A stretch of DNA of 64,000 nt from Leisingera aquaemixtae (GTDB lineage: Bacteria > Pseudomonadota > Alphaproteobacteria > Rhodobacterales > Rhodobacteraceae). The notes under the pieces are model-generated. The model saw only the letters and a program-made list of their open reading frames with translations, was not told the DNA's origin and searched no databases. The stretch is taken from NCBI RefSeq assembly GCF_019801145.1, contig NZ_JAHVJQ010000003.1, positions 372,001 to 436,000 on the forward strand, given 5' to 3'. The position numbers and the translations under genes were made by a program. Positions 1-64,000 of the stretch are shown one piece after another (within the stretch, counting starts at the first letter, position 1; each line of letters opens with the position of its first letter).

Positions 1-90
1 GGCATTTTCCTGATTTCTGCGGCGCCTAGCGCTTTGCACTCCGGCCCAATCCGCATTAGGTGGGGTGCAGACCCTTTTGCGGAGACCAAG

Positions 91-1299
91 ATGGCGTTTT
101 TCTCAAAGCTCAAGGAGCGGCTGTTCAAATCCTCCTCCAAGCTCGAGCAGGGGCTCGATGCGATTGTCGAGGAAGGCGCGGACAGCAACGCGGCGGAGGC
201 CGTGGAGGCCCAGGTAGAGGCCCATGTCGAGGCACTGGCTGCGTCCCCGGCGGTGACGCCGGAGCAGCCTGCGCCGGCGCCGGTTCCGCGGGCCGAACCC
301 GTTGCCGAGCCGGAGCCTGCACCCGAACCGGAGCCCGCGCCGGCGCCGCAGCCGGTGGCCGCACCCAAGCCCGCACCGGCACCGCAGCCTGCACCGGAGC
401 CTGAGAAGAAATCGCCGGGCCTCCTGGGCCGCCTGATGGGCCGCACCGCGGCAGCGGAGCCGCGCCGGGCGCTGGATGACGACATGCTGGAGCAGCTGGA
501 AGAGCTGCTGATCGCCGCCGACATGGGGGTGGACACCGCGCTGCGGGTGACCGCCAACCTGGCCGAGGGGCGGATGGGCAAGAAGGTTTCCAGCCGCGAG
601 ATCAAGGAACTGCTGGCGCAGGAAGTCGCGCGCATCATGGAACCGGTGGCGAAGCCCTTGCCGATCTATGCAAAGCGCCCGCAGGTGGTGCTGGTTGTGG
701 GCGTGAACGGCTCCGGCAAGACCACCACCATCGGCAAGCTGGCCAGCCAGTTCAAGGGCGCTGGCAAGAAGGTGGTGATTGCCGCGGGCGACACCTTCCG
801 CGCCGCCGCCGTCGAACAGCTGCAGGTCTGGGGCGACCGGGCCGGGGTGCCGGTGCTGACCGCGCCCGAGGGCTCCGACCCGGCCTCGCTGGCGTTTGAC
901 GCCATGACCAAGGCCCAGGAAGAGGGCGCTGACCTTCTGATGATCGACACCGCGGGACGGCTGCAGAACCGCGCCGACCTGATGGAGGAGCTGGCCAAGA
1001 TCGTCCGCGTCATCCGCAAGAAGGACGAGACCGCGCCGCACAATACCCTCTTGGTGCTGGACGCCACCACCGGCCAGAACGCGCTGAGCCAGGTCGGCAC
1101 CTTCCAGCAGCTGGCGGATGTTTCCGGGCTGGTGATGACCAAGCTCGACGGCACCGCCAAGGGCGGTGTGCTGGTGGCGCTGGCGGACAAGTTCGGCCTG
1201 CCGATCCACGCCATCGGTGTGGGCGAGCAGATTGACGATCTGGCGCCCTTTGACCCGGAAGAATTTGCGGCAGCCCTGACCGGTCTGGAGAAATCCTGA
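91..1299 (+). CDS. ftsY: Signal recognition particle receptor FtsY
   Basis: FtsY is the membrane-associated GTPase that receives ribosome-nascent chain-SRP complexes and hands them to the Sec translocon. The 402-residue product starts with a short basic amphipathic segment (MAFFSKLKERLF), followed by a Pro/Ala/Glu-rich linker at about residues 50-107 and then the NG domain. Visible GTPase motifs are GVNGSGKTTT (about 204-213), DTFRAAAVEQL, DTAGR and TKLDGTAKGG. I chose the ATG at 91 because FtsY proteins typically begin with this motif; the frame stays open upstream to base 1. The acidic/proline linker is the variable part of the family. It is followed by a dispersed intergenic repeat and a permease gene. 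Confidence 0.96.
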   Translation: MAFFSKLKERLFKSSSKLEQGLDAIVEEGADSNAAEAVEAQVEAHVEALAASPAVTPEQPAPAPVPRAEPVAEPEPAPEPEPAPAPQPVAAPKPAPAPQPAPEPEKKSPGLLGRLMGRTAAAEPRRALDDDMLEQLEELLIAADMGVDTALRVTANLAEGRMGKKVSSREIKELLAQEVARIMEPVAKPLPIYAKRPQVVLVVGVNGSGKTTTIGKLASQFKGAGKKVVIAAGDTFRAAAVEQLQVWGDRAGVPVLTAPEGSDPASLAFDAMTKAQEEGADLLMIDTAGRLQNRADLMEELAKIVRVIRKKDETAPHNTLLVLDATTGQNALSQVGTFQQLADVSGLVMTKLDGTAKGGVLVALADKFGLPIHAIGVGEQIDDLAPFDPEEFAAALTGLEKS

Positions 1300-1306
1300 T
1301 CCGTCC

Positions 1307-1400
1307 TTCATCTGGCTAGAAATATCCCCGGGGGGCAGCCATTGTAGGTGCCATTGGTTCAAGCCCAATGGCCGCGGGGCAGGCGGCCCCCGGCGCTCCC
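1307..1400 (+). repeat. Dispersed intergenic repeat, copy 1 (head plus two hairpins)
   Basis: Directly after ftsY, the head TTCATCTGGCTAGAAATA begins at 1307. It is followed by a hairpin CCATTGG/CCAATGG (1351-1357 with 1365-1371) and a second GC-rich hairpin built on GGGGC/GCCCC (376-380 with 385-389 of the same kilobase). The same architecture recurs at 5302, 52059 and, inverted, at 19735 and 52045, with different hairpin sequences. It may act as a terminator or a structured 3' end. A GTG at 1348 lies inside this element and is not a credible start for the next gene. Confidence 0.7.
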
Positions 1401-1422
1401 ATCCCGCGCAAAGGCATTTGAT

Positions 1423-2325
1423 TTGAGCGATTGGCTGATCTCCCTGGAAGGCACCGAGGCCGGTCATCAGGCAGCGCTGTTTCTGGCCATCTGGGCGGCC
1501 TTTCTGCATGCGGTGTTCGGTGCGCTGCAGAAGGGGCGGCATGATCCCTGGCTGTCGCGCGGGGCGATCGACTTTTCCTACTGCGTGATGGCGGCGCCGT
1601 TTGCGCTGTTCGTGGTGCCCTGGCCGGAGCCGCATATGTGGCTGATCTTCTTCGTCGCCTGGGTGATCCACGTCTTCTACAAGCTGTTCCAGGCGCTGGC
1701 CTATACCAAGGGCAGCTACACGGTGGTTTACCCGGTGGTGCGCGGCACCGGGCCGCTGTTCACGGTGATCGGCTCTTTCTTTCTGTTCGGCGAGGTGTTC
1801 ACCCCGGTGCAGTGGCTGGGGGTGGCTGTGCTGCTGGCGGGGATCTTCGGCCTGGCGGGGTACAACTACCGTTACCTGACGGTGAACCGGGACACGCTTG
1901 GGATTGCGCTGTTTCTGGCGGTGGTGACCGGGTTGTTTGTGGCGGCCTACACCACATATGACGCCTATGGCATCCGGGCGACGGCGGATCCGTTCACCTT
2001 CCTCGCTTGGTTTTTCATGATCGACGGGCTGGTGTTTCCGGTGATTGCCTTTGCCCGCTGGCGGACAATGCCCGCGCCGCCCGAACCGGGGCCGCTGATG
2101 GTCAAGGGCTTCTTTGGCGGGCTGGTCGCCTTTGCGTCCTTTGGCGCCATCATGCTGGCGACGCGGCTGGACAAGGTGGGGGAGGCGGCGGTGCTGCGGG
2201 AGACCTCCACCGTGTTTGCCGCCCTCATCGGCTGGCTGGTGCTGAAGGAAACCGTGGGTCCGCGGCGGATTGCGCTGATGGCTTTGATCGCCTTGGGCGC
2301 CGTGATAGTGGAAATGGGCGGCTAA
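1423..2325 (+). CDS. EamA/DMT-family membrane transporter
   Basis: This is a polytopic inner-membrane protein of the drug/metabolite transporter superfamily; the substrate is not predictable. From the TTG at 1423 it has 300 residues and about ten hydrophobic segments in two repeats. The second half carries an EamA-like stretch around EAAVLRETSTVFAALIGW and LKETVGPRR. The TTG is preferred because AAAGGC lies about 6 nt upstream and because the in-frame GTG at 1348 sits inside a dispersed repeat. Start uncertainty is real. It lies between ftsY and septation protein A. Confidence 0.8.
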   Translation: MSDWLISLEGTEAGHQAALFLAIWAAFLHAVFGALQKGRHDPWLSRGAIDFSYCVMAAPFALFVVPWPEPHMWLIFFVAWVIHVFYKLFQALAYTKGSYTVVYPVVRGTGPLFTVIGSFFLFGEVFTPVQWLGVAVLLAGIFGLAGYNYRYLTVNRDTLGIALFLAVVTGLFVAAYTTYDAYGIRATADPFTFLAWFFMIDGLVFPVIAFARWRTMPAPPEPGPLMVKGFFGGLVAFASFGAIMLATRLDKVGEAAVLRETSTVFAALIGWLVLKETVGPRRIALMALIALGAVIVEMGG

Positions 2326-2355
2326 AGCCCGCGTGCAGAACTGACAGGAGGCCCC

Positions 2356-2967
2356 ATGGCCGCAAAGAAGATCAACCCGACCCTGAAGATGGTGCTGGAA
2401 CTGGGCCCGATTGTCCTGTTCTTCATCGGCTATCTGAAGCTGAAGGATGAGGTGTTTCTGATCGGCGGCAGCGAATACAAGGGCTTCATCGTCATCACCG
2501 CGGCGTTCATCCCGCTGATGGTGGCGTCCACACTGGCGTTGTGGAAGCTGACCGGCCATCTGTCGCGGATGCAGTTTGCCACGCTCATCCTGGTGGTGCT
2601 GTTCGGCGGCATGTCGGTGTGGTTCAACGACGACCGTTTCATCAAGATGAAGCCGACGATGCTGTATCTGCTGTTCGGCGGGTTGCTGGGCATCGGCCTC
2701 ATGCGCGGCCAGAGCTGGCTGAAGGTGGTGATGGAGGAGCTGATGCCGCTGAAGCAGGAGGGCTGGATGATCCTGACCCGGCGGCTGTGCGCGTTCTTCT
2801 TTGGCCTGGCGGTGGCAAATGAGCTGATCTGGCGCAGCCAGAGCACCGAGACCTGGGTCTATTTCAAGACCTTCGGCCTGCCGGTGGCGATGTTTGCCTT
2901 CTTCATGTTCCAGGGGCAGCTGTTCCAGAAATACGGCGACGAGGAAGAGGCCGGCCCGGCGGAGTAG
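2356..2967 (+). CDS. Septation protein A / YciB family inner-membrane protein
   Basis: A 203-residue integral membrane protein with about five to six hydrophobic segments and the family-typical openings LELGPIVLFFIGY and VWFNDDRFIKMKPT. YciB (IspZ, septation protein A) proteins affect septation and cell-envelope synthesis, but their molecular activity is unresolved. The conserved F/W-N-D-D-x-F-I-K-M-K-P block at about residues 93-104 and the C-terminal region (WVYFKTFGLPVAMFAFFM) support the assignment. An AGGAGG sits 7 nt before the ATG. It lies 30 bp after the EamA permease and is probably co-transcribed with it. Confidence 0.92.
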   Translation: MAAKKINPTLKMVLELGPIVLFFIGYLKLKDEVFLIGGSEYKGFIVITAAFIPLMVASTLALWKLTGHLSRMQFATLILVVLFGGMSVWFNDDRFIKMKPTMLYLLFGGLLGIGLMRGQSWLKVVMEELMPLKQEGWMILTRRLCAFFFGLAVANELIWRSQSTETWVYFKTFGLPVAMFAFFMFQGQLFQKYGDEEEAGPAE

Positions 2968-3125
2968 GGGGCAAGCAGTAACATTAGAGATTTCGCAGTT
3001 AGGGCTGTGGCTGCCTGGGCGGGCGCGAATGCGCCTGTCCGTTTTGCGGAGGGCAAACCTCCGGTTTGACGGGCTGGCAGGCGCAGCCCGGCCTACCGGC
3101 CAGGCGTAACCTTGTTTTTGTGTGA

Positions 3126-3809
3126 CTATTTGCCGAATAATACTTGCTGCGCCTTGGTGTCGGACCGGTCGGCGCGCAGGTCCGCATGCAGCGCCCGGCC
3201 TGCCACCACGCCGGGGCGGGACCACATCAGCTCCAGCCAGCGGGCAAGATGCGGCTTGTCCTCGAGTGTCTGCTGCTGGCCCTCCCAGAGCGAGGCCCAG
3301 GGCCAGACCGCCATGTCGGCAATCGTATAGTCTGCTCCCGCCACATACTCATTCTCCGCCAGCTGCCGGTCCAGCACCCCGTAGAGGCGGGCGACCTCGC
3401 TGCGGTAGCGGTCCTTGGCATAGGGCAGATCCTCGGGGGCGTATTTCAGGAAGTGATGCGCCTGGCCCGCCATCGGACCGACACCGCCCATCTGCCACAT
3501 CAGCCATTGAACCACAGTCAGGCGGGCGCGTTCGTCCGTGCCGTAAAACTGCCCGGTCTTGCGGGCGAGGTATTGCAGGATGGCGCCGCTTTCGAACAGC
3601 GAGACCGGCGCGCCGCCGGGGCCGTCCGGGTCGATGATCGCGGGCATCCGGTTGTTGGGGGAGATCTTCAGGAACTCCGGCGCGAACTGATCGCCTTTGC
3701 CGATGTCGATCAGCGTGACCTCGTAAGGCAGGCCCATCTCCTCCAGCGCGATGGAGATTTTCCAGCCGTTGGGGGTTGGCCAGTAGAACAGCCGGATGGG
3801 GTCCTGCAT
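3126..3809 (-). CDS. Glutathione S-transferase family protein (Nu-class/YfcG-like)
   Basis: A 227-residue soluble protein with a thioredoxin-like N-terminal domain (LFYWPTPNGWKISIALEEMG) and an all-alpha C-terminal domain. The T-P-N-G-x-K-I motif and the ISPNNRMPAI and LFESGAILQYLA blocks are typical of the YfcG/YghU/Ure2-like group. Those enzymes act as disulfide-bond oxidoreductases or peroxidases with glutathione rather than as classical detoxifying transferases. The substrate here is unknown. It is monocistronic and divergent from metZ, from which a 275-bp regulatory region separates it. Confidence 0.88.
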   Translation of the reverse strand: MQDPIRLFYWPTPNGWKISIALEEMGLPYEVTLIDIGKGDQFAPEFLKISPNNRMPAIIDPDGPGGAPVSLFESGAILQYLARKTGQFYGTDERARLTVVQWLMWQMGGVGPMAGQAHHFLKYAPEDLPYAKDRYRSEVARLYGVLDRQLAENEYVAGADYTIADMAVWPWASLWEGQQQTLEDKPHLARWLELMWSRPGVVAGRALHADLRADRSDTKAQQVLFGK

Positions 3810-3911
3810 CGCGTGCCTCCGTCAATGTGCCCGGCCACAGGAGCACGGGGCGCGGGGGCGGGCAAGGGGCGGCGGCGCTCACATCCCTGTGACCGCTGGA
3901 AATGCTGCCGC

Positions 3912-3940
3912 TTGACCGAATCCCGCAAGATGCGTAAAGC
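3912..3940 (+). promoter_or_regulatory. Predicted metZ promoter
   Basis: A sigma-70-like TTGACC at 3912-3917 and TAAAGC at 3935-3940 with a 17-bp spacer. This would start transcription around 3947, just before the SAM-II aptamer. It is prediction from sequence only. Confidence 0.5.
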
Positions 3941-3953
3941 CCCTGCATCATAT

Positions 3954-4010
3954 CGTGGCGATTTGTTACCGGATTGCGGGCCACGTTAAACAATCCCGCT
4001 AAAGAGGTCA
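3954..4010 (+). promoter_or_regulatory. SAM-II riboswitch upstream of metZ
   Basis: The sequence matches the SAM-II (metA motif) layout. P1 is CGTGGC (3954-3959) with GCCACG (3980-3985), the loop starts GATTTG, and a pseudoknot forms between GGATTG (3971-3976) and CAATCC (3991-3996). The conserved 3' tail CGCTAAAGAGG follows. SAM-II aptamers bind S-adenosylmethionine and repress methionine-biosynthesis genes in Alphaproteobacteria. A terminator lies 12 nt downstream, so control is probably transcriptional. Confidence 0.88.
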
Positions 4011-4021
4011 GGACGTGAAGG

Positions 4022-4054
4022 ACCCCCTTTCGCTTGGCCGAATGGGGGTTTTTT
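4022..4054 (+). terminator. Riboswitch expression-platform terminator
   Basis: ACCCCC (4022-4027) pairs with GGGGGT (4044-4049), extendable towards TCG/CGA inside the loop, and a T tract runs to 4054. The position between the SAM-II aptamer and the metZ start argues for SAM-dependent attenuation. Confidence 0.8.
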
Positions 4055-4084
4055 GTGCGCGATGGGCGCGAGGAGACAGAAGAG

Positions 4085-5275
4085 ATGAGCGACAACTGGA
4101 ACAGCCGCACCAAGCTGGTGCATGGCGGCACCCGCCGCAGCCAGTACAACGAGGTGAGCGAGGCGATCTTCCTGACGCAAGGGTTCGTCTACGACAGCGC
4201 CGAGCAGGCCGAGGCACGGTTTATCGAAACCGGCCCGGACGAGTTCATCTATGCCCGCTACGGCAACCCGACCGTCGACATGTTCGAAAAGCGCATCGCG
4301 GCGCTGGAAGGGGCCGAGGATGCCTTTGCCACCGCCTCCGGCATGGCGGCTGTGAACGGCGCGCTGACCTCGCTGGTGAAGGCCGGCGACCACATCGTGT
4401 CCGCCAAGGCGCTGTTCGGCTCCTGCAACTATATCCTGGCGGATGTTCTGGGCCGCTTCGGGGTTGAGGTCACGTTCATCGACGGCACCGATCTGGAGGC
4501 CTGGAAGGCGGCCGTGCGCCCGGACACCAGGGCGGTGTTCTTTGAGAGCATGTCGAACCCGACGCTGGAGGTGATCGACATTGCCGCGGTTGCCGGGATC
4601 GCCCATTCGGTTGGCGCCACGGTGGTGGTGGACAACGTGTTCTCGACCCCGGTGTTCTCCAAAGCGATCGAACAGGGCGCCGATGTGGTGATCTATTCCG
4701 CCACCAAGCATATCGACGGCCAGGGCCGGGCGCTGGGCGGGGTGGTGCTGGGCACCAAGGACTACATTCGCGGCACGCTGGAACCCTACATGAAGCACAC
4801 CGGCGGCTCGCTGAGCCCGTTCAATGCCTGGGTGATGCTGAAGGGTCTGGAAACCCTGTCGCTGCGTGTGAATGCCCAGGCCGAGACCGCGCTGAAAATC
4901 GCGGAAGCGCTGAACGGCCATCCGGCGCTGGAGCGCACCATTTACCCGGGGCTGAAAGACCACGCGCAGAACGCGCTGGTGCAGACCCAGCTGGGCGGCA
5001 AGGGCGGCACCGTGCTGTCGCTGGACCTGAAGGGCGGCAAGGCGGCCGCGTTCAAGTTCCTGAACGCGATGACCATCCCGGTGATCTCCAACAACCTCGG
5101 CGACGCGAAATCCATCGCCACCCACCCGGCGACCACTACCCACCAGCGCCTTACCGATGAGCTGAAGGCGGAGCTGGGCATCACCCCCGGCCTGGTGCGT
5201 TTCTCGGTGGGGCTGGAGGATGCAGACGACCTGATCGCCGACCTCAAGGCGGCTCTGGAAGCCTCGCAGGCGTAA
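4085..5275 (+). CDS. metZ: O-succinylhomoserine sulfhydrylase MetZ
   Basis: A PLP-dependent Cys/Met-metabolism enzyme of 396 residues that makes homocysteine from O-succinylhomoserine and sulfide. Visible blocks include YARYGNPTVDMFEKR, the ATASGMAAVNGAL region, VVDNVFSTP and the PLP-lysine motif YSATKHIDGQGRALGG. The IDGQGR sequence is typical of MetZ rather than MetB/MetC. The ATG at 4085 follows GAGGAGACAGAAG; an earlier in-frame ATG at 4034 lies inside the terminator hairpin and is rejected. The SAM-II riboswitch upstream independently supports a methionine-pathway role. A repeat-type terminator follows the gene. Confidence 0.94.
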   Translation: MSDNWNSRTKLVHGGTRRSQYNEVSEAIFLTQGFVYDSAEQAEARFIETGPDEFIYARYGNPTVDMFEKRIAALEGAEDAFATASGMAAVNGALTSLVKAGDHIVSAKALFGSCNYILADVLGRFGVEVTFIDGTDLEAWKAAVRPDTRAVFFESMSNPTLEVIDIAAVAGIAHSVGATVVVDNVFSTPVFSKAIEQGADVVIYSATKHIDGQGRALGGVVLGTKDYIRGTLEPYMKHTGGSLSPFNAWVMLKGLETLSLRVNAQAETALKIAEALNGHPALERTIYPGLKDHAQNALVQTQLGGKGGTVLSLDLKGGKAAAFKFLNAMTIPVISNNLGDAKSIATHPATTTHQRLTDELKAELGITPGLVRFSVGLEDADDLIADLKAALEASQA

Positions 5276-5301
5276 CGCCGCCTCAGCCGGAAGATCCTTT
5301 A

Positions 5302-5377
5302 TTCATCTGGCTGAAAATATCCTCTGGGGTGAATTGAGCCGCAGGCTCAAGAGGGGGCAGACAGCCCCCTCTCTTTT
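5302..5377 (+). repeat. Dispersed intergenic repeat, copy 2, ending in a terminator
   Basis: The head TTCATCTGGCTGAAAATA begins at 5302 and continues to GGGGTGAATT. It is followed by hairpin TTGAGCC/GGCTCAA (5334-5340 with 5344-5350) and hairpin GAGGGGGC/GCCCCCTC (5351-5358 with 5364-5371), then TCTTTTT. The second hairpin is a good rho-independent terminator for metZ. This is the clearest of the five copies in the window. Confidence 0.75.
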
Positions 5378-5393
5378 TGGGACAGATGCCGGG

Positions 5394-6182
5394 TCAGGAG
5401 GCACGGCCGTAGAAGCCGATGTTCTCCGCATCGGTAAAGCGGACTCCGGGGCGTTCGTAGAAGGTGAAGACGGCGATCACCCGCGTCTTGTCCCCTTTGA
5501 CGGTGCCGACCCGGTGCGGCGAATTCTTGCCGCGGAAGATATTGAGAGTGCCGGGGGCCAGGGTGATCGAGCGCATGTTCGGGTCTTCACCCCGCAGCAG
5601 CCGCTCGACACCTTGGTAATTCGGATCATCATCGCTGCGCAGTTCGGGGCTGTAGATGAACTCGCCGCCTGCCTCGGGCGCCTGCAGCAGCATGGTGGTG
5701 GTGAATTCAGAACGGTCGAAATGCCAGTTCAGCGCCTGCTCGGCGCCGTAGGACATGATGTTCAGCCGCGCCAGCGGGTCGTCCATTGTGTAGAGCGCGG
5801 GCTTGTCCATGGTGGCAGCGAGGAACTCGGCGAAGGGCGGCCAGTCATAGAGCCGCAGAACAGGCGAATCCGGGAACTGGTCGGCGCAGAGGGTGAAGTT
5901 CGAGGTCTCGACCTTTTGCAGCGCCGGGTGGTCCGGCGCCAGCCCCTCGACACTGTCCTTGAAGTAGATGTTGTGGGCGCGCTTGTGGTGGAAACTTTCG
6001 GCTTCGAACTTGCCCTTCAGCGCATCGGCGGCGCCCTGGGCCACCTCCGGCTTCATCAGACCTTCCAGGCTGAACATGCCGTCGGCGGCTAGTTCGGCGC
6101 GGCAGCGGTCCACCAGCGCCTGCCATTCCGGGGTGCCGGGGCGGTCGAGCGGGTAACGGTCGAGATCGAGAATATCGCGCAT
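5394..6182 (-). CDS. 2-oxoglutarate/Fe(II)-dependent oxygenase, HalD/BesD-like fold
   Basis: A 262-residue protein whose C-terminal half carries iron- and 2-oxoglutarate-binding signatures: HFD in LNWHFDRSEFTTTMLLQ (the HxD pair), then a distal His and Arg in NSPHRVGTVKGDKTRV. The length and the FYERPGVRF ending resemble proteins related to the free-amino-acid halogenases, but those have Gly in place of the Asp. The retained Asp predicts a hydroxylase or dioxygenase. The ATG at 6182 is used because the segment upstream of it is promoter-like. It is divergent from a GcvA-type LysR gene (103-bp gap), which probably regulates it. The substrate is unknown. Confidence 0.75.
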   Translation of the reverse strand: MRDILDLDRYPLDRPGTPEWQALVDRCRAELAADGMFSLEGLMKPEVAQGAADALKGKFEAESFHHKRAHNIYFKDSVEGLAPDHPALQKVETSNFTLCADQFPDSPVLRLYDWPPFAEFLAATMDKPALYTMDDPLARLNIMSYGAEQALNWHFDRSEFTTTMLLQAPEAGGEFIYSPELRSDDDPNYQGVERLLRGEDPNMRSITLAPGTLNIFRGKNSPHRVGTVKGDKTRVIAVFTFYERPGVRFTDAENIGFYGRAS

Positions 6183-6285
6183 TTGTCTTTCCCTTGGTTC
6201 TTTGCAGAAATCCTGCGCGCCGGGCGGGGATCTGACCACTATAAAATATCTTGGCGAGCATAAGAAAAACTTGCACTGTGCGGGC

Positions 6286-7140
6286 ATGAAACTGCCGCCG
6301 CTCAATGCGCTGCGCGCCTTTGAATGCGCTGCCCGGACCGGGAGCTTTTCGGCTGCCGGGGCGGAACTGGGGGTCAGTTCCGCGGCGGTGTCGATGCAGG
6401 TGAAAAACCTGGAGGACTGGCTGGGGCTGAAGCTGTTCACCCGCCGGGCCAACCGGGTGCGGCTGACCGATGCCGGGCGGGACTATTACCAGAAGGCGGC
6501 GGTATCGCTGGCGGAGATCGCCAGCTACACCGAGGCGCTGACCGAAGGCGGCGCCCGGCGCCCGCTGGTGATCTCTGCCACGCCGGCGCTGGCGCAGCTG
6601 TGGCTGCCGGAGCGGCTGAAGGGTTTTGCGGCGCTGCGGCCGGATGTGACGGTGCGGCTCAGGATCGAGGATGACAGGATCGACCTGGAGGCGGAGGGCA
6701 TTGATGCGCGGCTAACCTATGGCGGCGAGCATCCCGAGCACCGCACCCGGGAGCTGTTCAGCGACCGGCTGGTGCCTGTCGGCGCGGATCCGCAGGCGAA
6801 GCTGGGCATCGCGCCGCTTGTGGAGGTTGCCTGGGGTGAGACCATCGCCTCTGTGCCAGGCTGGCGGCAGTATTTTGCGCAGCATGGAATGGCGCGCCCC
6901 GGCCTGGCGGCGGCGGCCATCGGGCAGTCGGTGCCCTCGGTGGTGTCGCTGGTGCAGGCGGGGCTGGGCATCGCCCTACTGCCGGAGCAGGTGGTGAGCG
7001 GCGAAATCCGGGCGGGCAGGCTGCACCGGCTGGACGGCCCGGCGCTGGAGATGCAGCGCCCCTATGTGCTGGTCACCCCCCACTACAAGGCGCGCTCGCG
7101 GCGCCTGCGGACGCTTGCAGAGGTGCTTGGGGTCCGTTAA
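6286..7140 (+). CDS. LysR family transcriptional regulator (GcvA-like)
   Basis: A 284-residue regulator with an N-terminal winged HTH (LPPLNALRAFECAARTGSFS, AAVSMQVKNLEDWLG) and a periplasmic-binding-protein-like effector domain. The opening motif is typical of the GcvA subgroup. I chose the ATG at 6286 because the classical LysR N terminus begins there; the longer reading would add an unlikely leader. It is divergent from the oxygenase gene, a common arrangement in which a LysR protein controls its neighbour and itself from the shared intergenic region. The effector is not predictable. Confidence 0.88.
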   Translation: MKLPPLNALRAFECAARTGSFSAAGAELGVSSAAVSMQVKNLEDWLGLKLFTRRANRVRLTDAGRDYYQKAAVSLAEIASYTEALTEGGARRPLVISATPALAQLWLPERLKGFAALRPDVTVRLRIEDDRIDLEAEGIDARLTYGGEHPEHRTRELFSDRLVPVGADPQAKLGIAPLVEVAWGETIASVPGWRQYFAQHGMARPGLAAAAIGQSVPSVVSLVQAGLGIALLPEQVVSGEIRAGRLHRLDGPALEMQRPYVLVTPHYKARSRRLRTLAEVLGVR

Positions 7141-7250
7141 GGCGCCGGTTCTGCCGCAAATGGCGGATCCGTTTTGAAAATTGCCGCGTAACAGTATATG
7201 AGGGTGGCCTGCCGGCTCCTATATGGGCTGTATCACTGGGGGAAACGCCG

Positions 7251-8354
7251 ATGAACATTCACAACCGCGACGCTGCTGAGGCGCCGGACCGCGAGGCAGC
7301 TGCCGCCGCGCTGGATGTGCTGCGGGCCTGGGCCGGCACCGTGACCGAGACCGAGATTGCCGAACTGGACCCGGCGGTGGCGCGGCTGCTGCCCGGCCGC
7401 GAGGTTGGCAACTATCCGGAGCTGTCGCGGCAGTATCCCGAGGATTTCAAGTCGGACGAGGCCTACCGTGCCACCCTGCCTGACCTGCAGAACGGGCCGA
7501 CCAGCCTGATCCGCGGCGCGCAGGAGCAGATCCAGCATGTGGGGATCTCCAACTTCCGGCTGCCGATCCGCTTCCACACCCGCGACGACGGCGACCTGAC
7601 GCTGGAAACCAGCGTCACCGGCACCGTGTCCCTGGACGCGGGCAAGAAGGGCATCAACATGTCCCGGATCATGCGCACCTTCTACAAGCACGCGGAGCGC
7701 ACCTTCAGCTTTGAAGTGATGGCCAACGCACTGGATGACTACCTGAGCGATCTGGACAGCCCGGATGCGCGCATCCAGATGCGGTTCTCCTTCCCCGCAA
7801 GGGTTGAAAGCCTGCGCTCCGGCCTCAGCGGTTACCAGTATTACGACTTTGCGCTGGAGCTGGTGGACCATGACGGGGTGCGCGAGAAGATCATGCACCT
7901 GGACTATGTCTATTCCTCGACCTGCCCGTGCTCGCTGGAGCTGTCGGAGCACGCCCGCCAGGCGCGCGGCCAGCTGGCGACGCCGCATTCGCAGCGCTCG
8001 GTGGCGCGGATTTCGGTGCAGTCGGTGCCCGGCAGCGAGTGCCTGTGGTTCGAGGACCTGATCGAACTGTGCCGCAAGGCGGTGCCGACCGAGACCCAGG
8101 TGATGGTCAAGCGCGAGGACGAACAGGCCTTTGCCGAGCTCAATGCTGCCAATCCGATCTTTGTCGAGGATGCGGCGCGGCTGTTCTGCGAGGCGCTGCA
8201 GGGCGATGCAAGGATCGGCGATTTCCGGGTGGTGGCCAGCCACCAGGAAAGCCTGCACAGCCACGATGCGGTCAGCGTGCTGACCCAGGGGCCGCTGTTC
8301 AAGGCGATGAGCCTGGATCCGAAACTGTTTTCGACCCTGATCCATCAGGGGTAA
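7251..8354 (+). CDS. folE2: GTP cyclohydrolase FolE2 (type IB)
   Basis: This enzyme makes 7,8-dihydroneopterin triphosphate from GTP, the first step of folate biosynthesis and of pathways such as queuosine. The 367-residue protein carries the FolE2 features HVGISNFRLPI, the metal/active-site Cys in YSSTCPCSLELSEHAR and the His in TPHSQRSVARI. FolE2 uses metals other than zinc and in many bacteria is favoured at low zinc, but I see no obvious Zur box upstream. The ATG at 7251 follows GGGGGAAACGCCG. It is transcribed alone. Confidence 0.94.
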   Translation: MNIHNRDAAEAPDREAAAAALDVLRAWAGTVTETEIAELDPAVARLLPGREVGNYPELSRQYPEDFKSDEAYRATLPDLQNGPTSLIRGAQEQIQHVGISNFRLPIRFHTRDDGDLTLETSVTGTVSLDAGKKGINMSRIMRTFYKHAERTFSFEVMANALDDYLSDLDSPDARIQMRFSFPARVESLRSGLSGYQYYDFALELVDHDGVREKIMHLDYVYSSTCPCSLELSEHARQARGQLATPHSQRSVARISVQSVPGSECLWFEDLIELCRKAVPTETQVMVKREDEQAFAELNAANPIFVEDAARLFCEALQGDARIGDFRVVASHQESLHSHDAVSVLTQGPLFKAMSLDPKLFSTLIHQG

Positions 8355-8658
8355 GGGGCGCGGGCCTGCCTGAATTTCAGGCGGGTTTCCGCCGGGTCAA
8401 CAGCCCGGCCCCGCGGCAATTTCTGCATTGCCGCATTTTTTACGCCGCTCCGCAGAAAGTCATGCTAGCGTCATAACGAATCCCCCCGGCCGTCCTGCCG
8501 GGGGCGAGGGGAGCTTGCGCGCAGGTGTCTGCAATTGACGGCCCGTTTTCCGCTGCATCAGGCCTGGGACTCACCCGGCGCCCGCTCCCTTTTTTCTTTG
8601 CCCGGATGCCGCAGCGCAGTCCCGGGGCAAGTGCAGTGCAGGACTTTAGGAGTAACAA
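8355..8658. other. Intergenic region with a GC-rich hairpin
   Basis: There is no credible gene in these 304 bases. The main structure is hairpin CCCCCGGC/GCCGGGGG (8483-8490 with 8497-8504) without a T tract. A short AT-rich stretch near 8435 (CGCATTTTTTACG) may hold the promoter of the downstream phasin-like gene, but no convincing -35/-10 pair is visible. An AGGAG lies about 9 nt before the next ATG. Confidence 0.4.
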
Positions 8659-9738
8659 ATGACGAGCTTTCACAAGATTCCCGGCCTGACGGTCAGAACG
8701 CATGAATGGGCGGGCTATGCGGCCGGGCTGCAGATGAAGCTGTGGCGGCAGGCGGCAGAGGCTGCGATGCAGGCGCCGCTGGAGCAGATGCGGCTGGCGC
8801 ATTCGATGATGGAAGCGCAGCGGCGCCTGTGGCAGGCCGGTGTTCCGGCAGTGGCGGGGGATGCCGCTGCCGCGCCGGAGGCGGCGCCGGACGCGGACAC
8901 CGCCGCCGAAACCCCGGCAGAGGCGCCAGCCGCTGCCAAGGCCGCAAACAAGACCCTGGCGCCGCGCAAGCCCGCCGCCCGCAAACCGGCTGGCCGCAAA
9001 ACCGCTGCCCGGAAGGCCGGGGCCCGCAAGGCGCCTGCGCAGAAACGCCCGGCGCAGCCGGCTGCTGAGGCTGTGAAAGCCAAGCCGGAAGCCGTGAAGC
9101 CGGCGGCAGCAAAGGCGGAAGCTGCGAAGCCCGCGGCAGCCAAGGCGGAAGCCGTGAAGCCGGCGGCCGCCAAGCCGGAAGCCGCGAAGCCGGCGGCAGC
9201 CAAGGCGGAAGCCGTGAAGCCGGCGGCAGCCAAGCCGGAAGCCGTGAAGCCAGCGGCCGCCAAGCCGGAAGCCGCGAAGCCGGCGGCAGCCAAGCCGGAA
9301 GCCGTGAAGCCAGCGGCAGCCAAGCCGGAAGCCGCGAAGCCGGCGGCAGCCAAGGCGGAAGCCGCGAAGCCCGCGGCAGCCAAACCGGAAACCGTGAAGC
9401 CGGCCGCCGCCAAGGAGCCCGCAAAAGCGGCTCAGCCTGCGTCCGCTGCCAAGCCGGCAGCACCGAACGGAACAACAGCCGGGGAGAAGGCGGAGGCCAA
9501 GCCTGCAGAGTTCAGCGGTGCCTCCGCCCGCCGCAGCGCCTATGCGCAGGCGTCCGGAGGCTCCGCACCGGCGCCCGCGGCCAAGCAGGACGCGGCCAAG
9601 GCCCCGGCCCCCGATGCCGCCGCCGCGCGCAGGGAGCAGGAGGCGCAGGCCGCATCGTCCAAGCGCCCGCGGCAGCCGTCCTCGCCGCCGCAGATGCCGC
9701 GGCGCAACGCTGCAGGCACCAGCGGCAGCGGCGAATAA
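8659..9738 (+). CDS. Phasin-like protein with H1/PhaM-like Ala-Lys-Pro repeat tail
   Basis: A 359-residue protein of very low complexity. Residues 1-60 form an amphipathic phasin-like segment (KLWRQAAEAAMQAPLEQMRL). Residues about 100-130 are Arg/Lys/Ala-rich like histone H1 tails. Residues 148-247 are ten 10-residue units of the form PAAAK(A/P)E(A/T)(A/V)K, and the C terminus is Ala/Pro/Gln-rich. Family knowledge: PhaM-type proteins combine a phasin-like part with a basic AKP-rich DNA-binding tail and link PHB granules to the nucleoid. That role here is inference. It could also be a generic nucleoid- or membrane-associated protein. No pha synthase gene is nearby. Confidence 0.6.
   Translation: MTSFHKIPGLTVRTHEWAGYAAGLQMKLWRQAAEAAMQAPLEQMRLAHSMMEAQRRLWQAGVPAVAGDAAAAPEAAPDADTAAETPAEAPAAAKAANKTLAPRKPAARKPAGRKTAARKAGARKAPAQKRPAQPAAEAVKAKPEAVKPAAAKAEAAKPAAAKAEAVKPAAAKPEAAKPAAAKAEAVKPAAAKPEAVKPAAAKPEAAKPAAAKPEAVKPAAAKPEAAKPAAAKAEAAKPAAAKPETVKPAAAKEPAKAAQPASAAKPAAPNGTTAGEKAEAKPAEFSGASARRSAYAQASGGSAPAPAAKQDAAKAPAPDAAAARREQEAQAASSKRPRQPSSPPQMPRRNAAGTSGSGE
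9100..9399 (+). repeat. Ten in-frame 30-bp tandem repeats
   Basis: Ten consecutive 30-bp units encode PAAAK(A/P)E(A/T)(A/V)K inside the phasin-like gene. Units differ mainly at the Ala/Pro and Ala/Val positions, alternating between a few nucleotide variants. That pattern fits repeat expansion by slippage or recombination. All units keep the reading frame. Confidence 0.9.
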
Positions 9739-9785
9739 CGCCGCGCACTTGACACTCACCGCGCGGGGGGCCAACGCTGCGCCGC

Positions 9786-11234
9786 ATGTTGGATCTCCGC
9801 CCGGTTGGGTATGTCATCGGCCTGCTGGTCGTCATTCTGGGAGCCATGATGGTGTTCCCGCTTCTGGTCGATCTGTATGACGGCCGGGGCGAATGGCATG
9901 TGTTCCTGGAAAGCGCCATCTTCACCATCCTGGTGGGCGGGTTGATGTCCTTGAGCTGCGCCAATGGGGTGAAGGAGGGGCTGAGCATCCGCCAGACCTT
10001 CCTTCTGACCACGACGGTCTGGCTGGCGCTGCCGCTGTTCGGTGCGGTGCCGCTGATGCTGGGGGCAACCGAGCTGCGGTTTGTCGATGCCTTTTTCGAG
10101 GCGATGTCGGGGCTGACCACCACCGGCTCCACCGTGATTTCCGGGCTCGACAGCCTGCCGCGCGGGCTGCTGCTGTGGCGCGGCATCCTGCAGTGGCTGG
10201 GCGGCATCGGCATCATTGTGGTGGCGATGGTGTTCCTGCCCGAGCTGCGGGTCGGCGGGATGCAGATCTTCAAATCCGAAAGCTTTGACACCTTTGGGAA
10301 AATCCTGCCGCGGGCGCAGGCGATCGCCAAGCAGATCTCCTTGATCTACGTGTCGCTGACCGCCGCCTGCATGCTGGTCTACATGGTGATGGGCATGGCA
10401 CCGTTCGATGCGCTGGTGCATTCGATGACCACCATCGCAACCGGCGGATTTGCCAATTACGATGCCTCCTTCGGCGCCTTTGCCGGGCCGGTGGAGTACG
10501 CCGCGTCCATCTTCATGATCCTGGCGGCGCTGCCGTTCGTCCGCTACGTGCAGCTGATCAACGGCCACGGCACGCCCATGCTGCGGGACAGCCAGATCCG
10601 CGGCTTCATGATGACGCTGGGGCTGCTGGTCGCGCTGGCGGCGGGGATTCTCTATTACACGCGCCCGCATGGCGGCGAAGAGGCGCTGCGTTCGGCCCTG
10701 TTCAACATCACCTCGATCATGTCCGGCACCGGCTATGCCAGCGCGGATTACATGCAATGGGGCAGCTTCCTGGTGATGATCTTCTTCTTTGCCGGGCTGA
10801 TCGGCGGCTGCGCGGGCTCCACTGCCTGTTCGGTGAAGATTTTCCGCTATCAGCTGCTGTTTGCCTCGATCAAGGTGCAGATCCAGCGCATCCGCTCGCC
10901 GCATGGCGTGTTCCTGACGCGCTATGAGGGCCGCCCGGTGGATGCCGATGTGCTGAGCTCGGTGATCTCCTTCTTCATGTTCTTCGTGGTGACGCTGGGC
11001 ATTGTCGCCTGGATGCTGGCGCTGACCGGGCTGGATTTCGTGACCGCGGTGTCCGGGGCCGCCACGGCGGTGGCCAATATCGGCCCAGGCCTGGGGCCGA
11101 CCATCGGGCCTGCGGGCAATTTCTCGACCCTCAACGATCCGGCGAAGTGGATCCTGAGCGCGGCGATGCTGATCGGGCGGCTGGAGCTGATGGCGGTCTA
11201 CGCCATTCTGACGGTGCGGTTCTGGCGCTCTTGA
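9786..11234 (+). CDS. trkH: TrkH family potassium uptake protein
   Basis: A 482-residue polytopic membrane protein, the ion-conducting subunit of a Trk/Ktr-type K+ uptake system. The four pore loops are visible: GLTTTGST, TTIATGGF, IMSGTGYAS and VANIGPGLGP, which carry the selectivity-filter glycines. The Gly-rich segment GGCAGSTACSVKIFR is typical of TrkH. The cytosolic NAD/ATP-binding partner TrkA is not encoded next to it. The ATG at 9786 begins MLDLRPVGYVIG. The gap from the repeat gene is short (47 bp), so shared transcription is possible. Confidence 0.92.
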   Translation: MLDLRPVGYVIGLLVVILGAMMVFPLLVDLYDGRGEWHVFLESAIFTILVGGLMSLSCANGVKEGLSIRQTFLLTTTVWLALPLFGAVPLMLGATELRFVDAFFEAMSGLTTTGSTVISGLDSLPRGLLLWRGILQWLGGIGIIVVAMVFLPELRVGGMQIFKSESFDTFGKILPRAQAIAKQISLIYVSLTAACMLVYMVMGMAPFDALVHSMTTIATGGFANYDASFGAFAGPVEYAASIFMILAALPFVRYVQLINGHGTPMLRDSQIRGFMMTLGLLVALAAGILYYTRPHGGEEALRSALFNITSIMSGTGYASADYMQWGSFLVMIFFFAGLIGGCAGSTACSVKIFRYQLLFASIKVQIQRIRSPHGVFLTRYEGRPVDADVLSSVISFFMFFVVTLGIVAWMLALTGLDFVTAVSGAATAVANIGPGLGPTIGPAGNFSTLNDPAKWILSAAMLIGRLELMAVYAILTVRFWRS

Positions 11235-11443
11235 CGCGGCGGACCTGTTGCCGGGCCTGATGCGGCGGGCCTGCTGTTGGCAGAAGTTGCGCAGGCGGAG
11301 CCTTGTGGCGCTTTGCCGCGCTGAAAATTCCGCCGGGACCGCAGCTTCGTTGCCCGCCGGGCCTGCGCGCTCTTGCCCTTGGGGGGCCGCTCGCATATGA
11401 GGCACGGGACCGAAACCCGCAAGCGCAGGGAGACAAGTTCCTT

Positions 11444-12682
11444 ATGCCCGTACTTGTGATGAAATTCGGCGGCACCTCTGTCGCCAATCTGGACCGCATC
11501 CGCCGCGCCGCGAAACGCGTCGGCGTTGAGGTGGCCAAGGGCTATGACGTGATCGTCATCGTCTCTGCCATGTCCGGCAAGACCAACGAGCTGGTGGGCT
11601 GGGTCGACGAGACCTCGCCGCTTTATGACGCGCGCGAATATGATGCCGTCGTATCCTCGGGCGAGAACGTGACCGCGGGCCTGATGGCGCTGACGCTGCA
11701 GGAGATGGATGTCCCGGCGCGCAGCTGGCAGGGCTGGCAGGTGCCGCTCAAGACCAATTCGGCGCACAGCCAGGCCCGGATCGAGGAGATCCCGCCGGAG
11801 AACATCCGCGCCAAGTTCGACGAGGGCATGAAGGTGGCGGTTGTCGCCGGTTTCCAGGGCATCAGCCCGGAAGGCCGCATCACCACCCTGGGCCGCGGCG
11901 GCTCTGACACCACCGCGGTGGCCTTTGCCGCGGCGTTTGAGGCGGAGCGCTGCGATATCTACACCGATGTGGACGGCGTCTATACCACCGACCCGCGGAT
12001 CTGCGGCAAGGCGCGCAAGCTGGAAAAGATTGCGTTTGAAGAAATGCTGGAGCTGGCCTCGCTGGGGGCCAAGGTGCTGCAAACCCGCTCGGTTGAACTG
12101 GCGATGCGCTACAATGTGAAGCTGCGCGTTCTGTCGAGCTTTGAGGAACAGTCCGACGAGGCCGGAACCCTGGTCTGCGACGAGGAGGAAATCATGGAAT
12201 CCAATGTTGTAAACGGCGTTGCCTACTCCCGCGACGAGGCCAAGCTGACCGTGCAGTCGGTGGCCGACCGTCCCGGCATCGCGGCGACGATCTTCACCAC
12301 GCTCAGCGATGCGGGCGTGAACGTCGACATGATCGTGCAGGACGTCTCCGAAGACGGCCGCACCGACATGACCTTCTCCTGCCCGACCGACCAGGTGGCG
12401 CGCGCCGAAAAAGCGCTGCTGGCGATCAAGGAGAAGGGCGAGCTGAACTATGCCGAGCTGCTGGCCGACAAGGACGTGGCCAAGGTCTCGGTGGTCGGCA
12501 TCGGCATGCGTTCGCAGTCCGGTGTGGCGGCCAAGATGTTCAAGGTGCTGTCTGATGAGGGCATCAACATCAAGGTGATCACCACCTCCGAAATCAAGAT
12601 CTCGGTGCTGATCGACCGCAAGTACATGGAACTGGCCGTGCAGGCGCTGCATGATGCATTCGAGCTTGAAAAAGCCGGCTAA
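11444..12682 (+). CDS. lysC: Aspartate kinase LysC
   Basis: Aspartokinase phosphorylates aspartate in the first step to lysine, threonine, methionine and diaminopimelate. The 412-residue protein has the kinase domain opening VLVMKFGGTSVANLDRI, the TLGRGGSDTTAVA motif and DVDGVYTTDPR, followed from about residue 251 by two ACT domains for lysine/threonine feedback (VADRPGIAATIF, VSVVGIGMRSQSGV). I start at the ATG at 11444 after GCAGGGAGACAAG. A strong internal ribosome site in front of Met251 could make a separate beta subunit. ptsP lies downstream, a frequent alphaproteobacterial order. Confidence 0.95.
   Translation: MPVLVMKFGGTSVANLDRIRRAAKRVGVEVAKGYDVIVIVSAMSGKTNELVGWVDETSPLYDAREYDAVVSSGENVTAGLMALTLQEMDVPARSWQGWQVPLKTNSAHSQARIEEIPPENIRAKFDEGMKVAVVAGFQGISPEGRITTLGRGGSDTTAVAFAAAFEAERCDIYTDVDGVYTTDPRICGKARKLEKIAFEEMLELASLGAKVLQTRSVELAMRYNVKLRVLSSFEEQSDEAGTLVCDEEEIMESNVVNGVAYSRDEAKLTVQSVADRPGIAATIFTTLSDAGVNVDMIVQDVSEDGRTDMTFSCPTDQVARAEKALLAIKEKGELNYAELLADKDVAKVSVVGIGMRSQSGVAAKMFKVLSDEGINIKVITTSEIKISVLIDRKYMELAVQALHDAFELEKAG
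12182..12196 (+). promoter_or_regulatory. Internal ribosome site for a possible LysC beta subunit
   Basis: GAGGAGGAAATCATG, with the ATG at 12194, forms a near-ideal Shine-Dalgarno/start inside lysC, in frame at codon 251, just before the ACT domains. Translation from here would give a 162-residue regulatory polypeptide. Alpha2beta2 aspartokinases of Corynebacterium and Bacillus make a beta subunit in the same way. Use of this site here is inference. Confidence 0.5.
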
Positions 12683-12715
12683 GCGCCGATTTCGAAACAA
12701 TTTTATGTAATTCGC

Positions 12716-12738
12716 AAGGGCGCCGTTCGGGCGCCCTT
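12716..12738 (+). terminator. Hairpin after lysC
   Basis: AAGGGCGCC (12716-12724) pairs with GGCGCCCTT (12730-12738) around a GTTC loop. There is no T run after it (GTCATG follows), so it is either a weak intrinsic terminator or a 3'-end stabiliser. Confidence 0.5.
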
Positions 12739-12953
12739 GTCATGTATGCCTCGCCGCAAGCGGTATTCTGCCCAGCCTTTTGGCGTGCCGCTGCGAATGC
12801 AGGCAACAGCGCAAAAACTCTTGGACTTTTCCCGCCGGGGTGGGACAAGTGGGTGGAGGAGAGAGCACTGGCGCACTACTCTGGGCGGTGTCCGTTCCCA
12901 GGGATCATTCGGGGCGGCGGTGCAGAGGGAAGAAACCTCGGGAGAGGGTGAGA

Positions 12954-15194
12954 ATGGCCGATACGACGGAATCCGAAAGCAGGAAGCTTCTGGTTCGCTT
13001 GCGCGAGGCGATGGCGGGTGATGTTGCCGGCCAGGCGCGGCTCGACAAGATCACCCATCTGATCGCCGACAGCATGGGGACCGAGGTGTGCTCGGTCTAT
13101 CTGTTCCGCGATGACGAGACCCTGGAGCTGTGCGCGACGCAGGGCCTGAACACCGAATCGGTGCACCAGACCCGGATGCGCATCGGCGAGGGCCTGGTCG
13201 GCCGGGTGGCCAAGTTCGGCAAGGTGATCAACACACCGGACGCGCCGCACGCCAAGGGCTTCCGCTACATGCCGGAAACCGGGGAGGAGCGGTTTTCCTC
13301 CTTCCTCGGGGTGCCGGTGCAGCGGCTGGGTGAGATGCTGGGCGTGCTGGTGGTGCAGTCCAAGGATGCGCGCGAGTTCTCCGCCGACGCGGTTTATGCG
13401 CTGGAAGTGGTGGCGATGGTGATCGCTGAGATGACCGAGCTGGGCGCCTTTGTCGGCGAGGGCGCGGCGCTGTCGCCCCTGCACCAGCAGGCGGTCCTGA
13501 TTCACGGCACCTCGGCCCAGGAGGGCGCGGCGGAGGGCCATGTCTGGCTGCATGAGCCGCGGGTGATCGTGACCAATCCGATTGCCGATGACCCCCAGCG
13601 CGAGCTGGAGCGGCTGAATGATGCGGTGGAGGAGCTGCGGGTCGGCGTCGACAAGATGCTGGAAGTATCCCGCAACGGCGACAAGGAGCAATTGCAGGTT
13701 CTTGAGGCCTACCGGATGTTTGCCAACTCCAAGGGCTGGATGCGGCGGATGGAAGAGGACATCGCCCGCGGCCTGAGCGCCGAGGCGGCGGTGGAGAAGG
13801 AACAGTCCCAGGCCCGTGCCCGCATGAGCCAGGTGCAGGATGCCTATTTGCGCGAACGGCTGAGCGATCTGGACGACCTGTCGAACCGGCTGCTGCGGAT
13901 CCTGACCGGGCAGGGGGCTGATACCGGGGCGGAGCTGCCGGAAAACCCGATCCTGATCGCCCGCAACATCGGCCCCGGCGACCTGCTGGAATACGGCCGC
14001 TCCTTGCGCGGGATCGTGCTGGAAGAGGGCTCTGTCGGCTCTCACGCCGCCATTGTGGCGCGGGCGCTGGCGATCCCGCTGGTGGTCAATGCCAAACGGG
14101 TCACCACCGAGGCGCTGAACGGCGACCACATCATGGTGGATGGTGACCAGGGGGTGGTGCACCTGCGCCCGGACGACACCGTTGTCGGCGCCTTCCGCGA
14201 CAAGATCGCGATGCACACCAAGGCGCAGGAGCGCTATGCCTCGATCCGCGACAAGCCCGCTGTCACCACCGACGGGCAGCGCATCAACATGGTGATGAAT
14301 GCGGGCCTGATGGCGGATCTGCCGTCGCTGGACGGCTCCGGCGCCGAGGGAGTGGGGCTGTTCCGCACAGAGCTGCAGTTTTTGGTCCGCAACCAGATGC
14401 CGAAACGGTCGGAGCTGGTGGCCCTTTACAAGCGGGTGCTGGATGCCGCCCACGGCAAGCCGGTGGTGTTCCGCACGCTGGATATCGGCTCCGACAAGGT
14501 GCTGCCCTACATGAAGCCCACCGATGAGCCGAATCCGGCGCTGGGCTGGCGGGCGATCCGGGTGGGGCTGGACAAGCCGGGCGTGATGCGGATGCAGCTG
14601 CAGGCGCTGCTGCGCTCTGCCGAGGGGCGGCCGCTGACGATCATGTTCCCCTTTGTCGCCCAGTTCGAGGAATACCGCGCCGCGCGGGCAGAGGTGGAGA
14701 AGACCATAGAGCGCGAGCGCATCCTGGGCCATGTGCTGCCGGCCGACCTGAAAATCGGCGCGATGCTGGAGACGCCCTCGCTGGCTTATGCGCCGCAGAA
14801 ATTCTTTGACGAGGTGGCCTTCATCTCGATCGGCGGCAATGACCTCAAGCAGTTCTTCTTTGCGGCCGACCGCGAGAATGAGCGGGTGCGGCGGCGTTAT
14901 GATACGCTGAACGTCAGCTTCCTGAGCTTCATCGAGCGGATCGTGGAGCGCTGCGCGATCTCCGGCACGCCCCTGAGCTTCTGCGGCGAGGATGCGGGCC
15001 GCCCGGTCGAGGCCGTCTGCCTGGCGGCGATGGGCATCCGCACGCTGTCGATGCGCCCGGCCTCTATCGGCCCGGTCAAGTCGCTGCTGCTGCGGGTGGA
15101 TCTGGGCGAGCTGCGCAAGATCATCTCCGACGCCCGCCACCGGGGTGACCAGGCTGTGCGCCCGGCCGTCATGGAGTACCTGCGGGGTTTGTGA
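12954..15194 (+). CDS. ptsP: Phosphoenolpyruvate-protein phosphotransferase PtsP (EI-Ntr)
   Basis: Enzyme I of the nitrogen-related PTS takes phosphate from PEP and passes it to NPr and EIIA-Ntr, a regulatory relay. The 746-residue protein has an N-terminal GAF domain (about 20-155) that senses nitrogen status. It is followed by the PEP-utilising N domain, the phospho-His domain with SVGSHAAIVARA (His at about 364), and the C-terminal PEP-binding TIM barrel (GLFRTELQFL, SFCGEDAGRPVEA). GAF plus this length separates it from sugar-PTS EI (about 575 residues). The ATG at 12954 follows GGAGAGGGTGAGA. It lies 271 bp after lysC. Confidence 0.93.
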   Translation: MADTTESESRKLLVRLREAMAGDVAGQARLDKITHLIADSMGTEVCSVYLFRDDETLELCATQGLNTESVHQTRMRIGEGLVGRVAKFGKVINTPDAPHAKGFRYMPETGEERFSSFLGVPVQRLGEMLGVLVVQSKDAREFSADAVYALEVVAMVIAEMTELGAFVGEGAALSPLHQQAVLIHGTSAQEGAAEGHVWLHEPRVIVTNPIADDPQRELERLNDAVEELRVGVDKMLEVSRNGDKEQLQVLEAYRMFANSKGWMRRMEEDIARGLSAEAAVEKEQSQARARMSQVQDAYLRERLSDLDDLSNRLLRILTGQGADTGAELPENPILIARNIGPGDLLEYGRSLRGIVLEEGSVGSHAAIVARALAIPLVVNAKRVTTEALNGDHIMVDGDQGVVHLRPDDTVVGAFRDKIAMHTKAQERYASIRDKPAVTTDGQRINMVMNAGLMADLPSLDGSGAEGVGLFRTELQFLVRNQMPKRSELVALYKRVLDAAHGKPVVFRTLDIGSDKVLPYMKPTDEPNPALGWRAIRVGLDKPGVMRMQLQALLRSAEGRPLTIMFPFVAQFEEYRAARAEVEKTIERERILGHVLPADLKIGAMLETPSLAYAPQKFFDEVAFISIGGNDLKQFFFAADRENERVRRRYDTLNVSFLSFIERIVERCAISGTPLSFCGEDAGRPVEAVCLAAMGIRTLSMRPASIGPVKSLLLRVDLGELRKIISDARHRGDQAVRPAVMEYLRGL

Positions 15195-15271
15195 CCCGCA
15201 CCGGCCCGCAAAGGGGATTGCGTGAAAGGGCCTGCGCCTCACGGGGCGCAGAGAGATTTCTGCGACCAAAT

Positions 15272-15322
15272 ACTTCAAGCTTAAAACTTTAGGCTTGAAG
15301 TTTTTCTGCCTCTGCTTATCCT
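15272..15322 (+). promoter_or_regulatory. Double MarR-like palindrome overlapping a promoter
   Basis: Two overlapping 16-bp imperfect palindromes, ACTTCAAGCTTAAAAC (15272-15287) and ACTTTAGGCTTGAAGT (15286-15301), also form one long dyad. The second contains TTGAAG (15295-15300), which with TATCCT (15317-15322, 16-bp spacer) makes a sigma-70-like promoter 30-40 bp before the operon start. The size and AT-rich centre fit MarR dimers, and a marR gene is in the operon. The dyad followed by T5 could also terminate ptsP transcripts. Confidence 0.6.
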
Positions 15323-15360
15323 GATCCCCAGAGACGTGCGCTGAGCGGGAAGGGATGATC

Positions 15361-17655
15361 ATGAAAGTCGTCTGTCTGGGAGGAGGGCCTGCCGGCCTTT
15401 ACTTTGCCATCTCGATGAAGCTGCGGCAGCCGGAGGCCGAGGTCACGGTGGTCGAGCGCAACAAGCCTGACGACACCTTTGGCTGGGGTGTGGTGCTGTC
15501 GGATGACGCGCTGGAGAACCTGAGCGCCAACGATCCCAAGAGCGCGGAGGCGATCCGCGAGTGCTTTGCCTATTGGGATGACATCGCGGTGGTGCACAAT
15601 GGCACCCGCACGGTGTCGGGCGGGCACGGGTTCGCCGGGATCGGGCGCAAGCAGATGCTGCTGTTGCTGCAGGACCGGGCGCGGGAGCTGGGGGTGGACC
15701 TGCAGTTTGAAACCGTTGCCAAGCCTGCCTCTGAGTATCAGAAAGACTATGACCTGGTAGTGGGCTGCGACGGGCTGAATTCCAATGTCCGCAATGAGTT
15801 CGCGGAGCATTTTAAACCGGAAATCGACGTGCGCCCCTGCAAGTTCATCTGGCTGGGGACGCATCAGAAATTCGACGATGCCTTCACCTTCATCTTCGAG
15901 AAAACCAAGCACGGCTGGATGTGGATTCACGCCTACCAGTTTGATGCCGACACCGCGACGGTGATCGTCGAATGCTCTGCCGAGACCTGGGAGGCCTGGG
16001 GCTTTGAAGGCATGAGCAAGGAGGAGATCATCCGCACCTGCGAAGAGATCTTTGCCGATCATCTGGATGGCCACGCGCTGATGTCGAACGCGGCGCATCT
16101 GCGCGGGGCGGCGGTGTGGATCAATTTCCCGCGGGTGCTGTGCGAGAAGTGGCATCACGAGAACGTCGTGCTGCTGGGCGATGCCTCTGCCACTGCGCAT
16201 TTCTCGATCGGGTCGGGGTCGCGGCTGGCCTTTGACAGTGCGATCGCGCTGGCAGAGCTGGTCAGCACCGAGCCGACGCTGGAGCGCGCGTTTGAGCGGT
16301 ACCAAGAGGAACGGCGGCTGGATGTGCTGCGGCTGCAATCGGCGGCGCGCAACTCGCTGGAGTGGTTCGAGGAGGTCGAGCGCTACCTGGATATGGACCC
16401 GGTGCAGTTCAATTACTCGCTGCTGACCCGCTCGCAGCGGATCAGCCACGAAAACCTGCGCCTGCGCGATGCGGAGTGGCTGCAAAGCGCCGAGAAGTGG
16501 TTTCAGGACAAGGCGGGTGCGCCTGCCGATGCGCCGGTGCGGCCGCCGATGTTCGCCCCGTACAAGTTGCGCGGGATGGAGCTGAAGAACCGCATCGTGG
16601 TCTCCCCCATGGCGCAATACAAGGCGGTGGAAGGCTGCCCGACCGACTGGCACCTGATCCATTACGGCGAACGCGCCAAGGGCGGGGCCGGGCTGGTCTA
16701 TACCGAGATGACCTGCGTATCAGCTGAGGGCCGGATCTCGCTGGGCTGCCCGGGCCTGTATGCGCCGGAGCATGAGGCGGCGTGGACGCGGCTGACGGAT
16801 TTTGTGCACGCGGAAACCAGCGCCAAGATCTGCTGCCAGATCGGCCATTCGGGGCGCAAGGGCTCAACCCAGCTGGGCTGGGAGGAGATGGACGCGCCGC
16901 TGCCGGAGGGGAATTGGGAGACGGTTTCGGCCTCACCCATCCCGTGGTCGGATAACAACCCGGCCCCGCGCGAGATCACGCGGGCGGAAATGGACACAAT
17001 CAAGGCGGAATTCGTGGCCGCTGCGCAGATGGCAGAGCGCGCCGGGTTTGACATGATCGAACTTCATGCGGCGCACGGCTATCTGATTTCGTCCTTCATC
17101 TCGCCGAAATCGAACATCCGCACCGACGAGTACGGCGGTTCCTTGGAGAACCGTCTGCGCTATCCGCTGGAGGTGTTCCAGGCGATGCGCGCGGTCTGGC
17201 CGGAAGGCAAACCGATGTCGGTGCGGATCTCTGCCAATGACTGGGTCGGCGACGCAGGCGTCACGCCGGAGGAAGCGGTGGAGATCGCCAAGGCCTTTAC
17301 CGCTGCCGGTGCGGATATCATTGATGTCTCCGCCGGGCAGACCTCGACGGACGCGCAGCCGGTCTATGGCCGGATGTTCCAGACGCCGTTTTCCGACCGC
17401 ATCCGCAACGAGGCCGGGATTGCCACCATGGCGGTGGGCAATATCTATGAGGCGGATCATGCCAATTCTATCCTGATGGCGGGGCGGGCCGATCTGGTTT
17501 GCGTGGCCCGGCCGCATCTGGCCGATCCCTATTGGACCCTGCATGAGGCCGCACGGATTGGCGACCGGCACGGCGACTGGCCGCTGCCGTATCATGCGGG
17601 CCGCGATCAGGCCTGGCGCCTGGCGGACCGCGAGGCGGAGGTGATCCGGGCATGA
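15361..17655 (+). CDS. 2-aminobenzoyl-CoA monooxygenase/reductase (bifunctional salicylyl-CoA 5-hydroxylase-like)
   Basis: A 764-residue fusion flavoprotein. Residues 1 to about 390 are an FAD-dependent aromatic hydroxylase ([10 protein letters not shown] at 7-16, [23 protein letters not shown]). From about 395 on it is an old-yellow-enzyme FMN reductase ([34 protein letters not shown]). This architecture is that of 2-aminobenzoyl-CoA monooxygenase/reductase, which hydroxylates and reduces the CoA-activated ring; databases also label it salicylyl-CoA 5-hydroxylase. The nearby CoA ligase and beta-oxidation-type genes support the aminobenzoate role. ATG codons at 15355 and 15361 are both possible; spacing from GGGAAGGG favours 15361. 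Confidence 0.85.
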
Positions 17656-18407
17656 GCGTTGCGGGCAGGCATGCGGTAATTTCCGGCGGCGGCTCCGGCG
17701 TTGGGGCCGAACTGGCCGCACGGTTTGCCGCGGCGGGCGCCAAGGTCACCATCCTGGGCCGCCGCCTGGAACCCCTGCAAGAGGTTGCCGGCGGCATCGG
17801 CGCCTTTGCGGCGGCGTGCGACGTGACGGACCGGGACGCACTGGACCGGGCGCTGGATGAGGCGGTAGAGGCGAACGGGCCCGTGGGCATCGCGCTGGCC
17901 AATGCCGGCGCAGCGCCTTCCAAACCCTTCGAGCGGATGACCACGGGCGATTTCGAGGCGGCGCTGTCTGTCAACCTGACCGGTGTATTCAACCTGTGGC
18001 AGGCGTGTCTGCCGGGGATGAAGGAGCAGGGCTGGGGACGGCTGATCGCCATTGCCTCGACCGCCGGGCTGAAGGGCTACCCCTATGTGTCGGGCTACTG
18101 CGCGGCCAAGCACGGTGTCGTGGGGCTGACGCGGGCGCTGGCGGTGGAGCTGGCGAAGACCGGGGTGACGGTGAATGCGATCTGCCCGGGTTTCATCGAA
18201 ACGCCGCTCCTGCAAAGATCATTGGACAACATCGTGGCCAAGACCGGCATGACGGCGGAGCAGGCGGCAAAGTCGTTGCGCCGCGGCAACCCGCAGGACC
18301 GCTTCATCCAGCCGGGCGAAGTGGCGGACGCAGCGCTGTGGCTGGCCGGCGAAGGGGCAGGCTCCGTCAACGGCAGCGCATTGCCCATTTCGGGAGGGGA
18401 AATTTGA
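17652..18407 (+). CDS. SDR family oxidoreductase of the aromatic-CoA operon
   Basis: A 251-residue short-chain dehydrogenase/reductase with the cofactor motif GGGSGVG (about 12-18), ALANAGA, and the catalytic Ser-Tyr-Lys arrangement ([18 protein letters not shown]). The C terminus, IRPGF-like [12 protein letters not shown], is standard for the family. It begins inside the end of the monooxygenase gene (ATGA overlap), so translation is probably coupled. By context it should act on a hydroxyacyl- or oxo-acyl-CoA intermediate of 2-aminobenzoyl-CoA degradation; the specific step is inference. Confidence 0.85.
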
Positions 18408-18856
18408 GCACGACATCAAAAGACCGGCTGCGACTGTGGCTGAAGGTGCTGAAGGCCACCAAGGCGGTGGAGAGCGAAGTGCGCGAGAACCTGCGGCGGG
18501 AGTTTGCAACCACGCTGCCGCGGTTTGACGTGATGGCGGCGCTGATGCAGCATGAAAAAGGCTTGAAGATGAGCGAGTTGTCGGGGGTTCTGAAAGTCTC
18601 CAACGGCAATGTGACCGGCATCGTCGAGCGGCTGGTCGAGGACGGCCATGTGCAGCGCGAGAAGGTCGAGGGCGACCGCCGCGCCAATCTGGTGCGGCTG
18701 ACGCAGGCGGGCAAAACCGAATTTTCCCGCCAGGCAGAGGCGCATGAGGGCTGGATCAATGCGGCCTTTGACGGGCTGACAGCGGATGAGGCGCAAGGAA
18801 TTGCCGAGAGCCTGGAAGCGGTGGCGCGGCGGCTGGAAGAGGGAGGCAAGGTATAA
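18404..18856 (+). CDS. MarR family transcriptional regulator of the aromatic-CoA operon
   Basis: A 150-residue winged-helix regulator ([39 protein letters not shown], the basic wing [12 protein letters not shown]). The start is a TTG at 18404 with GGGAGGGG upstream, overlapping the SDR stop codon; no ATG fits the domain start. MarR proteins in such operons are often derepressed by an aromatic acyl-CoA. The palindromes at 15272-15301 are the obvious candidate operator. Because the gene is inside the operon, it would be autoregulated. The effector is inference. Confidence 0.88.
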
Positions 18857-19659
18857 TGGTGAGGAGAGGTGCGACCCATTTCCTGTGCCGGATCGAGGAT
18901 GGCATTGCGACCGTTTCCTTGGACCGGCCGGAGCGGAAGAATCCGCTGACTTTCGACAGCTATGCGGAGCTGCGCGACTGGTTCCGCGACCTGCACTATG
19001 ATGACAGGGTCAAGGCGGTGGTCTTTGCCTCCAACGGCGGCAATTTCTGCTCCGGCGGCGATGTGCATGACATCATCGGGCCGCTGACGAAGATGAGCAT
19101 GAAGGAGCTGCTGGCCTTCACCCGGATGACCGGCGATCTGGTCAAGGCGATGGTGAATTGCGGCAAGCCGGTGATTGCGGCGATTGACGGCATCTGCGTC
19201 GGCGCAGGCGCGATCATCGCCATGGCCTCCGACATCCGGATTGCCACGCCGGAGGCCAAGACCGCGTTTCTGTTCACCCGGGTCGGGCTGGCGGGCTGCG
19301 ACATGGGCGCCTGCGCGATCCTGCCGCGGATCATCGGCCAGGGCCGGGCGGCGGAGCTCTTGTACACGGGCCGTTCGATGAGCGCCGAAGAGGGCCACGC
19401 CTGGGGCTTTCACAACAAGCTGGTTGCGGCGGACGAGCTGGAAGCGGAGGCGCAGAGCTGGGCCGCGCGGATCGCTTCGGGTCCGAACTTCGGCCACATG
19501 ATGACCAAGACCATGCTGGCGCAGGAATGGTCGATGTCGATCGAGCAGGCGATCGAGGCCGAGGCGCAGGCGCAGGCGATCTGCATGCAGACGGCGGATT
19601 TCGAACGCGCCTACCATGCCTTTGTGAACAAGGAAAAGCCGCTGTTCGAAGGCGACTGA
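18856..19659 (+). CDS. Enoyl-CoA hydratase/isomerase family protein
   Basis: A 267-residue crotonase-fold enzyme. The oxyanion-hole segments are [14 protein letters not shown] (about 60-73) and [19 protein letters not shown], followed by [20 protein letters not shown]. Its ATG shares a base with the marR stop (TAATG), so it is translationally linked. It probably hydrates or opens a ring-derived CoA ester in the 2-aminobenzoyl-CoA pathway. The exact reaction cannot be fixed from sequence, since crotonases also include isomerases and hydrolases. Confidence 0.86.
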
Positions 19660-19677
19660 GGTGTGACACCGCTGGAG

Positions 19678-19735
19678 CCCGCGCCGGAGGAGGGCGCGGG
19701 AGCCTCCGGCGGGAGTATTTTGGGAAAGATGAAAC
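19678..19735 (-). repeat. Dispersed intergenic repeat, copy 3 (inverted)
   Basis: Read on the minus strand, the head TTTCATCTTTCCCAAAATAC is followed by a stem CCCGCGCC/GGCGCGGG (19678-19685 with 19693-19700). It sits between the enoyl-CoA hydratase and acyl-CoA dehydrogenase genes, and its plus-strand end supplies part of the leader just before the next ribosome site (GGGAGGG). It is the most diverged of the five copies. Confidence 0.55.
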
Positions 19736-19750
19736 TGGGAGGGCCGCGCG

Positions 19751-20911
19751 ATGGCGGACAGGACGTTTCTGAACTGGCCGTTTTTCGAGGACCGGCACCG
19801 GAAGCTGGCCGAAGAACTGGAAGCCTGGGCCGCGGCGCAGCTGGCGGGCATCGATCATTCCGACACCGATGCCGCCTGCCGGGTGTTGGTCACAGCACTG
19901 GGCGAGGGCGGCTGGACGCAGCATTCCGGCGCGATGGCGGGCGAGCAGCTGGATGTGCGCAGCCTGTGCCTGATCCGCGAGACGCTGGCGCGCCATGACG
20001 GGCTGGCGGATTTTGCCTTTGCCATGCAGGGGCTGGGCACCGGGGCGATCTCGCTGTTCGGCACGGCGGAGCAGCAGGCGGAGTGGCTGCCGCTCACGCG
20101 CGCGGGCAAGGCGGTTTCAGCCTTTGCCCTGACCGAACCGCAGTCAGGGTCGGATGTGGCGAACTCCACCATGACCGCGACACTGGACGGCGGCACCTAT
20201 ATTCTGAACGGTGAAAAGACGTGGATCTCCAACGGCGGCATTGCTGATGTCTACACGCTGTTTGCCCGCACCGGCGAGGCACCGGGCGCCAAGGGGCTGA
20301 GCGCCTTTGTTGTGCCCGCAGGCCTGCCGGGGTTCGAGGTCGTGGAACGGCTGGAAACCATCGCGCCGCATCCGCTGGCAACGCTGCGGTTCAGCGATTG
20401 CCGGATCCCGAAATCGGCGCTGCTGGGGCAGCCGGGCGCGGGCTTCAAGATTGCGATGTCGGTGCTGGATGTGTTCCGCTCCACCGTGGCTGCCGCCGCC
20501 CTGGGCTTTGCCCGCCGGGCGCTGGACGAGTCGCTGGCGCGGGTGACTGCGCGGCAGGTGCAAGGGGCGCCGCTGTTCGATCTGCAGATGGTGCAGGGGC
20601 ATATCGCCGATATGGCGCTGGATGTGGATGCATCGGCATTGCTGGTTTACCGCGCCGCCTGGGCCAAGGATTCAGGTGCGGCGCGCGTCACCCGCGAGGC
20701 GGCGATGGCCAAGCTGTTTTCCACCGACCAGGCGCAGCAAGTCATCGACAAAGCGGTGCAGCTGCATGGCGGCGACGGCGTGCGCCGGGGCCAGAAGGTG
20801 GAGGAGCTCTACCGCGATATCCGGGCCTTGCGCATTTACGAGGGCGCTTCGGACGTGCAGCGGGTGGTGATCGCGCGCCAGGCGCTCGGCGCCTTTCAGG
20901 GAGGGAATTGA
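19751..20911 (+). CDS. Acyl-CoA dehydrogenase
   Basis: A 386-residue FAD enzyme with the family blocks [30 protein letters not shown] and the C-terminal [20 protein letters not shown]. The likely catalytic base is the Glu in [10 protein letters not shown]. It oxidises an acyl-CoA at the alpha-beta bond and passes electrons to ETF. By position it should desaturate an alicyclic or opened-ring CoA ester in the operon's pathway. The ATG at 19751 is preceded by GGGAGGGCCGCGCG. It lies 1 bp from the ligase gene. Confidence 0.9.
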
Positions 20912-20912
20912 G

Positions 20913-22526
20913 ATGCTGGGACCAACCGCGCATACGGACACGTTCGCCCGGGACAACCTGCCGCCGACGGACCAATGGCCGGAGTTCCTGCTGGAAGGGT
21001 TTCAGTACCCGGAGTACCTGAACGCGGCGGTCGAACTGACCGATGCGATGGTGGAGAAGGGCTTCGGCGACCATACCGCGCTGATCGGCAACGGCCGCTA
21101 CCGCACTTACAAGGAGCTGGCGGACTGGACCAACCGGCTGGCGCATGTGCTGAGCGAGGACCTGGGCGTGAAGCCCGGCAACCGGGTGCTGATCCGCTCT
21201 GCCAACAACCCGGCGATGGTGGCCTGCTGGCTGGCGGCGACCAAAGCGGGCGCGGTGGTGGTCAACACCATGCCGCTGTTGCGCAAGGGCGAGCTGGCCA
21301 AGATCGTCGACAAGGCGGAGATCTCCCATGCGTTGTGCGACACAAGGCTGAAGGATGAACTGGTCGCCTGCGCCAAGGAATCGAAGTTCCTGAAAACGGT
21401 TGTCGGCTTTGACGGCACCTCCAACCATGATGCGGAACTGGACCGGCTGGCGCTGGAGAAACCTGTAGCCTACGAAGCCGTGAAGACGGGCCGCGACGAT
21501 GTGGCCTTGCTGGGGTTCACCTCCGGCACCACCGGATCGCCCAAGGCGACGATGCACTTCCACCGCGATTTGCTGATCATCGCCGACGGCTATGCGCGCG
21601 AAGTGCTGGATGTGCAGCCGGAGGACGTGTTTGTCGGCTCACCGCCGCTGGCCTTTACCTTCGGTCTGGGCGGGCTGGCGATCTTCCCGCTGCGCTTTGG
21701 CGCCGCGGCGACGCTCTTGGAAAACGCCTCTCCGCCGAACCTCATCGAGATCATTGAGAAATACAAGGCCACCGTCTGCTTCACGGCCCCCACTGCCTAC
21801 CGGGTGATGCTGCGGGCGATGGAGGAGGGGGCGGATCTGTCCTCGCTCCGGGCGGCGGTCTCGGCGGGGGAGACCCTGCCCGCGCCGGTCTATCAGGAGT
21901 GGATGGACAAGACCGGCAAGCCGATGCTGGACGGGATCGGCGCGACGGAGCTTTTGCATATCTTCATCACCAACCGGTTCAGCGATCACCGGCCCGCCTG
22001 CACCGGCAAACCGGTGACCGGCTACCAGGTTAAGGTGCTGGACGGTGATGGCAACGAAGCGCCCCGCGGCGCGGCCGGGCGGCTGGCAGTCAAAGGTCCG
22101 ACCGGCTGCCGTTATTTGGCCGATGAGCGGCAGGGGGAATACGTGCAGGACGGCTGGAACATCACCGGCGACAGCTTCATCCGGGATACGGATGGTTACC
22201 TGCATTTTGCAGCCCGCAACGACGACATGATCGTCTCCTCCGGCTACAACATTGCAGGCCCCGAGGTGGAGGCGGCGCTGCTGGCGCATGAGGCTGTGGC
22301 GGAATGCGCGGTGATCGGGGTTCCGGATGAGGCGCGCGGCGAGATCGTGCAGGCGCATGTGGTGCTGGCCGAAGGGCAGGCTCCGTCAGAGGCGCTGGTC
22401 AAGCTGCTGCAGGATCATGTGAAGGCAACCATCGCGCCCTACAAGTACCCGCGCTCGGTAGTGTTCACCGGGGCACTGCCGAAAACCGAGACCGGCAAGA
22501 TCCAGCGCTTCAAGCTGAAAGGGTAA
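20913..22526 (+). CDS. 2-aminobenzoate-CoA ligase-like / benzoate-CoA ligase family enzyme
   Basis: A 537-residue ANL-superfamily adenylating enzyme. Motifs are the P-loop LGFTSGTTGSPKATMHFH, GIGATELLHIF, the hinge ITGDSFIRDTDGYLHF and the C-terminal lysine region PKTETGKIQRFKLK. The aromatic-acid CoA ligase subgroup is suggested by the HTDTFARDNLPP opening and MGIG/ATE-type loop. It would activate anthranilate (2-aminobenzoate) to its CoA ester, the entry step for the fusion flavoprotein at the operon start. Substrate choice (2-aminobenzoate versus benzoate or salicylate) rests on context. Confidence 0.82.
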   Translation: MLGPTAHTDTFARDNLPPTDQWPEFLLEGFQYPEYLNAAVELTDAMVEKGFGDHTALIGNGRYRTYKELADWTNRLAHVLSEDLGVKPGNRVLIRSANNPAMVACWLAATKAGAVVVNTMPLLRKGELAKIVDKAEISHALCDTRLKDELVACAKESKFLKTVVGFDGTSNHDAELDRLALEKPVAYEAVKTGRDDVALLGFTSGTTGSPKATMHFHRDLLIIADGYAREVLDVQPEDVFVGSPPLAFTFGLGGLAIFPLRFGAAATLLENASPPNLIEIIEKYKATVCFTAPTAYRVMLRAMEEGADLSSLRAAVSAGETLPAPVYQEWMDKTGKPMLDGIGATELLHIFITNRFSDHRPACTGKPVTGYQVKVLDGDGNEAPRGAAGRLAVKGPTGCRYLADERQGEYVQDGWNITGDSFIRDTDGYLHFAARNDDMIVSSGYNIAGPEVEAALLAHEAVAECAVIGVPDEARGEIVQAHVVLAEGQAPSEALVKLLQDHVKATIAPYKYPRSVVFTGALPKTETGKIQRFKLKG

Positions 22527-22550
22527 TCTTTCCGGCTGACGGAAACAGGA

Positions 22551-22586
22551 ACCCGCTGGCGGCTGCACGGCCGCCAGACAGCGGGT
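22551..22586 (+). terminator. Strong hairpin at the end of the aromatic-CoA operon
   Basis: ACCCGCTGGCGGC pairs with GCCGCCAG plus CAGCGGGT after a bulge; the inner stem is 22556-22563 with 22570-22577 and the outer stem 22551-22556 with 22581-22586. No T tract follows. It probably marks or stabilises the 3' end of the ligase transcript. Confidence 0.5.
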
Positions 22587-22667
22587 GTCGGGTGAAGGGG
22601 CCTGCCGCTGGCGCCGGTGCGGCAGAAGTAAGGGCCTGAAAAGACACAATTTACCTGCAGGAGGAGG

Positions 22668-22741
22668 TGGAGGCGAGTACCGGAATCGAACCGGTGTACA
22701 CGGATTTGCAATCCGCTGCGTCACCACTCCGCCAACTCGCC
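22668..22741 (-). tRNA. tRNA-Cys (GCA)
   Basis: The minus strand folds as a full cloverleaf. The acceptor is GGCGAGT/ACTCGCC, the anticodon loop TTGCAAA in the stem GGA/TCC reads GCA, the T arm contains GGTTCGATTCC, and CCA is encoded. It is 74 nt including CCA and the discriminator is T (U in RNA), as usual for tRNA-Cys. Confidence 0.96.
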
Positions 22742-22759
22742 ATCCGTGGTGTAAGCCGT

Positions 22760-22788
22760 GATTAATCACATGCCCGGCGCCGGTGCAA
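22760..22788 (-). promoter_or_regulatory. Predicted tRNA-Cys promoter
   Basis: On the minus strand, TTGCAC (22788-22783) and TTAATC (22765-22760) are separated by 17 bp, placing the start close to the tRNA 5' end. Confidence 0.5.
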
Positions 22789-22846
22789 GAGGCCAATTGC
22801 CTCCGCCAGTGCCAAAATTTGCTTTTCCTTCCGCCGTGTCAGATTC

Positions 22847-23560
22847 TCAGCCGGCGGCGCGCCCGTCAAGGCTTGCGGCTTGGATGGCTTTGGCGATCAG
22901 CGCCGGGACGCCCGGCAGGGCGCCGGCCACAGGCAGCACGCTGCCGCCAAAATCAGCCGCCTCCAGCGCTTCGGGAAGGTCCTGTTTCACATGGTCGCCG
23001 GCCTGGGCAAAGAAGGGCAGGCAAAGGGACTGCGCGGGCAGGGGGCTGGCGGCCGCGGCAATCCGGGGGTCCTGCTCGACATAGCCCAGCGTCAGGCTGC
23101 AGCCCGGCAGCAGCGGGCTGAGGCCGGCGGCAAAAGCCTCTGCCGCTTCTGCGGCCCGCAGACCGCGGGCAGAGCCGTGGGCGGCCAGCAGCAGATGGGT
23201 CTCCTGCAGGGGCCAGCCCTTGGCGCCGGATGCCTGGCGCACAGCGCGGGCCGCCAGGTCCGGCAGGCCGGCGTCAAGGCCGAACGGCGCGGCCATCCGG
23301 CAGGTCTTGCCCTGCAGGCGGGCAGGCAGGGCCTTGCTGGTGAAATAGCCGCGCGACATGAAAAACGGATAGACCACGGCATCGTCTTCCATCACCTCTT
23401 CCAGCCGGCCGGGCGCCGCCAGAGTGGCGGAGCGGACGTCCCAGCCGGGAAGATGCGCGGCAACGGCTGCCGCCGTGGCGGCCAGTTCCGCCTCTGCCGG
23501 GCCGGGGGCGGAGGGCTGGCCATGCGCGGTGATGACGGCGGTTCGCGGGCTTTGGGGCAA
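22847..23560 (-). CDS. CbiX/SirB-type chelatase family protein
   Basis: A 237-residue protein made of two related CbiX-like halves, each with a chelatase His motif: TAHGQP near the N terminus and LLLAAHGSARG in the middle. CbiX/SirB enzymes insert Co2+ or Fe2+ into sirohydrochlorin for cobalamin or siroheme. Here the metal and tetrapyrrole are not known, and no other tetrapyrrole genes are adjacent. The start appears to be TTG at 23560, preceded on its strand by GGGAGA. It lies between two tRNA genes. Confidence 0.8.
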   Translation of the reverse strand: MPQSPRTAVITAHGQPSAPGPAEAELAATAAAVAAHLPGWDVRSATLAAPGRLEEVMEDDAVVYPFFMSRGYFTSKALPARLQGKTCRMAAPFGLDAGLPDLAARAVRQASGAKGWPLQETHLLLAAHGSARGLRAAEAAEAFAAGLSPLLPGCSLTLGYVEQDPRIAAAASPLPAQSLCLPFFAQAGDHVKQDLPEALEAADFGGSVLPVAGALPGVPALIAKAIQAASLDGRAAG

Positions 23561-23691
23561 GGCGGTCTCCCGGAATGCTGGGCGGCTGGCAGGTCAGGTG
23601 GATTGTTCTGTTATTTGGGGCACTTGCCTGGCCTTTCGCAAGGGGCGCAGTGAAATTTCCGCCGCTGCAAAGGCAAACGAAAACAAGGTGG

Positions 23692-23720
23692 TTGACCTTC
23701 CCCGGCGGTTCACCTAAATC
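23692..23720 (+). promoter_or_regulatory. Predicted tRNA-Gly promoter
   Basis: TTGACC (23692-23697), 17-bp spacer, TAAATC (23715-23720), with a start about 8 nt before the tRNA. Confidence 0.55.
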
Positions 23721-23734
23721 AGCAAATGTCCTGA

Positions 23735-23808
23735 GCGGGTATGGTGAAATGGTATCATAAGAGCCTTCCAAGCTTAAGGTGCGGGTTCGATTCCCGCTAC
23801 CCGCTCCA
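23735..23808 (+). tRNA. tRNA-Gly (TCC)
   Basis: Cloverleaf of 74 nt with encoded CCA. The acceptor is GCGGGTA/TACCCGC, the D arm includes GGTGAAATGGTATCA, the anticodon loop CTTCCAA reads TCC, and the T arm is GCGGGTTCGATTCCCGC. Confidence 0.96.
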
Positions 23809-23973
23809 GACCTTCCCAAGCCGCCGGATTGATACCCTCTGACGCAGTGCGCAGCTGTTTTCAGGTGCTTTTTGAAGCTGCTCAGCGCTTGACGCGCGGG
23901 GCCTGCGGGGCCATGAACCTTGGCGAAGGCGCGGGGGGCTGCCCCGCCAGACCAAAATGCAGAAGGATCCGGA

Positions 23974-25773
23974 ATGGCGCGGAGACAAGCGGCCCCGAAT
24001 GCGGAGCAAGAGCGGGAGAAGTCCCGGAAAATCGGTGTGCTGTCGGCCCTGTGGCCGTTCATGCGGCCCTACCGCCTGCTGATGCTGGCTGCGACCTGTG
24101 CTCTGGTGCTGACGGCGGCGCTTTCGCTGACCCTGCCGCTGGCGGTGCGCCGGGTGGTGGACAATTTCCGGGTTTCCGATTCCGAACTGCTGAACCTCTA
24201 TTTCAGCGCAGCCCTCGTGATTGCGGCGCTGCTGGCGGTGGGCACCGGTGTCCGCTATGCGCTGGTGACGCGGCTGGGCGAACGGGTGGTGGCCGATATC
24301 CGCAAGGCGGTGTTCGACCGGGTGATCGGCATGAGCCCGGAGTTTTATGAGCGCATCATGACCGGCGAGGTGCTGAGCCGGATCACCACCGACACCACGC
24401 TGATCCAGTCGGTGCTCGGCTCGTCGGTGTCGATTGCGCTGCGCAACCTGCTGATCTTCCTGGGCGGCATGGTGCTGATGCTGCTGACCTCGGCGAAGCT
24501 GACAATGATGGTGCTGCTGATCGTGCCGGCGGTGATCGTGCCGATCCTGGTGCTGGGCCGGCGCCTGCGCGCCATCAGCAAGGAGAACCAGGACTGGATC
24601 GCGGCGTCCTCCGGCAATGCGGGCGAGGCGCTGGGGGCGGTGCAGACGGTGCAGGCCTTCACCCACGAGAGTGCCAGCCGCCGGAAATTCGGCGAGATGA
24701 CGGAAACGGCCTATGACGTTTCGCGCCGCCGTATTCAGACCCGGGCCTTTCTGACCGTGATCGTGATCTTCCTGGTGTTCTCCGGCATCGTTGGCGTGTT
24801 GTGGATGGGCGCAAACGATGTGCGCGCCGGGCTGATGACCGAAGGCACGCTGATCCAGTTCGTAATCTACTCAGTGCTGGTGGCCGGCTCGGTTGCGGCG
24901 CTGTCGGAAATCTGGAGCGAGCTGCAGCGCGCAGCCGGGGCAACCGAACGGCTGGTGGAGCTGTTGAACGCCGAAGATACCGTGCTGGACCCGGTTGCGG
25001 CGCAGGTGCTGCCCGCGCCGGTCAAGGGGGAGATCACCTTTGACAATGTTTCCTTCCGCTACCCTTCGCGCCCGGATGTTTCGGCGCTGGAGGAGGTGTC
25101 GCTGACGGTGAGTCCGGGCGAGACGGTCGCCTTTGTCGGCCCTTCCGGCGCTGGCAAGACCACCATCATCCAGATGCTGCAGCGGTTCTACGACCCCAAC
25201 CAGGGCGCGGTGAATCTGGACGGCGTGGCGCTGACGCAGCTGCAGCGGGATGAGTTCCGCCGCCATATCGCGCTGGTGCCGCAGGACCCGGTGATCTTTG
25301 CCGCCTCGGCGCGCGAGAACATCCGGTTCGGCCGCCCCGAGGCCACCGATGCCGAAGTGGAGGCCGCCGCCGCGGCTGCTGCAGCGCATGACTTCATCTC
25401 CAAGCTGCCGGAAGGCTATGACAGCTTTGTCGGCGAACGGGGGGTGATGCTGTCGGGCGGGCAGAAGCAGCGGATCGCCATCGCCCGCGCCATCCTGCGC
25501 GACGCGCCGGTGCTGCTGCTGGACGAGGCGACCTCGGCGCTGGATGCGGAAAGCGAACGCCTGGTTCAGGCGGCGGTGGATGAGCTGAGCCAGGGCCGCA
25601 CCACGCTGATCGTGGCGCACCGGCTGGCAACGGTGAAGAAGGCCGACCGCATCGTGGTGATGGACCAGGGCCGGATCGTCGCCACCGGCACCCATGATGA
25701 GCTGGTGGGGCAGGGCGGGCTGTATGCGCGGCTGGCCAAGCTGCAGTTCACCGAAGGGCTGGCGGCGGAATAG
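23974..25773 (+). CDS. ABC exporter, fused permease and ATPase (MsbA/BmrA type)
   Basis: A 599-residue half-transporter. An N-terminal six-helix membrane domain (to about residue 330) is followed by a nucleotide-binding domain with Walker A GPSGAGKTT, Q-loop ALVPQDPVIF, signature MLSGGQKQR, Walker B VLLLDEATSALD and a His in VAHRL. It would work as a homodimer pumping lipids or hydrophobic compounds; the substrate is unknown. The ATG at 23974 follows AGAAGGATCCGGA; a further upstream ATG lies in a poorly coding leader. A clear terminator follows. Confidence 0.92.
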   Translation: MARRQAAPNAEQEREKSRKIGVLSALWPFMRPYRLLMLAATCALVLTAALSLTLPLAVRRVVDNFRVSDSELLNLYFSAALVIAALLAVGTGVRYALVTRLGERVVADIRKAVFDRVIGMSPEFYERIMTGEVLSRITTDTTLIQSVLGSSVSIALRNLLIFLGGMVLMLLTSAKLTMMVLLIVPAVIVPILVLGRRLRAISKENQDWIAASSGNAGEALGAVQTVQAFTHESASRRKFGEMTETAYDVSRRRIQTRAFLTVIVIFLVFSGIVGVLWMGANDVRAGLMTEGTLIQFVIYSVLVAGSVAALSEIWSELQRAAGATERLVELLNAEDTVLDPVAAQVLPAPVKGEITFDNVSFRYPSRPDVSALEEVSLTVSPGETVAFVGPSGAGKTTIIQMLQRFYDPNQGAVNLDGVALTQLQRDEFRRHIALVPQDPVIFAASARENIRFGRPEATDAEVEAAAAAAAAHDFISKLPEGYDSFVGERGVMLSGGQKQRIAIARAILRDAPVLLLDEATSALDAESERLVQAAVDELSQGRTTLIVAHRLATVKKADRIVVMDQGRIVATGTHDELVGQGGLYARLAKLQFTEGLAAE

Positions 25774-25798
25774 GCGCCAGACAGCGTGGCAGGACAGG

Positions 25799-25826
25799 CG
25801 CCCCGGACCGGTTCCGGGGCGTTTTT
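25799..25826 (+). terminator. Rho-independent terminator after the ABC exporter
   Basis: CGCCCCGGA (25799-25807) pairs with TCCGGGGCG (25813-25821), followed directly by TTTTT (25822-25826). Confidence 0.88.
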
Positions 25827-26005
25827 CGTTGAAAACCGCCCGTTGCTGCGAATTGGCGCGACGTCACGGGCCAAGCTGCCTTGGCGTGACCCTGCCGCGG
25901 CGCTTGCGCAAACGCGCGTTTGCAATAGTCTGGGCAAAAAACGGAGACACACTCCGTGCAGCGGCCGTGCAGCGGCCGTGCACCGGAGGAACGGGGAGGA
26001 GATTT

Positions 26006-27895
26006 ATGGGTTTTTCCGGAATCGCGGACCGCGATGCGCTGCAGAATGAAATGCCGTATGAGGCACGGGATCTTCCGGCCACATTGTACGGGATGCTGTC
26101 GCGCACTGCGGACAAATACCCAAACAGCAATGCCGCCAGCTATCAGATATTCTCTGGCGCCCGGGACAAGGCGGAGACGCTGACCTGGAGCATGCTGAAG
26201 GATCAGGTGAGCCAGGCGGCAAACATGTTCCGCGCCCTGGGGATCGGCGAGAAGGACGTGGTCGCCTATGTGCTGCCCAACTGCACCGAGACTCTGGTGA
26301 CCATGATGGGCGGCGCAGTGGCGGGGATCGTGAACCCGATCAACCCGCTGTTGGAGCCGGAGCAGATCGCTTCGATCCTGCGGGAGACCAAGGCCAAGGT
26401 GGTGGTGACCCTGCGGCCATTCCCAAAGACGGATGTGGCGCAGAAGGTGGCGGAAGCGGTGCGCCATGCGCCGGGCGTCAACACGGTGCTGGAGGTGGAC
26501 CTGAACCGCTATCTGACGCCGCCGAAATCCTGGATCGTGCCGCTGGTGCGGCCGAAGATGGACACCCGGCCCAGCCATGCGGATTACCTGAGTTTTTCCA
26601 AGGAAATGGCAAAGCAGCCCAAGACGCTGAGCTTTGCCGACAGCGCGGGCGACCGGGTGGCGTGCTATTTCCACACCGGCGGCACCACCGGCATGCCCAA
26701 GGTGGCGCAGCACAAATACTCCGGGCTGGTCTACAACGGCTGGCTGGGCAGCACCCTGCTGTTCACCGAAGAGGACAACATCATCTGCCCGCTGCCGCTG
26801 TTCCATGTCTTTGCGGTGCATGTGATCATGATGGCGGCGGTGGCCTCGGGTGCGCATGTGGTGTTCCCGACGCCGCAGGGCTATCGCGGCGAGGGCGTGT
26901 TCGACAACTTCTGGAAGCTGATCGAACGCTGGAAGATCACCTTCATCATCACTGTTCCAACCGCCGTGTCGGCGCTGATGCAACGGCCGGTGGATGCGGA
27001 TATCTCAACCGTGAAAACCGCCTTTTCCGGCTCGGCCCCGATGCCGATGGAGCTGTTCAAGCGGTTCGAGAGCGCCTCCGGCGTCACCATCGTCGAGGGC
27101 TACGGCCTGACCGAGGCCACCTGCCTGGTCAGCTGCAACCCTCCGGGCGGCGAGAAGAAGGTGGGATCCGTTGGCATCCCGTTCCCCTATACGGACGTGC
27201 GGATCGTCAAGCAGACCAATGGCGGCCCGCTGGAATGCGCGCGCGACGAGGTGGGCGAGATCTGCGTGTCGAACCCCGGCGTTTATGCCGGCAATACCTA
27301 CACCGAGGCCGACAAGAACCTGGACCTCTACTACCAGGAGAAATACTTGCGCACCGGCGATCTGGGACGGATCGACGAGGACGGCTATTTGTGGATCACC
27401 GGCCGCGCCAAGGACCTGATCATCCGCGGCGGCCACAACATTGATCCGGCGGAGATCGAGGAGGCCCTTCTGGGCCATGATGCGGTGGCCTTTGCCGGCG
27501 CCATCGGCCAGCCGGACGCGCATTCCGGCGAGCTGCCCTGCGCTTTTGTGGAACTGGTCGACGGTGCCGCCGTCAGCGAGGCGGAACTGCTGGAGTACTG
27601 CAAGGTGCATGTGCATGAGCGGGCGGCGATTCCCAAGCACCTGACGGTGCTGGAGGAGCTGCCGAAAACCGCGGTGGGCAAGGTGTTCAAGCCCGATCTG
27701 CGCAAGCTTGCGATCACCCGCGTCTACAACGGGGCCTTGGAACAGGCCGGGGTGGCGGCACGTGTTGTCAGCGTGGTCGACGACAAGAAGCGCGGGCTGG
27801 TGGCGCAGGTCGCCGCCAATGGCAGCCCGGAGGCTGACATCGATGGCGTGCTGAACAATTTCACCCGGCCCTGGGAGCCTGCCGCGGCAGCGTGA
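26006..27895 (+). CDS. AMP-binding acyl-CoA synthetase
   Basis: A 629-residue ANL-superfamily enzyme that activates a carboxylic acid to its CoA thioester through an acyl-AMP. Motifs are the P-loop HTGGTTGMPKVAQHK, VEGYGLTEATCLVS, RTGDLGRIDEDGYLWITGR and the C-terminal PKTAVGKVFKP with the catalytic Lys. The ATG at 26006 follows GGGGAGGAGATTT, one of the best ribosome sites in the window; the open frame upstream reaches into the exporter gene and is not used. Its chain-length preference is unknown. A terminator follows. Confidence 0.88.
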   Translation: MGFSGIADRDALQNEMPYEARDLPATLYGMLSRTADKYPNSNAASYQIFSGARDKAETLTWSMLKDQVSQAANMFRALGIGEKDVVAYVLPNCTETLVTMMGGAVAGIVNPINPLLEPEQIASILRETKAKVVVTLRPFPKTDVAQKVAEAVRHAPGVNTVLEVDLNRYLTPPKSWIVPLVRPKMDTRPSHADYLSFSKEMAKQPKTLSFADSAGDRVACYFHTGGTTGMPKVAQHKYSGLVYNGWLGSTLLFTEEDNIICPLPLFHVFAVHVIMMAAVASGAHVVFPTPQGYRGEGVFDNFWKLIERWKITFIITVPTAVSALMQRPVDADISTVKTAFSGSAPMPMELFKRFESASGVTIVEGYGLTEATCLVSCNPPGGEKKVGSVGIPFPYTDVRIVKQTNGGPLECARDEVGEICVSNPGVYAGNTYTEADKNLDLYYQEKYLRTGDLGRIDEDGYLWITGRAKDLIIRGGHNIDPAEIEEALLGHDAVAFAGAIGQPDAHSGELPCAFVELVDGAAVSEAELLEYCKVHVHERAAIPKHLTVLEELPKTAVGKVFKPDLRKLAITRVYNGALEQAGVAARVVSVVDDKKRGLVAQVAANGSPEADIDGVLNNFTRPWEPAAAA

Positions 27896-27920
27896 TCCTG
27901 CCAGACAGTGTGGGATAAGG

Positions 27921-27943
27921 AGCGCCCTTCGGGGCGCTTTTTC
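27921..27943 (+). terminator. Rho-independent terminator after the acyl-CoA synthetase
   Basis: AGCGCCC (27921-27927), TTCG-type loop, GGGCGCT (27932-27938), then a T run to 27942. Confidence 0.92.
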
Positions 27944-28014
27944 TTTCAGGCATTCCATTTGCGCAAAACTGTGCCTAGGCTCACGGGGACAGCGGCGTGC
28001 AGGGAGGCTCGCAG

Positions 28015-28941
28015 ATGGACTACGAACGGCTGATCGACGAGGAGACCTGGGACTTCATCCAGAAGACCGGGGAGCTTTATCCCGATGACGCCGTTGACAT
28101 GAGCATCGAAGAGCAGCGCCGCATCTATGATGCCATGGCGCGCGAGTTCCGGGTGCCGCGGCCGGATGTGGTTTCGGTCCAGGAGCTGTCGGCCAACGGT
28201 GTGCCGGTGCGGGTCTATACCGCAGGCGACCCGACCCGCACGGTGCTCTTCTGCCACGGCGGCGGCTTTGTCGTCGGCGGCCTGGACAGCCATGACGATG
28301 TCTGCGCCGAAATCTGCGCCCAGACCGGCTATCGTGTGGTGTCGGTGGATTACCGGCTGGCGCCAGAGCACAAGCACCCCGCCGCCTTCGAGGATGTCTG
28401 GGTGGTGCTGGGCTGGGTGGAGGCCGGTTACGGCAAGGGCATTGTCCTGATGGGCGACAGCGCCGGTGCCAATCTGTGCGCCGCTGTGGCGCATCATGCG
28501 CGCGGCCGCAGCGAGTCCATTTTGGGGCAGGTTCTGATCTACGGAGCCTTTGGCGGCGACATGACCCAGGGGTCTTATATCGAGCACGCGCAGGCGCCGA
28601 TGCTGACCAGCGCTGACGTGCGCTATTATATGGACATCCGCACCGACGGGCCGCCGCCAATGGGCGATCCGCTGTTTGCGCCGCTGTCGGACAGTGATTT
28701 CACCAATCTTCCACCGACTGTGCTGGTAACGGCGGATTGCGATCCGGTCCGCGATGACTCGCGCGAATACCGCGACCGCATCCTGGCGGACGGCGGCAAG
28801 GCCTGCTGGATTAACGAGCCCGGCCTGATCCACGGTTATCTGCGCGCGCGCCACACCGTTGGCCGGGCGCGGGACAGTTTCGAGCGGATCTCGGTTGCCA
28901 TCGAGGCGCTGGGGCAGGGGATTTGGTCCTACGACGACTAG
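28015..28941 (+). CDS. Alpha/beta hydrolase, HSL-type esterase
   Basis: A 308-residue soluble esterase of the hormone-sensitive-lipase family. It shows the oxyanion motif FCHGGGFVVGG, the nucleophile elbow MGDSAGANL, an acid in VTADCDPVRDD and the catalytic His in GLIHGYLRAR. I use the ATG at 28015, with GGGAGG about 8 nt upstream; an earlier ATG would add six residues. It stands alone after a terminator. The substrate is unknown. Confidence 0.88.
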   Translation: MDYERLIDEETWDFIQKTGELYPDDAVDMSIEEQRRIYDAMAREFRVPRPDVVSVQELSANGVPVRVYTAGDPTRTVLFCHGGGFVVGGLDSHDDVCAEICAQTGYRVVSVDYRLAPEHKHPAAFEDVWVVLGWVEAGYGKGIVLMGDSAGANLCAAVAHHARGRSESILGQVLIYGAFGGDMTQGSYIEHAQAPMLTSADVRYYMDIRTDGPPPMGDPLFAPLSDSDFTNLPPTVLVTADCDPVRDDSREYRDRILADGGKACWINEPGLIHGYLRARHTVGRARDSFERISVAIEALGQGIWSYDD

Positions 28942-28950
28942 CCGTCCGGC

Positions 28951-29508
28951 CTAGCCGGCGTAATCCTGGCACTGCTCCTGAAACAGCGACGTGTCCAGCC
29001 AGCCGCCGCTGGTGACCTGCCAGTCCGGGCCGGACGTGGTGACATAGGTCCAGCTGCCCACCGGAATGTGGGAATAATTCACATAGTCCCCGGGGCTGAT
29101 CTGCCCGACCAGGGGCGCATCCGGCCTGTGCCCCGCCCGCAGCCCCATCACCGGGCCAAGCCAGCCCAGGCAGGCGCTTTCGAACTCATCCCGGACCGGC
29201 AGGTCCCAAAGCTGGTAGCGCAGGAACAGATCATCGAGATCCAGATAAGTCTGCTTGTTGTTGACCCGGCAGCCAAAGCGGCCTTCCATCTGCTTGACCT
29301 CTGCGACCAGGCGCTCTGCCTGCGGCGGCAGGGAAACCGATTTGCCGATGCAGTCCCCGTTGTTGAACACCGCCTGCCCCAGAGGCGAGCCGAAACAGTA
29401 TCCGGCGCGGTCAATCACCGCGTTCCGGGTGAACCACAGGTCGTGGCAGGCGTCGCTGGCCAGCGACGGGGCGGCGAGCAGCGAAAGCAGGGCAGCAAGG
29501 GATTTCAT
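28951..29508 (-). CDS. Secreted protein with YARHG-like and DUF4453 regions
   Basis: A 185-residue protein with a Sec signal peptide (MKSLAALLSLLAAPSLASDA). The mature part starts CHDLWFTRNAVIDRAGYCFG, which resembles YARHG modules, and continues into a DUF4453-like domain. It has about six cysteines that could pair in the periplasm. No enzyme motif is visible. It is convergent with the esterase and downstream of the phosphodiesterase-like gene on the same strand. Family naming is from memory of related Rhodobacteraceae proteins. Confidence 0.7.
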   Translation of the reverse strand: MKSLAALLSLLAAPSLASDACHDLWFTRNAVIDRAGYCFGSPLGQAVFNNGDCIGKSVSLPPQAERLVAEVKQMEGRFGCRVNNKQTYLDLDDLFLRYQLWDLPVRDEFESACLGWLGPVMGLRAGHRPDAPLVGQISPGDYVNYSHIPVGSWTYVTTSGPDWQVTSGGWLDTSLFQEQCQDYAG

Positions 29509-29574
29509 GGCAAATTTCCTGACATCTGAAAACGGCGGCTGAGGGCCATCCTAGCACACAGCCGCCGTATCCGG

Positions 29575-30411
29575 TCACTTCAGGAACGGCTCTGCCTTCA
29601 TGGTCCCGGCAACCGGCGCGCCCAGCCGGTTGAGGATGGTGGGCGCCAGCTGGCGCTGGTCGATCACCGTGTCATGGTCGGGGCCGTCGGCCTCGCCGAA
29701 ATAGTAGAGCGCGGTTTCCTGCTGCAGCGGGCTGCGGCCGCCGTGGTGGCCGCGCTCGTCTTGGCCGTGGTCGGCGGTGACGATCACCTCATAGCCTAGG
29801 TCGCGCCAGCGGGTGATGAAGGGGGCCAGCATCTCATCCATCACGAAACAGGCGTGGTCCATCTCCTGGCAGTCGTGGAAATAGCGGTGGCCCATGCTGT
29901 CCAGCGTGCAGGTGTGCAGCATGCCGTAGTCGAGGCCGAAGCGCAGGCAGAGGTTGGTCAGGGTGCCGAACAGGTCGACATCCGACGGGGTCATCTGGTT
30001 GTCCTTGCCGTAGCCGGTCATGGTGTGAAAGCGGCCGTGGTTGATGGTCTTGCTTTCCGGCTCGTCATATTCGATGTCGCGCACGTAGTCGAAGGGGTGG
30101 CGGTTGAAGAAGGACGACCAGTAGCTGTGCGCCACGGCACCGGTCACGCCGCCCGCTTCGCGCACCTGGCTGAACACGTCCTTTTCCTTCAGCCGGAACA
30201 CATTGGCATTGCCGGTGCAGCCGTGAATGGCCGGGGCCACGCCGGTGTGGATCGAGGCATAGCAGCTGGCCGAAGTCGACGGCAGCACCGCCCGCAGCTT
30301 CCAGACGCGGGCATCGCCGCTGTCCACCCAGCCTTCGAGGTTGCCGAACAGGCGGCGGAAATTGCGCCAGGGCACGCCGTCCAGAATGATGAGCAGGAGT
30401 TTGTTGTCCAT
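29575..30411 (-). CDS. Alkaline phosphatase superfamily / type I phosphodiesterase-like protein
   Basis: A 278-residue protein with the alkaline phosphatase-superfamily metal ligands: LIILDGVPW (Asp), a Ser/Thr nucleophile in LPSTSASCYASIHTG, DSMGHRYFHD, and VTADHGQDERGHHGG. The core is close to nucleotide pyrophosphatase/phosphodiesterase enzymes. No signal peptide is seen at the chosen ATG (30411), so it is probably cytoplasmic. The upstream in-frame extension has no coding character. The substrate (phosphodiester, phosphonoacetate-like or other) is unknown. Confidence 0.8.
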   Translation of the reverse strand: MDNKLLLIILDGVPWRNFRRLFGNLEGWVDSGDARVWKLRAVLPSTSASCYASIHTGVAPAIHGCTGNANVFRLKEKDVFSQVREAGGVTGAVAHSYWSSFFNRHPFDYVRDIEYDEPESKTINHGRFHTMTGYGKDNQMTPSDVDLFGTLTNLCLRFGLDYGMLHTCTLDSMGHRYFHDCQEMDHACFVMDEMLAPFITRWRDLGYEVIVTADHGQDERGHHGGRSPLQQETALYYFGEADGPDHDTVIDQRQLAPTILNRLGAPVAGTMKAEPFLK

Positions 30412-30555
30412 TTGCCGAATCCTTTTGCCTTGCGGGGGCTTCGGGAGGGTATCTTTGCGGCTGAATCTTGAATTGCCATTCAAAAAACGGCGGATCGGCA
30501 GGAAACCGGCATTTTCGGGGCGGCGTTGCAGTTTTGCCGGTGAACGGCCGCGGCA

Positions 30556-31380
30556 TCAAAACGCGGTGATGAGCACATAGCTGCCAGCCGCAAGGAGCAG
30601 TGTGCCGGCGGCAGAGGCAAACAGCCTTGGATGGGGAAAGGTCTTCTCGGCCAGCACAAACAGCGCCAGCCCGGCAATCCAGTAGAGGTTCATGATCCCG
30701 CCGGCAAACAGCAGGAGCATCAAGGCCCAGCAGCAGCCAAGGCAGTAGGTTCCATGGTGGGCGCCTATCAGTATAGCACCGTCCAGGCCTGTGCGTTTAT
30801 GCGCGGTCAGAAATTGTACCGGCAAACGGCAGTGAGTCAGGCAGGCGTGCTTGTAGGGGGTAAACTGATAGGCGCCCGCCGCCAGCAGGACCGCACCGCC
30901 GAGGGCGCGGCTGCTAAGCGACATCATTGGGCCGTTTGACAGGCCCGTGGTTTCCAGCCACCACTGCAGGGCGGTGGCAATTGCAGAAAAGAAGGCCCAG
31001 GCGAGCAGGTAGCCGCTCAGGAACAGCATGCTGAGGAGCGGCGCCTTGCCGGGTGCGGAACCGGCCTTCTTGATGGCGGTGAACAGCAGCAGCACCGGGG
31101 CCGCGCTGGGGGTCATCATGGCGATCATCATCACCCACCACATCAGGAAGATCAGAACCGCGTAGCCCAGGGTCCAGGGCGCTCCAGCGCCCATCGCCAT
31201 CGGCTCCCCGATCGGGCGGGCCATGCGGGTCATCTCAACCGCGGTCATGTCCATGCCGACGCCCAGAACGGTGTAAAGCCCGCTGAGAAGCACGACAAAG
31301 GCCACGGCCCCCAGCACCACCTTCTGATCGTTGCGGGCCAGGCGCTCGGCTGTACCGGTTATGTGCTGCGCCCGGGCCAT
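30556..31380 (-). CDS. DUF2182 membrane protein
   Basis: A 274-residue integral membrane protein with about six to seven hydrophobic segments. DUF2182-like features are MWWVMMIAMMTPSAAPVLL, and GAHHGTYCLGCCWALM with clustered His and Cys that suggest metal binding. No biochemical role is established. It starts 6 bp after the DUF1326 gene ends, so the two form an operon. Such pairs are repeatedly annotated together in Proteobacteria (from memory). Confidence 0.82.
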   Translation of the reverse strand: MARAQHITGTAERLARNDQKVVLGAVAFVVLLSGLYTVLGVGMDMTAVEMTRMARPIGEPMAMGAGAPWTLGYAVLIFLMWWVMMIAMMTPSAAPVLLLFTAIKKAGSAPGKAPLLSMLFLSGYLLAWAFFSAIATALQWWLETTGLSNGPMMSLSSRALGGAVLLAAGAYQFTPYKHACLTHCRLPVQFLTAHKRTGLDGAILIGAHHGTYCLGCCWALMLLLFAGGIMNLYWIAGLALFVLAEKTFPHPRLFASAAGTLLLAAGSYVLITAF

Positions 31381-31386
31381 GGCGGA

Positions 31387-32028
31387 TCAGGCCGCCCGCT
31401 CGACGCCTTTGCCGGTCAGATGCAACTCGGCGACATGGGCGTGGGTTCCGCTGTTCTTGTTCAGGCTGATGGCAGAGCCGGGGGTCTGGGTCGTGCCCCG
31501 GCATACGGAGGCCTCGGAGTATTCAAAGCCGTTCGGCAGCTTGATCTGAACCGAATGCGGCGCTCCGGACACGATGTGCGCAATCGGTTCGACCTTGGTT
31601 TCCCCAATGCTGCCTGCCTTGCCATGGCCAATTCCGGTTTCTGCGTCAAAACTCAGCGATACCGGTGCGCTGAGTGTTTCGTGCTTGGTGGTGCACATGG
31701 CGTTGAAGACGAAGAACATGGTTGCAAATTCTTCGGTATCCTGGCCGGTCATAATCGCCTCAAGCGCAGACTTTTGCTCCGCTGTGGCGCGCTCGTCGAT
31801 GATGATCTGCATCTCGCCGTTGCCTTCGTGGATCGGGCCCGGCCATTTGTAGATTGCTGCTGCCAGCAGACCGTCCAGCACCGTCTCCCCGTAGTGGCCT
31901 TTGTCGATGCGGAAGGTCAGCATCGCTTCGCAGGTGCCGTCATTGGGCAGCTGAGAGAATTGGCAGGGGCAGCCTGGAACGCAGTTGCAATTGGCGATTT
32001 CAAAGCCGTGAATGGCCCAGTCTTTCAT
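31387..32028 (-). CDS. DUF1326 domain protein
   Basis: A 213-residue soluble protein opening with KDWAIHGFEIANCNCVPGCP and CQF; the CxCxxxCxC cluster at about residues 14-21 looks like a metal or redox site. The ATG at 32028 has AGGAGGGATCGTC upstream. It is the first gene of a two-gene operon with the DUF2182 membrane protein. Function is not known; a Cys-rich soluble partner for a His/Cys-rich membrane protein suggests metal handling, which is inference. Confidence 0.82.
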   Translation of the reverse strand: MKDWAIHGFEIANCNCVPGCPCQFSQLPNDGTCEAMLTFRIDKGHYGETVLDGLLAAAIYKWPGPIHEGNGEMQIIIDERATAEQKSALEAIMTGQDTEEFATMFFVFNAMCTTKHETLSAPVSLSFDAETGIGHGKAGSIGETKVEPIAHIVSGAPHSVQIKLPNGFEYSEASVCRGTTQTPGSAISLNKNSGTHAHVAELHLTGKGVERAA

Positions 32029-32184
32029 GACGATCCCTCCTGTTTTGCCAGTGCAAGCAACACTGCCCGGCAAACTCCGGTTGGGCCCGTACGAAAAACA
32101 GCTACGCTCAGTGATTTTCTATTGTTTGCAGCAGGTCCCGCTGCATTCTCCCCGGTTCGGTTAAATTATCACAAAATCGTGTAT

Positions 32185-32226
32185 ATTTAAAAAGAAAAAG
32201 CCCCCGCTGCCGGACAGCGGGGGCTT
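32185..32226 (-). terminator. Terminator of the peptide ABC operon
   Basis: AAGCCCCCGCTG and CAGCGGGGGCTT pair (32199-32210 region with 32215-32226). On the minus strand the stem is followed by TTTTTCTTTTT, an excellent terminator for the dpp-type operon that ends at 32244. Confidence 0.93.
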
Positions 32227-32243
32227 TGCATCCAATGGTGGAA

Positions 32244-33881
32244 TCAGTTGCCGGCGCTTTCCATCTTGCGATGGGCGATCACCTCTTCCAGCCAGCCGAG
32301 CTTCATCTCCGGCACGGAGCTGAGCAGCAGGTCGGTGTAATCGTCAAACGGCGGGCTCAGCACTTTGGACTTGCCGCCGTAGCGCTGCACCTTGCCCTGA
32401 TACATCACCGCGATGTTGTCGGAGATGGCGCGCACGGTCGCCAGATCGTGGGTGATGAACAGATAGGCCACATCCTCGATCTTCTGCAGATCCAAGAGCA
32501 GCTTCAGGATGCCGTCCGCCACCAGCGGGTCGAGCGCCGAGGTGACCTCGTCGCAGATGATCATCTTGGGCTTGGCCGCCAGCGAGCGGGCGATGCAGAC
32601 GCGCTGCTTCTGGCCGCCCGACAGCTCCGCCGGGTAGCGGTCGATGAACTTCTCGCCCAGCTCGATCTCGTCCAAGAGTTCGATGATCCGCTTTTTCTTC
32701 TCCGCACCGCGCATGCCGAAGTAGAACTCCAGCGGGCGGCCGATGATGGTGCCTACGGTCTGGCGCGGGTTCATCGCCACGTCTGCCATCTGGTAGATCA
32801 TCTGCAGCTCGCGCAGGTCCTCGCGGCTGCGGCCCTTGAGGTCCGGGGAGAGTTTGCGGCCGGCAAACTCGATCTCGCCCTCGCGCGGCGGCAACAGGCC
32901 GGTGATCACCCGGGCGAGGGTGGACTTGCCGGAGCCGGATTCGCCCACCACCGCCAGCGTCTGGCCGGGGTACAGGTCGACGTTCACATTGTGCAGCACG
33001 TCGAACTGGGTGCCCTTGTAGCGCGCGGTGATGTTGCGCACGCTCAGCACCGGCTCCTCGGTGGGGGCCTTTTCCTCATGCTCGATGGAGCGGACCGAGA
33101 CCAGCGCCTTGGTGTACTCCTCCTGCGGGTTGTTGATGATCTGGTCGACATGGCCGTATTCGACCGTGTTGCCCATCCGCAGAACCATGATGTCGTCGCT
33201 CACCTGCGCCACCACCGCCAGGTCGTGGGTGATGTAGAGCGCGGCAACGCCGGTGTCCCGGATCGCCTCCTTGATCGCCATCAGCACGTCGATCTGGGTG
33301 GTTACGTCGAGCGCGGTTGTCGGCTCGTCGAACACCACCAGATCCGGCTCGGGGCACAGCGCCAGCGCGGTCATGCAGCGCTGCAGCTGGCCGCCCGACA
33401 CCTGGTGCGGGTAGCGTTCGCCGATATTGTCCGGATCCGGCAGGCCCAGCTTGGCAAACAGCACCCGGGCGCGGGCCTCGGCTTCCTTGCGGGAGAACTT
33501 CTTCTGCTCCACCGCGGCCTCGACCACCTGGTCCATGATCTTCTTGGCCGGGTTGAAGGAGGCTGCAGCCGATTGCGACACATAGGTCACCTCGGCACCG
33601 CGCAGTTTGCGGATGTCCTTGTGGCTGCCCTTGAGGATGTCGCGGCCGTTGACCCAGACCTCGCCGCCGGTGATCTTCACGCCGCCGCGGCCATAGGCCA
33701 TGGACGCCAGGCCGATGGTGGACTTGCCGGCGCCGGATTCACCGATCAGGCCCAGGACCTTGCCGGGCGCGAGGTCAAAGCTGACCCCGTGCACGATCTC
33801 AATGTCGCGGGGGCGTTCGCCCGGCGGGTAGATGGTCGCGCCGATTTTCAGGTCGCGGACTTTCAACAGGGTATCGCTCAT
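32244..33881 (-). CDS. Dipeptide/oligopeptide ABC transporter ATP-binding protein, fused DppD-DppF
   Basis: A 545-residue protein with two complete nucleotide-binding domains. Walker A sequences are GLIGESGAGKST (N half) and VGESGSGKST (C half). Signatures are VSGGQLQRCM and LSGGQKQRVC, and Walker B motifs DLVVFDEPTTALD and MIICDEVTSALD. It powers peptide or nickel-type import with the two permeases upstream. In many genomes these are separate DppD and DppF genes; here they are one chain. It overlaps the preceding permease gene by 4 bp (ATGA). Confidence 0.93.
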   Translation of the reverse strand: MSDTLLKVRDLKIGATIYPPGERPRDIEIVHGVSFDLAPGKVLGLIGESGAGKSTIGLASMAYGRGGVKITGGEVWVNGRDILKGSHKDIRKLRGAEVTYVSQSAAASFNPAKKIMDQVVEAAVEQKKFSRKEAEARARVLFAKLGLPDPDNIGERYPHQVSGGQLQRCMTALALCPEPDLVVFDEPTTALDVTTQIDVLMAIKEAIRDTGVAALYITHDLAVVAQVSDDIMVLRMGNTVEYGHVDQIINNPQEEYTKALVSVRSIEHEEKAPTEEPVLSVRNITARYKGTQFDVLHNVNVDLYPGQTLAVVGESGSGKSTLARVITGLLPPREGEIEFAGRKLSPDLKGRSREDLRELQMIYQMADVAMNPRQTVGTIIGRPLEFYFGMRGAEKKKRIIELLDEIELGEKFIDRYPAELSGGQKQRVCIARSLAAKPKMIICDEVTSALDPLVADGILKLLLDLQKIEDVAYLFITHDLATVRAISDNIAVMYQGKVQRYGGKSKVLSPPFDDYTDLLLSSVPEMKLGWLEEVIAHRKMESAGN

Positions 33882-34693
33882 CCGCGGCCTCCTTTCAGCG
33901 ATGTGGTCCGGTTCAGCACCCAGTCAGCCACCAGGTTGACCGAGATCGCCAGAGTGGCGATGGCAAAGGCCGGGATCAGGGCCGCAGGAATGCCGTAGAC
34001 GATGCCTTCCTTGTTCTCCTTCACGATGCCGCCCCAGTCAGCCTCAGGCGGCTGCACGCCCAGGCCCAGGAAGGACAGGGTGGAGACAAACAGAACCGCA
34101 AAGATGAAGCGCAGGCCCATCTCTGCGATCAGCGGCGACAGTGCGTTGGGCAGGATCTCGCGGAAGATGATCCAGGCGGTTTTTTCGCCGCGCAGGCGGG
34201 CCGCCTCGACGTAGTCCATCACCTCGATGTCAACCGCAACGGCACGGGCCAGACGGTAGACGCGGGTGGCGTCCAGAAGGCCCATCACCAGGATCAGCAT
34301 CGGAATGGTGACCGGCGCAACGGACAGCACCACCAGGGCGAAGATCAGCGTCGGGATCGACATCACCAGGTCGACGAAACGCGACAGCGCCTGGTCGATC
34401 CAGCCGCCCATCACCGCGGCAAAGAAGCCGAGGACGGAGCCAAGGGTGAAGGACAGCACGGTTGCAGCCGTCGCGATGAAGATGGTGGTGCGGCCGCCAT
34501 AGATCATCCGGCTGAGAAGGTCGCGGCCGATGTTGTCGGTGCCCAGCAGATAGTCTGCGCTGGAGGGCTCCCACACATCGCCGACCACTTCGCCGACGCC
34601 ATAGGGGGCCAGCAGCGGCGCAAAGATCGCGCCGAGGAAGTAGAGGGCCGTGAAGAACAGCCCGATGAGTGCGGAAATGGGGATATTCTTCAT
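33878..34693 (-). CDS. Peptide ABC transporter permease, DppC family
   Basis: A 271-residue inner-membrane permease with about six helices, the periplasmic-loop motif GTDNIGRDLLSRMIYGGR typical of DppC, and the EAA loop VDYVEAARLRGEKTAW. It pairs with the DppB-type subunit. Overlaps on both sides (4 bp each) indicate a tightly coupled operon. Confidence 0.93.
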   Translation of the reverse strand: MKNIPISALIGLFFTALYFLGAIFAPLLAPYGVGEVVGDVWEPSSADYLLGTDNIGRDLLSRMIYGGRTTIFIATAATVLSFTLGSVLGFFAAVMGGWIDQALSRFVDLVMSIPTLIFALVVLSVAPVTIPMLILVMGLLDATRVYRLARAVAVDIEVMDYVEAARLRGEKTAWIIFREILPNALSPLIAEMGLRFIFAVLFVSTLSFLGLGVQPPEADWGGIVKENKEGIVYGIPAALIPAFAIATLAISVNLVADWVLNRTTSLKGGRG

Positions 34694-35646
34694 TTCGGAT
34701 GCCTCAGGCGCGGGTTGCTCAGGATGGCGACGATATCGGCGATCATGTTGAGGCCGATATAGACGGCGGCAAAGATCAGGCCGCAGGCCTGCACCACAGG
34801 CACGTCACGCTTGGACACGTGGTCGACCAGATACTGGCCCATGCCGGGGTAGACAAAGACCACCTCGATCACCACGACGCCGACCACCAGATAGGCGAGG
34901 TTCAGCATCACCACGTTGACGATCGGCGCGATCGCGTTGGGGAACGCATGGCGGTAGATCACCTGAAAGGCGTTGAGGCCCTTGAGCTCAGCGGTTTCGA
35001 TATAGGCCGACTGCATCACGTTGAGGATCGCGGCGCGGGTCATCCGCATCATGTGCGCCAGAACAACCAGCGTCAGCACGGCAATCGGCAGCGCGATGGC
35101 GTTCAGCTTCTCAAACAGGCCCATGTTGTCGTTGACCATGGCAACCGAGGGGAACCAGCGCAGCTTCACCGCGATGAAATACATCAGCACGTAGCCGATC
35201 AGGAACTCGGGGATCGAGATCGAGGCCAGGGTGACGGCCGAAATCATCTTGTCGGGCCAGCGGTCCTTGAAGCGGACGGCCAGCAGGCCCAGGAAGATTG
35301 CCAGCGGGACCGCAACCACGGCAGCCCAGAAGGCGAGGAACAGGGTGTTCCAGAAACGGCTGCTGAGAGCCTGGGCAATGTCCTGGCCGCTGGTCAGCGC
35401 GGTGCCAAGGTCGCCCTGCATGGCGCCGAAGAGCCAGGCAAAATAGCGTTGTACGGGAGGATCGTTCACACCCAGCTCAGCCCGCAGGTTGGCCAGTGCC
35501 TCCGGCGTTGCCGACTGCCCCAGGATCGATTGCGCAACGTCGCCCGGCAGAACGATGGTGCCGGCGAAGATCACGATTGAGATGAGCAACAAAAGAAGGA
35601 GGCTCAGCGCAATGCGCTGAGCCAGGAGTTTTACGATCGGAGACAT
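34690..35646 (-). CDS. Peptide ABC transporter permease, DppB family
   Basis: A 318-residue permease with a long N-terminal helix (RIALSLLLLLLISIVIFAG), a soluble loop typical of DppB, and an EAA loop SAYIETAELKGLNAFQV. I use the ATG at 35646, one base after the stop of the substrate-binding gene. It is the second gene of the import operon. Confidence 0.93.
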   Translation of the reverse strand: MSPIVKLLAQRIALSLLLLLLISIVIFAGTIVLPGDVAQSILGQSATPEALANLRAELGVNDPPVQRYFAWLFGAMQGDLGTALTSGQDIAQALSSRFWNTLFLAFWAAVVAVPLAIFLGLLAVRFKDRWPDKMISAVTLASISIPEFLIGYVLMYFIAVKLRWFPSVAMVNDNMGLFEKLNAIALPIAVLTLVVLAHMMRMTRAAILNVMQSAYIETAELKGLNAFQVIYRHAFPNAIAPIVNVVMLNLAYLVVGVVVIEVVFVYPGMGQYLVDHVSKRDVPVVQACGLIFAAVYIGLNMIADIVAILSNPRLRHPK

Positions 35647-35647
35647 A

Positions 35648-37231
35648 TTAGGCTTTGACCCACAGCTTGCTGGCCGCATAGCCGTTCATCAGAACCTGGC
35701 CCGGGATGCCTTCGACAAAGCCGTCGACCTTGTCGGTGGTCGCTTCGACGAAGTCGTTGAACATCGGGCAGATCAGGCCGCCTTCGTCCCGCAGGATGGT
35801 CGACATGTCGGCGTACATCTGGGTCCGCTTGGCAACGTCCAGCTCGCCGCGGGCGGCAACCAGAATCTGGTCGAACTGCTCGTTGTTGAAACGGGTGTCG
35901 TTCCAGTCCGCGGTCGACAGGTAAGCGGTGGTGAACATCTGGTCCTGGGTCGGACGGCCGCCCCAGTAGCTGGTGCAGAACGGCTTGGCGTTCCAGACTT
36001 CCGACCAGTAGCCGTCGTTCGGCTCGCGCTTGACGTCCAGTTTGATGCCGGCGCTGTTCAGCGACTGCTGGAACAGGGCGGAGGCATCGGGCGCGCCGGG
36101 GAAGGAGTTGTCCGAGGTGCGCAGCAGGATGGTGCCGTCGTGGCCCGATTTCTTCAGGTGGTGCATCGCCTTGTCCGGATCGAACTGGCGCTGCTCCAGC
36201 TCGGTGTACATCGGGTAGGAGGCGTTGATCGGGGTGTCGTTGCCGACGGTGCCGTAGCCGTTCAGGATCTTGTCGACCATTTCCTGGCGGTTGATGCCGT
36301 ACTTCAGCGCCATCCGCACGTCGTTGTTGTCGAACGGAGCGGTGTTGCAGTGCATGATGAACACATAGTGGCCGGCCGCGGAGGTCGAATGCACGGTGAT
36401 GTTCGGCGCGCGGTCCACCAGTTTCGCGGTGCGCGGCGGCACCCGGTCGATCACGTCCACCTGGCCGGACTGCAGTGCTGCGACGCGGGCGGTGTCGTCG
36501 TTGATGACGATGATTTCCACGGTGTCCGCGTTGCCCAGATCGCCCCAGTAGTTCGGGTTCTTCTCGGCCACGAAGCGCACGCCCATGTCGGCGGACTTGA
36601 TGATGTAGGGGCCGGTGCCGATGGGCGCCGCCGGATCGTCATTGCCGCCGTTCGGCTGGATGATCAGGTGGTAGTCGGCGAGCAGGTAGGGCAGGTCGGC
36701 GTTCGGGCTGTCCAGCTCGAAGACAACGCTGTCGCCGTCCGCGCGCACGTCCTTGATGCCGCGCATGATGCCCAGGGCGCCGGACTTGGTGTCCTCGCCG
36801 CTGTGGCGCTCCATGGTCTTGACCACGTCGTCAGCGGTGACGTTCTGGCCGTTCGAATAGGTCACGCCGGAGCGCAGCTTGAAGGTCCAGGTCTTGGCGT
36901 CGGCCGAGGCTTCATAGCTTTCCGCCAGCTTGCCCTCGATGCCGCCGTCGTCGGCCAGCTCGACCAGGGTTTCACCCCACAGGCGGGTGACCATCAGGCC
37001 AACGGTGTTGGTGACCAGCGCCGGGTCCAGGCTGTCGGTGGTGGAGCCGCCCTGCAGGCCGAGGCGGATGGTGCCGCCCTTTTGCGGGCCGGCCGCCTTG
37101 GCGGCGGTGGACAGCAGCAGGTTGGCGGACACTGCGGTAAAGCCCAGTGCGGCGGCCTTGCCCAGGAAGTCCCGGCGCGAAAGTTTTCCTGCCGCGGCCT
37201 GGGCGGCCAGATACTGCATATGTCGGTTCAT
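35648..37231 (-). CDS. Family 5 extracellular solute-binding protein (Tat-exported)
   Basis: A 527-residue periplasmic binding protein of the peptide/nickel cluster C family. It begins with a twin-arginine signal (KLSRRDFLGKAAALGF) rather than a Sec signal, then AAGPQKGGTIRLGLQGGST. The conserved ITTVGLM/LWGETLVELADDG start region and the YSNGQNVTADDV block fit family 5. The ligand cannot be inferred; a peptide or opine is plausible. It is the first gene of the four-gene operon with DppB, DppC and the fused ATPase. Confidence 0.9.
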   Translation of the reverse strand: MNRHMQYLAAQAAAGKLSRRDFLGKAAALGFTAVSANLLLSTAAKAAGPQKGGTIRLGLQGGSTTDSLDPALVTNTVGLMVTRLWGETLVELADDGGIEGKLAESYEASADAKTWTFKLRSGVTYSNGQNVTADDVVKTMERHSGEDTKSGALGIMRGIKDVRADGDSVVFELDSPNADLPYLLADYHLIIQPNGGNDDPAAPIGTGPYIIKSADMGVRFVAEKNPNYWGDLGNADTVEIIVINDDTARVAALQSGQVDVIDRVPPRTAKLVDRAPNITVHSTSAAGHYVFIMHCNTAPFDNNDVRMALKYGINRQEMVDKILNGYGTVGNDTPINASYPMYTELEQRQFDPDKAMHHLKKSGHDGTILLRTSDNSFPGAPDASALFQQSLNSAGIKLDVKREPNDGYWSEVWNAKPFCTSYWGGRPTQDQMFTTAYLSTADWNDTRFNNEQFDQILVAARGELDVAKRTQMYADMSTILRDEGGLICPMFNDFVEATTDKVDGFVEGIPGQVLMNGYAASKLWVKA

Positions 37232-37658
37232 TGAGTTCTCCCGATTGGTTGCGGTGCTGAGGCACCTGTTTTTTTGATTGGCGATTTAAGATTTGCGTAT
37301 TTACCGCTAACTCGCAAGCGTTATTAGCGCAACGCCGGGGAAGCCCCCTGCACGGGCGCGCGCGGCTCAAACTGCGGATGTCGCCTTTTTCAGGCCAGGT
37401 GCCGCTTTTGCGGTTTTCGCCTTGCGGAAAACAAAAAAACTTCCGGAAAGCGACAGGAAATAATGATGCGGGGGAATTGCGGATTTTTTATCAATCTGCC
37501 TGGCACGTCAGGCAGGCCGACCCGCCACGGAACAGAATCGATGCTTTTCTGTCAAAAAACGCCCTTCGTGCCGCAGGCAGGCCCGCCGGGCGCCGCGGGC
37601 CGGGCACTGCCGCCCGCGTCACCCGCGGCGTGTTTGATTGCCGCTGAATACGCGGCTG
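37232..37658. other. Intergenic regulatory region before the peptide-transport operon
   Basis: These 427 bases have no gene I can support. AT-rich sequence at 37265-37310 probably holds the promoter of the minus-strand operon. A bulged inverted repeat lies at 37306-37330 (CGCTAA with TTAGCG, and TAAC with GTTA inside), a possible operator. The rest is a GC-rich stretch with small hairpins between 37570 and 37635. Confidence 0.4.
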
Positions 37659-38105
37659 TCAGGCTTGTTCGGTGTCCATCCAGATGGTCACCGGGCCGTC
37701 GTTCAGCAGCCGGACTTTCATGTCGGCGCCAAACCGTCCCTTTGCAGTTTTCAAACCCAGCGCCGCCAGATGGTCGGCAAAATACTCGTACAGCCGCTCG
37801 CCCTCGGCCGGGGCGGCAGCGGTGGAAAAGCCGGGCCGGTTGCCGCGGCGGGTGTCGGCCGCCAAGGTGAACTGGCTGACCACCAGCACGCTGCCGCCGG
37901 TATCCAGTACAGAGCGGTTCATCTTGCCGCCCTCGTCCTTGAAGATCCGCATCTTGGAAATCTTGGCGGCCAGCTGGTCTGCCTGCGCTTCGCTGTCACC
38001 CGCCATGGCGCAGACCAGCACCAGCAGCCCGGGGCCGATGCCGCCGATGACCTCGCCGTCAACCGTGACCGAGGCCTCGCTGACCCGTTGAATGAGTGCC
38101 CGCAT
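37659..38105 (-). CDS. dtd: D-aminoacyl-tRNA deacylase
   Basis: A 148-residue enzyme that removes D-amino acids mischarged on tRNA. It begins [18 protein letters not shown] and carries the two family motifs SQFTL (in [15 protein letters not shown]) and NDGPVT near the C terminus. The ATG at 38105 fits; upstream extension lacks coding character. It is a single gene, convergent with nothing close. Confidence 0.94.
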
Positions 38106-38302
38106 GTCTGCTTCCTTCTGAGAACTGTCCTGGCTGCCTGCCCTTTCGCGGGGCAGGTCCCGCACAGCTCTAGCCCCTTTGCCGCGCGCGGGCGAGTGCA
38201 TCGGATGAAATCTTCCTGCGCACGCGGTGCGATTGCGCGGGATCAAGGCAGGGCTGCCGTGCCGGCGGTACAATCGGACGCAACAAGAAAGGAGGCTGAA
38301 CA

Positions 38303-38722
38303 ATGGTGGAAAAAACCGAACATGGCGGCTTCTGGCCGTCGATTTATGATCCTTTCCGCAGCTTTGGCGCCCGGCTGGCCGACTGGCTCACCCCGGCAAC
38401 CGAGGCGTCGTCGGGCAAGGAGGCCTATGACATTGCCATGGAGCTTCCGGGTGTTCCGCTGGAGGACGTGGAGCTGACCGTGGACAACGGCGTGCTGACG
38501 ATCCGCGGCGAAAAGAAGACCCAGTCAGAGAAGAAGGGCGACACCTGGTATTTCAGCGAGCGCCAGTATGGCGCGTTCCGCCGGTCCTTCCGGTTGCCGG
38601 AGGACGCGGACGGGCAGGCGGCCTCGGCCCGGATGGAGGACGGCGTGCTGCACATTGCGGTGCCGAAGAAGGCGCAGGAGCAGCCGGAAACCGCCCGCAG
38701 GATTGAAATCAGCAAAGGCTGA
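38303..38722 (+). CDS. Hsp20/alpha-crystallin small heat-shock protein
   Basis: A 139-residue ATP-independent chaperone that holds unfolding proteins. The alpha-crystallin core runs from about residue 40 ([20 protein letters not shown]) to the [13 protein letters not shown] region and the C-terminal LHIAVPKK motif. The ATG at 38303 has AAAGGAGG about 8 nt upstream. I could not identify a convincing RpoH promoter or ROSE thermometer in the short leader. Confidence 0.93.
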
Positions 38723-38820
38723 CAGGGAGGCCGGCTAAGGGTTCCGGCTCAGAATCCGGGGAAAGGAACCGGCCGGTTCAGGAGGGGGGCGGCTGCGCCC
38801 CCTTCCGCATTTCACGGGCG

Positions 38821-39948
38821 CTACTGCTGGCTGGCGAGCAGCGCGATCCCGGCACCGACCAGCAGTGCCAGCAGCACGGCAAAGGCAATTTTCCAGGCCG
38901 AATAAGGCCGCTCGCCCTGCACCCGGCCGGACTGGCCGTTGACTACAAAGCGGTAGGTCTTGCCGCGGTATTTGTAGGCGGCGAGCCAGACCGGCAGCAG
39001 AATGTGCTTGAACGTCACCTCAGACACCTTGGTGTCGATATGGGCAATGCGCTGACGGTCGCCGCCGATGTCAAAGCGCACGTCGCGCTCGATCACCCGG
39101 TCCATCTTCTGCCCGGCCTCGGTGAAACCTTCTTGGAGATCCACCGTGTAGGCCTCGGCCCGGAACCCTGCCAGATACTGCGGCTGATAGGGTTCCAGCT
39201 GCGCCAGATCCCAGGGCTCCAGCGCCTCGGTGTATGTCTTGGGCAGGCTTTTGGACGCCAGCACCAGCACATCGTCAAAGAACCGCTGCACCCGGCCCGA
39301 AACCGGCGTCCAGCGCACCTTGGCGACCCTTCGGGTTTGGGTCTTGCCCTCCTGCTGGAAGGTTTCGGTGACATAATAGACGGTGCCGCGCTGGCCGCTG
39401 TAGCTGCTGCGGGTCTGGGCGTCATAGGTCCAGTAGGGCACGTAGATGCCCTGCATCCGCCGCCCTTTGCGGGCATATTCCCTGAGGCCGCTGGGCGCAA
39501 ACCACAACTGGCCCAGCCAGTCTGTCATCGCCTTGTGCGCCGCGCGTTCCTCCACCGCAAAGGGCAGCACGCCCTTGGGTTTGATATGCCGGTTTTCGCC
39601 GGTGCCGGTCACCACCGGCGTGGCGCAGAACGGGCATTCCCTGGCGTGGGTGTCGGGGTCGAATTCCACCTGCGCGGCGCAGTTGGGGCAGGTGGAGACG
39701 CGGGTGACCTCGATTTCCGCTTCGGGCAATTGCTCGGCCGCTGCCGCTCGGAAATCCAGCTCCTGCAGGGCGCTGCCTTTCCACGGCCCGCTGCGGATGC
39801 TTTCGGTGTGGCCGCAATGGCCGCAGGTCAGCGTGCCTGAAGCCGGGTCATAGGTGTAATCCGCGCCGCATTGCTCGCAGGGAAAGCGGTGGGTTTCCTC
39901 GGCAGCGGCGGGCACAGTTTCAACGGGCGGCGGCGGGGGCATCGTCAC
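38821..39948 (-). CDS. Double zinc-ribbon, tail-anchored membrane protein
   Basis: A 375-residue protein with two zinc ribbons: FPCEQCGADY followed by LTCGHCG (about residues 22-46), and STCPNCAAQVEF followed by ECPFCATP (about 85-112). A middle beta-rich domain follows (YVPYWTYDAQTRSSY), then a C-terminal hydrophobic anchor (IAFAVLLALLVGAGIALL). Related genes are often mis-named as helicase-like zinc-ribbon proteins; no helicase motif is present. It is the last gene of a five-gene operon after the SPFH-GYF protein, with which it commonly occurs. It may scaffold the SPFH protein. Confidence 0.72.
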   Translation of the reverse strand: MTMPPPPPVETVPAAAEETHRFPCEQCGADYTYDPASGTLTCGHCGHTESIRSGPWKGSALQELDFRAAAAEQLPEAEIEVTRVSTCPNCAAQVEFDPDTHARECPFCATPVVTGTGENRHIKPKGVLPFAVEERAAHKAMTDWLGQLWFAPSGLREYARKGRRMQGIYVPYWTYDAQTRSSYSGQRGTVYYVTETFQQEGKTQTRRVAKVRWTPVSGRVQRFFDDVLVLASKSLPKTYTEALEPWDLAQLEPYQPQYLAGFRAEAYTVDLQEGFTEAGQKMDRVIERDVRFDIGGDRQRIAHIDTKVSEVTFKHILLPVWLAAYKYRGKTYRFVVNGQSGRVQGERPYSAWKIAFAVLLALLVGAGIALLASQQ

Positions 39949-40019
39949 GGGGAAGCAACCTGTCGGGCAGAGTCAGTCAGGGAAGGGCGGGGGCAGCTGC
40001 CGGCTGCCCTGCGGCGGTA

Positions 40020-41201
40020 TTACCCGGCAGGCGGCGCCGGCGGCGGAGGCGGCGGTGGCAGGACGGTGAACAGCTGTGCCAGCTCCATCACCTCGCCCGC
40101 GCGTTTCCAGCCGTCCTGTCCGGGGGTCCAGACGTGGGTTTCGCGCGTCAGCGTGCCGTCCTGCGCCATCCGCCCCATCCGCGCCTTGGAGAACGGACCG
40201 GAAGTCTGCCCGTCTACGGCGATGTGCCAGACGTGCTCCACCGGCGGCGGGGGCGGTGCCGCGGGTGCTGACCTTTGCGGTGCAGCGGGTTCGCGCCGTG
40301 CGCCCCAGGGGCCGGACGGCTGACCCGCTGCCTGAGAGGCCGCGCCTCCCTGCAGCGCCTGGCCCATCTGCTGCGCCATCGCCATTCCCATGCCCATCCC
40401 GAGGCCTGCGCCCATGCCGCTGTTCGGGGTTTGCGCGGCTGCGGTCATCGCTTCGGCGGCGGAGAACTGGGTGTACCGCCCCAGGTCGCCCAGAACGCCC
40501 ATCTGGGTGCGCTTGTCCATGGCCTCCTCCACCGCGGCGGGCAGCGAGATGTTCTCGATGTAAAGTTCCGGCATCATCAGGCCGTAGTCCGCCAGGGTGC
40601 CGGAAATCTCTGCCGCCACCAGCTTGCCCAGATCGGCGGTGTTGGCGGCCATGTCCAGAACAGGGATGCCGCAGCCTGCAATGACGCGGCTGAACTCCTG
40701 CACGATGATGTTGCGGATCTGGTAGGAGATCTCGTCCATGGTGAACTCGCCGTCGGTGCCGACAATCTCCGACAGGAACCGCGCCGGGTCGGCCACCTTG
40801 ATTGCATAGGTGCCATAGGCGCGCAGGCGAACGGGCCCGAACTCCGGGTCGCGGCAGATGATCGGGTTCTTGGTGCCCCACTTCAGGTCGCTGAACCGGG
40901 TGGTGTCGACGAAATAGATCTCCGACTTGAACGGCGACTGGAAGCCGTGGTCCCAGTGCTGCAGCGTCGTCATGACCGGCATGTTGTTGGTCTCCAGCAT
41001 GTAGAGACCGGGGGTGAACACATCGGCCAGCTGGCCCTCGTGCACGAACACCGCCGCCTGGCCCTCGCGCACCGTCAGCTTGGCGCCGTATTTGATCTCA
41101 TGGCCCTCGCGCTCGAACCGCCAGACCATGGTGTCGCGGGTGTCGTCCACCCAGTGAATGACATCAATGAATTCGCCTTTGAGAAAATCGAAAATACCCA
41201 T
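40020..41201 (-). CDS. SPFH-domain protein with C-terminal GYF_2 domain (YdjI-like)
   Basis: A 393-residue cytoplasmic or peripheral protein. Residues 1 to about 240 are an SPFH/virion-core-like fold (KLTVREGQAAVFVHEGQL, FTPGLYMLETNNMPV). Gly/Met-rich and Pro-rich linkers follow, then a GYF_2-like domain near the C terminus (WHIAVDGQTSGPFSKARMG, WTPGQDGWKRAGEV), and a Pro-run tail. SPFH proteins assemble at membranes in stress responses. The GYF module could bind proline-rich partners. It is co-transcribed with xpaC-telA-type genes. Confidence 0.82.
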   Translation of the reverse strand: MGIFDFLKGEFIDVIHWVDDTRDTMVWRFEREGHEIKYGAKLTVREGQAAVFVHEGQLADVFTPGLYMLETNNMPVMTTLQHWDHGFQSPFKSEIYFVDTTRFSDLKWGTKNPIICRDPEFGPVRLRAYGTYAIKVADPARFLSEIVGTDGEFTMDEISYQIRNIIVQEFSRVIAGCGIPVLDMAANTADLGKLVAAEISGTLADYGLMMPELYIENISLPAAVEEAMDKRTQMGVLGDLGRYTQFSAAEAMTAAAQTPNSGMGAGLGMGMGMAMAQQMGQALQGGAASQAAGQPSGPWGARREPAAPQRSAPAAPPPPPVEHVWHIAVDGQTSGPFSKARMGRMAQDGTLTRETHVWTPGQDGWKRAGEVMELAQLFTVLPPPPPPPAPPAG

Positions 41202-41227
41202 GTTTCAGGTCCTCTTCCTTTGGCGGC

Positions 41228-42160
41228 CTACAGTTCCTGGCCCATCGCCTCGCGGGCGAGAATGCGGATGATGGGGCGCGCCTCTTCCAGGCTCATCCCC
41301 GTTTTCAGTCGTGGATCATACAGCATCTGCAGCAGTTTTTCGTCAAAGCTGGTCAGCAGCGCAAATTCGTCATCGTCATTGAAAATCGAAGGCCGCGCCC
41401 GCGGGCTGTCGTTCCTGAGGCCCAGGCCTTGCGCCACTTCCTCATGCACGCAGCTCTTGCGCACCAGGTCGGGGTGTTCGGCCCGGATCAGCGCCACCCC
41501 GCGGGTATAGGACAGCGGATCGCTTTGCGGCCCGCCTGCCACCACCAGGCAGTAAAAGCTGCGCGGCGGAGCGGCCAGCAGCGACAGGTCCCGCGCGCTG
41601 ATCGAGGGCAGCAGCTCGCGCACCCGCTCGGCGACAAAGGCGCTGTCATCGAGGCTGGCAAAGATAACGTGGAAATTGGCCCTGCCGCTGACGGTGCTGA
41701 TGGAATGGCCGGTGATCCGCGCCAGACGCGCGGCGTATTCGGTGACCGTGTCGCGGTCGGTCCTGCGCCGGTCGGCAGGCACCGAGGGGCCGAATTCCGC
41801 CGCGATCCGGACCGGGCCGGCCCAGCGGCCCAATCCGCCGGAGATTCCCGAGCCGCCGTATTCGTCGTAAAACGCCAGCTGTTCAAAGCTCCTGGCCAGA
41901 TCCTCGGCATCATAAGGCGTGTCCGGTCCGCCGCCATCGGTGCGCAGCAGGCCGCGGGTCAGAAGGTCGCGCTGCAGGGCGTTGTAGTAATAGGCCAGCT
42001 GGGCGCTGTCGGCGGAGGGTTTGTAGACCGCGGGCTGCGGCGCCGCCGGGCGGGCCCTGGGCACCAGCGACTCCGCTTGGTCAAAGGGCAGGCAGGCCGA
42101 GAGCGCCGCCAGCCCGGCAAGGGCCGCTGCGCTTTTCCAAATGGTCTGAATTGCCTGCAC
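41228..42160 (-). CDS. DUF2927 lipoprotein
   Basis: A 310-residue predicted lipoprotein (lipobox LSAC after AALAGLA). The C-terminal part carries SCVHEEVAQGLGLRNDS and SIFNDDDEFALL, the DUF2927 signature; the HE..xQ pattern resembles zinc peptidases, but catalysis has not been shown to my knowledge. It starts 14 bp after telA and lies 26 bp before the SPFH gene, so it is an operon member. The mature protein would face the periplasm, linking the cytoplasmic members to the envelope. Confidence 0.82.
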   Translation of the reverse strand: MQAIQTIWKSAAALAGLAALSACLPFDQAESLVPRARPAAPQPAVYKPSADSAQLAYYYNALQRDLLTRGLLRTDGGGPDTPYDAEDLARSFEQLAFYDEYGGSGISGGLGRWAGPVRIAAEFGPSVPADRRRTDRDTVTEYAARLARITGHSISTVSGRANFHVIFASLDDSAFVAERVRELLPSISARDLSLLAAPPRSFYCLVVAGGPQSDPLSYTRGVALIRAEHPDLVRKSCVHEEVAQGLGLRNDSPRARPSIFNDDDEFALLTSFDEKLLQMLYDPRLKTGMSLEEARPIIRILAREAMGQEL

Positions 42161-42174
42161 CCAAGCCGCCTTTC

Positions 42175-43365
42175 TCAGTTCGGAACCGCGGTGCCGGCAG
42201 TGTCGCCAACGCCGTCGCGGCGCGCCTTGGCGGCGGCCAGCGTGTCGCGCAGCTCTGCCTCCATCTTCTGCAGCTCAGCCTCGGCGGCGGCGCGTTTGGC
42301 CTTGCCCTCGTCGGCGATCCGCAGGCTGTCCTGAATGGTGCCGATCAGGTCCGCGTTGGCCTGTTTCACCGCTTCGATGTCGAACACCCCGCGCTCCATC
42401 TCCTGACGGATCATCTCGTTCGACTGGCGCAGGTTGGCGGCGTTGGAGGTCAGCAGCTCATTGGTCAGGTCATTGGCATCGCGCACCGCCGCGGCGGCCT
42501 GGGCCGAACGCTGGATGGTCAGGGCCTGCGCCAGCTGGGTCTCCCACAGCGGCACGGTGTTCACCAGGGTGGAGTTGATCTTGGTCACCAGCGACTTGTC
42601 GTTTTCCTGCACCAGCCGGATCGAGGGCAGCGACTGCATGGTGACCTGGCGGGTCAGCTTCAGGTCATGCACCCGCCGCTCCAGATCATCGCGGGCGGCG
42701 CGCAGGTCGCGCAGTTCCTGCGCCTTCATCACCTGGTCGCCTTCCGGCGCGGCCTGCACTTCGGCCTCCTTGGCCGGGATCGCGGTGCTGTCCAGCTCTG
42801 CCAGCTTGGCTTCGCCCGCCGCGATATAGAGCGCCAGCTCATCGTAGAATTGCAGTGTCTTTTCATAGAGAAGGTCGAGCGACTTGATGTCCTTCAGGAG
42901 CGTGTGCTCGTGACCCAGGAGGTCGTCGGTGATCCTGTCGATCTGCCCCTGCACGGTTTCATAGCGCGCGGTGAATTTCACAAACGGTGTCGCCTTGCCC
43001 AGAAGCCGCTCCCAGAAGGTCGCCTTGCGGCGCACGTCCAATTCGGAGACCGAAAAACCGCGGATCGTGGCCACGATGTTGCGCAGGCTGTCGCCCGCGG
43101 GCCCCACATCCTTGTTGCGCACGTCGGCGAGCATGGCCTGGCTGATCGTCTGCAGCTCTTCCTGCGCGGCAGAGCCGAAATGGATGATCGAATTGGTGTC
43201 GCCCATGTCGATCTGTTCCATCCGCTGCCGGATTGCCTCGCTGGTCGGTTCATCGGCCTGCTCCAGCGGCTGCACATCTGCCACGGGTTCAGGCAGTTCG
43301 ATGGCGGTGACTTCAGTGACCAGGGCTTCGGCCTCGGCGGCTTTCTGTTGGATGGATTCGGACAT
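42175..43365 (-). CDS. Toxic anion resistance protein, TelA family
   Basis: A 396-residue soluble, mostly helical protein of the TelA/KlaA family. Blocks include IIHFGSAAQEELQTISQAM, KDVGPAGDSLRNIVATI and VTMQSLPSIRLVQ, then long coiled-coil-like stretches with ANLRQSNEMIRQEMERG near the C terminus. Family members are linked to tellurite, antibiotic and membrane-stress tolerance, but the mechanism is unknown. It follows xpaC by 18 bp, a very common pairing. Confidence 0.9.
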   Translation of the reverse strand: MSESIQQKAAEAEALVTEVTAIELPEPVADVQPLEQADEPTSEAIRQRMEQIDMGDTNSIIHFGSAAQEELQTISQAMLADVRNKDVGPAGDSLRNIVATIRGFSVSELDVRRKATFWERLLGKATPFVKFTARYETVQGQIDRITDDLLGHEHTLLKDIKSLDLLYEKTLQFYDELALYIAAGEAKLAELDSTAIPAKEAEVQAAPEGDQVMKAQELRDLRAARDDLERRVHDLKLTRQVTMQSLPSIRLVQENDKSLVTKINSTLVNTVPLWETQLAQALTIQRSAQAAAAVRDANDLTNELLTSNAANLRQSNEMIRQEMERGVFDIEAVKQANADLIGTIQDSLRIADEGKAKRAAAEAELQKMEAELRDTLAAAKARRDGVGDTAGTAVPN

Positions 43366-43383
43366 GAACGGCTTCCTCGCTAA

Positions 43384-44277
43384 TCAGTTGCGGTCCAGAT
43401 GGACCCCTTCACGCTGCAATCGGTCGCGCAGCACTTCAATTTCAATGGTCAGGTCGGCGCGGTCCTCCACCAGCATCTTGCGGGTGCGCGCGGCAAAATT
43501 CTGTTCCAGGTCGTCCAGCAGCGCCAGGTAATCGGCGCGAGCCTGGGCGTCCTGGCTGCGGGCGTAGATATCGGCGAATTTAACCGTCGCATCGCGGGCG
43601 CCCTGCAAATAGACGGTCAGGTACTTGCGGGCGGCGGTCAGGTCGCGCGGGTCTTCCTCCACCGTGCGGAACAGCTCGCGGGCAACGGACTGAAACTGCT
43701 CCACCCGCGCTTCGACCTTGCGGTCACGGGCGCGCAGGGCGGCGTCCTTCATCGCGGCAAGGCTTTGTTCCGCCTCATCCACCGCGCGGGCCACCCGGGA
43801 CTGCTGGAAATCGTCGACCCCTTCCACGCCTTTGTCCCGCAGCGGGTCGATGCCAAAGGCGGTGACGTGCAGGCCCGCTGCCGCGGCGCCGTAAACGGCG
43901 GCAATCAGGATGCCCGGTTCGGCCTTCCACGCCGCCAGCGCCGCGCCGCCGCCCGTCAGCAGCGCCGCCAGGATCTTGCGGGGCAGGGCGGGTTTGCGCG
44001 CCACCTTGCGGGCGGCATAGGCGGCTTCGGCTTTCAGCCCCTCGCGCAGCAGCAAGGCGCCGCCGGTCCACAGGCCGGCCCCGATCAGCCCCAGCGCCAG
44101 CCCCGCGGCGCCGTCGTTCAAGGACAGGAGGGTCAAGATCGCAGGCGGCACGAACAACACGTTGGCGCGCACCCCGACCGGGTCCACCTGGGCGTTGCGG
44201 TAAGACTGCTGCGGGGGCGTGTCCTGCGCTGCGGGTTTGCCGTCAGGGCTGTACTTGCCGCCGTATCGCTGCGCCAT
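43384..44277 (-). CDS. 5-bromo-4-chloroindolyl phosphate hydrolysis family protein (XpaC-like)
   Basis: A 297-residue protein with three to four hydrophobic segments in the first half (VLFVPPAILTLLSL, LALGLIGAGLWTGGALLL, ILAALLTGGGAALAAW) and a helical cytoplasmic C-terminal half with the FQQSRVARAVDEAEQSL region. XpaC proteins were named for a phosphatase phenotype, but no phosphatase motif is evident. It is the first long gene of the envelope operon, upstream of telA. Confidence 0.83.
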   Translation of the reverse strand: MAQRYGGKYSPDGKPAAQDTPPQQSYRNAQVDPVGVRANVLFVPPAILTLLSLNDGAAGLALGLIGAGLWTGGALLLREGLKAEAAYAARKVARKPALPRKILAALLTGGGAALAAWKAEPGILIAAVYGAAAAGLHVTAFGIDPLRDKGVEGVDDFQQSRVARAVDEAEQSLAAMKDAALRARDRKVEARVEQFQSVARELFRTVEEDPRDLTAARKYLTVYLQGARDATVKFADIYARSQDAQARADYLALLDDLEQNFAARTRKMLVEDRADLTIEIEVLRDRLQREGVHLDRN

Positions 44278-44281
44278 CAGC

Positions 44282-44356
44282 TCAGCCCCCCACGATCCAG
44301 CCGGTGCTGAGGCCGAACATCAGGATCAACAGGGCAGCATAGGCAAGTTTCTGCAC
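44282..44356 (-). CDS. Possible 24-residue membrane peptide at the head of the xpaC operon
   Basis: A GTG-started frame encodes a 24-residue hydrophobic peptide (QKLAYAALLILMFGLSTGWI region) and stops 4 nt before the xpaC ATG. Upstream on its strand is GGGGGGCC, a mediocre ribosome site. The peptide would form one transmembrane helix. The close fit to the operon start suggests a leader or a small accessory membrane protein, but a peptide this short could be chance. Confidence 0.4.
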   Translation of the reverse strand: MQKLAYAALLILMFGLSTGWIVGG

Positions 44357-44451
44357 GCGAAGGCCCCCCAAGACCGCCAGCGAAGATTAACTGATTGGAA
44401 ATCTAGGGGATAGCTGGCGGTGTTGCTAGGGGGAAGTCTGCGGGAAACGGC

Positions 44452-45462
44452 TCAGCGCCGGGGATTCTTGCCGATCGGGCGCTTGCCGGCGCCGCGCGGG
44501 GCGGGGCGGTCCTGCTGCGGTGCCGCGGTCCGGCCGCCCGGTTTGCCGGGTTTTCCTGGCGCCTTTGCCGCCGGTTTGCCGCCCGGTTTGCCCGCCGGCC
44601 TGCCAGCGGGTTTGCCGCCGCGGGAGCGGGTAGGGCGGCCTGCCGGCTTTTCCTCTTCCGGCTCCAGCCCGAGCTGGTCGCGCACCACGCGCGGGCGCAG
44701 CTCCTCGACTTCGCCCGGTTTCAGATCGCCCAGCTGGAACGGGCCGTAAGACACCCGCAAGAGCCGGTTCACGCTATAGCCGATATCCTCCATCGCGCGG
44801 CGGATCTCGCGGTTCTTGCCCTCGCGCAGGCCGACGGTCAGCCAGGCGTTGGCGCCCTGCTGGCGGTCCAGCGTCACGGTCATCGGCTGGAACTTCTCCC
44901 CCTCGATCACCAGGCCCTTGCGCAACGGGGCAAAATCCTCGTCCTTGGGGCGGCCGTTGATCCGCACCCGGTAGCGGCGCAGCCAGCCGGTGGCGGGCAG
45001 CTCCAGCTTGCGCTTGATGCCGCCGTCATTGGTCAGCAGCAAGAGCCCTTCGGAGTTAAGGTCGAGCCGTCCCACCGTCATCACCCGCGGCATGTCCTCC
45101 GGCAGCTCGTCGAAGATGGTCTTGCGGCCCTTTTCGTCGCTGTTCGACGTCACTAGGCCGGTGGGCTTGTAATACAGCCACATCCGCGGCGCCTCGGCCT
45201 CCGGCAGCGGCTGGCCGTCGACACTGATCCGGTCTGCCGCGGTCACGTTCAGCGCCGGGCTGTCAATCTTCTTGCCGTTCACCGACACACGGCCCTCGGC
45301 AATCATGCGCTCGGCTTCACGGCGCGAGGCAACGCCGGCGCGCGACAGGACCTTGGCGATGCGGTCGCCCTCAGGCGCGGCGCCTTCGGGTTTGGAAGGC
45401 GCTTTGCGGGGCTGGGATTTCGGGGCCGGTTTGCCCCTGGGGGATGCGGGTGTTTTGCTCAT
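44452..45462 (-). CDS. rluB: 23S rRNA pseudouridine synthase, RluB type
   Basis: A 336-residue enzyme with an S4 RNA-binding domain (IAKVLSRAGVASRREAERMI), the catalytic Asp in VGRLDLNSEGLLLLTND, and RluB/RsuA motifs YKPTGLVTSNSDEKGR and GKNREIRRAM. RluB modifies 23S rRNA position 2605 (E. coli numbering). The C terminus is a long Lys/Gly/Pro/Arg-rich tail typical of alphaproteobacterial versions. I use the ATG at 45462; the upstream frame lacks homologous features. It is divergent from tadA. Confidence 0.9.
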   Translation of the reverse strand: MSKTPASPRGKPAPKSQPRKAPSKPEGAAPEGDRIAKVLSRAGVASRREAERMIAEGRVSVNGKKIDSPALNVTAADRISVDGQPLPEAEAPRMWLYYKPTGLVTSNSDEKGRKTIFDELPEDMPRVMTVGRLDLNSEGLLLLTNDGGIKRKLELPATGWLRRYRVRINGRPKDEDFAPLRKGLVIEGEKFQPMTVTLDRQQGANAWLTVGLREGKNREIRRAMEDIGYSVNRLLRVSYGPFQLGDLKPGEVEELRPRVVRDQLGLEPEEEKPAGRPTRSRGGKPAGRPAGKPGGKPAAKAPGKPGKPGGRTAAPQQDRPAPRGAGKRPIGKNPRR

Positions 45463-45660
45463 GCCCGTGCCATAGAGCATTCCGCCGTCTTGCGAAAGCG
45501 GGCAATCGCGGGCGGGCAAAGTGTGGTGAGGGCAGAGCCCGGCCGCGGGCGGCAAGCGAAGCGCCCGCCCATGGGGGCGGACGGGCGCTGCCCGGTGTTG
45601 CCGCCGGGCCGAAACTTTTCTAAGTGTATAGCCTTGCTGCATTCAAGCTGAGCGGAGCGT

Positions 45661-46110
45661 ATGGCATTCAAATCGCACATGGATAAGGCGCTGGCTGAGG
45701 CGCGGGCAGCGGCAGAGCGCGGCGAAGTGCCTGTGGGCGCCGCGCTGATCGCGCCGGACGGGCAGGTGGCAGCGCTGGCAGGCAACCGCACCCGCGAGCT
45801 GAACGATCCCACCGCCCACGCCGAGATTCTGACCATCCGTGCGGCCTGTGCCGCCTTGGGCAACGAGCGGCTCACCGGCTACGACCTCTATGTGACGCTG
45901 GAGCCCTGCGCCATGTGCGCCGCTGCAATCGCTGCCGTCCGCATCCGCCGGGTGTACTACGGCGCCGCTGATCCCAAGTCCGGCGGCGTGGCGCATGGCG
46001 CCTGTGTGTTCTCCCATCCGCAGGCACATCACGCGCCTGAGGTCTATGACGGGATTGCCGAAGGCGAGGCCAGCGCGCTGCTCAAGGAGTTCTTTGCCGG
46101 CAAACGCTGA
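45661..46110 (+). CDS. tadA: tRNA-specific adenosine deaminase TadA
   Basis: A 149-residue zinc deaminase that converts A34 to inosine in tRNA-Arg(ACG). It has the catalytic HAEILTI (His and Glu) and the zinc cysteines in LEPCAMCAAAI. Length and motif spacing are normal. It is divergent from rluB, with 198 bp between them. Confidence 0.94.
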   Translation: MAFKSHMDKALAEARAAAERGEVPVGAALIAPDGQVAALAGNRTRELNDPTAHAEILTIRAACAALGNERLTGYDLYVTLEPCAMCAAAIAAVRIRRVYYGAADPKSGGVAHGACVFSHPQAHHAPEVYDGIAEGEASALLKEFFAGKR

Positions 46111-46148
46111 TCATGGAGCATGTGACGTGCCGTCGCTTCGCTGGCCGG

Positions 46149-46198
46149 TTGTATCTGTAGGTCAAATGTCCTAAATTTCTTTTAGGTCAAACGTCCTA
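46149..46198 (+). promoter_or_regulatory. Promoter with two tandem TetR-type operators
   Basis: TTGTAT (46149-46154) and TAAATT (46172-46177) with a 17-bp spacer. Two near-identical 16-bp palindromes, TAGGTCAAATGTCCTA (46158-46173) and TAGGTCAAACGTCCTA (46183-46198), sit 25 bp apart: one between the promoter boxes, one at the expected start site. This is a classical autorepression layout for the tetR gene 10 bp downstream. Confidence 0.78.
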
Positions 46199-46207
46199 GG
46201 GGTGGAG

Positions 46208-46789
46208 ATGCCACAGCCAGCAACCAAAGACCGGATCGCTGAGGCCGCGGACCAGCTGTTCTATGAGCGCGGGTTCGAGGCCACGTCGTTTGCGGATATC
46301 GCCGCGGCGGTCGGCATCTCGCGCGGCAATTTCTACTATCATTTCAAGACCAAGGACGAGATTCTTGAAGCAGTGATCGCGCGCCGCTTGGCTGCGACCC
46401 GCGCCATGCTGAACACCTGGCAGGCGGAAGGCGCCGGCCCGGAGCAGCGGATCTTCTGCTTCATTCGCATCCTGATCGCCAACCAGGCCAAGATCACCCT
46501 CTACGGCTGTCCGGTCGGCACGCTGGTTGCGGAGCTTGGCAAGCTGAACCATGCGGCGCAGGATCAGGCCAATGCAGTTTTCACCCTGTTCCGGACATGG
46601 CTCTGCCGCCAGTTCGAAGAGCTGGGCTGCGGCACGGACTCGGATGCCTTGGCCATGCACCTTCTGGCCCGCAGCCAGGGGACAGCGGCGCTGGCGCAGG
46701 CATTTGGCGACAAGGATTTCATCAACCGAGAAGTGGCGCTGATGCAGGACTGGCTCAGGGATCAGCTGCCGCCGGTTCACCCCCTCTAA
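46208..46789 (+). CDS. TetR/AcrR family regulator
   Basis: A 193-residue repressor with an N-terminal TetR HTH (DRIAEAADQLFYERGFEATS, ISRGNFYYHFKTKDEIL). The ligand domain includes LYGCPVGTLVAELGKLNH, with a Cys that in related regulators can sense electrophiles. I use the ATG at 46208; a GTG at 46202 is possible. The two operator-like palindromes just upstream indicate autoregulation. It is followed by yciI and tag genes at short distance. Confidence 0.88.
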   Translation: MPQPATKDRIAEAADQLFYERGFEATSFADIAAAVGISRGNFYYHFKTKDEILEAVIARRLAATRAMLNTWQAEGAGPEQRIFCFIRILIANQAKITLYGCPVGTLVAELGKLNHAAQDQANAVFTLFRTWLCRQFEELGCGTDSDALAMHLLARSQGTAALAQAFGDKDFINREVALMQDWLRDQLPPVHPL

Positions 46790-46810
46790 TACGCATCACA
46801 GGAGACAAGA

Positions 46811-47104
46811 ATGTATTTCATACTGCTGACATTTGCCGCGCAGAAAGACCGCCTGGCCGAATTTCTGGAGGGCCACAAGGCCTGGCTCCAGCAGGGGTTC
46901 GAGGACGGGGTGTTCCTTGCCGCCGGGTCAATGACCGATGGCGAAGGCGGTGCGATCCTTGCCGTGGGTGAAAGTGAGGAGGACCTGTTTGCCCGTGTCG
47001 CGCAGGATCCCTTTGTGACCGGCGGCGTGGTGGAACCGGAAATCATCGGCGTTGCGCCTACCATGATGGACCCCCGGCTTGATTTCCTGCGGGGCGGGGA
47101 ATGA
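46811..47104 (+). CDS. YciI family protein
   Basis: A 97-residue single-domain protein of the YCII fold (MYFILLTFAAQKDRLAEF, GGAILAVGESEEDL with the conserved His-less variant, DPFVTGGVVEPEIIGV). YciI proteins resemble dimeric ferredoxin-like enzymes; a few act in dechlorination or peroxide chemistry, but the function here is unknown. It sits 21 bp after tetR and overlaps tag by 4 bp, so it is part of one transcript. Confidence 0.88.
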   Translation: MYFILLTFAAQKDRLAEFLEGHKAWLQQGFEDGVFLAAGSMTDGEGGAILAVGESEEDLFARVAQDPFVTGGVVEPEIIGVAPTMMDPRLDFLRGGE

Positions 47105-47724
47105 GCCGCACCGTCACCACCGCCGATGGCCATCCCCGCTGCGCCTGGAGCGCCGCGGCCCCGGATTTCCTGCGCTACCACGACGAGGAATGGGGCTACC
47201 CGGTGGGCGACGATATCCGCCTGTTCGAGAAGGTCTGCCTCGAAAGCTTCCAGTCCGGCCTCAGCTGGCGTACCATTCTGGACAAGCGCGAAAACTTCCG
47301 CGCCGCTTTTGCCGGCTTCGATTTCAACGAGATGGCGAAGTTCGGCGCGAGGGACGTGGAGCGGCTGCTGCTGGATAAGGGCATCATCCGCCACCGCGGC
47401 AAGATCGAGGCGGTGATCAACAACGCCGCCCGCGCGCAGGAGCTGGTGGCGGAGGCGGGGTCCCTCGCCGCGTTTTTCTGGAGCTATGAGCCGAACCCGG
47501 AAGACCTGCCGGAGCCGCAGACCGCCTCCACCAGCCCCGAATCCGTGGCGCTGTCCAAGGCGCTCAAGAAACGCGGCTGGAAATTCGTCGGCCCGACCAC
47601 GGTTTTTGCGTTTATGCAGGCGATGGGGCTGATCAACGACCACGCCCGCGGCTGCATCTGCCGGGACAAGGCGGCTGCGGCCCGTGCGGCGTTCACCGTG
47701 CCGCAGCCGAAACCGGCAGCCTGA
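47101..47724 (+). CDS. tag: DNA-3-methyladenine glycosylase I
   Basis: A 207-residue base-excision repair enzyme that removes 3-methyladenine. It has the Tag motifs CAWSAAAPDFLRYHDEEWG, LESFQSGLSWRTIL and VGPTTVFAFMQAMGLINDHA, with Cys/His residues that bind the structural zinc. The start overlaps yciI by 4 bp. The TetR-YciI-Tag order suggests damage- or electrophile-induced expression. Confidence 0.94.
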   Translation: MSRTVTTADGHPRCAWSAAAPDFLRYHDEEWGYPVGDDIRLFEKVCLESFQSGLSWRTILDKRENFRAAFAGFDFNEMAKFGARDVERLLLDKGIIRHRGKIEAVINNAARAQELVAEAGSLAAFFWSYEPNPEDLPEPQTASTSPESVALSKALKKRGWKFVGPTTVFAFMQAMGLINDHARGCICRDKAAAARAAFTVPQPKPAA

Positions 47725-47733
47725 AACCTGTCT

Positions 47734-47757
47734 GCGCCGGGCCGTCAGGCCCGGCGC
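47734..47757. terminator. Strong bidirectional hairpin after tag
   Basis: GCGCCGGGCC (47734-47743) pairs perfectly with GGCCCGGCGC (47748-47757) around GTCA. No T tract is present on the plus strand. It lies between two convergent genes and could end either transcript. Confidence 0.55.
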
Positions 47758-47829
47758 CACGCCCAACGGGAGCGGGTCTGCCCTGCAGATCCGGCGACGG
47801 GCGGGAGGTTTTCCGCACGCCCGGACAGG

Positions 47830-48522
47830 TCAGATTTCGATCGCCTTCATCACTTCCGGCTCGATGACATCGACGCCGGGCAGCCCTTCGATCAGATCCT
47901 TGGCGTCCTGCTCCAGGACCGGGAAGCTCTTGTAGTGGCAGGGAATCACCGTCTTGAAGTTGAAGTACCGCTTGGCCGCGTAGGCCGCCTGTTTCATGTC
48001 CATGGTGAAATGGCCGCCCGCCGACAGGATGCCAACGTCCGGTTTGTAGTAATCGCCCATCCACTCCATGTCGGCCATGATCGCGGTGTCGCCGGACAGA
48101 TAAACCGTCTTGCCCTCCGCCATCAGCATATAACCCACTTCCGAACCGCCGGTGCGCAGGCCGTCCTGGGTGTTGAAGGTGGAGCTGTGCGAGGCCGGCA
48201 CCATCGCAACCTTGACCCCGCCCAGGTCCACCGTGCCGCCCTTGTTGAAGCCGGTGGTCTGCACGCCTTCGGTCTCGCCCCAAAGGCCCATCAGGTCGTA
48301 TTGCCCCACCACCGGCACCTCCAGCCGCTTGGCAAGCGGCAGCACGTCAACCACATGGTCGAAATGCACATGGGTCAGAAGGATATGGGTGGCGCCTGCA
48401 ATCGCGGCCTCATGGCTGTCTTCCGGCAGTACCGGGTTGCCGCTCAGCCAGGGGTCCACCAGCAGCACCTGGCCGCTTGTTTCGATACGGAATGAGCCGT
48501 GGCCCAGCCAAATGATCTTCAT
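47830..48522 (-). CDS. UPF0173 metal-dependent hydrolase (metallo-beta-lactamase fold)
   Basis: A 230-residue MBL-fold protein of the UlaG-like UPF0173 family. The metal motif is LLTHVHFDHVVD, with further ligands in PASHSSTF, YLSGDTAIM and IPCHYKSFP. No substrate is assigned for UPF0173 proteins; UlaG is a lactonase. It is a single gene on the minus strand, convergent with tag and divergent from gatC. Confidence 0.9.
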   Translation of the reverse strand: MKIIWLGHGSFRIETSGQVLLVDPWLSGNPVLPEDSHEAAIAGATHILLTHVHFDHVVDVLPLAKRLEVPVVGQYDLMGLWGETEGVQTTGFNKGGTVDLGGVKVAMVPASHSSTFNTQDGLRTGGSEVGYMLMAEGKTVYLSGDTAIMADMEWMGDYYKPDVGILSAGGHFTMDMKQAAYAAKRYFNFKTVIPCHYKSFPVLEQDAKDLIEGLPGVDVIEPEVMKAIEI

Positions 48523-48708
48523 CGCATTTCTCCTCCCGTTGTCCTTGGCGGAAGCCTAACAGGCCTGATGCGAAATGGAATTGAAGCCTGCGGATAATTT
48601 GCCGCGCCTGCCCGGTTAAGCCGGCGCAACGCAGCGAACGCCCCATGCCGGCTTGCAGCGCAGGCGGCACGGCGGTAAATGCCTATCCAACACCAGATGA
48701 GGGTTTCC

Positions 48709-48996
48709 ATGTCGATTGACCAAAGCACCGCCGCCAAGGTGGCCAAACTGGCCCGGATCAAGGTCGAGGACGACGCGCTGCCGGCGCTGGCAGACGAGTT
48801 CAACAACATCCTGGGCTTCATCGAGCAACTGAACGAGGTGGACGTCGAGGGCGTCGAGCCGATGACCTCCGTCACCCCGCAGCGCCTCAAGCGCCGCGCG
48901 GATGAAGTCACCGACGGCAACCAGCAGGACAAGGTGCTGGCCAATGCGCCGGACGCCCGCGAAGGCTTCTTCGCAGTGCCCAAAGTCGTGGAGTAA
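48709..48996 (+). CDS. gatC: Asp-tRNA(Asn)/Glu-tRNA(Gln) amidotransferase subunit GatC
   Basis: A 95-residue subunit that stabilises the GatCAB amidotransferase, which converts mischarged Glu-tRNA(Gln) or Asp-tRNA(Asn). It has the GatC blocks [34 protein letters not shown] and [12 protein letters not shown]. The ATG at 48709 follows GATGAGGG. gatA starts 5 bp later; gatB must be elsewhere. Confidence 0.95.
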
Positions 48997-49001
48997 GAGA
49001 C

Positions 49002-50489
49002 ATGAGCGATCTGAACAAACTGGGCCTGGCAGAGGCCCGCGACGCGCTGCGCAAGGGCGACACCACTTCCGTTGAGCTGACCGAAGCCTGCCTCAAGGCG
49101 ATCGACGCGGCTGATGCTCTGAACGCCTTCGTGCACAAGACGCCCGAGATTGCGATGGAACGCGCCAAGGCTGCGGACGACCGCATCAAGGCGGGCGATG
49201 CGCCCTCCATGTGCGGCCTGCCGATCGGCATCAAGGACCTGTTCTGCACCAAGGGCGTGCCCTCGCAGGCGGCCTCGAAGATCCTCGAAGGCTTCAAGCC
49301 GGAGTATGAATCCACCGTCAGCCAGAAGCTGGCAGACGCGGGCTCCGTCATGCTGGGCAAGCTGAACATGGACGAGTTCGCCATGGGCTCCTCCAACGAA
49401 ACCTCCGTCTACGGCAATGCCGTCAGCCCCTGGCGCCGCGGCAATGACGACGCCCAGCTGACCCCGGGCGGCTCCTCCGGCGGCTCCGCCTCTGCCGTGG
49501 CGGCCGACCTCTGCCTGGCGGCCACCGGCACCGACACCGGCGGCTCGATCCGCCAGCCTGCGGCCTTCACCGGCACGGTCGGCATCAAGCCGACCTACGG
49601 CCGCTGCTCGCGCTGGGGCATCGTTGCATTCGCCTCTTCGCTGGACCAGGCCGGCCCGATGACCAAATCGGTGCGCGACGCGGCGATCATGCTGGAAGCC
49701 ATGTGCGGCCATGACCCCAAGGATTCGACCTCTGCCGAACTGGCGGTGCCGGATTTCGAGGCGATGCTGACCGGCGACATCCGCGGCAAGAAGATCGGTA
49801 TCCCCAAGGAATACCGCATGGACGGCATGCCCGGTGAGATCGAGAAGCTGTGGTCCGACGGCGCCGAGATGCTGAAGGCAGCCGGTGCCGAGATCGTCGA
49901 TATCTCGCTGCCCCACACCAAATATGCGCTGCCCGCCTATTACGTGATTGCCCCGGCTGAGGCCTCCTCGAACCTGGCGCGCTATGATGGCGTCCGCTAC
50001 GGCCGCCGCGCCACGCTGGAAGCCGGCGACGGCATCACCGAGATGTACGAGAAGACCCGCGCCGAGGGCTTCGGCCACGAGGTGCAGCGCCGTGTTATGG
50101 TCGGCACCTACGTGCTGTCGGCAGGTTTCTACGACGCCTATTACAACCGCGCCCGCCGCGTCCGCACCCTGATCAAGAAGGACTTTGAGGACGCCTTTGC
50201 CGCCGGTGTCGATGCGATCCTGACCCCGGCCACCCCGTCCGCGGCCTTTGGCCTGGGCGAGATGACCGAGGCGGATCCGGTGCAGATGTACCTCAATGAC
50301 GTGTTCACCGTCACCGTTAACCTGGCGGGCCTGCCGGGTGTTGCGGTGCCTGCCGGGCTGGACAGCCAGGGCCTGCCGCTGGGCCTGCAGCTGATTGGCA
50401 AGCCCTGGGAAGAGGGCGATCTGCTGAACACTGCCTATGCGCTTGAGAATGCGGCCGGCTTTGTAGCCAAGCCGCAGCAATGGTGGTAA
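49002..50489 (+). CDS. gatA: Asp-tRNA(Asn)/Glu-tRNA(Gln) amidotransferase subunit GatA
   Basis: The amidase subunit of GatCAB, 495 residues, which frees ammonia from glutamine. It shows the amidase-signature Ser-cisSer-Lys triad: Lys in [11 protein letters not shown] and the Gly/Ser stretch [16 protein letters not shown] followed by [20 protein letters not shown]-type [13 protein letters not shown] is typical of GatA. It is co-transcribed with gatC. Confidence 0.96.
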
Positions 50490-50529
50490 ACCTCTGCGCA
50501 AGCAATTGAGCAGATCTGACAGGTACCCC

Positions 50530-51315
50530 ATGCGCGCATTCGCATCTTACGCCGCCGCAGGCAGCCTTCTGGTTATGGCTGCCTGTTCTCCTCAGGTTCC
50601 CGACAGCGCCGCAGGCGTTGGCATCGACGGCGACCCGTTTGCGCCGCCGCCCGCCGCTGGCACCACCATCAATGGCGATCCGCTGGTGCCGCCCGCGCGG
50701 GTGTCCACGGAAACCTATCAGACCGCTGCCGCGCCGCGCAGCGCCGGCACCACAACCGCTGCCGGCACGTTCAGCAGCGCCGCGGCGTCCGCCGGCGACG
50801 CGGACATCGCCCGCCAGACCGAAGCGGCCCTGGCAGCCTCCCGCGCCAATTCCGGCACAGGGACCGGCACGGCGCCGCTGGACGCCAGCCCGTCCAACCC
50901 GGCGCCGCAGTTGGCAGGCAACGCGGGCATCTCGGACGAGAACGATTTCCAGGCAGTGTCGGCACGCCAGTCGATCGAAAGCGACGCTGCGCGGCTGGAG
51001 CGGCAGCGGTCGCAGTACCAGCAGGTGCAGCCCACCGCGGTGCCGGAACGCGCTGGCGATAGCGGGCCGAACATCGTGAAATACGCGCTCAGCACCTCCA
51101 ACCCCAAGGGCGTGCGGATCTACACCCGCGCAGGCATCAACCTGAAGGCCCGCAGCGCCCGCAACTGCGCGGAGTTCGCCTCGCCCGACCAGGCCCAGGT
51201 CGCCTTCCTCGAAAGCGGCGGCCCCGAGCGCGACCGCAAGGTGCTGGACCCGGATGGCGACGGCTTTGCCTGCGGCTGGGATCCGGCGCCTTACCGGCTG
51301 GCCGTCCAGAACTGA
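50530..51315 (+). CDS. Lipoprotein with C-terminal Excalibur calcium-binding domain
   Basis: A 261-residue predicted lipoprotein (LLVMAAC lipobox). The middle is a low-complexity Ala/Thr/Ser/Gly region. The C terminus has an Excalibur-type motif: RNCAEFASPDQAQVAFLESG and VLDPDGDGFACGWDP, with the DxDxDG calcium loop and paired cysteines. Excalibur domains occur on cell-surface and wall-associated proteins. Its stop overlaps the start of the amidase gene, which points to a shared envelope role. The ATG at 50530 follows AGGTACCCC. Confidence 0.8.
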   Translation: MRAFASYAAAGSLLVMAACSPQVPDSAAGVGIDGDPFAPPPAAGTTINGDPLVPPARVSTETYQTAAAPRSAGTTTAAGTFSSAAASAGDADIARQTEAALAASRANSGTGTGTAPLDASPSNPAPQLAGNAGISDENDFQAVSARQSIESDAARLERQRSQYQQVQPTAVPERAGDSGPNIVKYALSTSNPKGVRIYTRAGINLKARSARNCAEFASPDQAQVAFLESGGPERDRKVLDPDGDGFACGWDPAPYRLAVQN

Positions 51316-51989
51316 TGACGGCTGATCAGCCAGGCGCCGTTTGGCACCCCAGCCCGAATTTCGGGCCCCGCAGGGATGGCCTGACGCCGTCCCTGATCGT
51401 TTTGCACTACACCGCGATGGACAGTGCCGCGGCCGCGCTGGACCGGCTTTGCGATCCGGCGGCCGAGGTTTCCGCCCACTACCTGATCGGTGCGGACGGC
51501 GGCCTGTGGCAGATGGTGGCGGAAGACAGCCGCGCCTGGCACGCAGGCGCCGGCGAATGGGCCGGGCAGGCGGACATCAACTCCCGCTCCATCGGCATTG
51601 AGCTCGACAACCACGGCACCCATCCGTTCAGCGAACCGCAGATGGCGGCGCTGGAAGCGCTGATGCGCGGCATCATGCAGCGCCGGGACATCCCGCCTGC
51701 GGGGGTGATCGGCCATTCCTGCATGGCGCCGGGACGCAAATGCGACCCCGGCCCGCGTTTCGACTGGGCGCGCCTGGCCCGGCTTGGGCTGGCCGCGGGA
51801 GGCTTCGGGGCGCCGCAGCCGCAGAGCATGAAATTTGAGGACTTCCGCCAAGCCGCCGCCGCGGCCGGTTTCACGGCACCTGCTGATGATCGAACGCTTC
51901 TGGCGGCTGTGCGGCTGCGGTTCCGGCCCTGGGCGCGCGGCCCGCTCTCGGCAGAAGACTTTCTGCCTTTGCATCCGCTGGTCCGCTAA
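51315..51989 (+). CDS. N-acetylmuramoyl-L-alanine amidase, AmiD/Amidase_2 family
   Basis: A 224-residue zinc amidase that cuts between MurNAc and the stem peptide. It has IVLHYTAMDSAAAAL (first His), ADGGLWQMVAEDSRAWHAG (second His), NSRSIGIELDNHG and IGHSCMAPGRKCDPG (third zinc ligand and catalytic residues). The C-terminal helical part resembles a peptidoglycan-binding region. There is no signal peptide, which suggests cytoplasmic recycling or export by another route. Its ATG overlaps the lipoprotein stop. Confidence 0.9.
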   Translation: MTADQPGAVWHPSPNFGPRRDGLTPSLIVLHYTAMDSAAAALDRLCDPAAEVSAHYLIGADGGLWQMVAEDSRAWHAGAGEWAGQADINSRSIGIELDNHGTHPFSEPQMAALEALMRGIMQRRDIPPAGVIGHSCMAPGRKCDPGPRFDWARLARLGLAAGGFGAPQPQSMKFEDFRQAAAAAGFTAPADDRTLLAAVRLRFRPWARGPLSAEDFLPLHPLVR

Positions 51990-52000
51990 GGGGGGCTTAT

Positions 52001-52045
52001 GCGAGGCTCTGCCTCGCGCTCCGGGATATTGGGGGCCAGATGAAG
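52001..52045 (-). repeat. Dispersed intergenic repeat, copy 4 (inverted, head-to-head with copy 5)
   Basis: Read on the minus strand, the head CTTCATCTGGCCCCCAATAT is followed by hairpin GCGAGGC/GCCTCGC (52011-52017 with 52001-52007). It starts 12 bp after the amidase stop. The next copy runs the other way 14 bp further on. Confidence 0.7.
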
Positions 52046-52058
52046 AGCGGATCCATTA

Positions 52059-52119
52059 TTCATCTGGCTGGAAATATCCTGGGGTGAATTGGCCCTTCGC
52101 CAAAAGGGGCAAAGCCCCT
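52059..52119 (+). repeat. Dispersed intergenic repeat, copy 5
   Basis: The head TTCATCTGGCTGGAAATA begins at 52059 and continues to GGGGTGAATT. It is followed by hairpin TTGGC/GCCAA (52089-52093 with 52099-52103) and hairpin AGGGGC/GCCCCT (52105-52110 with 52114-52119). Its layout matches copy 2 (5302) with different stem sequences. It lies just upstream of the rnpB promoter. Confidence 0.75.
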
Positions 52120-52136
52120 GCCGCCGCACTATCCGC

Positions 52137-52165
52137 TTGACGGCGGGCGCCGTTGTTCCTACGCC
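52137..52165 (+). promoter_or_regulatory. Predicted rnpB promoter
   Basis: TTGACG (52137-52142) and TACGCC (52160-52165), with a 17-bp spacer, end 6 nt before the first base of the P1 helix of RNase P RNA at 52172. That is exactly where transcription should begin. Confidence 0.6.
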
Positions 52166-52171
52166 TCCCCT

Positions 52172-52585
52172 CGCGCAGAAGGCTGGATGGCCGCCGGCGC
52201 GGGGGGAGCCCCGTGCGGGAGGAAAGTCCGGACTCCATGAAGCAGCGGTGCCGGGTAACGCCCGGGCGGGGAAACCCGACGGAAAGCGCCACAGAAAACA
52301 GACCGCCAGCCCCCGGGCTGGTAAGGGTGAAACGGTGGGGTAAGAGCCCACCGCGCCCCTGGCAACAGGGGCGGCACGGCAAGCCCCACCGGGAGCAATG
52401 CCAAATAGGGTCCCCGCGCGGGCAGGTTCCGGTTCGCCGGAAAACCGCCGCTAGGTTCGCTTCAGCCGAGAGGGACCGGGTTGGCAGCTTGAGCGGCGCA
52501 GCAATGCGCCGCCTAGATGAATGGCCATCGATCCCTGCCTTACGGGGCAGGGGGGACAGGATCCGGCTTACAGGCCTTCTGCGCG
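52172..52585 (+). ncRNA. rnpB: RNase P RNA (type A, alphaproteobacterial)
   Basis: The RNA subunit of ribonuclease P, which cleaves tRNA 5' leaders. Diagnostic segments are GGAGGAAAGTCCGGACTCC, ACAGAAAACAGACCGCC, GGTAAGGGTGAAACGGTG, GGTAAGAGCCCACCGC and the 3' part AGATGAATGGCCATC with CCGGCTTACAGG. Helix P1 is CGCGCAGAAGGC (52172-52183) with GCCTTCTGCGCG (52574-52585), followed by TTTTT. Length about 414 nt. The last 18 nt overlap the end of the convergent cyclase gene. Confidence 0.96.
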
Positions 52586-54190
52586 TTTTTCCGGTTCATA
52601 GGCAGCGGCTGCTCCGGGTATGCCCTTCAACTCGAAACTGCCGGCTTTCTGCAGACCGGCGCCAATGGCCTTGGCGGTGGCCTCGCACAGCAGGATCTGC
52701 CCGCTTTGCGCCTGCTCGCAGAGCCGGGCCGCCAGGTTCGGCGCCGCGCCGATTGCCGCATAGTCCAGCCGCCCTTCGAAACCGATCTGGCCCAGCGTCG
52801 CCTCGCCGGTGGCAATCCCGATCCCTAGGCCGATCCGGCTGCCGCCGGTTTGAAAAGGTCTCAGGGCCTCGGGAAAGGCCGCCTGCATCTGCTGCGCCAG
52901 CGCCAGCGCCTGCCCGGCCGGATCCTCGCAGGGCAGCGGCGCGTTGAACAGAACCAGGAGCCCGTCGCCCAGAAACCGCTCCAGCGTGCCGCCCGCCTGA
53001 TCAATCAGCGGCCCGGCGGTCTGGTGAAAGGCGTTGAGCGCCGCAATCACCTGTTCCGGGGCAACCGCACTGGCAAAGGCGGTGAAGCCCCGCAGGTCTG
53101 CAAACAGAACCGTCACGGTGCGGCGCTGGCTGTTCAGCAGGGCGTTGCCGTCACCCGCGTTCACGATCATCGCCGCCACCGGCTCCGGCAGGAAACGGCG
53201 CAGCCGGTTGGTTCGCTCCAGCTCGGCGACCTGATGCGCCACCTTGCGCTCCAGCTGGCTGTTCCAGGTCCTCAGCTCCTCCTTCTGCGCATTGACCTCC
53301 TCGTACAGCGCGCCCAGCTCCCGGCTCATGCTGTTCGCGTTCCTGGCCAGCCCGCCGAATTCATCCCGGTTGGGAACAGCGGCCCTGGCAGTGAAATTGC
53401 CGGAGGCGACTGCGCTCAGCGTGCGGCCGATCTGCTCCACCGGCCAGAGCACGGAGGAGGAGATCGCATAACCCGCCAGCAGCGACAGCAGGACCGCGGC
53501 CACGCTGGCCCCGATGACCAGAGCGCGGGCACGCGCGTAGGCCTGGGCGGTCTCCTGCGCGCGCAGGTTCATCCGCCGTTCGATGTCCTTGGCGATTGTA
53601 TAGGCATCGCGCTGCAGACTCAGGGCGATCGGGGTGAACTGCTTTTCCACCAGTTCGGCAACACGCGCCGTGCCGCCGGTCCGCCGGGCCTGCGCAAGGG
53701 CCGTTGCGGCAGGCGGCAGTCGCTGCGCGGTCCGCTGCAGTGCCGGCAGCCGCTGATCCCTGGGCAGGTTCTGAAGCTCCACCTGCCGCGCGTGGCGGGC
53801 AACGATGACGGTCAGGTCATTGGCTTCATTCAGCGCCTGGGCCAAGGGCAGCCCCATGCGGCCCGGGGTCTTGGACGTGCTGGCCATGGCAAACACCAAG
53901 GCGTCGCCTGCGCTTTGATAGATGCGGTTATAGGCTGCGATCTGCTGCTGATCGCGGATCAGCTGCCGGGTCCGCTCATTGGCCTGCAGCAGCGTCTGCA
54001 GCCCCAGCAGCGCAAGCACAATCACCAGGCCGGTTCCGGTCAGAAAGGCGGCCAGCAGCTTGTGCCGCAGCGAAACCGCCAGACCGGCCACTGCGCGCAC
54101 CAGAAGATTCGGCTGCTGGGCTAAGTGGCTGGAATCCCCGGGTTCGGGCATCGGCAGGGCTTTCGGTCTGTGGCGCGGATCTTCAGCCAT
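52568..54190 (-). CDS. Membrane-bound class III adenylate/guanylate cyclase with HAMP-like linker
   Basis: A 540-residue sensor cyclase. A first membrane helix (about 45-67) precedes a periplasmic or extracytoplasmic helical sensor domain. A second helix (about 225-247) leads into a HAMP-like segment and a coiled linker ([19 protein letters not shown]). The class III catalytic domain follows: [24 protein letters not shown] and [17 protein letters not shown]. The two metal Asp residues are in FADLRG and LGDGLL. It should make cAMP (or cGMP) in response to an unknown signal. Its last codons overlap the 3' strand of rnpB. Confidence 0.9.
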
Positions 54191-54322
54191 TGAAATGGGG
54201 CAATCACGGCGGAAAGCGATGTTTCACCGCCCCAATCGGCGGGAAAGCCGCTGAAAGCCCCTGTTGCGCGGGGCGGGCGGGCAGAATTGGCCCTCCGGGG
54301 CGGTTTCCGGGCGATTTGGCTG

Positions 54323-54350
54323 TTGACTTGGGGCGCAGGGCGGGTAAAAG
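54323..54350 (+). promoter_or_regulatory. Predicted rpmG promoter
   Basis: TTGACT (54323-54328), a 16-bp spacer and TAAAAG (54345-54350), about 62 bp before the L33 start. Confidence 0.5.
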
Positions 54351-54411
54351 CCGGGCTTCAGATAGGAATTTACCGAGAGGCCCCTGCCTTTTCGGACGCA
54401 GGAGAAGCACC

Positions 54412-54579
54412 ATGGCGAAGCCGACCACCATCAAGATCCGCCTGAACTCGAGCGCGGGCACCGGCCACTTCTATGTGACCAAGAAAAACGCACGCACCAT
54501 GACCGAGAAAATGGTCGTGCGTAAGTATGACCCGGTCGTGCGCAAGCACGTCGAGTACAAAGAAGGCAAAATCAAGTAA
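54412..54579 (+). CDS. rpmG: 50S ribosomal protein L33
   Basis: A 55-residue ribosomal protein ([38 protein letters not shown]). It lacks the zinc-binding cysteines, so it is the C-minus form. The ATG at 54412 follows GCAGGAGAAGCACC. It stands alone between a predicted promoter and a strong terminator. Confidence 0.96.
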
Positions 54580-54606
54580 GCCTTCCTTACGGACCGATTT
54601 CCGGAA

Positions 54607-54639
54607 ACGGGTCGCGCGATGCGCGGCCCGTTTTCTTTT
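54607..54639 (+). terminator. Rho-independent terminator after rpmG
   Basis: ACGGGTCGCGC (54607-54617) pairs with GCGCGGCCCGT (54621-54631) with one G-T wobble; TTTTCTTTT follows. Confidence 0.9.
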
Positions 54640-54803
54640 GCGCCTTCATCTGCGCCGTGCATCCGCATCGGCCCGCTGTCTGCAATTGTCGGAAAATGCC
54701 GCGCGGATTGCCGGGTGCTCCGGCACCTTGTTGCCCCATTTCCGGCCTAGCCTGTGGCTTGTGGGTGAACAAGCAAGCGGGTGGATGTGTTGTGAGGGTA
54801 ATC

Positions 54804-55208
54804 ATGTTAGCGGCGGTGCTGTCAGCGGCCGGGGCGCCGGTGTCCAGTTTCTTTGAGGAGAAGGCCGCGGTGCGGCTGCCCCCGGCCGTCAGTGCCGCGC
54901 CTTTACCCGTTGCGGCAGCAGCCCCCCGTCAGCACGGGGCAGCGCAGCAGGCGGTATCGGACAGGTTTGTGCGCCTGAACGGGCGCAGGCTGGCGCTGAG
55001 CCTGGTGCGCGCAGGCAGCGCCGGTGTCGCGGTGCTGAGCGTCCCGGAAACCAGCGCGGTGCCCGTCCTGCCGGAGATCGCGGAGGTGGAGCTGCGCAGC
55101 CTGCTGCAGAGCGTCTCGGGCTGCCGCGTGGATGGAAGCCTCCGCAAGGTGCCGGGCCGGCAGGGGGCGATTGCCATTTCCGCCGGCCTTGATTGCTCCG
55201 GCGCCTGA
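54804..55208 (+). CDS. Small secreted or membrane-associated protein of unknown function
   Basis: From the ATG at 54804 (GAGGGTAATC just upstream) this is a 134-residue protein. A short hydrophobic start (MLAAVLSAAGAPVSSFF) is followed by an Ala/Pro-rich segment and a compact C-terminal region. Two cysteines (SGCRVDGS and GLDCSGA) could form a disulfide. I do not recognise a family. A GTG at 54792 or a longer upstream start cannot be excluded. Confidence 0.55.
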   Translation: MLAAVLSAAGAPVSSFFEEKAAVRLPPAVSAAPLPVAAAAPRQHGAAQQAVSDRFVRLNGRRLALSLVRAGSAGVAVLSVPETSAVPVLPEIAEVELRSLLQSVSGCRVDGSLRKVPGRQGAIAISAGLDCSGA

Positions 55209-55210
55209 CC

Positions 55211-55684
55211 TCAGGCGCGCCACTCTGCCACGGTCAGCACCGGTTCCATCCCCATGCCCTGCATCAGCGCCGCCGAGGCGCTGTTGAACGGCGCATAGGT
55301 GGCCGCAATCACCGTGGCGCCCTCTGCCAGCGCCCGCGTCTTCATCGCCTCCACCAGCGCCTTGCCGACGCCCATCCGGCGCCAGGCTTCGGTGACCGAG
55401 ATATGGTGCAGCATGGCGCGTTTTTCGGCGGCGCGGACGGGCAGGGCGGGGCGGTCCTGTAGCTCATAGATCAGGTAGCCCAGCAGCGCCCCCTGCGGGC
55501 TCTCTGCGGCCAGCGCAAACACGTTCTCCTCCTGCAGCCAGCGTTGCAGCCAGGCAGCCAGATCGCCGCTGCCGGGCGCCGGGATGTGGCGCTCCGGCTG
55601 ATGCTGGGCGTGCAGCGCGTGCAGGTCCTGCAGCAGCGGCAGCAGGCGGCCTGCCTCTGCCGCCGGGATCTCAATGATTTTCAT
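55211..55684 (-). CDS. GNAT family N-acetyltransferase
   Basis: A 157-residue acetyltransferase with the acetyl-CoA binding motif HHISVTEAWRRMGVGKALVEAM (motif A, Q/RxxGxG/A form RRMGVGKA). The C-terminal LMQGMGMEPVL segment is typical of GNAT proteins. The substrate is unknown. It starts with ATG at 55684 and is convergent with the small protein upstream. Confidence 0.88.
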   Translation of the reverse strand: MKIIEIPAAEAGRLLPLLQDLHALHAQHQPERHIPAPGSGDLAAWLQRWLQEENVFALAAESPQGALLGYLIYELQDRPALPVRAAEKRAMLHHISVTEAWRRMGVGKALVEAMKTRALAEGATVIAATYAPFNSASAALMQGMGMEPVLTVAEWRA

Positions 55685-55716
55685 GGGTGTGTCCCTTGTT
55701 ATCGTTGTTGAAAATG

Positions 55717-55745
55717 AAAAGGGGCGGATCGCTGAGATCCGCCCC
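55717..55745 (-). terminator. Rho-independent terminator of the YccA-type gene
   Basis: GGGGCGGATC (55721-55730) pairs with GATCCGCCCC (55736-55745). On the minus strand the stem is followed by TTTTCATTTT. Confidence 0.88.
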
Positions 55746-55771
55746 TCGCTGTGTTGGAATGTGGCCTGCGG

Positions 55772-56548
55772 TTATTCGCGGTTGCCAAGCAGCTGGAGCA
55801 GCATCATGAACATGTTGATGAAGTCCAGGTAGAGGCTCAGCGCGCCCATGATCGCGGATTTCGCCAGCCACTCCTGGTCGCCCGCGTGGGCCATCTGCAG
55901 GTAGTCGTTCTTGATCCGCTGGGTGTCATAGGCGGTGAGGCCTGCAAAGATCAGCACGCCGATCACCGAGATCGCAAACGCCATGGCGGAGGACGCCAGG
56001 AAGATGTTGACGATCGACGCCACGATCAGGCCGATCAGGCCCATGATCAGGAAGGAGCCCATGCCGCTGAGGTCCTTCTTGGTGGTGTAGCCCACCAGCG
56101 ACAGGCCCGCAAAGGCGATGGAGGTGATCAGGAACACCTGCACGATGCTTTCGCCGGTGAAGACCAGGAAGATCGAGCTGATCGACAGGCCCATCACGGT
56201 GGCGAAGACATAGAACAGCAGCTGCACGCCGGCCGCGGACATGCGGTTGGCGGCGGCGCCGATGCCGAAGATGAAGGCCAGCGGCGCGAACATGATCACC
56301 CACTTCAGCGGCGAGGCGTAAAGCGCGTAGCCGATGTTGGTCAGGTATTTGTCAGCGCTCAGCTGGGCCACGGCATTGGCCGGGTCCGAGGTGACCGCCA
56401 GCCCGGCAATCGCCCAGGCGGCCAGGAAGGTGATGAACGTGCCTGCCGACATGGTGGCATAGACTTTGTTCATATGGGCGCGGAGGCCCTCATCAATCTG
56501 CGCGGCGCGGGCGCCTGCGGCAGAGCGGATGGTATCGAATTGTGCCAT
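55772..56548 (-). CDS. Bax inhibitor-1/YccA family membrane protein
   Basis: A 258-residue protein with seven hydrophobic segments, including FITFLAAWAIAGLAV, WVIMFAPLAFIFGIGAAA and the family signature LTAYDTQRIKNDYLQMAH near the C terminus. Members (YccA, YetJ) act as calcium-leak channels or FtsH modulators; the role here is not shown. The ATG at 56548 begins MAQFDTIRSAAGARAAQID, and the upstream reading is rejected. A clear terminator follows. Confidence 0.92.
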   Translation of the reverse strand: MAQFDTIRSAAGARAAQIDEGLRAHMNKVYATMSAGTFITFLAAWAIAGLAVTSDPANAVAQLSADKYLTNIGYALYASPLKWVIMFAPLAFIFGIGAAANRMSAAGVQLLFYVFATVMGLSISSIFLVFTGESIVQVFLITSIAFAGLSLVGYTTKKDLSGMGSFLIMGLIGLIVASIVNIFLASSAMAFAISVIGVLIFAGLTAYDTQRIKNDYLQMAHAGDQEWLAKSAIMGALSLYLDFINMFMMLLQLLGNRE

Positions 56549-56674
56549 ATTGAATGGTCTCCGTAATCTACTCCCTCGCTGCCGGCACGCGAACAGGACC
56601 GCAGGCGGCAGCTTTCCAGCCAAATATCGGGTGAAGCGGAGTTCGGTTCAAGTATTTCGGACAAAGAAATACAT

Positions 56675-56711
56675 GAAAAAACAACCAAACGGGCCGCGCT
56701 GCGGCGGCCCG
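56675..56711 (-). terminator. Terminator of the DUF1127 gene
   Basis: CGGGCCGC (56690-56697) pairs with GCGGCCCG (56704-56711). On the minus strand it is followed by TTTGGTTGTTTTTTC. Confidence 0.75.
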
Positions 56712-56746
56712 TCCGTCAGGCCGGCGCCTGACTGGCCGGAACCGGC

Positions 56747-56968
56747 TCAGCCGTGCCAGTGATCCGGCGCTTTCCAGAACCCGCCGCGGGCCTCCGCGTC
56801 CGCCTGCGCCCGGGTCACGCCGATGTCCTCCAGCGCGCGCGCATCGAGCCGCGCCAGCTGGCGGCGCTGGCGCCATGCCGCCATGTGAAGGCGCAGGCGG
56901 GACGTTATTGAAAGCTGCGGCTTGGCGGCGCGGCAGGGGGCGGTGCAGGATGAGGTTGCGAGGGTCAT
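56747..56968 (-). CDS. DUF1127 small basic protein (YjiS-like)
   Basis: A 73-residue protein with the DUF1127 segment RRQLARLDARALEDIGVTR and a following Ala/Glu-rich part. DUF1127 proteins bind RNA or tune phosphate and carbon metabolism in some Alphaproteobacteria. The N-terminal half is variable. It is divergent from a LysR gene that probably regulates it. The ATG at 56968 is supported by length. Confidence 0.88.
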   Translation of the reverse strand: MTLATSSCTAPCRAAKPQLSITSRLRLHMAAWRQRRQLARLDARALEDIGVTRAQADAEARGGFWKAPDHWHG

Positions 56969-57013
56969 GGGCTTGGTCCTTCAGTTATGTTTGTGATGCT
57001 TCCCTTTGGGGCG

Positions 57014-57028
57014 ATCAATTGTGTTGAT
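57014..57028. promoter_or_regulatory. Inverted repeat between DUF1127 and LysR genes
   Basis: ATCAATTGTGTTGAT is a perfect inverted repeat ATCAA-N5-TTGAT and contains a T-N11-A core. That is the LysR-box pattern. It sits 46 bp from the DUF1127 start and 66 bp from the LysR start, where a shared operator is expected. Confidence 0.6.
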
Positions 57029-57093
57029 GAATATGGGATGCTGTGGCATATTTTTAAAACGAATGTTTTTGATCCAATGAATCAGGTTCTGTG

Positions 57094-57975
57094 ATGGTAA
57101 GAAATCTCGATATCACCACGCTCCGCTCCTTTGTCGCGGTGGCGGAATACGGCGGGGTGACCCGCGCCGCCGGTTTCCTGCATCTGACCCAGTCGGCGGT
57201 CTCGATGCAGATGAAGCGGCTGGAGGAGCTTTTGGGGCTGGAACTGCTGGACCGGTCGGGCCGCACCATCGCGCTGACCGCCGAGGGTGAACAGATGCTG
57301 GGCTATGCCCGCAAGATGGTGGCGCTGAATGACGAGGTGATCAGCCGGCTGACCGACCAGGCCTTTGAGGGCGAGGTGCTCCTTGGGGTGCCGCATGACG
57401 TGGTGCATCCGGTGATCCCGCAGGTGCTGAAGCGGTTCAGCCTCAGCTATCCGCGGGTCAATGTGAACCTCTGCACCTCCAACACCCGCGACCTCAAGGC
57501 CGAGTTCGCGCGCGGCGCCTTCGACCTGATCCTGACCACCGAAACCGGCGCGGGCGAGGGCGGCGAGACCATTCACAGCATGCCGCTGCGCTGGGTTGGC
57601 GCGCCCGACGGCGCGGTCTGGCGGCAGCGCCCGCTGCGGCTCGGCTTCTGCCGCAACTGCAGCTTCCGCCCGGTGGCCACGGCGGCGCTGGATGAGGCCG
57701 GCATTGAATGGGAAATGGCGCTGGACAGCGATTCCGACCGCACGGTCGAGGCAACCGTCAGCGCCGACCTGGCTGTTGGCGTGCTGCTGGAGGGCACCCA
57801 GCCGTCTTATCAGGAGCTGATCACCCAAAGTAGCGGACTGCCGGAACTGCCGATGCAGCACATCAATCTTTACGGCGCGGAGCGCGTGCACGCGCCCTAT
57901 GTCGAGGAACTGGCGGAGTTCATCCGGCAGGGGTTCCAGGGGCTGTGGGCCACGCCGCTGCGGGCGGCCAGCTGA
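57094..57975 (+). CDS. LysR family transcriptional regulator
   Basis: A 293-residue regulator with the LysR HTH (LDITTLRSFVAVAEYGGVTR, QSAVSMQMKRLEELLGLELL) and a substrate-binding domain whose middle includes PHDVVHPVIPQVLKRFS. The ATG at 57094 is preferred over the GTG at 57091. It is divergent from the DUF1127 gene; this pair is common in Rhodobacteraceae. The inverted repeat at 57014-57028 is the likely binding site. The effector is unknown. Confidence 0.9.
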   Translation: MVRNLDITTLRSFVAVAEYGGVTRAAGFLHLTQSAVSMQMKRLEELLGLELLDRSGRTIALTAEGEQMLGYARKMVALNDEVISRLTDQAFEGEVLLGVPHDVVHPVIPQVLKRFSLSYPRVNVNLCTSNTRDLKAEFARGAFDLILTTETGAGEGGETIHSMPLRWVGAPDGAVWRQRPLRLGFCRNCSFRPVATAALDEAGIEWEMALDSDSDRTVEATVSADLAVGVLLEGTQPSYQELITQSSGLPELPMQHINLYGAERVHAPYVEELAEFIRQGFQGLWATPLRAAS

Positions 57976-58153
57976 CAAGCCTGCAGGCCGGAACTCCCGC
58001 GCCCGCAGGCTGCCCTGGCGTGGCCAGCGCATCCTTGGCGGCCTTGGGCCAGGCTCAGCGCCGCGCCCGCTGAGCCTGGCCCAACCGCTGCGGTGCATTT
58101 CGCAGAAATGCTCTGTCTGCGGGCGGGAGCCCGAACTGCGGCCGTTCGGCCTG

Positions 58154-59119
58154 TCAGCTGCCGCCCATGGTGATCACCACCTTGCCGGTCGATTTGCGGC
58201 TGCGCAGCAGCTCCAGGCCGTCGCCCGCCTGCTCCAGCGGCAGGGTGTGGCTGATGTGGGGCTTGATGCGGCCCGCGCCGTGCCAGGCAAACAGCGTCTC
58301 AAAGGAGCGGCGCACCGCCTCGGGGCGGAACTTCATGTAGCCGCCCAGGTAGAAGCCGATCACCGTCAGGTTCTTCACCAGCAGATGGTTGGCCGGGATC
58401 TGCGGCACTTCGCCGCCGGCAAAACCGACCGGCAGCAGCCGCGCGCCGGGATTGGCAGAGCGGAAGGCCGCCTTCCACACATCGCCGCCAATGGCGTCAT
58501 AGACCACATCCGCCCCGCCAAGCGCCTTGACCGCGCTGCGCAGGTCCTCGCCGGCGTCGATCAGGTGATTGGCGCCCGCGGCAGCGGCGACATCGAGCTT
58601 CTCCTGGCCGCGGGCCTGGGCGATCACCGTCGCGCCCATCAGCTTGCCGATCTCCACCGCGGTCAGCCCGACGCCGCCCGCGGCGCCGGTCACCAGCAGG
58701 GTCTCCCCAGGCTGCAGCCGGGCGCAGTGATCCAGCGCCATATGGCTGGTGCCATAGGCGATCTGAATGGCCGCGGCATGTTCGAAACTCATCGCATTCG
58801 GGATCCGGATCAGCCGCGCGGCATCAAACACCCCCGCCTCTGCCAGCCCGCCGGAGCCGCCGAACACCGCCACCCGGTCGCCGATGGCAAAACCCTCGGT
58901 GCCCGCGCCAAGCGCAGTGACCACCCCGGCCGCTTCCAGCCCCAGGGTAAAGGGCGGCTCCGGCGTGTCCTGGTAGCTGCCCTTCATCATCAGGAGGTCG
59001 GCGAAATTCAGTCCGCAGGCCCGCAGGGCGACAGCTGCCTGCCCGGGACCGGGGAGCGGGCACTCCGTTTGCGTCAAAGCGGCCGGCTGGCCGAAAGCTG
59101 AAACCTGGAAAGCCTGCAT
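58154..59119 (-). CDS. NADPH:quinone oxidoreductase family protein
   Basis: A 321-residue MDR-superfamily enzyme with a GroES-like N domain (PGPGQAAVALRACGLNFADL) and a Rossmann cofactor domain (LLVTGAAGGVGLTAVEIGKL). It lacks zinc-ligand cysteines, as quinone reductases do. It would reduce quinones or enone-type compounds with NADPH. The ATG at 59119 is used. It is divergent from the XRE gene. Confidence 0.9.
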   Translation of the reverse strand: MQAFQVSAFGQPAALTQTECPLPGPGQAAVALRACGLNFADLLMMKGSYQDTPEPPFTLGLEAAGVVTALGAGTEGFAIGDRVAVFGGSGGLAEAGVFDAARLIRIPNAMSFEHAAAIQIAYGTSHMALDHCARLQPGETLLVTGAAGGVGLTAVEIGKLMGATVIAQARGQEKLDVAAAAGANHLIDAGEDLRSAVKALGGADVVYDAIGGDVWKAAFRSANPGARLLPVGFAGGEVPQIPANHLLVKNLTVIGFYLGGYMKFRPEAVRRSFETLFAWHGAGRIKPHISHTLPLEQAGDGLELLRSRKSTGKVVITMGGS

Positions 59120-59470
59120 GTCCTCTCCTCACCTGTTACGGGAATCGGCATGATTCGCACGGCCACACTGTCGGCCTGCCGCCGCGCCGCGCATCTCGCT
59201 ATTTCTGGGGAGGTACGCGATCCCCAGCTGCTTGGCAATAAAACGTTTAGAAAAATGATACATGAAATCATGCGCTTGACTTTCAACCCCTCGTAACGCG
59301 CGACGGCAGTCTTGCAATCAACCGCAAGGGTTGTACACTTTTGCTCAGAGGTTGAGGTCAGATCGCTCTGATGGGGAAACGTGTTTCCGGCAAGCAGTGG
59401 AAATCGCCGCAACATGTTATTGGAACAGCGGTCCGGGTTGCAGCCGGATGTACAGATTTAGGAGAATCGC
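59120..59470. other. Divergent intergenic region with a predicted promoter
   Basis: No gene is visible in these 351 bases. TTGCAA (59312-59317) and TACACT (59334-59339), 16 bp apart, form a good plus-strand promoter for the XRE gene. A second possible pair is TTGGCA (59232) and TGATAC (59256), 18 bp apart. A small dyad CAACC-GCAA-GGGTTG lies between the first pair of boxes. Confidence 0.5.
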
Positions 59471-59842
59471 ATGGCTCATCCCGTAGACGTGCACGTGGGA
59501 AAGCGGATCCGCCATCGCCGGTGGCTGATTGGCATGACGCAGCAGCAGCTCGCTGAGCAGGTCGGCATCAAATTCCAGCAGATCCAGAAGTATGAAACCG
59601 GTGCCAACCGGGTCAGCGCCTCCCGCCTGTGGGATATTTCCGACGCGCTGGAAGTGCCTGTAAGCTTCTTCTTCGAGGGCCTGCAGGAAGAGGGCAAGTC
59701 CCCCGCCGAGAAAGCCTCCGTGCCGGAGGACCTGATGGGCGACAAGGAAGCACTGGATCTGGTGCGCTCCTACTATGCAATTCCGGAAAACCAGCGCCGC
59801 CGCCTGTTCGAACTGGCCCGGGTGCTGAGCGACGTCGCCTGA
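59471..59842 (+). CDS. XRE family helix-turn-helix regulator
   Basis: A 123-residue protein with an HTH_3 domain at about residues 11-70 (RIRHRRWLIGMTQQQLAEQV, GIKFQQIQKYETGANRVSAS) and a short helical tail (LVRSYYAIPENQRRRLFELA). Similar small XRE regulators are conserved in Alphaproteobacteria and often act in stationary-phase or stress control. The target genes are unknown. The ATG at 59471 follows TTAGGAGAATCGC. Confidence 0.88.
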   Translation: MAHPVDVHVGKRIRHRRWLIGMTQQQLAEQVGIKFQQIQKYETGANRVSASRLWDISDALEVPVSFFFEGLQEEGKSPAEKASVPEDLMGDKEALDLVRSYYAIPENQRRRLFELARVLSDVA

Positions 59843-59939
59843 AGACAAGGCGGCCGCGGACACGGCTTTGCGGCGCAAAAGACCGCGAAAGGCGGGTTTG
59901 CGCTTGCAATGAAGGCGGCCTGGTGGCACCCGTTCGGGT

Positions 59940-60731
59940 ATGACACAGGCCGCTCTTTCCGATCTCGACGTAGCACACAGGATGGCAGACGCAGCCCGCG
60001 CCGCCATCCTTCCGCATTTCCGCACGTCCTCGCTGAACACCGAAAACAAGCTGGCCGGCGGGTTCGACCCGGTGACCGTGGCCGACCGCGCCGCCGAGCA
60101 GGCGATGCGGGCGGTGCTGGCCGAGCTGCGCCCGCAGGACGGTATCCTGGGCGAGGAGTTCGGCGCTGAGGCCGGCAGCTCCGGCCGCACCTGGGTGCTG
60201 GACCCGATCGACGGCACCCGCGGCTTCATCAGCGGCACGCCGACCTGGGGGGTGCTGATTGCGCTGGCGGATGAAAACGGCCCTTTCCTTGGCGTGATCG
60301 ACCAGCCCTATACCGGCGAGCGCTTCTGCGGCGGGCCGGAGACCGCCACGATGACCGGTCCGCTGGGTGAAAGGCCCCTGCAAACGCTTGGCACCGCGGC
60401 GCTGGCCGACGCCATCCTGTTCACCACCTTTCCCGAGGTCGGGACCGCCGAAGAACGCGCGGGCTTCGAACGGGTTTCCGCCCGGGCCAAGCTGACCCGT
60501 TACGGCATGGACTGCTACGCCTATGCCCTGGTTGCGGCCGGGCAGGCGGATCTGGTGATCGAGGCGGGCCTCAACGCCTATGACATCCAGGCGCCGATTG
60601 CGGTGATCCAGGCGGCAGGCGGCATCGTCACCGACTGGCAGGGCAACCCGGCCCACAACGGCGGCCGCGCCCTGGCGGCGGCCAATGCAGAGATCCACGC
60701 GGCAGCGCTGGAGCTGCTGCGCCAGCCATAG
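59940..60731 (+). CDS. hisN: Histidinol-phosphatase, inositol monophosphatase family
   Basis: A 263-residue Mg2+-dependent phosphatase. It has the family motifs GEEFG (about 80), WVLDPIDGTRGFISG (about 93-107) and AYDIQAPIAVIQAAGG near the C terminus. This alphaproteobacterial branch with the DPIDGTRGF motif is the HisN type for histidine synthesis; activity on other phosphates such as inositol-1-phosphate is possible. The ribosome site before the ATG at 59940 is weak. It stands alone downstream of the XRE gene. Confidence 0.88.
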   Translation: MTQAALSDLDVAHRMADAARAAILPHFRTSSLNTENKLAGGFDPVTVADRAAEQAMRAVLAELRPQDGILGEEFGAEAGSSGRTWVLDPIDGTRGFISGTPTWGVLIALADENGPFLGVIDQPYTGERFCGGPETATMTGPLGERPLQTLGTAALADAILFTTFPEVGTAEERAGFERVSARAKLTRYGMDCYAYALVAAGQADLVIEAGLNAYDIQAPIAVIQAAGGIVTDWQGNPAHNGGRALAAANAEIHAAALELLRQP

Positions 60732-60848
60732 ACGGGTTGAAACCGGCAGCCTTGGCCTATAGCTTTGCCGCAGGCCGGTTCTTCGCCCGTTTTCCATCGG
60801 CCGATCACACATTCCCATGAAGCGGGCTGTCTCTAGGAGTGTGTGGAT

Positions 60849-62186
60849 ATGACAGAGATCCTGATTCAAAACGCCGATACCGTCCTGACGATGGACGATT
60901 CCCGCCGTGTGCTGCACGGCGCAGATGTGCTGATCCGCGGCGGCGTGATTGCCGCAGTGGGGCAGGGGCTGCAGACCAGCGGCGACGTGATCTCCGGCCG
61001 CGGTTGCGTGGTCACCCCCGGGCTGGTCAACACCCATCACCATCTGTACCAGAACCTGACCCGCGCGGTTCCTGGCGCGCAGGATGCGCTGCTGTTCGGA
61101 TGGCTGCAGCGGCTTTACCCCATCTGGGCCCGATTCACCCCGGATGAGATGATTGTTTCCGCCCAGCTGGGCCTTGCCGAACTGGCGCTGTCAGGCTGCA
61201 CGCTCAGCTCCGACCACCTGTACCTTTATCCCAACGGCGCCCGGCTGGAGGACACCATCCACGCCGCCCGCGATATCGGCCTGCGCTTTCATCCGACCCG
61301 CGGCGCCATGAGCATCGGCGAAAGCGACGGCGGCCTGCCGCCGGACAGCCTGGTCGAGGATGAGAGCGCAATCCTCGATGACATGATCCGGGTGGTGGAC
61401 GCTTTCCACGACCCTGAAGAAGGCTCCATGTGCCGTGTAGGCCTGGCACCGTGCTCGCCGTTCTCCGTCAGCCGCGAGCTGATGCGCGATGCTGCGCTGC
61501 TGGCCCGCGACAAGGGGGTGATGCTGCACACTCACCTGGCCGAGAACGACGAGGACATCGCTTATTCTGAGGCAAATTTTGGCTGCCGCCCCGGCCAATA
61601 CGCCGAGGAACTAGGCTGGACCGGCGATGATGTCTGGCATGCGCACTGCGTTAAACTCGACGGGCAAGAGATTGATCTCTTTGCCAGAACTCGCACCGGG
61701 GTTGCCCATTGCCCGTGTTCGAACTGCCGCCTTGGCAGCGGCATTGCACCGGTGCGCGCAATGCGCGATGCAGGCGTGCCGGTGGGGCTGGGCGTCGATG
61801 GATCCGCCAGCAACGACATGGCCAGCCTCAGCTCTGAGGCGCGTCAAGCCATGCTGTTGCAGCGGGTGGCAAACGGGGCTGACGCGATGAGCGCCTATGA
61901 AGCGCTGGAGATCGCCACCCGCGGCGGCGCCGATGTGCTGGGCCGCCCCGACTGCGGGCGGCTGGAGCCGGGCAAGCGCGCCGATATCGCAGTCTGGGAC
62001 ACAAGCGGCATCGCCTCCAGCGGCAGCTGGGATGCTGCCGCGCTGCTGCTGGCCGGCCCGACCCAGGTCAAACACCTGTTTGTCGAAGGCAGGCAGATCA
62101 TCCGCGGCGGCGAGCTGGCGACTTTGGACCTGCCGCGGCTGCTGGAGCGCCATCGCGGCCTGGCGCACAAGCTGATGCAGGGGTGA
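60849..62186 (+). CDS. 8-oxoguanine deaminase
   Basis: A 445-residue amidohydrolase. The metal site is in VNTHHHLYQNL; further ligands are in LHTHLAENDED, VWHAHCVKLD and GVDGSASNDMA. The THHHxYQN-TR and GSASND signatures fit the 8-oxoguanine deaminase/TrzN-like branch, which converts 8-oxoguanine to uric acid. The ATG at 60849 follows AGGAG by 9 nt; an earlier GTG is too close to that site. With guanine deaminase nearby, a purine-salvage or catabolic role is likely, but related chlorohydrolases cannot be ruled out. Confidence 0.85.
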   Translation: MTEILIQNADTVLTMDDSRRVLHGADVLIRGGVIAAVGQGLQTSGDVISGRGCVVTPGLVNTHHHLYQNLTRAVPGAQDALLFGWLQRLYPIWARFTPDEMIVSAQLGLAELALSGCTLSSDHLYLYPNGARLEDTIHAARDIGLRFHPTRGAMSIGESDGGLPPDSLVEDESAILDDMIRVVDAFHDPEEGSMCRVGLAPCSPFSVSRELMRDAALLARDKGVMLHTHLAENDEDIAYSEANFGCRPGQYAEELGWTGDDVWHAHCVKLDGQEIDLFARTRTGVAHCPCSNCRLGSGIAPVRAMRDAGVPVGLGVDGSASNDMASLSSEARQAMLLQRVANGADAMSAYEALEIATRGGADVLGRPDCGRLEPGKRADIAVWDTSGIASSGSWDAAALLLAGPTQVKHLFVEGRQIIRGGELATLDLPRLLERHRGLAHKLMQG

Positions 62187-62190
62187 CGCC

Positions 62191-62631
62191 ATGAAGAAAC
62201 GGCGGCTTGCCGCGGCCTTCCTCCTCCTGTGGGCCGTCGAGGCCCAGGCGGAAGATGTGGACCGCTCCGCCGCCGTGGCCGGCGTCAATGGCTTGCGTGC
62301 AGGCTCCGGCCTGCCGCCGCTGGCTTATTCCGCCGGGCTGGAACAGGCCGCGCAGGCCCATGCCGGGGACATGGCGCGCAAAGGGTTCTTTTCCCACACC
62401 GGCAGCGGCGGCAGCAGTCTTGGCACCCGCCTGAAGCGTGCTGGCTATGGCTGGTGCGCGGCTGCCGAGAACATTGCCAAGGGCCAGCCCGGGCTGGCCG
62501 AGGCGATGGCCAGCTGGCAAGCCTCCCGCGGCCACCGCAGAAACATGCTCAGCCGCGAGGTGACCGAATTCGCCGTCGCCCGCGGCGCGGGCAATATCTG
62601 GGTGATGGTGCTGGCCCGGCCGGGCTGCTGA
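62191..62631 (+). CDS. CAP (SCP/PR-1) domain protein
   Basis: A 146-residue secreted protein with a signal peptide (RLAAAFLLLWAVEAQA). The CAP domain follows: LPPLAYSAGLEQAAQAHAGD, GFFSHTGSGGSS and CAAAENIAKGQPG, with conserved His/Glu residues. CAP proteins bind lipids or act outside the cell; none of the bacterial ones is well defined. It starts 4 bp after the deaminase stop, so it is on the same transcript. Confidence 0.88.
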   Translation: MKKRRLAAAFLLLWAVEAQAEDVDRSAAVAGVNGLRAGSGLPPLAYSAGLEQAAQAHAGDMARKGFFSHTGSGGSSLGTRLKRAGYGWCAAAENIAKGQPGLAEAMASWQASRGHRRNMLSREVTEFAVARGAGNIWVMVLARPGC

Positions 62632-62641
62632 TCCGGCGCTG

Positions 62642-63937
62642 CTAGCTGCGCTTGACCGGCTTGCCGCCGATCCAGACCTCGGCAATGGCGCGGTCATCGC
62701 CCATCATGATGGTTGGGAACACCGCTTCCCACACATCTCCGGCCCGCTCGGACCTCTGGGTGATGGCCGGGGTGGAGGCCAGGTTCAGCACCACCAGATC
62801 CGCGTCCATGCCTGCCGCGATGTTCCCGATCTTCCCTTCCATCCGCAGCGCCGTGGCAGAGCCCTGGGTCGCCAGCCACAACAGCTGCGCCGCGTGCAGC
62901 GGGGTGCCGCGCAGCTGGCCGATTTCATAAGCCGCCGCCATCGTGCGCAGCATCGAAAAGCTGGAGCCGCCGCCGGTGTCGGTGGCAAGGCCGATGCGCT
63001 GGCCTTCGGCCATCAGCCCGGCCATATCGAACAGGCCGGAGCCGATGAAGGTATTCGACGTCGGGCAATGGATCAGCGCCGCGCCGAATTCCCGCAGCCG
63101 GTGCCGCTCGCGCTCCTCCAGGTGGATGGCGTGGCCGTAAAGCCCCTTGGCCCCTAAAAGACCGAATTCTTCATAGGTGTCCAGGTAATCGCGGGCCTGC
63201 GGGAACAGCGATTTCACCCACTCGATCTCATCCGTCTGCTCGCTCAGATGCGTCTGCATCAGGCATTCCGGGTGCTTGGCCCAAAGCGCGCCCATTGCCT
63301 CCAGCTGTTCGGGTGTCGAGGTAGGGGAGAACCGTGGTGTGATCGCATATTCCAGCCGGTCCACCCCGTGCCAGCGCGCAATCAGCGCCTCGCTGTCGTC
63401 ATAGGCCGACTGCGGGGTGTCGCGCAGCCCGTCGGGCGCGTTGCGGTCCATGCAGGTCTTGCCCGCCGCCACCCGCTGCCCGCGCGCCTGCGCCGCGGCA
63501 AAGAACGCATCCGCGCTTTCGGGGTGGATGGTGCAATAGCTGCAGACCGTGGTGGTGCCATGGGCCGCGGTCAGGTCCAGGTAGCGGTTTGCGATTTCAT
63601 CGGCATACCCGCGGTCGCCGAACCGCATTTCCTCCGGGAAGGTGTAGCTGTTCAGCCAGTCGATCAGCCGTTTGCCCCAGCTGGCAATGATGGCGGTCTG
63701 CGGGTAATGCACATGGGCATCGACAAACCCCGCCAGGATCAGCTTGCCGGAGTGGTCCACGGTCTCCGCCTCCGGCAGCAGCGCCTGCATTTCCGCCAGC
63801 GTGCCGGCGCCGGCAATCCGCCCGTCCTGCACCGCAACCGCCTCCTGCAGCCGGGCCGCGTCTTCCGGTCGCTCCGAGGCAAAGGGAGAGGCGGAAAAGG
63901 CAAGAACCTGCCCGTTCAGGATGTAACCGGTGCCCAT
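62642..63937 (-). CDS. guaD: Guanine deaminase
   Basis: A 431-residue zinc amidohydrolase that converts guanine to xanthine. Metal ligands are in GFVDAHVHYPQ, MQTHLSEQTDE, LYGHAIHLEE and LATDTGGGSSFSML. GuaD-specific sequences are DWLNSYTFPEE and CPTSNTFIGSGLFD. It is convergent with the 8-oxoguanine deaminase operon, making a purine-catabolic pair. No xanthine dehydrogenase is present in the window. Confidence 0.93.
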   Translation of the reverse strand: MGTGYILNGQVLAFSASPFASERPEDAARLQEAVAVQDGRIAGAGTLAEMQALLPEAETVDHSGKLILAGFVDAHVHYPQTAIIASWGKRLIDWLNSYTFPEEMRFGDRGYADEIANRYLDLTAAHGTTTVCSYCTIHPESADAFFAAAQARGQRVAAGKTCMDRNAPDGLRDTPQSAYDDSEALIARWHGVDRLEYAITPRFSPTSTPEQLEAMGALWAKHPECLMQTHLSEQTDEIEWVKSLFPQARDYLDTYEEFGLLGAKGLYGHAIHLEERERHRLREFGAALIHCPTSNTFIGSGLFDMAGLMAEGQRIGLATDTGGGSSFSMLRTMAAAYEIGQLRGTPLHAAQLLWLATQGSATALRMEGKIGNIAAGMDADLVVLNLASTPAITQRSERAGDVWEAVFPTIMMGDDRAIAEVWIGGKPVKRS

Positions 63938-64000
63938 GCGTCCAACCCTTTCCTTGCAAAATTGCTCGGCGCAGGATACCCGCCGAAAGGGCGCGGGTAA

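Follow-up and report, generated by a model that had tools for sequence, protein, structure and literature searches.

Genome-specific head words and hairpin tails in a dispersed gene-end element of Rhodobacteraceae

Beyond the stop codon of an O-succinylhomoserine sulfhydrylase gene in Leisingera aquaemixtae lies a short element whose first bases recur between other genes, followed by one or two hairpins. What such an element does at gene ends, and whether it is kept there by the host or merely tolerated, is the question addressed here. The window analysed is a stretch of 64,000 nucleotides (contig NZ_JAHVJQ010000003.1, positions 372,001 to 436,000, of assembly GCF_019801145.1, hereafter the home genome), for which a preliminary description had listed five intergenic copies and had offered three readings of them: as a terminator peculiar to the family, as an element of mRNA 3' ends or as a small mobile repeat.

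Anatomy of the element in its home genome

The element is composed of a 21-bp head, TTCATCT-XXC-NNN-AAATA-YYC, and a GC-rich hairpin tail. All five copies listed earlier are present in the window, as are all of the stem sequences quoted for them; the starts at 1307, 5302 and 52059 on the plus strand hold, while those placed at 52045 and 19735 correspond to heads at 52024-52044 and 19713-19733. Four of the five heads belong to a GGC...ATATCC class (TTCATCTGGC-NNN-AAATATCC or a near variant). The 19733 copy is a member of a second class, and the common head first proposed, TTCATCTGGCTGAAAATA, fits it only loosely.

The first head (1307..1327, plus strand) lies 7 nt past the ftsY stop codon (TGA, 1297-1299), and its hairpin tail (1328..1394) holds an optional CCATTGG...CCAATGG module at 1351-1371 (stems 1351-1357 and 1365-1371), flanked by two G runs. 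At ftsY, no compared genome other than the home genome and G011 has this module; tails similar to that of the 1307 copy also occur at other loci of G038 (L060, L064). The second GGC-class head (5302..5322, plus strand) begins 26 nt past the O-succinylhomoserine sulfhydrylase gene (4085-5275) and is followed at 5334..5378 by two hairpins, 5334-5350 (TTGAGCC/GGCTCAA, 5334-5340/5344-5350) and 5351-5371 (GAGGGGGC/GCCCCCTC, 5351-5358/5364-5371), and by the T-rich stretch (5372-5378) that had been described as a T tract, with a convergent gene ending at 5394. A SAM_alpha riboswitch is found upstream of the same sulfhydrylase gene, at 3945-4023.

The second-class head, TTCATCTTTCCCAAAATACTC (pattern TTCATCTTTC-NNN-AAATACTC; TTC class), is on the minus strand at 19713..19733, between the plus-strand genes for an enoyl-CoA hydratase (18856-19659) and an acyl-CoA dehydrogenase (19751-20911). 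Its tail, at 19673..19712 on the same minus strand, consists of a small CTCC-CGCC-GGAG hairpin and a larger CCCGCGCC/GGCGCGGG hairpin. The last two copies are not independent of one another; together they make up one head-to-head composite. Its left tail (52001..52023, minus; a GCGAGGC/GCCTCGC hairpin and a linker) begins 11 nt past the stop codon of an AmpD-like gene that ends at 51989, and is followed by the left head (52024..52044, minus), a 14-bp spacer (52045..52058) containing GGATCC at 52049-52054, the right head (52059..52079, plus) and a right tail of two hairpins (52080..52119, plus) in which the TTGGC/GCCAA and AGGGGC/GCCCCT stems both fall within 52089-52119. The RNase P RNA gene (52175-52586) lies directly downstream of this composite. 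The notion that most copies lie just after a stop codon is correct, on their own strand, for the 1307 and 5302 heads; in the 19733 and 52044 copies it is the tail, not the head, that adjoins the stop codon.

Throughout the 4.88-Mb home genome, 49 heads fit the exact pattern TTCATCTNNCNNNAAATANYC, of which, as counted from their listing, 18 are GGC, 30 TTC and one TCC. With up to three mismatches allowed, 205 heads are found, as against 25 for a reversed control pattern, an excess well beyond chance. The two variable parts of the head are coupled: all 18 exact GGC heads end in TCC or CCC, and 29 of the 30 TTC heads end in CTC. Logos built from 71 TTC-class and 37 GGC-class copies (home genome and G011) have about 19 informative positions and two or three free ones. 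A further spelling, TTCACCTTTG...ATACTC, is seen in about 10 copies among the listed two-mismatch matches of the home genome (L126-L135, for example).

No named RNA family had been proposed for the element at the outset, and the Rfam searches give none: the whole window gives four matches, none of them at an element copy, the matches to 5200-5450 up to an E-value of 5 are all below gathering scores, and six loci give no matches whatever. Nor did we find the element described in the literature searched, a scope that takes in neither most subscription papers nor bioRxiv preprints. A comparable hairpin motif, HRC-8-4, is reported solely from Rhodobacterales (PMC8632094). It is set apart from our element by its place, mainly between cco operons, and by its description in the part of that source used here, where it is a stem resembling a terminator, with conservation at the tip nucleotides and no mention of a dispersed head (PMC8632094).

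Distribution, gene context and head-to-head pairs

One GTDB family accounts for nearly all of the repeat, which is common there and very rare in the other families sampled. The exact pattern TTCATCTNNCNNNAAATA is present in 53 of 148 genomes, namely 49 of 91 from the family and four of 57 from the other families of the class, and the reversed control yields four matches in total over all 148. Both the supposed restriction to the family and the existence of further copies in related genomes are borne out by these numbers. Every one of the 21 genomes of the genus carries the exact pattern, in 11 to 83 copies. A looser pattern, TTCNTCTNNNNNNAAATAYYCC, extends the total to 59 of 148 genomes, 58 of those in the family, including some with another head spelling. 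In a scan of named genomes at least 119 stretches matched; among the 80 listed, titles assign 71 to Rhodobacterales, three to Proteobacteria only and six to unrelated organisms, and by eye the G-rich tail is absent from those six.

Plasmids carry the element as well. The 5302 copy, used as a query, has matches in 38 plasmid records, the most frequent genera being Paracoccus (15), Leisingera (11) and Phaeobacter (7). Between them, this search and the scan of named genomes give matches in Roseovarius, Ruegeria, Leisingera, Phaeobacter, Rhodobacter and Paracoccus, among others. In none of the 30 rows listed does an annotated feature lie beneath the match (one of these records carries no annotation). 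The head pattern is also seen in 35 viral stretches, with a G-rich tail like that of the element in about nine by eye and without one in the rest; the viral copies that do have the tail (L334, L339, L341 and L351, for example) may belong to host DNA that flanks a provirus, or the phages may carry them.

The gene-end location first proposed is confirmed on a larger scale. With gene positions taken from a home-made, annotation-free caller, 155 heads from three genomes are intergenic, and 152 of these border on the 3' end of a gene, whichever way the element points; one further head is called inside a gene and two lie at locus edges. Of the gaps concerned, 58 are convergent, 61 tandem tail-to-head (with the tail on the side of the preceding gene), 33 tandem head-to-tail and three divergent, totals drawn from a table that was compiled with two-mismatch patterns, mixes the classes and is used here for context alone. 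The tandem excess of 61 to 33 is modest (about p = 0.005 by our own arithmetic). In the home genome, two of 89 heads occupy divergent gaps, compared with 43 divergent gaps among the 228 of at least 40 nt at the same loci, a background that is indicative only, the loci having been picked for holding heads. All six annotated plasmid copies lie between annotated genes, and five of them adjoin the 3' end of one. Two of the six come from a single gene pair that two Leisingera species share; the copy on a Ruegeria TM1040 plasmid sits in an apparently divergent gap. A promoter reading was rejected because heads also occur between convergent genes.

Where two heads are close, they face each other. The G011 chromosome list contains eight neighbouring heads within 200 bp, and all eight are head to head (0.3 would be expected under uniform placement); in the loci fetched from the home genome and G011, the same is true of 11 of 11 close pairs. 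In GGC-class pairs, four from the home genome and six from G011, the spacer measures 14 bp in nine of ten, as in the window composite at 52024-52079, and 109 bp in one. By eye, GGATCC or a variant of it is present in most of the pair spacers read, and one arm of the pair often bears a nearly identical tail. The spacers of TTC-class pairs are variable, from 12 to 134 bp. Neither this pairing nor the two classes, nor the genome-specific words taken up below, had been seen in the preliminary description. At three loci in two genera (L044, L058 and L066, at about 1500-1660), a conserved stretch, CCTGCGGTACAGG...GCCGATGACCGCG, is found between two divergent heads some 120-140 bp apart, with neither an Rfam match nor a tRNA in it.

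Inherited sites and local words

The element is inherited at three orthologous sites, and at two of these across genera. The first is the 3' side of the enoyl-CoA hydratase gene, where a recognisable element is present in all 21 genomes of the genus. Three of these have a GGA-type head (two with GCC, one with GCA), and in six (G012, G014, G018, G013, G017 and G009) the short hairpin is replaced by a longer tail module, near-identical copies of which are found at the unrelated loci L013, L021 and L023. On the tree of this locus, the GGC word needs at least two changes. Switching of the word here is therefore likely, and we put it no more firmly because the starred branches of the tree force only one change.

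At ftsY, 17 genomes of the genus, the home genome included, are syntenic, and the element is present in 14 of them, in one case degraded; in the other three (G014, G007 and G018) there is a short gap instead, so that filled and empty sites coexist within one genus. Comparing the two by eye, no clear target duplication is seen. Gene order is altered in four genomes of the genus. Among nine other genera, about 60 nt or less separate the ftsY stop codon from a head in four (G083, G022, G026 and G122), and in G040 the gene order is kept and the element is absent.

The third site lies between a MoxR ATPase gene and a VWA gene. The latter is present in 23 of the 30 genomes searched, with the MoxR ATPase gene directly upstream in 19, and besides the home genome a head can be recognised by eye in 15 of these 19, two of the 15 being degraded. 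In 13 of the 15, six or more stem pairs follow one another without a break. No head is seen by eye in the remaining four (G090, G021, G034 and G027), and in G118 the element precedes the VWA gene with another gene next upstream. As syntenic genomes without a copy are seen at ftsY and likewise at MoxR/VWA, the element is dispensable at each of these sites. At every site compared, its orientation is constant.

Differences between paralogous stems, on which an early claim of covariation had been based, are not covariation. At the MoxR/VWA and hydratase sites, though, stem pairing is kept through two-sided changes between orthologous copies. For MoxR/VWA, nine sequences were aligned over eight pairs, leaving out site sequences whose tails would not align with the nine (a 12-row alignment was also made); they are 100% paired, and two of the pairs are changed on both sides. 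Their covariation score of 0.264 exceeds that of shuffled alignments (0.146; none of 500 as high) and of slides (at most 0.125), while 145 of 500 shuffles reach as many two-sided pair changes. The hydratase test covers 15 of the 21 sequences, omitting the six with the longer tail, and 12 pairs; 90% are paired and three pairs are changed on both sides, the covariation score being attained by three of 500 shuffles and the both-side change count by 54 of 500.

Genomes also prefer words of their own. The 89 heads listed for G022 comprise 78 with TTCTTCTGTC, seven with TTCTTCTCTG, two with TTCTTCTTGG and two with TTCTACTGTC, and here, too, the classes are coupled, the seven CTG heads ending in ACTCC and the GTC heads in ATCCC. 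G025 has 106 heads, and the 17 listed read either TTCATCTCTT...ACTCC (12) or TTCTTCTGTT...ATCCC (5), two spellings that differ jointly at three places. All 16 heads of G121 are TTCCTCTTGC, and 13 of 15 in G096 start with TTCTTCTCG; G010 is not uniform, with at least five spellings mixed.

Old copies seem to follow the current word of the genome in which they reside. G022 and G122 each show their local word (TTCTTCTGTC and TTCATCTTGC, respectively) at both ftsY and MoxR/VWA, and in G025 and G093 the MoxR/VWA head is again the local word. The local word is not followed at MoxR/VWA in G040, and the head of G119 is there too degraded to be judged. When the home genome is compared with G004 at MoxR/VWA, the tail is nearly identical and the head word different, so the head seems to change independently. 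Local words at inherited sites are what one would expect from a trans-acting reader of drifting specificity; the main alternative is conversion between dispersed copies, which could be another way to rewrite words.

A proposed REP/BIME-like gene-end element and its rivals

The REP and BIME elements of enterobacteria and pseudomonads are dispersed intergenic units with a conserved head and a palindrome, which form inverted pairs, lie at gene ends and fall into genome-specific families. The REP head is short, a few bases of GTAG type. Our element has in common with these the many dispersed, palindrome-bearing intergenic copies, the inverted pairing (all eight and all 11 close pairs of the two samples above being head to head), the gene-end location and the genome-specific families. 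It differs in its longer, asymmetric head of 21 bp with about 19 informative positions, in the coupling of its classes, and in that some of its sites are inherited across genera with a changed head word. A search for the REP transposase (Y1_Tnp, PF01797) gives no match in the home genome, the control search being positive in five of 14 named genomes. For all of these reasons we regard the element as a new REP/BIME-like variant by resemblance, not as a member.

The reading that we favour, at roughly even chances, is a family-specific gene-end element of this kind, with a head that would be read by a putative DNA-binding factor and a tail that would protect or delimit mRNA. The genome-specific spelling suggests a factor that reads the words: the 21-bp double-stranded head would be bound by a sequence-specific protein, and several genomes contain two or more coupled classes, as if at least two factors read them. 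Once bound, a head would work whichever way it points, which would explain the orientation independence of the element. Upon transcription of the 3' region, the palindrome would form an mRNA hairpin that would shield the upstream gene's transcript or set its limit, or else reduce read-through into the gene that follows. Such roles, the protection of transcripts or their division into segments, are common for hairpins that lie between cistrons or at the 3' ends of mRNAs. Folding is concentrated in the tail: relative to shuffled sequence, the mean z over 126 copies of a contig scan is -1.24 on the tail side and 0.00 on the head side, and for the convergent and tandem classes it is -0.88 to -1.49 vs -0.15 to -0.40. 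The wobble counts, though, go against what an mRNA-strand hairpin predicts, in that no strand preference is seen over all copies (for tandem copies, GT 25 and AC 27 with the element pointing one way, GT 7 and AC 6 with it reversed), and a strand-specific RNA is therefore not claimed. New copies seem to come from the copying of units and composites, old ones to be inherited with their gene pair while their heads tend towards the current word of the genome.

The copying could also be the whole story. The miniature mobile repeat proposed at the outset would have no host function; some transposase would copy it, insertions into genes and promoters would be purged and those at gene ends would survive, so that purging, too, predicts the gene-end bias. 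Part of this proposal is well founded, since unrelated loci share tail modules, the composite has one arm with a near-constant tail and mostly a fixed spacer (14 bp in nine of ten GGC pairs), and one empty-site polymorphism, at ftsY, is seen within a genus. Against it, the same gene pairs retain the element across genera, some sites being old and inherited, and the pairing is kept by two-sided changes; inherited sites can bear another word on nearly the same tail, as in the home genome and G004, and the home genome is without a Y1_Tnp transposase. A repeat without any host function is, on balance, a rather unlikely explanation.

A family of intrinsic or bidirectional terminators, in which the hairpin would precede the TATTT part of the head and which would be read from tail to head, we consider decidedly improbable. 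Such a family would account for the 58 of 155 copies between convergent genes and for the tail-to-head excess in tandem gaps (61 vs 33), and by eye some copies abut an apparently good terminator (L017, L035, L039). As in intrinsic terminators, a GC-rich hairpin follows the stop codon, and one window copy ends T-rich (PMC1852404, TransTermHP). Unlike terminators as that source characterises them, most copies are without a T run in a simple scan, and they have a conserved head and occur in either orientation (PMC1852404). The scan, a crude script applied to 154 copies (155 less one duplicate), finds a hairpin with a T run past the motif in the tail-to-head direction in six, in the opposite direction in three and with the tract inside the motif in two, and a general role as intrinsic terminator, as first suggested, is not supported. 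The orientation at ftsY and MoxR/VWA is moreover opposite to that required, and conserved; many copies leave just about 15-50 nt before the next gene in the same direction; and RNA polymerase alone does not explain genome-specific words. A separate idea, that the TATTT part is a site for RNase E, an enzyme with an AU preference (PMC6238624), was set aside, since no TATTT is seen by eye in the sense strand of the inherited head-to-tail sites.

Very improbable, finally, is a DNA-uptake-type tag read in gene transfer as in Neisseriaceae, whose uptake sequences, in the part of PMC3630211 drawn on here, likewise have genome-specific dialects, inverted pairs tied to gene ends and sometimes two co-occurring words, and yet number thousands, many of them inside genes, and have no hairpin tails in the system as described. 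The genomes seen here hold at most some 200 copies each, nearly all intergenic and with hairpin tails.

To the favoured reading of a gene-end element recognised by a DNA-binding factor we add, more tentatively and as a possibility, that it forms a marking system with drifting dialects. Each genome would have one or more putative factors with a 21-bp word of their own at dozens to a couple of hundred sites, and as the specificity drifted, even sites older than the split of genera would be rewritten in concert. If this is true, an ecologically important bacterial family has a widespread gene-end feature that we did not find described in the literature searched. As a caution, a short hairpin at the end of a gene in this family should not be taken simply for a terminator. 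The predicted factor should be findable by pull-down, and the dialects would constitute a natural experiment on the co-evolution of a factor with its many sites.
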